Positions 1 through 24,295 of a stretch of DNA of 24,295 nucleotides are shown here, piece after piece (position 1 is the first letter of the stretch; each line of letters opens with the position of its first letter). The DNA lies in the IMG/VR virus record IMGVR_UViG_3300043411_000117, positions 1 through 24,295 of that record. The stretch is one strand, 5' to 3'. The notes under the pieces were generated by a model, which saw only the letters and a list, made by a program, of their open reading frames with translations, made no database searches and was not told where the DNA came from. The stretch is from a virus. A program made the translations under genes and the position numbers.

Positions 1-7
1 AGATCAT
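1..7 (-). CDS. start of the next downstream gene (cut by window edge)
   Basis: Only the ATG and the first bases are inside the window. The ATG at 7-5 overlaps the TGA of the preceding gene (6-4) in the ATGA arrangement used at many other junctions here, so a further coupled tail or lysis-region gene probably continues beyond the left edge. Nothing can be said about its product. Confidence 0.35.
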
Positions 8-351
8 TGCTGCGCCTCCGGAGGCTGTCGATATTCAGGATGCAGGCCCATGCGGGCGCGCTCGGATGCGTAGGCCCGCTCACAGTGGCGCATCGTCGGC
101 CACGTGCCCGTGCGCAGACGTAGGTACGCGTCCTGCGGCGCGAACAGCACGTCCACCAGCACGCGGAACACCACCCACCGCATCGGATGCCCGCGACGCG
201 ACTGACGCCACGCGCGCGCGGAAAGCGTCTCATCGGCATACGTGCCGAGGTTGAACGCGAAGATCACGACGTTCGCCAACTGGTCGAGTGCGACGAACAG
301 TTCGTGCCCGGTGTGCGCGATCCGCCGCCACACTTCGGCTGCCGTGCTCAC
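4..351 (-). CDS. conserved-looking phage protein of unknown function, 115 aa
   Basis: A complete 115-residue frame starts with ATG overlapping the stop of the upstream gene by four bases. The centre (about residues 15-70) is rich in aromatic and aliphatic residues, with segments such as FVALDQLANVVIFAF and MRWVVFRVLVDVLFA. These could be amphipathic or membrane-associated helices but are interrupted by charged residues. The C-terminus is basic and ends in a Pro/Gln-rich tail. It follows the tail-fibre genes, where phages often place lysis or membrane proteins, but I recognise no diagnostic motif of a holin, spanin or endolysin. I consider it a real gene because of the coupled start, its non-shadow amino-acid composition and its place in the operon. 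The function is unknown. Confidence 0.7.
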   Translation of the reverse strand: MSTAAEVWRRIAHTGHELFVALDQLANVVIFAFNLGTYADETLSARAWRQSRRGHPMRWVVFRVLVDVLFAPQDAYLRLRTGTWPTMRHCERAYASERARMGLHPEYRQPPEAQQ

Positions 352-773
352 AGCGTGCTCGCAGCGACGAACAGCGCGTCAATCTGCTCGGATGTCAGAT
401 TGAGCGCGGGGCCGAGTGCCAGCACCAGCGGGTTCGACCGCTGGAGTTCGTTGCTGTACTCCCATTCGATGCGCGCCGCCGATTTCGTCGGCTCGCTCAT
501 CGCGTCGATTGCCGCGTCCACAGACGACAGCAGGCCCGCGCCGAGTAGCGCAAGGCGTGCTTGACGCATGGTGACGGCGGCGGGCACCGGGTACTGCGGC
601 GGCGGGGCCGTCACGAACGGCACCACGACCCACGCCAGCCCGCTCCAGTTGGCGCGCTCCTCGCCCGGCGTCGTCGTCGTGCTGGTGATGGGCGGCGGCT
701 CACCGGTGGAGCGCGGCGACCCGTCGGGCACCTCGCCGTCGTACCAGCCCATGTCGTCGAATCGGTAGGCCAT
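348..773 (-). CDS. fibre-associated small tail protein, 141 aa
   Basis: I place the start at the ATG at 773, five bases after the stop of the fibre gene, because the frame upstream of it runs through the fibre coding sequence. The N-terminal 40 residues are acidic and aromatic (MAYRFDDMGWYDGEVPDG), followed by a Pro/Thr-rich linker. The C-terminal half is helical, with MRQARLALLGAGLLSSVD, then a KSAARIEWEYSNE segment and an acidic end (LNLTSEQIDALF). A C-terminal module of this kind occurs in small proteins directly downstream of phage tail fibres, which may help fibre folding or attachment. That role is inferred from position only. Its stop overlaps the next start by four bases. Confidence 0.72.
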   Translation of the reverse strand: MAYRFDDMGWYDGEVPDGSPRSTGEPPPITSTTTTPGEERANWSGLAWVVVPFVTAPPPQYPVPAAVTMRQARLALLGAGLLSSVDAAIDAMSEPTKSAARIEWEYSNELQRSNPLVLALGPALNLTSEQIDALFVAASTL

Positions 774-778
774 CTGCG

Positions 779-2401
779 TCACTCCGCGAAAAGCCCGACC
801 GGAGAGGGCGAGCGCAACCTGTAGATGGAAGCGAAGGTCACGTACGCCGGGGCCAGATACAGCGACGGCGACCACCCTCCTGTGCCCGACCCGGTTGGAA
901 TTTCAGCGTCCCGGTGAACCCATGTTGCAAGGTCGGTCGAGGTGTAGACGCCGCTGCTGGCCAGCACCGCGATCCAGACGTTGTTGATGCGCCCCAGGCT
1001 CGACGGCAGCGCCGGCAATGAGCCGGCCAGCGTCCACGTGATCCCGTCGGTGCTCGAGTACAGGAGCCCGCCGAACGCCAGCACGAACGTCGAGCCGGCG
1101 ACGAACAGCTTCGACGACGAGGCCGCGACGCCGGCAGGGCCGGTGCGTGCGGTCCACGTGATGCCATCCGTCGACGTGGCGAAGTTGTTCGAGGACCCGC
1201 CGATGGCGAGGAACACCGAGCCGTTGTGCTTCACCGTCGTCCACCCCTGCGACGTCGGCATCGTGCGCGCGGTCCACGTGATGCCGTCCGTCGACGACCC
1301 CGCGACGGTGGTTCCGGCGACGCCGACAAACACCGAGCCGCCAAATGCGATGTCGTTGTAGGCCGCGCCAAGGGTTCGCGCCGTCCAGGTCACGCCGTCG
1401 GGCGACGACGCGGCGGTGGTGCTGCCGGACACCGAGCACAGGTGCAGGCCTGCTCCGTATGCGTACTTGCTGTAGGCGCCGCTGGCTGGAAACGTTCGGG
1501 ACGTCCACGTGGAGCCATCAGGAGACGTCCACGCGGCGGTGCCCGTCAATGGCGCGGCGACGAACAGCGAGCCACCGTAGTTGATCTGCGGGTAGTTCCC
1601 GGCACCGCCCGGTCCGGCCGCTATCTCCATCAGCTGCTGGCCGCCAGCGACGGGCGTGCGGCCGACGGTCTCGGCGTTGACGATCGGCAGCCGGCGCAGG
1701 CCGCTCGGGAAGTCGAGATAGAACAGCGTGCCGTCGCACGTCAGTAGCGCTTGCTCGCCCGGATAGAGCGTCTGCGTCAACGCGCCGTTGATCGTCTGCG
1801 TGCTCGACGGGTCGATCGTGATCACGCCCGTACCGTCATTCACGACCCAGCACCACCAGCCCGAGGCGAGCGTGCCCGCAGACGTCAGCGCGAGCGTCCA
1901 CGTATTGGTGCACCGGAGGACGGTGCCCTTGTCGCCGGCCACCGCTGTGTAAGCGCCGCTCTTGGCCGAGGTCAGCAGATTGGTGATCGACCCGGCGGCG
2001 CCCTGCGGGCCGCTCACGCCGATCGACCAGTCGGTGTACGTGCCGCTGCCGTTGATCGCCGAAACCGAGATCGCGAGCGACGTGCCGCTGTAGCTGGTGA
2101 CCTGGCCGAGCATCCATGTCGTCGGCGCCGAGGTGCGCACGACGAGCACCCACATGCCGACCGCGTACTGCTTGCTCGCCTGAGTCGTGAACGTGCGCGC
2201 GCCAGTTCCGACGAGCGTCGAGGTCGTCGAGGTCGCGAGCAGTGATGCGCCTTGCGAGGCGGCCGTCACCGCGTCTGCCGCAACCTGCACCGCGACTGCG
2301 GCGATGTCAGCGGCGACATTCGGGAACTCGGTCATATAGCCGAGCCCGGCGAACATCGCCTCGGTGTACGTGTGCCCGTTCAACGTGAATGGGAAGCTCA
2401 C
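779..2401 (-). CDS. tail fibre / receptor-binding protein with Asp-box beta-propeller, 540 aa
   Basis: This is probably the host-recognition protein at the tail tip. Residues 1-55 are helical and Ala-rich and would form an attachment or coiled-coil region. A middle beta-rich section contains a very short collagen-like stretch (GPQGAAG), a feature common in trimeric phage fibres. The C-terminal ~270 residues carry six Asp-box-like motifs of the form S-[PT]-D-x-x-[ST]-W (SPDGSTW, SPDGVTW, STDGITW three times, STDLATW), spaced 37-40 residues apart. Asp-boxes mark blade turns of beta-propellers such as sialidases and BNR-repeat proteins. I see no sialidase arginine triad or RIP motif, so glycan binding is likelier than hydrolysis. 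The ATG overlaps the upstream stop by four bases (2398-2401). Confidence 0.85.
   Translation of the reverse strand: MSFPFTLNGHTYTEAMFAGLGYMTEFPNVAADIAAVAVQVAADAVTAASQGASLLATSTTSTLVGTGARTFTTQASKQYAVGMWVLVVRTSAPTTWMLGQVTSYSGTSLAISVSAINGSGTYTDWSIGVSGPQGAAGSITNLLTSAKSGAYTAVAGDKGTVLRCTNTWTLALTSAGTLASGWWCWVVNDGTGVITIDPSSTQTINGALTQTLYPGEQALLTCDGTLFYLDFPSGLRRLPIVNAETVGRTPVAGGQQLMEIAAGPGGAGNYPQINYGGSLFVAAPLTGTAAWTSPDGSTWTSRTFPASGAYSKYAYGAGLHLCSVSGSTTAASSPDGVTWTARTLGAAYNDIAFGGSVFVGVAGTTVAGSSTDGITWTARTMPTSQGWTTVKHNGSVFLAIGGSSNNFATSTDGITWTARTGPAGVAASSSKLFVAGSTFVLAFGGLLYSSTDGITWTLAGSLPALPSSLGRINNVWIAVLASSGVYTSTDLATWVHRDAEIPTGSGTGGWSPSLYLAPAYVTFASIYRLRSPSPVGLFAE
903..1515 (-). repeat. tandem Asp-box coding repeats in the fibre gene
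   Basis: Six imperfect repeats encode the propeller blades. The Trp codons of the Asp-boxes lie at 1505-1507, 1385-1387, 1274-1276, 1154-1156, 1034-1036 and 920-922, giving periods of 120, 111, 120, 120 and 114 bp. The DNA at 1143-1176 and 1263-1296 matches at 32 of 34 positions, exactly 120 bp apart, so at least these two units are recent copies or have been homogenised. Confidence 0.8.
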
Positions 2402-3246
2402 GGCTGAAGCTCCTTGATCTTGAATGCCTTCTTGCGCGTGTCGTGATACGGGTACTCGATGGGCGAGAGTTCCTGAAGCCGGCCGAGGAAGCCCTGTCGC
2501 TGCTGCGCGTCGGTGTCGTCCGTGTCAGGGATGTAGAACACCTCGCCAGAGATGCCGAGAAGCCGCTGCATCTCGTAAAAGCGTTTGAATTCTTCGGCCG
2601 ACAGCCAGTCGAAAGAGAACGTAGCGACACGATGCGGGCGGCGGTTCTGGAAGAACTCCGCGCCGCCCGGCGTGGTCTGCACCTCGGTGCGATCGACCCA
2701 GCCCTCGGACATTCCATACGACATGTTGTACGCCGGCTGGATGCCGCCACCGAGGAACACGCGGCCGATCTGAACGAAGCCATCCGCGTTCGTCGTGTCG
2801 TCGATCTCGATCTGCACATGCGTGCCGTCCATCCACCCTGACGACACGACGTGCACGATCGCGCGGTCATGGCCGACGAACTCATCGCCGTCGATGTGCC
2901 GCCACAGTCCAGCCGTGCCCCACGGCATCAGCCCGAGATCGAACGCCATCTGCCAGCAGTCGACCCACCCGGAGTCGTACACCTCCGCGCCGCCGGATGT
3001 CGTGCCCACTTTCACGCGCCACTGCGCGGCCTCGCTCAAATTGTGATTCACGAGCGCGAAGCATCGAAACGAGCGCGTCGCAGCGAACGCAAAGCGCGCC
3101 ACTGTCGATGTCGTGAGCGCATCGGCCGAGCGCGCGACGAGCGACAACTGCCGGTCTTGCAGGTTCGCGAGCGTGCTGCCCCACGATCCAGCAGATAGCG
3201 TCGCCTCGTCCACGCGATTCGGGTAGCTGATCAGGCAGTTCGCCAC
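2398..3246 (-). CDS. minor tail / tail-tip protein, 282 aa
   Basis: The start is a GTG one base after the stop of the upstream tail gene, with a GGGGA ribosome-binding sequence just in front. Residues 1-170 look like a beta-sandwich of the galactose-binding type, with CLISYPNR at the start, an aromatic core (FRCFALVNHNLS) and WMDGTHVQIEIDD. The C-terminal part has FSFDWLSAEEFKRFYEMQ followed by LGISGEVFYIPD, a pattern common in tail-tip structural proteins that pack against a ring. Its place between the hub-like protein and the receptor-binding fibre suggests a structural tail-tip role. I cannot assign it to the distal-tail family with confidence. It couples to the fibre gene by an ATGA overlap. 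Confidence 0.75.
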   Translation of the reverse strand: MANCLISYPNRVDEATLSAGSWGSTLANLQDRQLSLVARSADALTTSTVARFAFAATRSFRCFALVNHNLSEAAQWRVKVGTTSGGAEVYDSGWVDCWQMAFDLGLMPWGTAGLWRHIDGDEFVGHDRAIVHVVSSGWMDGTHVQIEIDDTTNADGFVQIGRVFLGGGIQPAYNMSYGMSEGWVDRTEVQTTPGGAEFFQNRRPHRVATFSFDWLSAEEFKRFYEMQRLLGISGEVFYIPDTDDTDAQQRQGFLGRLQELSPIEYPYHDTRKKAFKIKELQP

Positions 3247-3247
3247 G

Positions 3248-4732
3248 TCATCCCCAGAGCGAGTAAGTCACGGTCCGCGCGCCCCACTGCGCGTCGATCC
3301 CGACGACCAGGAATTTCTTTCCCGCGTGCATGCCGAAGCGCGGGTACACCAGCTCGACGCAATCTGCGAGGTCGATCGTCGAGAGCATCTCGGCCGACAT
3401 CGGCACGCGCACGCGCAGGAAGTCGCGGTCCAGCTTGTGCAACGCGAGGAAGAGCCCAGCGCCGGCGAATGTGTAGCGCGGCGACTCGATCGACATGTCG
3501 CCCGCGAGCGCGTGCACAGTCTGGATCGCGGCGTCGCTGGACGCCGCCGAGTAGTACCACTCGCGTCGCATGTAGCCCGGCGCCGCGCCCGCCAGCGTGC
3601 GGCCGAACATCCAGTTGCGCCAGCCCTTCGTCTGCACGCGCCACACCGGCACGTCCAGTCCCGGCGGCGCCGTGCGCTCAATCTCCAGAATCTGCGACGC
3701 GCGCAACGTCGCAACCGGCGATCCGCCCGACGGGTCATCGACGATCCCTTCGACGAACGTTCCAAGAGCGTCGAACCCGAACCACGCCGGTTCGCTCTTG
3801 CATGCGCGCGCCATCACCTGCAGATAGGTGTCACTGCTGTCGATCGGCAGGTAGTCGACGACATTGATGATCGTGCTGGACCCCACCGACACGCCGGCAT
3901 CGGCCGCGAGTTGCACCAGCCATGCCGCCGTGCCGGCAGTGATCCGCACATCCGACGGTGCGCACGACACGTAGTATGCCGGCACGGACCCGAGCCTCAC
4001 ATAGCACGGCCCACCGCCGTAGAAGCGCGCGCCACCCGCCGCCGGCGCGGTCGCGATCATGTCGGCGGTGCTGGCATACACGGCGCCCATCGTGAGCCCG
4101 ACGCCACCGTCGTGCGCCGTTGCCGCGCCCGGCACCGCGCTGATGCCGTCGCACACGTGATAGATCTGGCGCGCAGCATCGACCAGCGTGCAGGGCAGCG
4201 GCAGGTTGTCACCGAACGCCCGCGGCGCCCGCTTGCCCGCGAGCGTGCTGTCGCCCTCCAGTCCACCAGTGCCGAGGAACGTCCTCGTGAGCACCGGCTT
4301 ATTCAGCCTGTCCATGTCGTCGCGAATCACGACGGTCGCGACCGACAAACCGAGCTTCACCGACCGGATCGAACCTGCGCCGACCTGCACGAAGTCGGCC
4401 GGGAAGTCGCCATCCTCCTCGCCCGCCCACAGCGCAAACGACTGGCCGTCCCAGCCGTACTGTGTGCCCTCGTGCGCCACGTCGCCGAGCCACTGTCCGT
4501 CGGCATTCGCGAGCGTGAATTCACCCCAGCCAGAGCGCACTGCGCCGAACAGGCCGTCGCCCGCGAACATCTCGCGGCGGAAGAATCCAGACGACATCAT
4601 GCGCGGCGACACGTGCACACCGGCAGGCGTGTCGCTCGGGCGCGTGACCCAGCCGCGACCGTCGGTGAAGTACCACGACTGCGTGGTGCCGCTGCTGTCG
4701 ATCACGGCGGTGATGCGCAGGACGAGGATCAT
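3248..4732 (-). CDS. tail-tip / baseplate-hub-like protein, 494 aa
   Basis: The first gene after the tape measure in siphoviruses usually encodes the distal tail or hub complex, and this 494-residue protein takes that place. It starts at ATG 4732, sharing one base with the tape-measure stop (TGATG). The N-terminal ~150 residues are beta-rich and look like a ring-forming tail domain. A middle region has many Gly/Ala residues and a few cysteines. The end (VELVYPRFGMHAGKKFLVVGI then WGARTVTYSLWG) resembles the beta-barrel end of hub proteins. No protease or peptidoglycan hydrolase motif is visible. The hub assignment rests mainly on gene order and size. Alternatives are another minor tail protein or a distal tail protein. 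Confidence 0.7.
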   Translation of the reverse strand: MILVLRITAVIDSSGTTQSWYFTDGRGWVTRPSDTPAGVHVSPRMMSSGFFRREMFAGDGLFGAVRSGWGEFTLANADGQWLGDVAHEGTQYGWDGQSFALWAGEEDGDFPADFVQVGAGSIRSVKLGLSVATVVIRDDMDRLNKPVLTRTFLGTGGLEGDSTLAGKRAPRAFGDNLPLPCTLVDAARQIYHVCDGISAVPGAATAHDGGVGLTMGAVYASTADMIATAPAAGGARFYGGGPCYVRLGSVPAYYVSCAPSDVRITAGTAAWLVQLAADAGVSVGSSTIINVVDYLPIDSSDTYLQVMARACKSEPAWFGFDALGTFVEGIVDDPSGGSPVATLRASQILEIERTAPPGLDVPVWRVQTKGWRNWMFGRTLAGAAPGYMRREWYYSAASSDAAIQTVHALAGDMSIESPRYTFAGAGLFLALHKLDRDFLRVRVPMSAEMLSTIDLADCVELVYPRFGMHAGKKFLVVGIDAQWGARTVTYSLWG

Positions 4733-7700
4733 CAGGACACCGCGGCGGGGGCGGATGCAGCGGCATTCACAGCACCAGCGGTCGCGCCGGTGTTTCCGGC
4801 GGTCTGCTTGCTCAATTCGATCAGCTGCGACTGTGCGTTCGCGTTCTGGATGATCTGCGCTTCCTGCTCGGTGCGGATGCCGTCGAGTTGCGCAAGCATC
4901 TCGAGCAACGCCGTGCGCATGTTGCGCACTTCGCTCAGAAGGTAGGTTTGCGCAGCACCCGCAGCGGTGTCGATCGCTTTGAGCGCATCGATTTCGGCCG
5001 CCGACGTGTCGATCGTCGCGGTCCGCAACTCGATCTGCGCATCGTCTATCGACTTCAGGTGGTCAACCTGCTTCACAGCTTCATCGATCTGCTGCTGAAG
5101 CAACGTCGCCTGATCGACGGGCTTCGCACCAGACAGGCCCAGCGCATCCAGTGTGCCGGTGACCTCATTGAATGCCGACACGTAGGGGCCGCTGGATGCG
5201 TAGAACTTGCGCACCTCCTGCAGATAGTCGGTCGCGCTCGCGGTCAACGCGCGCTGCGAGTCAACATCACCCGCCTGAGCGCCGGCCACATTGGCGCGGA
5301 ACGCCTGTGCGGCCTGCGCGATGCGATCGGTTGGCGACAGGATCGACAGGTCGCCGATGCGCAGGTCGCTCACATAGTCGCGGATCTCGCGCGAAAAGTC
5401 GGCCATGCGTTCGAGCGCGTCGAGTTGGTCCTCCCACGCCTGACGCTGCGCGGTCAGCACGGCAATCTGATCCTGCCGCGCCTCTTTGCCCAGCCGCTGC
5501 GCTTCGACGGCCGCCTTGTACTCGGCATCGAACCCGGCTTGCTGCATGCCAACCGAGCCAGCAGCCTCGGCGCGAATCGCGCGGATGATGAGGTCGCTGT
5601 AGGTGGCGATCACCGCACCCGGGTCGGCCGAGCCTTGCAGCGTAGACCACACGCCGGCTGCGCGCTCACGCAGTGCTGCGGCTTGCTGTTGCGGGTTCAT
5701 CGCGGTCAACCCGGTCTCGAAGATCTGCTGATCGAGCGAGCGACGCGCGCCACCATAGCTGTCGGCCATGCCCTGATACCGACCCATGCCGGAGATGAGC
5801 ATGTCAACTCCGGTCTGCGCCCCGCCAATGCCGAGCGCGGCGCGGATCTTGTCGATCTCGGCCTTGCCGCGACGCCAAGCGTCCACCAGTGTTTCGGACG
5901 CCGGCTGAATCTCGCGCATCGCCGCTTCGAGGTCGCCGAACGTGGTCGCCATGCTGTCAATCTCGGTCTGCAGGTCGCGCGTGGCCTCGACGGCGGTATC
6001 GCTGACTTGGCCAAGTTCGACGGCTCCATCAATCCACTGCGACAGCGGCCCGGCCAGTTGGTTGAGCGCCACGTATGCGGCAAGCCCGCTTTCGGTGGTC
6101 ATGTCGATGCCCAGGACCAGGCCCTTGAATGCCTCGCGGATCTGCTCGCTGTTGCGCCCTTCCGTGAGCGCCTGCAACGGCATGCCGACCACGCGCAGGA
6201 ACTCCGCGCCGACGCGCTCGCCGAGCATGGTGTGCCGCTCGGCCTCAGTCAGGAACTCCGACATGAACGTGTTCTGCGCACTCAGCAACGCATCAAGCCC
6301 GCCGGCCATGTTGATGAGGCTTTCGCGCGCCGTTGCTGACAGATTGGCAATCGCTCCCATCGAACCCGGCAAGCCCTTGGCGGCTTCGCCCAGCGCGTAC
6401 AGCGTTTCGGCCAGTGCCAGGATGTTGGTGACCGCCTCGGGTGCTGCCGTCGCCGGGTCAAGTCGGCCGAACACCTGCGCGAAACCGTTTTCGAGATTCG
6501 ACGCCTGAAGCGCGGCCAGCAACACGCGCTGCGCCTCGATGGCAAGCTCGGCCTCGAACTTGTCCTGATCGCGCCCAACGTCGCGGCCTGCGCTGTTGTC
6601 TAGGATCACGCGACCATCCGCGCCGACGACACGCGATGCGATGCGGCTGCCGGCCGTTCCGATCGGGTCTTGGTCGAAGCCCAGCGAGATGGTCGATCCC
6701 GCGACCGATCCGCCATAGCGGCCAGTGAGCGCGCCCACCTGATCCAGCAGGCCGGAGCCCAGCCCGCCGAGAAGCGCATCGGCGGTGTTTGGCGTGAACA
6801 GTCGTTCGTCGCCGGTGGAGAACGATCCGCCGTTTTTCGGCCCGCCGCCTTTCTTCGACAGCAGTTGGTACACGAGCACGGCAGCGGCAAGGTACGGCGC
6901 GACCGCGCCAAGCGCCTGACCGATGCCCTGCTGGACCATCGCGCCACCAAGCCCGCCAGAGAACGCCGAGCCGAGCCCGCCGCCCATCTCGATCAGAGCC
7001 ATCCCGTTGGAGATGCCGGAAACCGAGCCGAGCGAGCCCATGAAGCTGGAGCCGATCGTGCCAAGCGCGCTCATGCCGGTCGAACCAACGGCGGACGACA
7101 GCATGCTGCCGCCGGCAGACATCGCGCCGTTCACGCCGCCTTGAATCACCGGGCGCAGAACCATGTTGTTGAAGATTCCGCGCACGGCCACGCCCAGCGA
7201 CTCGAACGCGCCAAGCCCACTTTCAGCGGCGCGGAACAGGCTGTCAGTCAGCCCACGCTGCACATCGGGGCCAAGCTGCATCAGGCTCTGCGATGCGCTC
7301 GAAATGGTGCCGTCGATCTCGCCGCGCAATTCGCGTTGCCGGCCGAGAAGCGCATCGAATGCGTTCTCGAAGTCTGCGATGGCGCGATCGCCTTGCGCCT
7401 GAGTGAGCGTGCCGGCGGCTACCTTGGCGCGTGTCTGTTCGAGGAATACCGCGCGCTGCCGCGCTTCATTGGTCACGCCAAGCCAACGTGCTTCTTCCTT
7501 CAGCCCTGCGATCACGCGCGTGGCGTCCGACCACGCATCGGCCTGCGCATTGTGGCGGCGCTCCATGGCGTCGATCTCGGCGACCATGGCAGCGGTCAGC
7601 AGCTTGTGCGCTTCTTCCTGCTCGCGCAGCAAGTCGCGCGCACCCGGCTGACGCGCGATGAGCGCCTGAACGGCACGCACGTACTGCTCATGGGTGAGCG

Positions 7701-9255
7701 CACCGGACTTCAGCGCAGCCTGGTAGCGCACCAAAGTCTCGATGTAGTCGGCAGTGACGCCAGCAGCTTCGGCAATTGCGCGGCGCTGCTCTTCCATCTC
7801 GCGCGCGAGGTCCGCGGCTGCGCGCCGGCCATCTGACCCGCCGCCGCCAGACTTGCGCTCGGTGAAGCGGTCATTGATGTTGGCGAGACCCTGTTGATAC
7901 GCAGCGTAGGCGCGCACGTACTCCGCCGAGCCGGCGGCAAAGTCTTTCGTGACCTTCAGGAATTCATCGGTCAGTTTGCGCTGTGATGCGACTTTCTGAT
8001 CGAGCTTGGAGAGGTTGCCTTTGTCGTTGGCGAAGGCTTCGATTGCGCCGGACGCTTTTGTGAACGACAGGGAAACAGAATCCGACCACTTGGACACGGA
8101 CTCCTCGTGATCCTTGAACCATGCGTCGTACCGTTGGCTCTCCAGACTCCGAATCTGCCGGTCTTGATATGAGCCAATCGCCTGCCCAAGAAGACCCATT
8201 CCGGATGCGCGCTCTTTGACGCCCATCGCAGCCGCTATCTTGGCGTCGATTTCCTCAAGCGGAGTTTTCGGGAGCGTCTGGAGCGATTCCGATATTGCGT
8301 CGATCGCCTGCGAAATCTCCATGAGATTTCTTGCCAGCCATGTGGACGCCCCCGACGCCTTGTCCATCGTGCCCACGAAGTTGAGCATCGAATTGCCCAA
8401 CACCGTCATGGACTGCGAGACCGTCGCCTCGGTCTTGGCGAACTCGCGGTCGATCGCGCCGGCCGACTTCTCGAACGCCTGGATCACGCGCTCGGCGGTC
8501 AACTCGCCCGCTTCGCCCATCGCGCGAAGTTGTCCGATGCCAACACCAAGCCCATCAGACAGCGCACGCGCCACGCGAGGCGTCTGCTCCAGGATCGAAT
8601 TCAGTTCTTCGCCGCGCAGCGCGCCGGCCGAAAGTCCTTGCGAGAGTTGCACCATCGCGGCCTGCGCGGACTGCGCCGATCCGCCGCTCATGGTGATGGC
8701 TTTCGACAGCGTTTCGGTCACACGAAGCAACCGATCCTGCCCGATGCCAAGCTCGCTTGTGGAGCGCGCCATCTGCGCATATGTGCCGGCAAGCGCCGTC
8801 ACCTCTACGCGCGAACGCTGTGCGATCGACAGCAGCCGATCATAGGCGTCCTGAGCCTCACGCGCGGAGCCCGACGCGAGGTTCAGTTGCTGGCGCATGT
8901 TCGACGCCGCATCGGCCATGGTGACCATTGCACCGGCAGCATTCACCGCCGAGCGCGCAACCTCGATCAGGCCCGCGCCCACAGCGCCACCCATGAAGGC
9001 AGCCAGCACGCCACCCGACCCGCCCATGCTGGTGAGCACGTTGCGCACAGTGGTGAACGCCCCGCCCATCTGCCGGCTTGCGGTCTCAGCCGAGCGCCCG
9101 GCCGACTCCATCGCGCGCGAGGCGGTCGCGCCAACGCGATCGGCAGCATCTGCCGTGCGTGCGGCAGCGGCTGCCGTGGCGTCGAGTGCCTGCTGCCCCT
9201 TCACGAGGCCGGCGGTCTCGAAGCCTACGCCGATGGTCTGGATGTCAACGCTCAC
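4732..9255 (-). CDS. tape-measure protein, 1507 aa
   Basis: This is the largest gene, placed directly after the tail chaperones, as in lambda-like tails. It sets tail length and is thought to be released into the host on DNA entry. The N-terminal ~75 residues are an Ala/Thr/Arg helix, followed by a hydrophobic Gly/Ala stretch and the conserved tape-measure N-terminal domain (about residues 105-280; LLSIAQRSRVEVTALAGTYAQ, GALRGEELNSILEQ, ERVIQAFEKSAG). Long coiled-coil stretches follow. A Gly/Met/Ser-rich region about residues 690-800 includes a likely membrane segment (LGAVAPYLAAAVLVYQLL). The C-terminus again has helical heptads. I see no peptidase or lysozyme domain. At roughly 1.5 angstroms per residue the tail would be about 220 nm. 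ATG overlaps the upstream stop (9252-9255). Confidence 0.95.
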   Translation of the reverse strand: MSVDIQTIGVGFETAGLVKGQQALDATAAAAARTADAADRVGATASRAMESAGRSAETASRQMGGAFTTVRNVLTSMGGSGGVLAAFMGGAVGAGLIEVARSAVNAAGAMVTMADAASNMRQQLNLASGSAREAQDAYDRLLSIAQRSRVEVTALAGTYAQMARSTSELGIGQDRLLRVTETLSKAITMSGGSAQSAQAAMVQLSQGLSAGALRGEELNSILEQTPRVARALSDGLGVGIGQLRAMGEAGELTAERVIQAFEKSAGAIDREFAKTEATVSQSMTVLGNSMLNFVGTMDKASGASTWLARNLMEISQAIDAISESLQTLPKTPLEEIDAKIAAAMGVKERASGMGLLGQAIGSYQDRQIRSLESQRYDAWFKDHEESVSKWSDSVSLSFTKASGAIEAFANDKGNLSKLDQKVASQRKLTDEFLKVTKDFAAGSAEYVRAYAAYQQGLANINDRFTERKSGGGGSDGRRAAADLAREMEEQRRAIAEAAGVTADYIETLVRYQAALKSGALTHEQYVRAVQALIARQPGARDLLREQEEAHKLLTAAMVAEIDAMERRHNAQADAWSDATRVIAGLKEEARWLGVTNEARQRAVFLEQTRAKVAAGTLTQAQGDRAIADFENAFDALLGRQRELRGEIDGTISSASQSLMQLGPDVQRGLTDSLFRAAESGLGAFESLGVAVRGIFNNMVLRPVIQGGVNGAMSAGGSMLSSAVGSTGMSALGTIGSSFMGSLGSVSGISNGMALIEMGGGLGSAFSGGLGGAMVQQGIGQALGAVAPYLAAAVLVYQLLSKKGGGPKNGGSFSTGDERLFTPNTADALLGGLGSGLLDQVGALTGRYGGSVAGSTISLGFDQDPIGTAGSRIASRVVGADGRVILDNSAGRDVGRDQDKFEAELAIEAQRVLLAALQASNLENGFAQVFGRLDPATAAPEAVTNILALAETLYALGEAAKGLPGSMGAIANLSATARESLINMAGGLDALLSAQNTFMSEFLTEAERHTMLGERVGAEFLRVVGMPLQALTEGRNSEQIREAFKGLVLGIDMTTESGLAAYVALNQLAGPLSQWIDGAVELGQVSDTAVEATRDLQTEIDSMATTFGDLEAAMREIQPASETLVDAWRRGKAEIDKIRAALGIGGAQTGVDMLISGMGRYQGMADSYGGARRSLDQQIFETGLTAMNPQQQAAALRERAAGVWSTLQGSADPGAVIATYSDLIIRAIRAEAAGSVGMQQAGFDAEYKAAVEAQRLGKEARQDQIAVLTAQRQAWEDQLDALERMADFSREIRDYVSDLRIGDLSILSPTDRIAQAAQAFRANVAGAQAGDVDSQRALTASATDYLQEVRKFYASSGPYVSAFNEVTGTLDALGLSGAKPVDQATLLQQQIDEAVKQVDHLKSIDDAQIELRTATIDTSAAEIDALKAIDTAAGAAQTYLLSEVRNMRTALLEMLAQLDGIRTEQEAQIIQNANAQSQLIELSKQTAGNTGATAGAVNAAASAPAAVS

Positions 9256-9605
9256 TGTTTCTTCGCCTTGTCTCGGTCGAGGTCGTCAAGCTGTTGCAGC
9301 ACTTCAAGCTCCCAATGTTCGAAGCGCATGCGGCGGTTGGTGCAATACGCGCGGATCTCCGTCTCTGGAATGGGTGAAACACCGATGCCGACCGGGCGCG
9401 ATCGACGCAGCGCCGTGTAGTGACGCCACAGCGAATGCAGATCGGCAGGGAACTCGGTCTGGTTGTCCAGTCCGGGCGGTGTGCGCCCGGTCATGCGCTC
9501 GACCGTCTGCAAGGTCTCGCGCAAGGTGCATCCGTCCTCGCCTACGCGGGCGAGGTCGAATTCATGCGCAGCCCACGCGATCAGTTGCTCGGCTGCGCTG
9601 TCGAA
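9252..9605 (-). CDS. tail assembly chaperone, -1 frame extension (gpT-like)
   Basis: This frame is open from the slippery site at 9611-9605 to a stop at 9252-9254 and would be joined to the upstream chaperone by a -1 ribosomal frameshift, as for lambda gpG-gpGT. The extension adds 117 residues, beginning FDSAAEQLIAWAAHEF, so the fused product would be about 247 residues. An independent start is poorly supported: a TTG at 9524 without a clear Shine-Dalgarno sequence, while the 80 bases upstream of it are also open and protein-like. The C-terminal part is rich in charged residues and helices (RFEHWELEVLQQLDDLDRDK). The family role is to bind the tape measure during tail-tube assembly. Its stop overlaps the tape-measure ATG by four bases. 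Confidence 0.85.
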   Translation of the reverse strand, partial: FDSAAEQLIAWAAHEFDLARVGEDGCTLRETLQTVERMTGRTPPGLDNQTEFPADLHSLWRHYTALRRSRPVGIGVSPIPETEIRAYCTNRRMRFEHWELEVLQQLDDLDRDKAKKQ

Positions 9606-9994
9606 AAATTTCCGATGTCGGCGCTCGCATCGATGATCTGGTCGATCCAGTGAGGATTGCGCCGCAGGGCCTGCCGCAACACATCGCGATCGAAGGTCTG
9701 CTTCACGTTGCGCCAGCCGGTCACGCGCACGGCGGCCGATTCGATGTTCTGCGTGTGCAGGTCGTCCATGGACTTCGGCTCTGGCGTCTTGCCCTTGCGC
9801 TGCGCGATTGCCGCTTCGCGGGTCTGGCGATCGATCACACCATTGACGAACTTGCGCACGGCATCCGCGTTGCGGCCCAGCACGGTGACGAACACGCCGG
9901 TGCCGGTCACGCCATCGGGCGCGGTCAACTCGATTTCGAATCCGCGCTCGGCATCGGCAACGCTGTCGAAGCCGAGAATGTCGATTTCATTCAT
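9581..9994 (-). CDS. tail assembly chaperone (gpG-like), 137 aa
   Basis: This short protein lies between tail tube and tape measure, the position of lambda gpG. Members of this functional class are not virion components but keep the tape measure soluble and recruit tube subunits. The protein starts MNEIDILGFDSVADAERG, has a beta-rich N-terminal half, a charged centre (REAAIAQRKGKTPEPK) and a helical end (VLRQALRRNPHWIDQIIDA). The start has an excellent AGGAG eight bases before ATG. Translation normally ends at 9581, but the AAATTTT sequence at codons 129-130 allows a fraction to continue in the -1 frame. Assignment is by gene order, size and the frameshift signal rather than by a named motif. 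Confidence 0.87.
   Translation of the reverse strand: MNEIDILGFDSVADAERGFEIELTAPDGVTGTGVFVTVLGRNADAVRKFVNGVIDRQTREAAIAQRKGKTPEPKSMDDLHTQNIESAAVRVTGWRNVKQTFDRDVLRQALRRNPHWIDQIIDASADIGNFSTAQPSN
9605..9611 (-). other. -1 programmed ribosomal frameshift slippery site AAATTTT
   Basis: In the reading frame of the upstream chaperone the bases are GGA AAT TTT TCG, so the heptamer A AAT TTT fits the X XXY YYZ rule exactly, at codons 129-130. A shift back by one base continues into an open frame of 117 codons, whereas the zero frame stops seven codons later. The position is right for the G/GT chaperone pair directly before the tape measure. Confidence 0.85.
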
Positions 9995-10018
9995 GCAATT
10001 TGCTCCTCAGAAATGAAG

Positions 10019-10041
10019 ACGGCCGCTTCTTCGGCGGCCGT
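10019..10041 (-). terminator. GC-rich hairpin between tail tube and chaperone genes
   Basis: Stem ACGGCCGC/GCGGCCGT (8 bp) with a 7-base loop lies in the 68-bp gap after the tail-tube stop. Downstream on the minus strand comes CTTCATTTC, a weak U-tract, so it may be an attenuating terminator or a processing/stability hairpin rather than a full stop. The following TTCATTTCTGAGGAG is nearly identical to the sequence in front of the capsid gene. Confidence 0.6.
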
Positions 10042-10062
10042 TCTGGTTGATGCAGCGTGCGA

Positions 10063-11277
10063 TTACGCGGCCGAGTCCTGCACCTGGATCGTGGTCGCAT
10101 GGTTGGCCAGTGCTGCGCCGCCCGCACTGTTGAAAAACGCCGTGAAGCTGTAGGTGCGCTTCAGGCCCGTTTCGCCGTCATCGGGCGTGCTGGACGAGAG
10201 CTTGACCGCCGACATGGTGAGGGTCACGAAGTCGGCATTTGCCTCGCTGCCCGCAGCCAGAGCAGACAGAATCGAGGTCTGCGTTTCGTCGCGAAACAGG
10301 TCGGGGATCGTGCCGCCCTCGAAGTAGGCGGTGAAGGTGCCGGACACGGCAACCTTGCCGCGAAACACGTCCGGACGGATGTTGCTGCCGACCACCGCAT
10401 CCGCCGCATTGCCGCGACCGTCGATGTTGATCGACAGGTCGGTGATGACGGCCTGCGAGGTGCCGTTGACCAGCAGCGCGCCGCTTGCCGCCACCAGTGC
10501 GCCGGTGGTGGTCTCGGCGGTGGGCGACGTGAAGTAGACAGACGTGTCATCGGTCTGGTCCAGCCCGAGCGCGGTCAGGCTGATTTTTGCGTTCCCGCTG
10601 CCGGGCAACGACAGTGCGGCGGTGTTGAAACGCACATCCATGTTGCGCTCGCTGACGGCCGCATCCGAATACCACTCCTCGATGGTGTAGTAGATGTTCG
10701 TGTGGCCGGTCTCGGGAACATAGGTGACCTTGCCTGGCACCGCGACAGTGGCAGAGGCGATCGGCCCCTCGGCGGTCATCGTCGATCCATTCAGCACGAT
10801 GACGGTCAGAACCGTTGCCGTGACGTTGGTCACAAGGAAATTCTTGTTCAGGTTGTTCGAGTTGAACGAACCAGCCGTCAGGCGAACCACCATGCCGATC
10901 TTGATCCCGCCAGTCAGGAAGTCGCCCGATGCTCGGGTGATGGTGTACGGGCCGCTGCCGGCGATGGTGATCGACAGGCCAGTGATCGAGGTCACGGACG
11001 CGAAGTCACGACGCAGGATGGCCGACACGATGTCCGAATAGGTGCCCGGTGAGAAGATACCCGTCACGCTGCCATTCACGAGCTTCGCGCCATGGCGAAC
11101 GCTGGTGATCTGCGCCTTCTTGGTGATCTCGGACTCTGTGGTGTACGCCTCCTTCTGCAGGTCGAAGGTGGAAGTCTCGCGTCGCAGCACCTGACCTGCG
11201 GACGCGCCCGCGAGCGTGCCTTTTGCCGACTGACGCTTGAACCGCGTCTCCTTGGAAACGCCTTGCGCGATTGCCAT
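10063..11277 (-). CDS. major tail tube protein, 404 aa
   Basis: This is a likely tube-forming subunit of the long tail. The N-terminus MAIAQGVSKETRFKRQSA and the segment TESEITKKAQITSVRHG match the style of the phage tube protein family found in siphoviruses with this gene order. The remainder is beta-rich with many Thr/Ser/Gly repeats. A central Ig-like insertion (about residues 90-180) could decorate the outside of the tube. ATG follows GAGG with seven bases spacing. Position fits: immediately after the tail terminator and before the chaperone pair. Hairpins on both sides of the gene (11299-11313 and 10019-10041) would make it a separately regulated or processed message segment, sensible for a protein needed in many copies. 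Confidence 0.88.
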   Translation of the reverse strand: MAIAQGVSKETRFKRQSAKGTLAGASAGQVLRRETSTFDLQKEAYTTESEITKKAQITSVRHGAKLVNGSVTGIFSPGTYSDIVSAILRRDFASVTSITGLSITIAGSGPYTITRASGDFLTGGIKIGMVVRLTAGSFNSNNLNKNFLVTNVTATVLTVIVLNGSTMTAEGPIASATVAVPGKVTYVPETGHTNIYYTIEEWYSDAAVSERNMDVRFNTAALSLPGSGNAKISLTALGLDQTDDTSVYFTSPTAETTTGALVAASGALLVNGTSQAVITDLSINIDGRGNAADAVVGSNIRPDVFRGKVAVSGTFTAYFEGGTIPDLFRDETQTSILSALAAGSEANADFVTLTMSAVKLSSSTPDDGETGLKRTYSFTAFFNSAGGAALANHATTIQVQDSAA

Positions 11278-11298
11278 AGCTGAACCTCAACGAAGAAA

Positions 11299-11313
11299 GC
11301 CGCGCAGGGCGGC
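11299..11313 (-). terminator. small hairpin with U-tract before tail tube gene
   Basis: Minus strand: GCCGC, loop CCTGC, GCGGC, then TTTCTTCG. A 5-bp all-GC stem followed by a T-rich stretch has the form of a short intrinsic terminator or attenuator. It sits in the 62-bp gap between the tail terminator gene and the tail tube gene, just ahead of the GAGG ribosome-binding site. Confidence 0.5.
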
Positions 11314-11339
11314 AAGAAACGACGAACAACGGGACCGAC

Positions 11340-11747
11340 TCAGGTTGCGATGCAGGCCTGGTATCGGATCGAGATGGGCACCACGTACCAACCATCGGCG
11401 CTGTAGGCGGCGGCCTTGGCTGGCGTGTGCGTGATGACGGTTGCGAGCCCGCCATGCAAGACAGTAGTGCCGCGCTTGAACTGCGCCCGCACGGCCTCCG
11501 CGCGGGTCTGCGCCGCGTCGCTGCCAGTTCCTGCGGGGTAGTAGAGCGTCACCTGAAAGATGCCAATTTCCATCCACTCACGCGGCCCGAGCATTGTGTT
11601 ATCGGGCGACGCCGGCAGCATGTTGACCCGCTGCCATGCGGTTCCGACCGTAGGCGTGAAATGCACGTTCTCCCACGCGGTCGGGATCGCCGGCGACATG
11701 GCGGCAAGCCGCTGCTCCAGCGCACGGCGCACGTTCTGATCGCTCAT
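11340..11747 (-). CDS. tail terminator-like protein (DUF4128-type), 135 aa
   Basis: The start is the ATG at 11747, which overlaps the upstream stop by four bases (ATGA), rather than the in-frame ATG further upstream inside the preceding gene. The protein begins MSDQNVRRALEQRLAAMSP, contains AWENVHFTP and a beta-rich second half ending GWYVVPISIRYQACIAT. This pattern fits the DUF4128 type of phage tail terminators, which form a hexameric ring that caps the growing tail tube and joins it to the head. Its place between the gp10-like protein and the tail tube agrees. The assignment comes from memory of the family pattern and gene order, not from a search. Confidence 0.82.
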   Translation of the reverse strand: MSDQNVRRALEQRLAAMSPAIPTAWENVHFTPTVGTAWQRVNMLPASPDNTMLGPREWMEIGIFQVTLYYPAGTGSDAAQTRAEAVRAQFKRGTTVLHGGLATVITHTPAKAAAYSADGWYVVPISIRYQACIAT

Positions 11748-12160
11748 CGCGCACCCTTGGCTGCACGCACCGCGCGCTCGAATCGCTGCGCGAACTCCAC
11801 TACGGTCACACGCACCATGCCTGCGGGAGCCTGCCGCGACCAACCGTCGTATTCAAGCCGGTATGCGTATGGCAGGCTGTTGGTGATGAAGATCGTCTGC
11901 CCGGGCTTCCATGCTGCGACCTGCGCAGTGAGCGATGCACGCGAAGATGCGCCGCTGGCATCCGCACGCGCATTCGCCGACGCGTCGATCGAATCAAGTG
12001 CGGTCATCCAGTTGTTCTTGAATCGGCCGGTGTCAACGGGGGACTTTTCCGCGACCGAACCGCCGATGCCAAGCGCAGTGCCGCGCACGACCATCTCGGC
12101 GCGGTCGCCAACGCGCTTGAGGAGCGCGGAGAAATTGCGCTTGAAATCTGCGTTGCTCAC
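11744..12160 (-). CDS. tail completion / neck protein (HK97 gp10-like), 138 aa
   Basis: This connector protein lies between the head closure and tail terminator genes. Features of the HK97 gp10 style are visible: an N-terminal helix (MSNADFKRNFSALLKRVGDRAE), the signature AEKSPVDTGRFKNNW around residues 38-52, then a beta segment with IFITNSLPYAYRLEYDG, and a basic C-terminal helix (FAQRFERAVRAAKGAR). Proteins of this type take part in joining the head connector to the tail. Both ends overlap neighbours by four bases, so translation is likely coupled from 12528 to 11340. Confidence 0.88.
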   Translation of the reverse strand: MSNADFKRNFSALLKRVGDRAEMVVRGTALGIGGSVAEKSPVDTGRFKNNWMTALDSIDASANARADASGASSRASLTAQVAAWKPGQTIFITNSLPYAYRLEYDGWSRQAPAGMVRVTVVEFAQRFERAVRAAKGAR

Positions 12161-12528
12161 GACACCCCCCGCACCTGTGCCTCGAACATCACCGCAGTGC
12201 CTGCCGGATTGATCTCGCGGCCAGTCACGACAACGAGGGCGACGCCGCCAATCTCGATCCGGTCGCCGGCGCGCGGCATCACCATGCCGGCCGGGGAAAG
12301 CAACACGCGGCGGTCACCCGCGCGCACGTTTGTTCCGTCCATCTCGCGCGCGCTGTAATCGAACACGGCGCCAGTGCCTGAGTAGGTCGCGGCAATGGCA
12401 GCGGTCGCCACGCCCGTGGCTGGGTCGTAGGTGGCATCGGACGCCGACGGACGCGATAGCACGACCGCGCGACCATACTTGGTCAGCAGGCGGTCTGCGG
12501 TAACCGCGAGGCCGGAATAGAAGGTCAC
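12157..12528 (-). CDS. head closure / head-tail joining protein, 123 aa
   Basis: This 123-residue mostly beta protein follows the DnaT-like connector gene and precedes the gp10-like gene, which is the usual place of the head closure (stopper) protein. It starts MTFYSGLAVTADRLLTKYG, and the core has PSASDATYDPATGVAT followed by an acidic loop and RVLLSPAGMVMPRAGDRIEI, a beta-barrel pattern also seen in small phage joining proteins. ATG overlaps the upstream stop by four bases, and its stop overlaps the next ATG. Confidence rests on order, size and fold-like pattern. Confidence 0.8.
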   Translation of the reverse strand: MTFYSGLAVTADRLLTKYGRAVVLSRPSASDATYDPATGVATAAIAATYSGTGAVFDYSAREMDGTNVRAGDRRVLLSPAGMVMPRAGDRIEIGGVALVVVTGREINPAGTAVMFEAQVRGVS

Positions 12529-13328
12529 GCCCGCACCATCCGAACCGAGCCGGCGGCAGATGCGCGCACCAGGCCAGAGACCAGCGACAGCGCGAACGCG
12601 TAGCGGCCAGCGCCCTGCGACACGTCATGCCCATCGGCGTAGTCCACGCTGATCGGCCCGACGGTCTCGCTCACGGCAGAGCGGCTGCGCTCAGTGGTCA
12701 CCTCGCCGGCCTGCGCGATCTCGATTGCCGCATTGCGCACCGCCACCGGCACCGCATCGACTGCGAGCGGGCGGCCGTCGCGGTCCAGCGCATTGGCACG
12801 CGGCCAGCCGAGCGCCTGCGCACTGGTGGCGATATCGCCCGCCCAGCGCACGGCAGCATCCAGGTAGCAGGTCGCCATCACCAGCCGGCCGGCCTTTGTC
12901 TCCAGGTCCAGCGCATCCCATGCGGCAGCACGTGCGCGCGTTCGAAGGTAGGCATCGGCCTGCGCAACGGTGGCATAGCTGTTCGCATTGGACAGCCCGG
13001 ATCCAGTCTCCACCACGAGCGCCGACGACGCGTCCGCGATGCGCAGCAGTCCATCAAGTTCGTAGGTCTCGCCGTTGTCGGCAGCGACCACGCACAGCAG
13101 GATGTAATCCTCGGCCAGTGTGCCGCCGGACAACAGCACGTTGACCGACTGTCCATCGATCGCATCGCCCGAAGCGACGACTGCGCTCGAGCCAGACACC
13201 AGCCCGGCGGCGGTGGCGGTCAGCGTCGTAATGGACGACAGCGCGACGCCCGCATCGCTGATGCGATCGGCGAAGTCGAACGTGTACGCGAGCGCCTCGC
13301 CCGGCTGCTTGGTGAAGACGGTAGTCAT
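12525..13328 (-). CDS. fused fibre-tail adaptor / DnaT-like connector protein, 267 aa
   Basis: Two parts are visible. Residues 1-102 form a beta-sandwich-like domain (MTTVFTKQPGEALAYTFDF, then Thr/Ala-rich strands and NGETYELDGLLRIAD), which resembles the small phage fibre-tail adaptor proteins. Residues 104-215 match the DnaT-like ssDNA-binding-type phage connector domain: VETGSGLSNANSYATVAQ, then DAYLRTRARAAAW and LGWPRANALDRDG. In phages this second domain works as the adaptor ring under the portal rather than in replication. A C-terminal extension includes GPISVDYADG, a beta-hairpin segment also found in adaptor proteins. ATG has GAGGA four bases upstream, overlapping the previous stop. 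The two domains occur as separate genes in some phages, so this looks like a natural fusion. Confidence 0.82.
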   Translation of the reverse strand: MTTVFTKQPGEALAYTFDFADRISDAGVALSSITTLTATAAGLVSGSSAVVASGDAIDGQSVNVLLSGGTLAEDYILLCVVAADNGETYELDGLLRIADASSALVVETGSGLSNANSYATVAQADAYLRTRARAAAWDALDLETKAGRLVMATCYLDAAVRWAGDIATSAQALGWPRANALDRDGRPLAVDAVPVAVRNAAIEIAQAGEVTTERSRSAVSETVGPISVDYADGHDVSQGAGRYAFALSLVSGLVRASAAGSVRMVRA

Positions 13329-13334
13329 GATTCC

Positions 13335-13574
13335 TCAGTGGATGCGACGACGCGCAGCAGGCGCGACGATCTCGCGCATGGTTGCGGCAGCGGTCATCGA
13401 ATCGGACGCGCTCACCGACTCGACCAGTTCGGCCGCGTAGGTCGCAGCGCCGATGCGCGGATCGAGAGCCACTTGTTTGCTGTGCTCATGCTCCACAGTG
13501 TGAGCAGGGCCACATCCGATGTTCAGCGCTGCGGCAGAATTTCTTCCCGTCTTTGAAACGGAAACGGCCGCCAT
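13335..13574 (-). CDS. small hypothetical protein, up to 79 aa (start uncertain)
   Basis: The frame is open from an ATG at 13574, but that codon lies inside a perfect palindrome that looks like a terminator, and no Shine-Dalgarno sequence precedes it. The part that reads as a real protein is the C-terminal half: VALDPRIGAATYAAELVESV, SASDSMTAAATMREIV, then a basic end. A GTG at Val36 could be an alternative start but also lacks a good ribosome-binding site. The stop overlaps the GAGGA of the next gene, which argues for coupling. I do not recognise the family. Repeated A-S-D-S/E-S-V patterns of this sort occur in small proteins near phage connector genes. Confidence 0.5.
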   Translation of the reverse strand: MAAVSVSKTGRNSAAALNIGCGPAHTVEHEHSKQVALDPRIGAATYAAELVESVSASDSMTAAATMREIVAPAARRRIH

Positions 13575-13586
13575 ATGGCGGCCGTT
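13563..13586 (-). terminator. 24-bp perfect palindrome / terminator after the deacetylase-like gene
   Basis: The sequence at 13563-13586 is identical to its own reverse complement, with half-site AACGGCCGCCAT and centre CATATG. As RNA on the minus strand it would form a 10-bp stem with a four-base loop, followed by TCCGTTTC. It stands in the 89-bp gap between the deacetylase-like gene and the connector genes, so it probably acts as a terminator or attenuator. Confidence 0.65.
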
Positions 13587-13663
13587 GTGCGACGCTACTG
13601 CGCCTGAGTCGCGCTTACGTAGCGCTATCCTGCGTCGAAAGATCGCCCGGGCTATAGGGCCTG

Positions 13664-15274
13664 TCAGTAGCTGTACGGGAGTCCGTACACGCGCGCAGAC
13701 GCCTCGCCGAACGGAAGCACGTCGACACCTCCGATTCGGGCGCGGCCCGCGATGTATTCGAGCGCGGTATTGAGCACGCCGTTCCTAATCTCCAGGCTCG
13801 CCGGAGTCGCGCTGTCGATCACCGACCTATGCAGCGTGATGACGCCCCACTCGCCGCGCGCCTCGGCTTGATCGCACACCCATTGAATGTCCGCCGCCGT
13901 GGTCGTGTCCGTGACCTGCAGCGCACCTTGCACGAAGTAAGGGTCAGACGGCCGGGCGATCGACTGCATTCGCTTGTACACCCCGACCGATTTTCTGATC
14001 GCAAGAATTCCGGCGGCGCGATATGCCGCTACCACCTCTGCCTGCCTCGCGGCCGGTGTGGACTGTGCCCACGGGTACGTGCCTCCGTGGACGGCGAAGC
14101 GCGCACCGCGCGTCCACCCTGCCGCCGCGATGTAGTCGCGGCACGCAACTATGTCTGCCTGGATGGCGGCCTGATCCGCCCATTTCCCGGCATTGGCATA
14201 ATCGCCGCCGTTGCTACCGTCGCCAGAATGCACGATGACTTCGTGCCCATCGGAATACGCCGCGGCGAGGTGTGCGGCCGACATTCGATTCGCAGATCCT
14301 ACCAGGCTTGACTGAATCGCGAACGACCCGCGCATGCCCAGCCCGTCGAGCATCGGGCGGATGTAGCTGTGCTGCGATGAGTACTGCCCGTCCGCGCAGA
14401 TCGACACGATCCCGCGCTTGCGCGCATTCATGGTGATCGGGCCGATCCAGATGTTCACGTCGTCCGCGCCGGCCGGCGCGACGATCACAACGCGCGCACG
14501 CGGGCACGTCTCTCCGTCGATGTCGCTAGATGCCGTCCAACCGCCGCCGAACGCCCACCCTTCTGCTGTTCCTCCGGCCGCCACGGACACCACATGCCAT
14601 TCGCCAGGCGTCATCTGGCTCGTATCGAGATTGGCGCGTATCTGCTTGCCAAGCGTCGAGTCATACCACCACAGCGCGATCTGGTTTGTTGACCCGAGGA
14701 ATCCGACGTTGCTCGAAAATTTGACCGGAATCTGCAGCGTTCGCAGCTTCGACATGGTGATCGACGGCGAGATGGCGATGTTCGACTGGAACGTCGTAGA
14801 CGCTTTCAAGGTAATTTTCTGAGTCGGCCGGCCTTGATACGTAACGCTCGTATCGAGTGTCACCGATTCGGGCGATCCGTTCGCCGAGACAAGGGTCAGC
14901 GCACCGCTCGTTGCCCAGTCGATCAGCTGCGTGCCGGGACCGTCGTGCTGACCGCTAATTGCTCGCCGATATCCATCCGGGCCCACCAGCGCCGAGCCGG
15001 TGGCGTCGGAGAAGCGGGCGACCATTGCATCCGGGGACGCTCGAAGAGCGCTATCCAACTCCAGCGAGATCAGTCCGGAAATGCACGTCACCCGGTACTG
15101 CAAATCCTCTGTGTACGGACCGTATCTGACAGACGCCGATACTGCGTCCTTGTCGATCAGCGTGCTTCCGATAAATCGCTCCACGAGCGCGGACCCGGAC
15201 GACACAGTGACTTGCAGTTGCTGTCCTGCGCGCAGCGTGTTTGTCGCTCGCTCACCTTGTGCAATGGTGGTCAT
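13664..15274 (-). CDS. virion protein with polysaccharide-deacetylase-like domain, 536 aa
   Basis: Three regions are visible. Residues 1-90 form a beta-rich anchor (TIAQGERATNTLRAGQQL, SALVERFIGS) of a kind found at the start of phage structural proteins. Residues 115-285 look like a carbohydrate-binding beta-sandwich. Residues 288-525 resemble the NodB polysaccharide deacetylase fold: motif 1 is SICADGQ instead of TFDDG (Asp295 kept, first Asp replaced by Ala294), motif 2 is GHEVIVHSGDGS (His349 kept, second His replaced by Gly353), and a late GVITLH (His482) resembles motif 5. The catalytic base and one metal ligand thus appear lost, so it may bind glycans rather than deacetylate them. It lies between capsid and connector genes, not with the fibres, suggesting a head or neck decoration. 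The start overlaps a tiny upstream ORF by ATGA. Confidence 0.72.
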   Translation of the reverse strand: MTTIAQGERATNTLRAGQQLQVTVSSGSALVERFIGSTLIDKDAVSASVRYGPYTEDLQYRVTCISGLISLELDSALRASPDAMVARFSDATGSALVGPDGYRRAISGQHDGPGTQLIDWATSGALTLVSANGSPESVTLDTSVTYQGRPTQKITLKASTTFQSNIAISPSITMSKLRTLQIPVKFSSNVGFLGSTNQIALWWYDSTLGKQIRANLDTSQMTPGEWHVVSVAAGGTAEGWAFGGGWTASSDIDGETCPRARVVIVAPAGADDVNIWIGPITMNARKRGIVSICADGQYSSQHSYIRPMLDGLGMRGSFAIQSSLVGSANRMSAAHLAAAYSDGHEVIVHSGDGSNGGDYANAGKWADQAAIQADIVACRDYIAAAGWTRGARFAVHGGTYPWAQSTPAARQAEVVAAYRAAGILAIRKSVGVYKRMQSIARPSDPYFVQGALQVTDTTTAADIQWVCDQAEARGEWGVITLHRSVIDSATPASLEIRNGVLNTALEYIAGRARIGGVDVLPFGEASARVYGLPYSY

Positions 15275-15345
15275 GATCTATTCTTGCTCCTGCGCCTTGC
15301 CGACCGGCACCACCTGGGCGCCTGCGCGCCCTTGGGAATCGGCAT
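15271..15345 (-). CDS. tiny ORF, 24 aa, possibly a frameshifted remnant
   Basis: A 24-codon frame (MPIPKGAQAPRW..., basic end) has a strong ribosome-binding site (GAGGTG six bases before ATG), begins ten bases after the previous stop, and its TGA overlaps the next ATG. The -1 frame from codon 8 onward would read GAQVVPVGKAQEQE and stop at a TAG (15278-15280). That sequence looks more protein-like and continues the PKGAQ start better than the zero frame does. It could be a coupling leader, a decayed small gene or a frameshifted one. No function can be assigned. Confidence 0.45.
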   Translation of the reverse strand: MPIPKGAQAPRWCRSARRRSKNRS

Positions 15346-15355
15346 TGAAATCACC

Positions 15356-15544
15356 TCACTGCGGATCGGCGTCGGGCTTCGACTTGCCGACCTTGGCTTT
15401 GACCGGCGATTGCTGCGCGCGGTCGTCATACAGCTCGTGCACGCGCGGATCGAACGCATCGGCGTTGATCCACTTCCAGCCACGCCCGCCTTCGCGCTTG
15501 ACGCGCACGACGGCCACGCGGTTCACGCCTTCATCGAACATCAT
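15356..15544 (-). CDS. small hypothetical protein after the capsid gene, 62 aa
   Basis: The frame begins with two ATG codons (MMFDEGVNRVAVVRV) preceded by GAGGG. Residues 5-16 form a clear beta strand and WKWINADAFDPRVHELYDD forms an amphipathic segment. The C-terminus is Lys/Asp/Pro-rich and probably disordered. Its position directly after the major capsid gene and its composition suggest a small head accessory or decoration protein, but I recognise no family. The stop TGA forms part of the ribosome-binding site of the tiny gene that follows. Confidence 0.7.
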   Translation of the reverse strand: MMFDEGVNRVAVVRVKREGGRGWKWINADAFDPRVHELYDDRAQQSPVKAKVGKSKPDADPQ

Positions 15545-15564
15545 GTCGTGCGCCCTCAGTAGAG

Positions 15565-15588
15565 CGGGCCGAGGTTTCCCCCGGCCCG
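15565..15588 (-). terminator. hairpin after the capsid gene
   Basis: Stem CGGGCCG/CGGCCCG (7 bp) with a 10-base loop lies in the 49-bp gap following the major capsid stop. It has no downstream U-tract, so a message-stabilising or processing role is as likely as termination. Confidence 0.45.
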
Positions 15589-15593
15589 GCTCA

Positions 15594-16757
15594 TCAGCCC
15601 ATCAGGGTGGCGATGTGCGCCGACTTGATCGCCGACACGCCCCAGGCAAGACACACCTCGAACTTGACCTGCCGGTACTGGCGATACACGCGCACCTCGA
15701 AGGTCAGGCCCGTGACCGGATCGGTCAGCATCATCGCGTCGTCCGCCGAGTCGCCACCGGTCGGCACGGCCGGCGCGCGGGTCACCAGCACGATGGCCGA
15801 ACGGCTGAACGCGAGGTTCGGCGTGTAGCTGTTGCCGATGGTCATCTCCACCGCATCCGCCAGCGTCGCGCGCAGGCCGGGCGCGTTGAGCACGATGTCG
15901 GCTTCGATCTCGGTCGTGCCGGTCTTGACGATGTAGTTGTTCGTGTCGCCAGCGAAGGTGACCACGTCGCCCGCCTTGATGCCGGTCGAGTTCACCGTGC
16001 CGCCATCCAGATGGATGGTCTTCGCACCGACGGCGTAGCCGGCGATCAGGTCCACGTCGTAGCCAACGCCCGCGCCCTTGACGTGCTGCGAGATGCCGCC
16101 CGAGTAGCGCATCGCCATGTTCTGCAGACGCTCCGTCATGCCATCGCGCAGCATGTCGGACGAACCGGCCTCATTGACCTTGAACAACACCGACTGCTTG
16201 CCGCGCAGGTTGGCCATGGCGGCCGAACCGACGACAAGCTGACGGTCCGAATTCGGGCAGCCGTTGTCGTCCAGGATCTGCGCCACGCCGGCCAGGCCGG
16301 ACAGGTCGCCAGCAGTGCCGAACGGCGCGGTGCCGGCCGAGCCATACGCACGCGAGGCAGCCTTGTAGCCGGCCATGAACGTATCGATCTCGACCTGATT
16401 CACCAGCTTGCGCATGGCATCGACGAACTGATCGGCCAGGATGCGGTTGTAGGTGCCGGTGGTGCCGACGGCGCGCTCCTCTTCGCCATTCCAGCGAATG
16501 GGCGATGCGTAGGCGCTCGTGATCGCCACATCGGCGTAGTCGACCGTCGTGTCGCCAGAGTTGGCAGGCGTCGCGGCCGGGGTGATCGCCTCAAGCGCGC
16601 CGGCTTCGGCCAGCGGCACGCGCACGACCTGATTCACGGCGGCGCGATCCGCATTGGTGTCGCGGCGAACTGCCGGGATGAAACCGACCATCTCGCGCGA
16701 GATGACGTTGAGCGCTTCGTACAGGGTGGGCACCAGGCCCGTCAGAGTGTTGGCCAC
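15594..16757 (-). CDS. major capsid protein, P22 coat-like, 387 aa
   Basis: This is the HK97-fold shell protein. The N-terminus MANTLTGLVPTLYEALNVIS, followed by EMVGFIPAVRRD and AAVNQVVRVP, matches the P22 gene 5 coat family closely in style. P22 coat is 430 residues, this is 387. A region around residues 235-320 (GAKTIHLDGG, AGDVVTFAGDTN, and a strand-rich stretch) could correspond to the inserted I-domain. The C-terminus has LTFEVRVYRQYRQVKFEV, typical of the family's P-domain end. The start is GTG with a perfect AAGGAG seven bases upstream. It follows the scaffold gene, with an intrinsic terminator between them, which could help set the capsid-to-scaffold ratio. P22-like coats are found in both short- and long-tailed phages. 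Confidence 0.93.
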   Translation of the reverse strand: MANTLTGLVPTLYEALNVISREMVGFIPAVRRDTNADRAAVNQVVRVPLAEAGALEAITPAATPANSGDTTVDYADVAITSAYASPIRWNGEEERAVGTTGTYNRILADQFVDAMRKLVNQVEIDTFMAGYKAASRAYGSAGTAPFGTAGDLSGLAGVAQILDDNGCPNSDRQLVVGSAAMANLRGKQSVLFKVNEAGSSDMLRDGMTERLQNMAMRYSGGISQHVKGAGVGYDVDLIAGYAVGAKTIHLDGGTVNSTGIKAGDVVTFAGDTNNYIVKTGTTEIEADIVLNAPGLRATLADAVEMTIGNSYTPNLAFSRSAIVLVTRAPAVPTGGDSADDAMMLTDPVTGLTFEVRVYRQYRQVKFEVCLAWGVSAIKSAHIATLMG

Positions 16758-16776
16758 GAGATGGCTCCTTCAGAAA

Positions 16777-16801
16777 TGAAAAAGCCCGCTCATGGCGGGC
16801 T
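16777..16801 (-). terminator. intrinsic terminator between scaffold and capsid genes
   Basis: Minus strand: AGCCCGC, loop CATGA, GCGGGCT, then TTTTCATTTC. The 7-bp GC-rich stem followed by a run of five Ts (including the last stem base) is a standard rho-independent terminator. It lies 20 bp upstream of the capsid GTG. The sequence after it, TTCATTTCTGAAGGAG, recurs almost unchanged in front of the tail chaperone gene. Confidence 0.8.
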
Positions 16802-16821
16802 CGGGTTGCTTTGGGTCAGGT

Positions 16822-17601
16822 TCAGTCGACGACGCGCGTACCGGCCTTCATCACATCGAAGCGCCCTTGCGCATCGAGCGCATCGAACGCGGTGCGCGTC
16901 ATCGTCTTGCCGCCACCGCCACCGGAGCCCGAACCGCCTGCGCCACCACCGGATGCGCTTGCAGGGAACCAGTGCGGGGCCTTGTCCTTCATGCTTTCCA
17001 GCCATTCGAGCGGGCCGAACGGTGTTTTGCCGTCCTTGCCCAGCACCGGCCGACCGTCATCGCCAAGCGCCACCGCCGCGCCGCTGTCGTCGAGCGAGAA
17101 CATCGCCCGCCCACGGAACAGCGCGTCGTCGATCGCGTGCTGATGAATGCCGGCTTTCGCGGCTGCCGCGCGGATTTCGTTGTCGAGTACGCGCTGCTGA
17201 AATGCGGTTGCCCGCTTGCCGAACGCATCCGCCTCGGCTTTCGCCGCTGCAAGCTGGCTGTCGAAGTCGGCCTTCATCCGCTCGGTGCGCTTGGTCAGTA
17301 CCGTATCGACCTGACCCTTCGCAATGAGCGCGGCCTCTTCGTCATCCGTGAACCGCTTCAGGATCGACCGGACTGCATCCGGGTCGATTCCGTCGAATCG
17401 CTGAAGATTCGTCTTGGCCTCCTTGAGGCTTCCGAGCAGTTCGGCATTCTTGGATTTCAGTCCGGCGACTGCGGCATTGACTGCGGCGTCGATCTTCGAT
17501 TGCACGTCGTCACCACCACCGCCACCACCGCCACCATTGCCGGCGTCGTCGGGTTCGGGGCTGTGCAAGCGCGCGACAAGTCGTTGCTTCCAGATGGGCA
17601 T
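16822..17601 (-). CDS. scaffold-like head protein, 259 aa
   Basis: I choose the ATG at 17601 (MPIWKQRLVARLHSPEPDD) because the in-frame extension upstream runs through a hairpin. AAGGGA lies ten bases before it. Residues 23-30 are all glycine, then residues 33-150 form a long charged helix with coiled-coil character (KTNLQRFDGID, DFDSQLAAAKAEADAFGKRA), as expected for a phage scaffold or minor structural GP20-type protein. After residue 150 comes a globular part (HAIDDALFRGRAMFSLDD, GPLEWLESMKDKAPHWFPA), another Gly/Ser-rich stretch and a short conserved-looking end. Its place immediately before the coat gene is that of a scaffolding protein. Confidence 0.83.
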   Translation of the reverse strand: MPIWKQRLVARLHSPEPDDAGNGGGGGGGGDDVQSKIDAAVNAAVAGLKSKNAELLGSLKEAKTNLQRFDGIDPDAVRSILKRFTDDEEAALIAKGQVDTVLTKRTERMKADFDSQLAAAKAEADAFGKRATAFQQRVLDNEIRAAAAKAGIHQHAIDDALFRGRAMFSLDDSGAAVALGDDGRPVLGKDGKTPFGPLEWLESMKDKAPHWFPASASGGGAGGSGSGGGGGKTMTRTAFDALDAQGRFDVMKAGTRVVD

Positions 17602-17678
17602 GAAGGTGTGTCCCTTGGACGGTTGAAACTGGCCTTTGGCCGATGAAACGCCCCACTTGGCAGGGCGCAGAAACAACG

Positions 17679-17702
17679 AAGGCCAGCGCATCGGCTGGCC
17701 TT
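17679..17702 (-). terminator. 9-bp hairpin upstream of scaffold gene
   Basis: Stem AAGGCCAGC/GCTGGCCTT (9 bp, perfect) with a 6-base loop, followed on the minus strand by CGTTGTTTCTG, a modest U-tract. It stands in the 123-bp gap between the zinc-ribbon gene and the scaffold gene, the longest intergenic gap in the window. A second small inverted repeat, GGCC-AAA-GGCC, follows at about 17632-17642. No promoter boxes stood out in this gap. Confidence 0.6.
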
Positions 17703-17724
17703 CTGGTGTTGGTGTGGTCGCGCG

Positions 17725-17979
17725 CTAGAGCAACACGACCCGCTCGCCGCGCATGAAGCACAGCGCGCACAGGTACTGCTTCGTCCCGCCGCTTGCGCGC
17801 CGGTTGCGGGCCATCAGCCCGATTCTTGTCTCGATCACCTCGCGCCCGCCGCACCGGTGGCAGTCGATCATACTGGCCGGCTTGGGCGCGGCGCGCGAAC
17901 GCTTGCGCACCCGCTCGACTGGCGTGTCGGGCGCGGGTGTGCCGGGGATGACGTGCAGGCGCGGCGGCATGGGCCGCAC
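17725..17979 (-). CDS. zinc-ribbon small protein in the head module, 84 aa
   Basis: This short basic protein has two Cys pairs, CHRC (residues 40-43) and CALC (residues 71-74), separated by 27 residues, giving a plausible four-Cys zinc ribbon. The N-terminal 35 residues are Pro/Arg-rich and probably disordered. The GTG start at 17979 lies three bases after the stop of the Mu-F-like gene. An ATG three codons further in (17970) is an alternative, with AGGA ten bases upstream. Its role is unknown. Zinc-ribbon proteins may bind RNA or DNA, and an expression regulator of head genes or a packaged protein are both possible. A hairpin follows the gene. Confidence 0.72.
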   Translation of the reverse strand: MRPMPPRLHVIPGTPAPDTPVERVRKRSRAAPKPASMIDCHRCGGREVIETRIGLMARNRRASGGTKQYLCALCFMRGERVVLL

Positions 17980-17982
17980 ATC

Positions 17983-19107
17983 CTACACCCCAGCCCGCCG
18001 GAACGCACCCGGATGGCGCTCGCGCAGTTGTTCCAGAGTCAGCGCCGCACCGCGATCGGTGTACAGCGCATCGAACGGCAGCTTTCCCTCGCGCATCAGC
18101 TTGCCGCGCGTCGGGCCGACAACCTCATCCTGCCGCTCTGCGCTCTGCTTCTTCAGCCAGTCGCCATAGCTCAGGTCCGCAGGCACCTGGCCGTCCATGC
18201 TCGCGCGTGTGGACTGTGGCCAATCCTCGCCGATGTCCAGCCCAGACAATTCGGCCAGCGACTTCAGCACCGCGACGCCAGACGACCGGCAGTTCCAGTG
18301 CAGCTTCCCGGGGCCACCTCCCCACGGGATCTTGTGACCGATCGGCTCGTGCCGCTCGGTGTTGCGGTACTGCTTGCCGTCGCGGATGCGGCAGCCGTCC
18401 GACGTGCGCCCATCGAGGGTGGATGACCACTTGATGGCCTTGATGATGTCGGCATTCTCGGCATGCGTGGCGTCGCGCACGTTGGCTGCAAGATGCTGGA
18501 TCGCGGTGCGCACCACTGAACGCGCCTCCTCGCGGCTCGCATTCATGATGCCATCGCTGTACTGCGCCGCCCGAGTGCCGCGCACCTCGCGCACCATCTG
18601 ATCAATGGTCTTGCCAGTGGTGAATCCGCTGCGGATCGTCTCGCGGATGCGCCACATGCGCCGCTCTTCAATGTGCTGCGCCCACTCGCGCAGCAATCGC
18701 CCCTGAAACGGCCGACTCATCGCGGCGGCATACACCTGCGCAGGCTCCACCCGCACGAACGACACCACAGCCGCAACGGGCTCAGGCACGGCAGCGCGCA
18801 GCATGTCCGCCTGCACGCCGGCTTCGACCTCCGCGAACCGCGCAAGCTCTTCGGTCAACTCGCGTTCGACCGCGCGGTAGGCCGCAAGGTTGACGGCGCG
18901 CACGCTCGACAGCACGAGTTCCAGCCGCTCGACGGTGAACGCCTCGCCATCCATCCGAGCAAGCGCGCCTTGAAGCGCAGCAGACAGGTCCGCATCCGCG
19001 CGATTCAGCACACCGATCATCCGGCGAACGACGTGCGTGCTGTACTGCGCGAGATCTACCTGATGGCTGATCGTGGCGTCGCGCAGCGCCTCATTGGCCG
19101 TTGGCAT
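17983..19107 (-). CDS. Mu gpF-like head morphogenesis / minor capsid protein, 374 aa
   Basis: The gene follows the portal, as SPP1 gp7 and Mu gpF do. The N-terminal ~240 residues are helical. The C-terminal part carries the Mu-F domain hallmarks: MNASREEARSVVRTAI, then SSTLDGRTSDGCRIRDGK, then PWGGGPGKLHWNCRSS, that is, the pattern D-x-RTS-x-x-C ... P-x-x-x-x-CR. Proteins of this family are minor internal capsid components bound to the portal and may protect or guide DNA. I use the ATG at 19107 (MPTANEALRD), which overlaps the portal gene by 17 bases. An upstream ATG at 19140 would add 11 residues. Neither has a strong ribosome-binding site. Confidence 0.9.
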   Translation of the reverse strand: MPTANEALRDATISHQVDLAQYSTHVVRRMIGVLNRADADLSAALQGALARMDGEAFTVERLELVLSSVRAVNLAAYRAVERELTEELARFAEVEAGVQADMLRAAVPEPVAAVVSFVRVEPAQVYAAAMSRPFQGRLLREWAQHIEERRMWRIRETIRSGFTTGKTIDQMVREVRGTRAAQYSDGIMNASREEARSVVRTAIQHLAANVRDATHAENADIIKAIKWSSTLDGRTSDGCRIRDGKQYRNTERHEPIGHKIPWGGGPGKLHWNCRSSGVAVLKSLAELSGLDIGEDWPQSTRASMDGQVPADLSYGDWLKKQSAERQDEVVGPTRGKLMREGKLPFDALYTDRGAALTLEQLRERHPGAFRRAGV

Positions 19108-20464
19108 CGATGACACCAAGCGCCGGACCCTGCTCGGCAATGCGCTCGCGCTCGTCGTCGAACGTCACGCCAGGCCCGAGGATGCTGCGCCGCTTGAACT
19201 CCTCGATCAGCGTCTGGTCGCTGATCTTGCCGGCAGTGTTGGCCGACAACAGAATCTGCGCGCTCGCTTCGGCCATCGTGCTGGCGCCATAGTCCTCGAA
19301 CAGCTTCGCGTGCCCGCCTTCACCAAGGCCAGACCAGTCGGCAAGCACCTGAAGCGCCGCGTCGATCGCGTCCTCGCATTGCCCGGCAATCTCCTGCAGC
19401 ACGGACATGCCTACCGCGTTCTCGGTGCTGACCTGAGTGGCAGTCACCTGCCCCGGTCGGATTACCAGCATCTCAGCGCCGGCCTGTCGCATCTGCTCTT
19501 CGAGCGCAACCAGTTCGTCACGGCCGATCTTCACCGACTCGGCCGAGCCCTGCGCGATCTGGATCGACGCACTCGGCGGCAGGCGAAGAAAGTAGTCCGC
19601 GCCGATTGTCAGCTCAGTATCGGGGTCCGCCCCGACGATCGCGGCAATGCGCACCCGCGCGAACCGCACGGACCGCTGCTGGTCGCTGCTGTCCTGCCAG
19701 TGCTGAACGTTCATGTGCGCCAGGTGCATCAGCGGCGGATCGCCCAGCATGAAGCCAACGCGCTTGCCATAGATGGGCACGAACGGCACATAGGGCAGCG
19801 AAGTCGCACCCTCCTCATGCACCGCCCAATCGCCGCCCTTGTCGGGCCTGCGCCACGTCTGCCAGCGCCCTGGTTCGAGCACGCGCACCTGCTGGATCTC
19901 GCGCTCGCCGAATGGGCCGTCGTCTTCGGTGACGGCCTCCATGACGCGCAGTTGCGACAGCGACAGGCCGCCATCGGTCTTGCGCGCGCGCCAGCCAAGA
20001 ATCTGTGACTTGCGCACCATCACGAAGTAGGGTCGCAGGTTTGCGCGGATCTCGTCCGCACGGGTGCGAACACCATCAGCACGCGGGTAGTCAACCAGGA
20101 TGCCGCACAGCCCTTCAGCCATCGCATGCGCGAACGCCTCGGCCGCGAACACGTGCAGATTGCGGCCCTGCATGTCGATGTTCTCCGACCATTCGCGGAT
20201 CTTGTCCGGCGTGTCGTCGCCGATCGTGATGGAGCGCGAGAATGGCTTGCTGGCGAGCGTGGACACCGTGCGCGCATAGGCCGGGAACAACACGGCCGAA
20301 TCAATGCGATCTCGGTGCGCCTTCAGGTCTTCCGCAGGCCAGCGCGGCAGGTACTTCTCGCCGGCCTCGCGCATCGCACGGGTGCCGCCCATCAGCGCGC
20401 GGACAAGTTCCAGGTCTGCGGACTGCGCGGCAATGGCGGCGGATGGCGTGGCTACGGTGGACAT
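19091..20464 (-). CDS. portal protein, DUF4055-type, 457 aa
   Basis: This forms the dodecameric channel through which DNA is packaged. Family-like segments are ALMGGTRAMREAGEKYLPRW near the N-terminus, AYARTVSTLASKPFSR, GLCGILVDYPRAD, LPYVPFVPIYGKR around residues 226-238, and HLAHMNVQHWQDSSDQ, all in the order seen in DUF4055 portal proteins of siphophages. The C-terminal helical part (about residues 315-430) fits the stem and crown. Length (457 residues) is usual for the family. ATG has GGAG five bases upstream, after a 43-bp gap from the large terminase. The gene order terminase, portal, Mu-F protein supports the call. Confidence 0.92.
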   Translation of the reverse strand: MSTVATPSAAIAAQSADLELVRALMGGTRAMREAGEKYLPRWPAEDLKAHRDRIDSAVLFPAYARTVSTLASKPFSRSITIGDDTPDKIREWSENIDMQGRNLHVFAAEAFAHAMAEGLCGILVDYPRADGVRTRADEIRANLRPYFVMVRKSQILGWRARKTDGGLSLSQLRVMEAVTEDDGPFGEREIQQVRVLEPGRWQTWRRPDKGGDWAVHEEGATSLPYVPFVPIYGKRVGFMLGDPPLMHLAHMNVQHWQDSSDQQRSVRFARVRIAAIVGADPDTELTIGADYFLRLPPSASIQIAQGSAESVKIGRDELVALEEQMRQAGAEMLVIRPGQVTATQVSTENAVGMSVLQEIAGQCEDAIDAALQVLADWSGLGEGGHAKLFEDYGASTMAEASAQILLSANTAGKISDQTLIEEFKRRSILGPGVTFDDERERIAEQGPALGVIDANGQ

Positions 20465-20507
20465 GGGCTCCGGTTCGGCTTGCCGCCGGCCAGAGCCTGC
20501 GGCGTGG

Positions 20508-21800
20508 TCAGTAGGTCAGGGCCGCAACCGCCGCAGTGCGGCGCACGACCGGGAATCGGGTCACGAGAAAGTAGCCGAGCGCATCGACCGGGTGATCGAA
20601 TCCGGTCGCCTTGTCGGGCTCTCCATTGGCGTCATACGCCTGCTGTTCGAGCGCCTCGGTCAGCTTCGGGCAGCGGTCGACATTCAGCCGCCATCGCCGC
20701 ACGCCATCTGCGTTCAGGATCTGCGCATTGACCGACAGCACGCGATCTCGCACGCGCGGGTTCTGCGTGTCTGCACGAATGGCGAACTTGGCGCTTCGCA
20801 GGATCGACAGGTCAGATTCGCTCGCGTTCTTGCTGCTGGTGTTCTGCCCGCTCGCGTCCGGGTAGATCGTCACCGGATGCGGCTGGTCGCGTTGCACGTA
20901 CCGCTCGGCTAGCAGCCGCGCCATCGTCGGAGTGTCACGTACGCCCGTGAACTCAGCGACAGTGATTGGCCGATCTTCGCGGATCACCGACACCACGGCT
21001 GTCATATTCAGCACGTTGAAGTCCATGCCGATATGCAGCGCCTCGCCGGGCCGCTCAATCTCGGCGACGTGATTTGCGCGCCGGTCGAAGTTCGGATAGA
21101 CAGCGCCGCTCGTGAGGTTCACGAACTTGCCGTTCAGGTACGCATCGATCAACTGCGGCGGATAGCTTGCGCGCAGACTCTCGATGTACCCCTCTGGCAG
21201 GTTCGCTTCGTTGTCGTAGGTGCTGGCCTGCACCAGGCCATAGAGACTTGACAGCGACGGCTTGTCGCGCAGAGCCTTCACCCACTGCTGATAGACGAAC
21301 CGGAAGCCCTCTGGCGTCGTCGTCACGTCCACGCCATTGCGCAGGCCGGGCGTGTTGTACCGCATGCGGGCGATTATCTTGCGCCACGCGGTTGCCGCCT
21401 TCGCCGGCAACATCAGGTCAAGTTCGTCGGCCAGTGCGTGACCGATCTTGAATCCAACGATGTCGCCAGGGCGCTCCATCGATCGACACAGAATCGTGGC
21501 GCGGTAGGTGCGGCCGCTGAACAAGTGAACTTCCTTGTTCGCTTCCTTGATGTCGCAGCGTAGCCCCCATTCGTGGGCCACCTCATCGATCGTCGGAAAG
21601 AAGATGTCGCGGATCTGCGGATACGTCGGCGCGAAGTACCCTGCGTTCACGCGCGGCCAGCGCCACGCATGTGCGCACAGACCCGCCGACCCTACCCAGG
21701 TCTTGCCGCTCCCGAACCCCGCGACAAACGCGCGGAACTTGTGATCGAGCGAGAGGAATTCACCCTGCGGCCGGTTCAGACTCGGGGCGATCGTCATCAC
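20508..21800 (-). CDS. terL: terminase large subunit, 430 aa
   Basis: This is the packaging ATPase and nuclease. Walker A is GFGSGKT (residues 28-34), Walker B is ALADELD with Asp125 and Glu126, and a coupling-type TTTP follows at 160-163. The RNase H-like nuclease domain has its first acid in GMDFN (Asp260), a second in YPDASG (Asp315) and a third in DHPVDAL (Asp406). All elements appear intact, and the length is typical. The ATG pair at 21800/21797 lies inside the end of the small subunit gene (41-base overlap) without a strong ribosome-binding site, suggesting coupled translation. The packaging type (cos or headful) cannot be read from this. Confidence 0.96.
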   Translation of the reverse strand: MMTIAPSLNRPQGEFLSLDHKFRAFVAGFGSGKTWVGSAGLCAHAWRWPRVNAGYFAPTYPQIRDIFFPTIDEVAHEWGLRCDIKEANKEVHLFSGRTYRATILCRSMERPGDIVGFKIGHALADELDLMLPAKAATAWRKIIARMRYNTPGLRNGVDVTTTPEGFRFVYQQWVKALRDKPSLSSLYGLVQASTYDNEANLPEGYIESLRASYPPQLIDAYLNGKFVNLTSGAVYPNFDRRANHVAEIERPGEALHIGMDFNVLNMTAVVSVIREDRPITVAEFTGVRDTPTMARLLAERYVQRDQPHPVTIYPDASGQNTSSKNASESDLSILRSAKFAIRADTQNPRVRDRVLSVNAQILNADGVRRWRLNVDRCPKLTEALEQQAYDANGEPDKATGFDHPVDALGYFLVTRFPVVRRTAAVAALTY

Positions 21801-22278
21801 GCACTCGCGCGTCGCGCACGCTCACCTCGATCTTGACCGGCTGCGGCGCGTCGACATCTCCATCGGCGACCGGCTTGTCGCGCCATTTCGCAGGCTGTCG
21901 ATTGCGCAGCCACATGCTTGCAGCCTGCGTATCTGGCGGGTAGTGCTCGGTATAGGGCACTTCGATCGGCACACCGTCGTACTGCATGATCCGCACAGCC
22001 GGATGGCTGTAGCCTAGCGCGCGCTGGTACAAACTGCGCGCAACTTCAGCGTCTGCATCGATCTTCCCGCGCGTAAGAGCCTCAAGAAAACTTGGGTGCG
22101 CCTTCTTCCATGCGCATAGTGTTTGCTGCGTCGTCCCGAACACTGCCGCGATCTCAACGTCGGTCGCGCCAAGAAGACACAGCTTGTAGGCACGATCGTC
22201 GTACAGCGGATCGTACTTGGTCGGGCGGCCGGGGAGCATCTTGCGCTTCGCCTGCGCCGCGCGCTTGCGAGTCGCCAT
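21760..22278 (-). CDS. terS: terminase small subunit, 172 aa
   Basis: This is the DNA-recognition subunit of the packaging motor. I choose ATG 22278 (MATRKRAAQAKRK), because the upstream extension passes through a terminator hairpin. A GGGGGTGAAG sequence directly precedes it. The N-terminal 20 residues are very basic. A helix-turn-helix follows at about residues 33-60 (LLGATDVEIAAVFGTTQQTL, CAWKKAHPSF), then EALTRGK, which is the common terminase small subunit signature. The middle part includes YQRALGYSHPAVRIM and the acidic C-terminus probably contacts the large subunit. The C-terminal 41 bases overlap the start of terL. Confidence 0.92.
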   Translation of the reverse strand: MATRKRAAQAKRKMLPGRPTKYDPLYDDRAYKLCLLGATDVEIAAVFGTTQQTLCAWKKAHPSFLEALTRGKIDADAEVARSLYQRALGYSHPAVRIMQYDGVPIEVPYTEHYPPDTQAASMWLRNRQPAKWRDKPVADGDVDAPQPVKIEVSVRDARVRDDDRPESEPAAG

Positions 22279-22295
22279 CTTCACCCCCGAAAAGC

Positions 22296-22316
22296 AAAAA
22301 ACCCGCACTCGGCGGG
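22296..22316 (-). terminator. intrinsic terminator directly upstream of terS
   Basis: Minus strand: CCCGC, loop CGAGT, GCGGG, then six Ts. This is a textbook rho-independent terminator placed between the last early/middle gene (stop at 22351) and the terminase small subunit (ATG at 22278). No promoter fits in the remaining space, so the late genes would need readthrough of this site. Confidence 0.85.
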
Positions 22317-22350
22317 CTGTTTGCGGGCGCACCTCTCCCGCAGGTGGAAT

Positions 22351-22746
22351 CTAAGCATATAGCCCCCTCGCTGTCAACAGTCGGCGCAGCACGATTTTCG
22401 CTGCCGCGATCTGCCCGGCAGTCTCGACCGCCGAACACCCTGGAATCCGCCACACCACGGCCCCGCACTCGCGGTTGCGCGCGTCCACGCGGATGGCGCG
22501 CTCATGCGCCATGTCCAGCGAATCGAACGCGCCCTGAAGGCACTGGATTGCGAATCGGTCACTGGCCTCGCTGCTCGTCTCGTGCAGCTCCTGGTACTGG
22601 CGCGACGATCTGGATTGCGCGGTGCCGCTGGCCCTGCTCGGGTATCCGATCGGCGGGCGGTCGTGCATTTCCCATCGCAGGTACAGGTCGATCAGGTCAT
22701 CCAAGTCGGTCATGGCGCTGGTTCGCTCCGGCGTGCAGATGGTCAT
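22351..22746 (-). CDS. 131-aa protein before the late-gene terminator, possible late regulator
   Basis: The ATG overlaps the upstream stop by four bases. An internal ATG at 22713 (MTDLDDLIDLYLRWEM) is the alternative start and better matches the look of the conserved part. The protein has an acidic/aromatic N-terminal helix, a Ser/Arg-rich linker (SRASGTAQSRSSRQYQE), a helix SDRFAIQCLQGAFDSLDM, then AHERAIRVDARNRECG and a basic C-terminal helix (AAKIVLRRLLTARGLY). I do not recognise it with certainty. Phages often carry a late-gene activator (Q, RinA or ArpU type) exactly here, between the replication genes and terS, and the terminator just after it makes an antiterminator role attractive, but that is inference from position. 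Confidence 0.65.
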   Translation of the reverse strand: MTICTPERTSAMTDLDDLIDLYLRWEMHDRPPIGYPSRASGTAQSRSSRQYQELHETSSEASDRFAIQCLQGAFDSLDMAHERAIRVDARNRECGAVVWRIPGCSAVETAGQIAAAKIVLRRLLTARGLYA

Positions 22747-22874
22747 TTCCCGTCATCCTCGTATCGAGTCTCCAGCGCCCGCACGCGCTCGCCAAGCGCC
22801 TCGATAAGCGCACGCATGCGGTCCAGTTCCTGCGCCACCTCGAGCAGCGCCTCGCGTGCCTGGTCGTCGCTCAT
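22743..22874 (-). CDS. 43-aa coiled-coil small protein
   Basis: The start is ATG 22874, which overlaps the upstream stop by four bases. Its stop overlaps the next ATG likewise. The sequence MSDDQAREALLEVAQELDRM, followed by RALIEALGERVRALETRYEDDGK, has Leu/Ala heptads over almost its full length, so it should form a short coiled coil, perhaps a dimer. Coupling on both sides supports it being a real gene. No function is evident. Confidence 0.68.
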   Translation of the reverse strand: MSDDQAREALLEVAQELDRMRALIEALGERVRALETRYEDDGK

Positions 22875-23119
22875 ACCCGCTTCACCACGAATTCGAGCCT
22901 CGGCTGAACCGGCGTGATCGGCAACAAGCGCCCTGGCTCGGCCGCCCACACGCTACCGTCGAGCGCCTGGACGATGACGTGCGCTGGCGCGTGGAGCGCT
23001 ACTTGTGCGCTCGTGCCGTTGCGCCTGAGCATCGTCCCGTGCTGGCCGGAGAACTGCCCGCCGAGCATAGTGATCGGGTCGCCACGGTCGGGGATCGTCG
23101 GGTCTGGTGTTGGGGTCAT
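22871..23119 (-). CDS. KOW-like small protein, 82 aa
   Basis: The protein starts at ATG 23119, overlapping the resolvase stop by four bases. Residues 11-33 (DRGDPITMLGGQFSGQHG and following) fit the KOW motif pattern of NusG, L24 and L26 proteins (GD-x-h-x-h-h-x-G-x-h-x-G-x-x-G-x-h), which binds nucleic acid or RNA polymerase-associated complexes. The remaining residues are beta-rich with SVWAAEPGRLLPI, as in small SH3-like barrels. So a small nucleic-acid-binding or transcription-related protein is possible. The resemblance is short and needs a profile search to be convincing. Confidence 0.6.
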   Translation of the reverse strand: MTPTPDPTIPDRGDPITMLGGQFSGQHGTMLRRNGTSAQVALHAPAHVIVQALDGSVWAAEPGRLLPITPVQPRLEFVVKRV

Positions 23120-23604
23120 GCGAATGCCTTGTGCCCATACGCACCGATAAGCGCCGCCTCAGCGCGGCCGTGATCCTTCACGCGCTGCCATTCGCCCGCC
23201 ATGCTCGGCCAGCGCAGCGACGCCATTCCGCGCGCGTGGCCCTTGTCTGCTGACAGCCCGGCCGCGCGCTTCCATGCGCCCGGCGTCACGAACTGGACAG
23301 ACACTCCGAGCGCGAGAAACGCAGCTTCGATTGCGCCGCATGAATGACCGAGGGAGAACATGGACGACACGCCTTGTCCGGGCATTGCCGCAACAGACTC
23401 AATGACTGCCATTTCCGCATCCGGTCCGAATCGCGCGCGCCAGTCGCGGACAAGCGCGGCCAGTCCCGCGGCGCACACCTTGCGTTTCGTCTTGCCGGTG
23501 CTTCCAGTGTCGCGCACCGGCATGTCACGCACTTCGCGCAGCTCGCCATTGATGAACACCGACAAAGCGCCGGTCAGCCCAGGGTCAACGCCGTACACGA
23601 TCAC
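23116..23604 (-). CDS. RuvC-like Holliday junction resolvase, 162 aa
   Basis: This is an RNase H-fold nuclease likely to cut branched DNA before packaging or during recombination. The first strand YGVDPGLTGALSV has the catalytic Asp7. VIESVAAMPGQG contains Glu69. The C-terminal KDHGRAEAALIGAYG provides Asp144 and Glu149, at the place of the D-x-x-D pair of RuvC. The GVSSMFSLGHSCGAIEAA segment after Glu69 is the usual helix of this family, and the length is typical of phage RuvC-like proteins. The start is a GTG whose GTGA overlaps the previous stop. It lies in a run of small coupled genes after the helicase. Confidence 0.9.
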   Translation of the reverse strand: MIVYGVDPGLTGALSVFINGELREVRDMPVRDTGSTGKTKRKVCAAGLAALVRDWRARFGPDAEMAVIESVAAMPGQGVSSMFSLGHSCGAIEAAFLALGVSVQFVTPGAWKRAAGLSADKGHARGMASLRWPSMAGEWQRVKDHGRAEAALIGAYGHKAFA

Positions 23605-23807
23605 GCCTCAGCCCTCCACATGCGCAGATCCGGCCCGCACGGCCCGTCGATCGATGACGCCAGAGTGCACGCGCACAGGAACCCGCCGACGTTGCGGCAC
23701 TTCACGCACGTCGGCACGTAGTACCGCTCGCCCTTCGGCGTGCGCTTCTCTGCCGGCCATCGGTGCGCGCATGTCTCGCAACTCCTGCTCGTCGGTTCCC
23801 GGCTCAT
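23601..23807 (-). CDS. cysteine-rich small protein with zinc-ribbon pattern, 68 aa
   Basis: The ATG at 23807 has GAGGAA nine bases upstream. The protein contains CETC (residues 10-13) and CVKC (residues 34-37) twenty residues apart, and further cysteines at 45, 47 and 57, so a zinc ribbon plus extra metal or disulphide sites is plausible. The text between the pairs, AHRWPAEKRTPKGERYYVPT, is protein-like. The gene lies wholly within the 3' part of the preceding gene, in another frame. It ends at the coupled start of the resolvase gene (GTGA). Its function is unknown, but it may bind nucleic acid as other small zinc-ribbon proteins do. Confidence 0.68.
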   Translation of the reverse strand: MSREPTSRSCETCAHRWPAEKRTPKGERYYVPTCVKCRNVGGFLCACTLASSIDGPCGPDLRMWRAEA

Positions 23808-23916
23808 ACTCGAATTCCTCGCAGGCCTGCACGCACCGTTCGTCGCGTAGCTGGCAAAACAGCACAAGGGCGGCATCCATCGCGGACCAGCGGCATGAAT
23901 GGCAGGTGAAGGTCAT
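23608..23916 (-). CDS. cysteine-rich protein, 102 aa, 3' half overlapped by another gene
   Basis: The ATG overlaps the helicase stop by four bases. The first ~45 residues look real: MTFTCHSCRWSAMDAAL with a CHSC pair, then CQLRDERCVQACEEFEYEPG. After that the frame runs for about 55 codons through the gene at 23601-23807 in a different frame and becomes Arg/Val-rich without clear structure. Either this is a true overlapping gene pair, or the coding sequence has suffered a frameshift that split one longer cysteine-rich protein into two. The start codon of the second gene with its own good ribosome-binding site favours the first view. The product is not recognised. Confidence 0.6.
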   Translation of the reverse strand: MTFTCHSCRWSAMDAALVLFCQLRDERCVQACEEFEYEPGTDEQELRDMRAPMAGREAHAEGRAVLRADVREVPQRRRVPVRVHSGVIDRRAVRAGSAHVEG

Positions 23917-24295
23917 TCGCCGAGCCTAAGAAGGTCCATCGTGCGCCCGTCCGAGGTGGGCACGAACTGCATCGCGCCCTTGTGGAACCAGAACGAAAAC
24001 GACCCTTCCCATTCTCCGTTTCGCTGCTTGTCGCACGTCAGCAGCGCATCAGGCTCTCCGTGCCGCTTGTCGTCCTGCTCCTTGCCCTTGTTGCGCCAGA
24101 CGAGCAGAACGTTGTCCACCTGGTCGGTAATCGACCCGCTGCCCTTCACATCGAACTTCGAGATCCGGTCGCGCTCGCTGCCCTGCTTCCTGACGTGGTG
24201 CACGAGGTGAATGTGCACATCGAGATCCCGGGCTAGCGCCGTAAGTTCGTCAACAAACGACTTCTGCGCGTTCATGTCGTCCTCTGCGCGGACGC
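23913..24295 (-). CDS. replicative DNA helicase, DnaB/T7 gp4-type, C-terminal part (cut by window edge)
   Basis: The frame is open to the right edge, so the N-terminal domain and Walker A lie outside. Visible parts are EDDMNAQKSFVDELTALARD, then VHIHLVHHVRK (motif H3), KGSGSITDQVDNVLLVWRNK (motif H4, as in T7 gp4 and DnaB helicases) and CDKQRNGEWEGSFSFWF, which matches the K-x-R-x-G-x-x-G strand near the arginine finger. This is the hexameric replication fork helicase. Whether it is fused to a primase as in T7 cannot be seen. The stop overlaps the next ATG. An internal ATG at 24275 would not be the true start because the sequence upstream is also coding. Confidence 0.88.
   Translation of the reverse strand, partial: VRAEDDMNAQKSFVDELTALARDLDVHIHLVHHVRKQGSERDRISKFDVKGSGSITDQVDNVLLVWRNKGKEQDDKRHGEPDALLTCDKQRNGEWEGSFSFWFHKGAMQFVPTSDGRTMDLLRLGE

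Follow-up and report, generated by a model that had tools for sequence, protein, structure and literature searches.

A putative head-decoration protein with a beta-sandwich and a rebuilt deacetylase-like site, encoded between the coat and adaptor genes of a tailed phage

Gene, neighbourhood and domains of the 536-residue protein

The window, that is, the whole stretch of DNA that was analysed, is a linear virus contig of 24,295 bases, and a search of 50,697 phage records gave no near-identical match to it apart from 48 bases of the terminase gene. On the minus strand, positions 13664 to 15274 form one open frame from ATG to stop, encoding a protein of 536 amino acids at the place and of the length given in a preliminary description of this DNA, which named no strand. 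Read along this strand, the 536-aa gene is preceded by those for the terminase, the portal, a head morphogenesis protein (phrog_241), the scaffold (phrog_206), the coat (phrog_283), and a 62-aa protein, in this order; after it come Ad1, the head-tail adaptor (phrog_477), Hc1, the head closure protein (phrog_161), and then the genes for tail completion, tail tube, tape measure, and tail tip, where the names of the terminase, portal, and tail genes were assigned from reading the sequences. The major coat protein (15594 to 16757, minus strand) is of P22 coat-5 type, as indicated by its match to phrog_283 (E 1.9e-92) and by tblastn to P22 coat-5 proteins. Ad1 (12525 to 13328, minus strand) matched phrog_477 (E 2.6e-33) and PF20557, and its extra N-terminal domain matched PF23148, the podophage GP4 fibre-tail adaptor gp77; Hc1 follows at 12157 to 12528 (minus strand). 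Besides the 536-aa gene, the slot between coat and adaptor contains only the 62-aa ORF (15356 to 15544, minus strand), which is also present in the related contig L087 described below, and a doubtful ORF of 79 aa (13335 to 13574). With the coat gene on one side and the head-tail adaptor gene on the other, the earlier placement of the gene between capsid and connector genes was confirmed.

Two further genes of the window were recorded. A 540-aa tail-end protein (779 to 2401, minus strand) contains repeated TS.DG.TWT.R motifs, appears propeller-like by eye, gives only DUF6242 in Pfam, and is possibly the tail receptor-binding protein. A RuvC-like Holliday junction resolvase is encoded at 23116 to 23604 (minus strand; weak match to PF02075, E 0.018).

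The 536-aa protein comprises an N-terminal anchor, a beta-sandwich, and a NodB-like domain. The anchor (residues 1 to 82; 15029 to 15274, minus strand) is a small all-beta domain modelled at a pLDDT of 89.9 from a four-sequence alignment; the nearest solved folds are of the double-stranded beta-helix or cupin types, and zero PDB matches to the anchor model were obtained at E <= 0.001. The anchor is similar to the N-termini of proteins encoded in the same slot elsewhere, namely Rhizobium phage P106B gp12 (z 9.7), L061 (z 6.2), and L002 (z 6.1). An SGNH motif read visually in the L061 slot protein was unconfirmed by Pfam and was not counted as evidence. The anchor is followed by a linker (residues 76 to 101; 14972 to 15049, minus strand) that ends in ALVGPDG, where the identity with L087 stops. 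The beta-sandwich (residues 110 to 283; 14426 to 14947, minus strand) is of carbohydrate-binding-module type, with a phmmer match to the CBM30 module 2c24 (E 0.0079) and a Foldseek match to the CBM30 module 1wzx (E 7.8e-6); CBM22 was also matched, and the domain is kept in the homologue L110. Searches of phage records, plasmids, and viral contigs with the whole protein gave nothing or one weak match, the NodB part or the anchor part alone as query gave nothing useful, and no PHROGs family was found for the 536-aa protein.

Relatives of the NodB-like domain and exchange of the distal part

The NodB-like domain (residues 286 to 530; 13685 to 14419, minus strand) scored 15.1 bits against Polysacc_deac_1 (PF01522) within the whole protein and 17.1 bits as a domain alone, below the cut-off of 23.1. 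The same cut-off was passed by the family members L087 (29.7 bits), L102, and L103, so the profile search proposed in the preliminary description failed for the window domain itself and succeeded for its relatives. The homologue L110 is 37% identical to the window protein over 425 columns, and the homologue L116 is 30% identical over 214 residues (E 1e-18). The assignment is therefore weak from the window sequence by itself but secure through its relatives. In the model, which is of moderate confidence, strands alternate with helices over residues 288 to 530, and Foldseek matched the CE4 domains 7ax7 (TMt 0.61) and 2c71 (TMt 0.58), as expected for the beta/alpha fold that had been predicted. 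Both the beta-sandwich and the NodB-like domain of the earlier description were thus upheld, the latter by way of L110, L116, L087, L102, and L103. Weak matches to Peptidase_S9 and to a DUF were rejected because the relative-supported NodB domain covers the same stretch, and a Burkholderiales match, L099, was a false one, being a prolyl oligopeptidase.

The gene of the L110 homologue, whose N-terminus is unrelated to the window anchor, has genes for an S78 protease and an HK97-type capsid (Phage_capsid) ahead of it, with phrog_3758 (head and packaging) and Phage_connect_1 coming after. The L116 homologue, located in a prophage-like part of another genome, is encoded between a T7-type portal (PF12236) and a capsid gene (PF19821), with a 153-aa protein directly before it. 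The comparison of neighbourhoods advised in the preliminary description hence found homologues within the head gene blocks of an HK97-capsid phage and a T7-like one. Related sandwich-plus-NodB proteins are also found elsewhere: at the tail-fibre end of L102, another Burkholderiales prophage, and beside lysis or baseplate genes in the Arthrobacter phages Qui and Lilmac1015. Since these proteins stand at tail or lysis genes and those of L110 and L116 in head blocks, the design serves both tail and head, and the closest relatives of the window protein belong to the head blocks of different capsid types. In L102, a 121-aa protein (L102:10712-11077) directly precedes the sandwich-plus-NodB protein (11067-12443; motif TFDDG), a pair that recalls gp30-gp31 of the virus HFTV1; L103 is a second NodB protein copy elsewhere in the same genome.

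The slot itself is mostly 0.1 to 0.5 kb long among 80 coat-gene relatives, and only a minority have large genes in it. In the Rhizobium phages P106B and RHph_X2_24, which have a related coat gene, it is occupied by SGNH hydrolases. ORFs that appear by eye to be of the homing-endonuclease (HNH) type occur in the slot of L016 and L054, suggesting that it takes mobile genes too.

L087, a contig of a Burkholderiales MAG, shares about 97% DNA identity with the window in the regions that flank the slot on either side. Residues 1 to 101 are 98% identical between the two proteins, and there are four codon differences in these 101 codons, two of them silent. The identity ends at codon 101 of the 536-aa gene (window about 14971) and returns within Hc1 (about 12195). 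The block between these points (12195 to 14971, minus strand), which comprises the distal part of the 536-aa protein, Ad1, and most of Hc1, is replaced in L087 by a different sandwich, a NodB domain above the Pfam cut-off, an integrase remnant, and a different Ad1 and Hc1. Judged from these sequences, cassette exchange replaces the distal part while the anchor stays constant. The remnant, at L087:1857-2044 after the swapped NodB gene, is the C-terminal part of a tyrosine integrase (LLGHAHAEMTAIYLNDRG; Phage_integrase, E 1.8e-5) and may be a scar of the exchange. A second mosaic junction was observed in the tape measure gene, which departs abruptly from L087 after a near-identical stretch (window 8357; L087:7090).

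State of the active-site motifs

In known CE4 enzymes, the first Asp of motif 1 is the catalytic base. The CE4/NodB pattern of two adjacent Asp residues, catalytic base and metal ligand, is not present in the window protein, where motif 1 reads A294-D295-G296 (14387 to 14395, minus strand) with the first Asp changed to Ala and the second kept. Motif 2 (H349-S-G-D352, followed by G-S; 14219 to 14230 for the first four residues, minus strand) keeps the His but does not form the HxxxH pair of metal ligands, and in the alignment Asp352 stands opposite a His of L116 (VHGLHGSNG). The motif 5 His is H482 in ITLHRSV (13829 to 13831, minus strand). The residues SICADGQ, VHSGDGS, Asp295, His349, and His482 listed in the preliminary description were reproduced exactly.

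Six proteins were aligned. Motif 1 reads ICADG in the window, VVLDG in L110, TFDDG in L102, TYDDE in L116, THDDA in L087, and TIDDV in HFTV1 gp31; motif 2 reads VHSGDGSNG, HHTFNATIG, VHGNPSNP, VHGLHGSNG, SHNVDNITH, and NHGYNH, respectively. Three residues were invariant in all six: the second Asp (D295), first His (H349), and motif 5 His (H482). The first Asp is absent from the window and L110 only (VVLDGQYSSQH in L110 vs SICADGQYSSQH in the window), L110 having an L-D pair in its place, and the second His is absent from the window, L110, and L102. Three positions after the first His, the window and L087 have Asp, whereas L116 has His, L110 has Asn, and L102 has Pro. H302 and H396 are further histidines common to the window and L110.

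Because L110, with a different N-terminus and in a different kind of phage, shares the loss of the first Asp, this loss is not chance decay of the window copy, and the window lineage is read as a branch with a rebuilt site. A decayed pseudogene was rejected, as L110 has the same motif loss in an intact frame of 524 aa. The "altered metal ligands" of the preliminary description fit this state, given the invariant D295 and H349 and a +3 residue that is Asp in the window and His in L116. As the catalytic-base Asp is gone while D295, H349, and H482 are kept and D352 stands in the place of the second His, the rebuilt site is most likely that of a lectin or of a weak non-canonical enzyme holding a metal and a glycan. 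For the window protein, glycan binding is more likely than canonical catalysis, which may have been lost.

Probable position on the virion and comparison with known systems

The full-length model had a mean pLDDT of 60.8. Its top Foldseek match in the PDB was the HFTV1 turret, 8qpg, aligned over 450 columns with an E of 5.7e-13; next came carbohydrate-binding modules, the best of them at 1.6e-6, while CE4 domains reached about 3e-4. Given the TMq of 0.32 and rmsd of 18.4, the 8qpg match represents domains in the same order and not one rigid body. In a viral model library, the best matches were an Arthrobacter phage esterase, Bacillus phage G gp673, and two further proteins, followed by HFTV1 gp31 (E 1e-14). 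Profile comparison with gp31 gave an E of 4e-6 over the NodB part; since an ordinary cellular deacetylase scored better (6e-8), gp31 is not singled out by sequence, and kinship to gp31 itself rests on the two-domain architecture. The HFTV1 base protein gp30 showed zero similarity to the anchor and to the neighbouring small proteins.

In HFTV1, every capsid hexamer carries a hexamer of gp30 topped by a trimer of gp31. Residues 57-198 of gp31 form a galactose-binding-like domain and residues 199-413 a deacetylase-like domain that has three Zn sites, and the authors of the structure proposed reversible glycan binding and glycan modification for this turret head protein (PMC12494034). They reported that it has no homology with proteins of bacteriophages and no homologue among the genomes of other haloarchaeal viruses, and suggested that the turret strategy may be specific to HFTV1 (PMC12494034).

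On balance, we consider the 536-aa protein to be probably an outer head decoration resembling the HFTV1 turret head protein, with a rebuilt deacetylase site and a cassette-exchanged distal part. This reading is based on the position between coat and adaptor, the homologues L110 and L116 in unrelated head blocks, and the HFTV1 precedent; it is also based on L087, which keeps the anchor while swapping the distal part, and on SGNH hydrolases, other glycan-ester-type enzymes, in the same slot of related-coat phages. The turret as top PDB fold match and the first-Asp loss common to the window and L110 also speak for it. The head or neck decoration handling polysaccharide that the preliminary description had proposed is accordingly well supported, by three unrelated head gene blocks, a fixed anchor with an exchangeable distal part, and the turret of HFTV1. 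The protein, possibly as an oligomer, would be fixed to the capsid, either straight or by way of a small base protein, through its N-terminal 75 or so residues. The beta-sandwich would reach outward and bind glycan, and the NodB-like domain would present a second outward face, where the loss of the base Asp (A294), the retention of D295, H349, and H482, and the replacement of the second His by D352 may leave either glycan binding around a metal that D295, H349, and perhaps D352 coordinate, or weak catalysis without the usual base. Before the tail engages, such a protein could establish an initial, reversible contact with polysaccharide of the host or the environment. Against a turret-like decoration stand the weak full-length model, the HFTV1 match of only domains in the same order, the better score of the cellular deacetylase, the similar proteins at tail or lysis genes (L102, Qui, and Lilmac1015), and the lack of a recognised gp30-like base-protein gene near the window gene.

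A head decoration that is still an active deacetylase has a smaller, though appreciable, chance of being correct. Its metal would be held by D295, H349, and D352, and another residue, for example H302 or H396, would serve as base. The three invariant residues, the two histidines common to the window and L110, and the exchange of Asp for the His of L116 at position 352 are consistent with it, as are the L087 distal allele, which has THDDA and SSHNVDNITH and passes Pfam, and gp31 with TIDDV and HGYNH. However, the first Asp is Ala in the window and Leu in L110, the proposed third ligand is not constant (Asn in L110), and the NodB region was modelled at moderate confidence.

The remaining alternatives concern where the protein is carried. 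A neck or connector fibre attached through Ad1, with its extra gp77-like domain, is rather unlikely: the adjoining adaptor gene and the PF23148 match, named after a podophage fibre-tail adaptor, would suit it, but L087, with a 98% identical anchor, has an Ad1 of 165 aa without this domain, and the Ad1 of P106B is also short. The anchor therefore does not need the fused domain, which was rejected as a required holder of the 536-aa protein. We regard as improbable a tail-borne receptor-binding deacetylase whose gene lies at a distance from the tail genes; the same design does occur at the tail-fibre end of L102 and beside baseplate genes in Lilmac1015, but the anchor resembles N-termini from the coat-adaptor slot of other phages, and the direct homologues L110 and L116 lie in head blocks. 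Least probable of all is a non-virion moron or lysogenic-conversion enzyme inserted among the late genes. Recombination at the flanks and the integrase remnant after the L087 gene speak for it; against it, the gene is on the same strand as the late genes, its product has a beta-rich N-terminus with no obvious signal peptide by eye, and the anchor is common to same-slot proteins of other phages.

In summary, the phage probably carries a swappable, sugar-binding, deacetylase-like protein on its head rather than on its tail. The head-block homologues suggest that head-mounted deacetylase-like glycan modules also occur in bacterial siphoviruses and a podovirus. A wider proposal, which we hold only tentatively, is that exchangeable glycan modules decorate the outside of the head in tailed phages from three or more capsid lineages, as bacterial counterparts of the HFTV1 turret. 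The distal module would be swapped on a constant capsid anchor, much as tailspikes are on tail anchors, and in one branch the deacetylase, by losing the base Asp, would have become a lectin that holds a metal, or an enzyme wired in another way. Proteins that handle sugars may thus be more widespread on virus heads than thought, and host-range prediction from tail genes alone would miss them. Two questions become testable: whether host polysaccharide is recognised or edited by phage heads as well as by tails, and whether exchange of cassettes is how head modules evolve.

Among known systems, HFTV1 gp31 (PDB 8QPG) likewise joins a beta-sandwich of galactose-binding-like type to a deacetylase-like domain at the C-terminus, its gene lies in the head-tail block, and its deacetylase motif region aligns with that of the window protein. 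However, gp31 retains both TIDD and HxxxH and stands on a base protein of its own, gp30, whereas the window protein is fused to its anchor and lacks the first Asp and second His; moreover, the window gene follows the coat gene of a bacterial phage with a P22-type coat, and gp30-gp31 follow a tail-completion gene. The preliminary description held that neither of its proposed arrangements is standard; as a claim of lacking precedent, this is contradicted by gp31, which has the sandwich-plus-deacetylase design on a head (PMC12494034). CE4/NodB deacetylases (PF01522; 7ax7 and 2c71) share the fold, by profile and structure match, and the second Asp, first His, and motif 5 His, but the window domain is below the Pfam cut-off and has neither the catalytic-base Asp nor HxxxH. 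Phage tail deacetylases and esterases, such as the Pectobacterium phage Possum tail fibre (PMC9569702) and those of Arthrobacter phages, are likewise modular proteins with a glycan-modifying domain on the virion. They are carried on tailspikes, fibres, or baseplates, whereas the window protein has a slot-specific anchor and a gene located in the head block, between coat and adaptor, rather than in a tail or receptor-binding block. The SGNH hydrolases of P106B and RHph_X2_24 occupy the same slot after a related coat gene, and P106B gp12 shares the anchor domain, but the enzyme fold is a different one and in P106B it is encoded apart from the anchor protein. Ig-like and other glycan-binding capsid decorations of the T4 Hoc type have also been proposed to make reversible glycan contact from the head (PMC12494034), but without an enzyme-like domain. 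The HFTV1 turret is a solved example of such a head protein, and the window protein is a variation on it rather than a new category.
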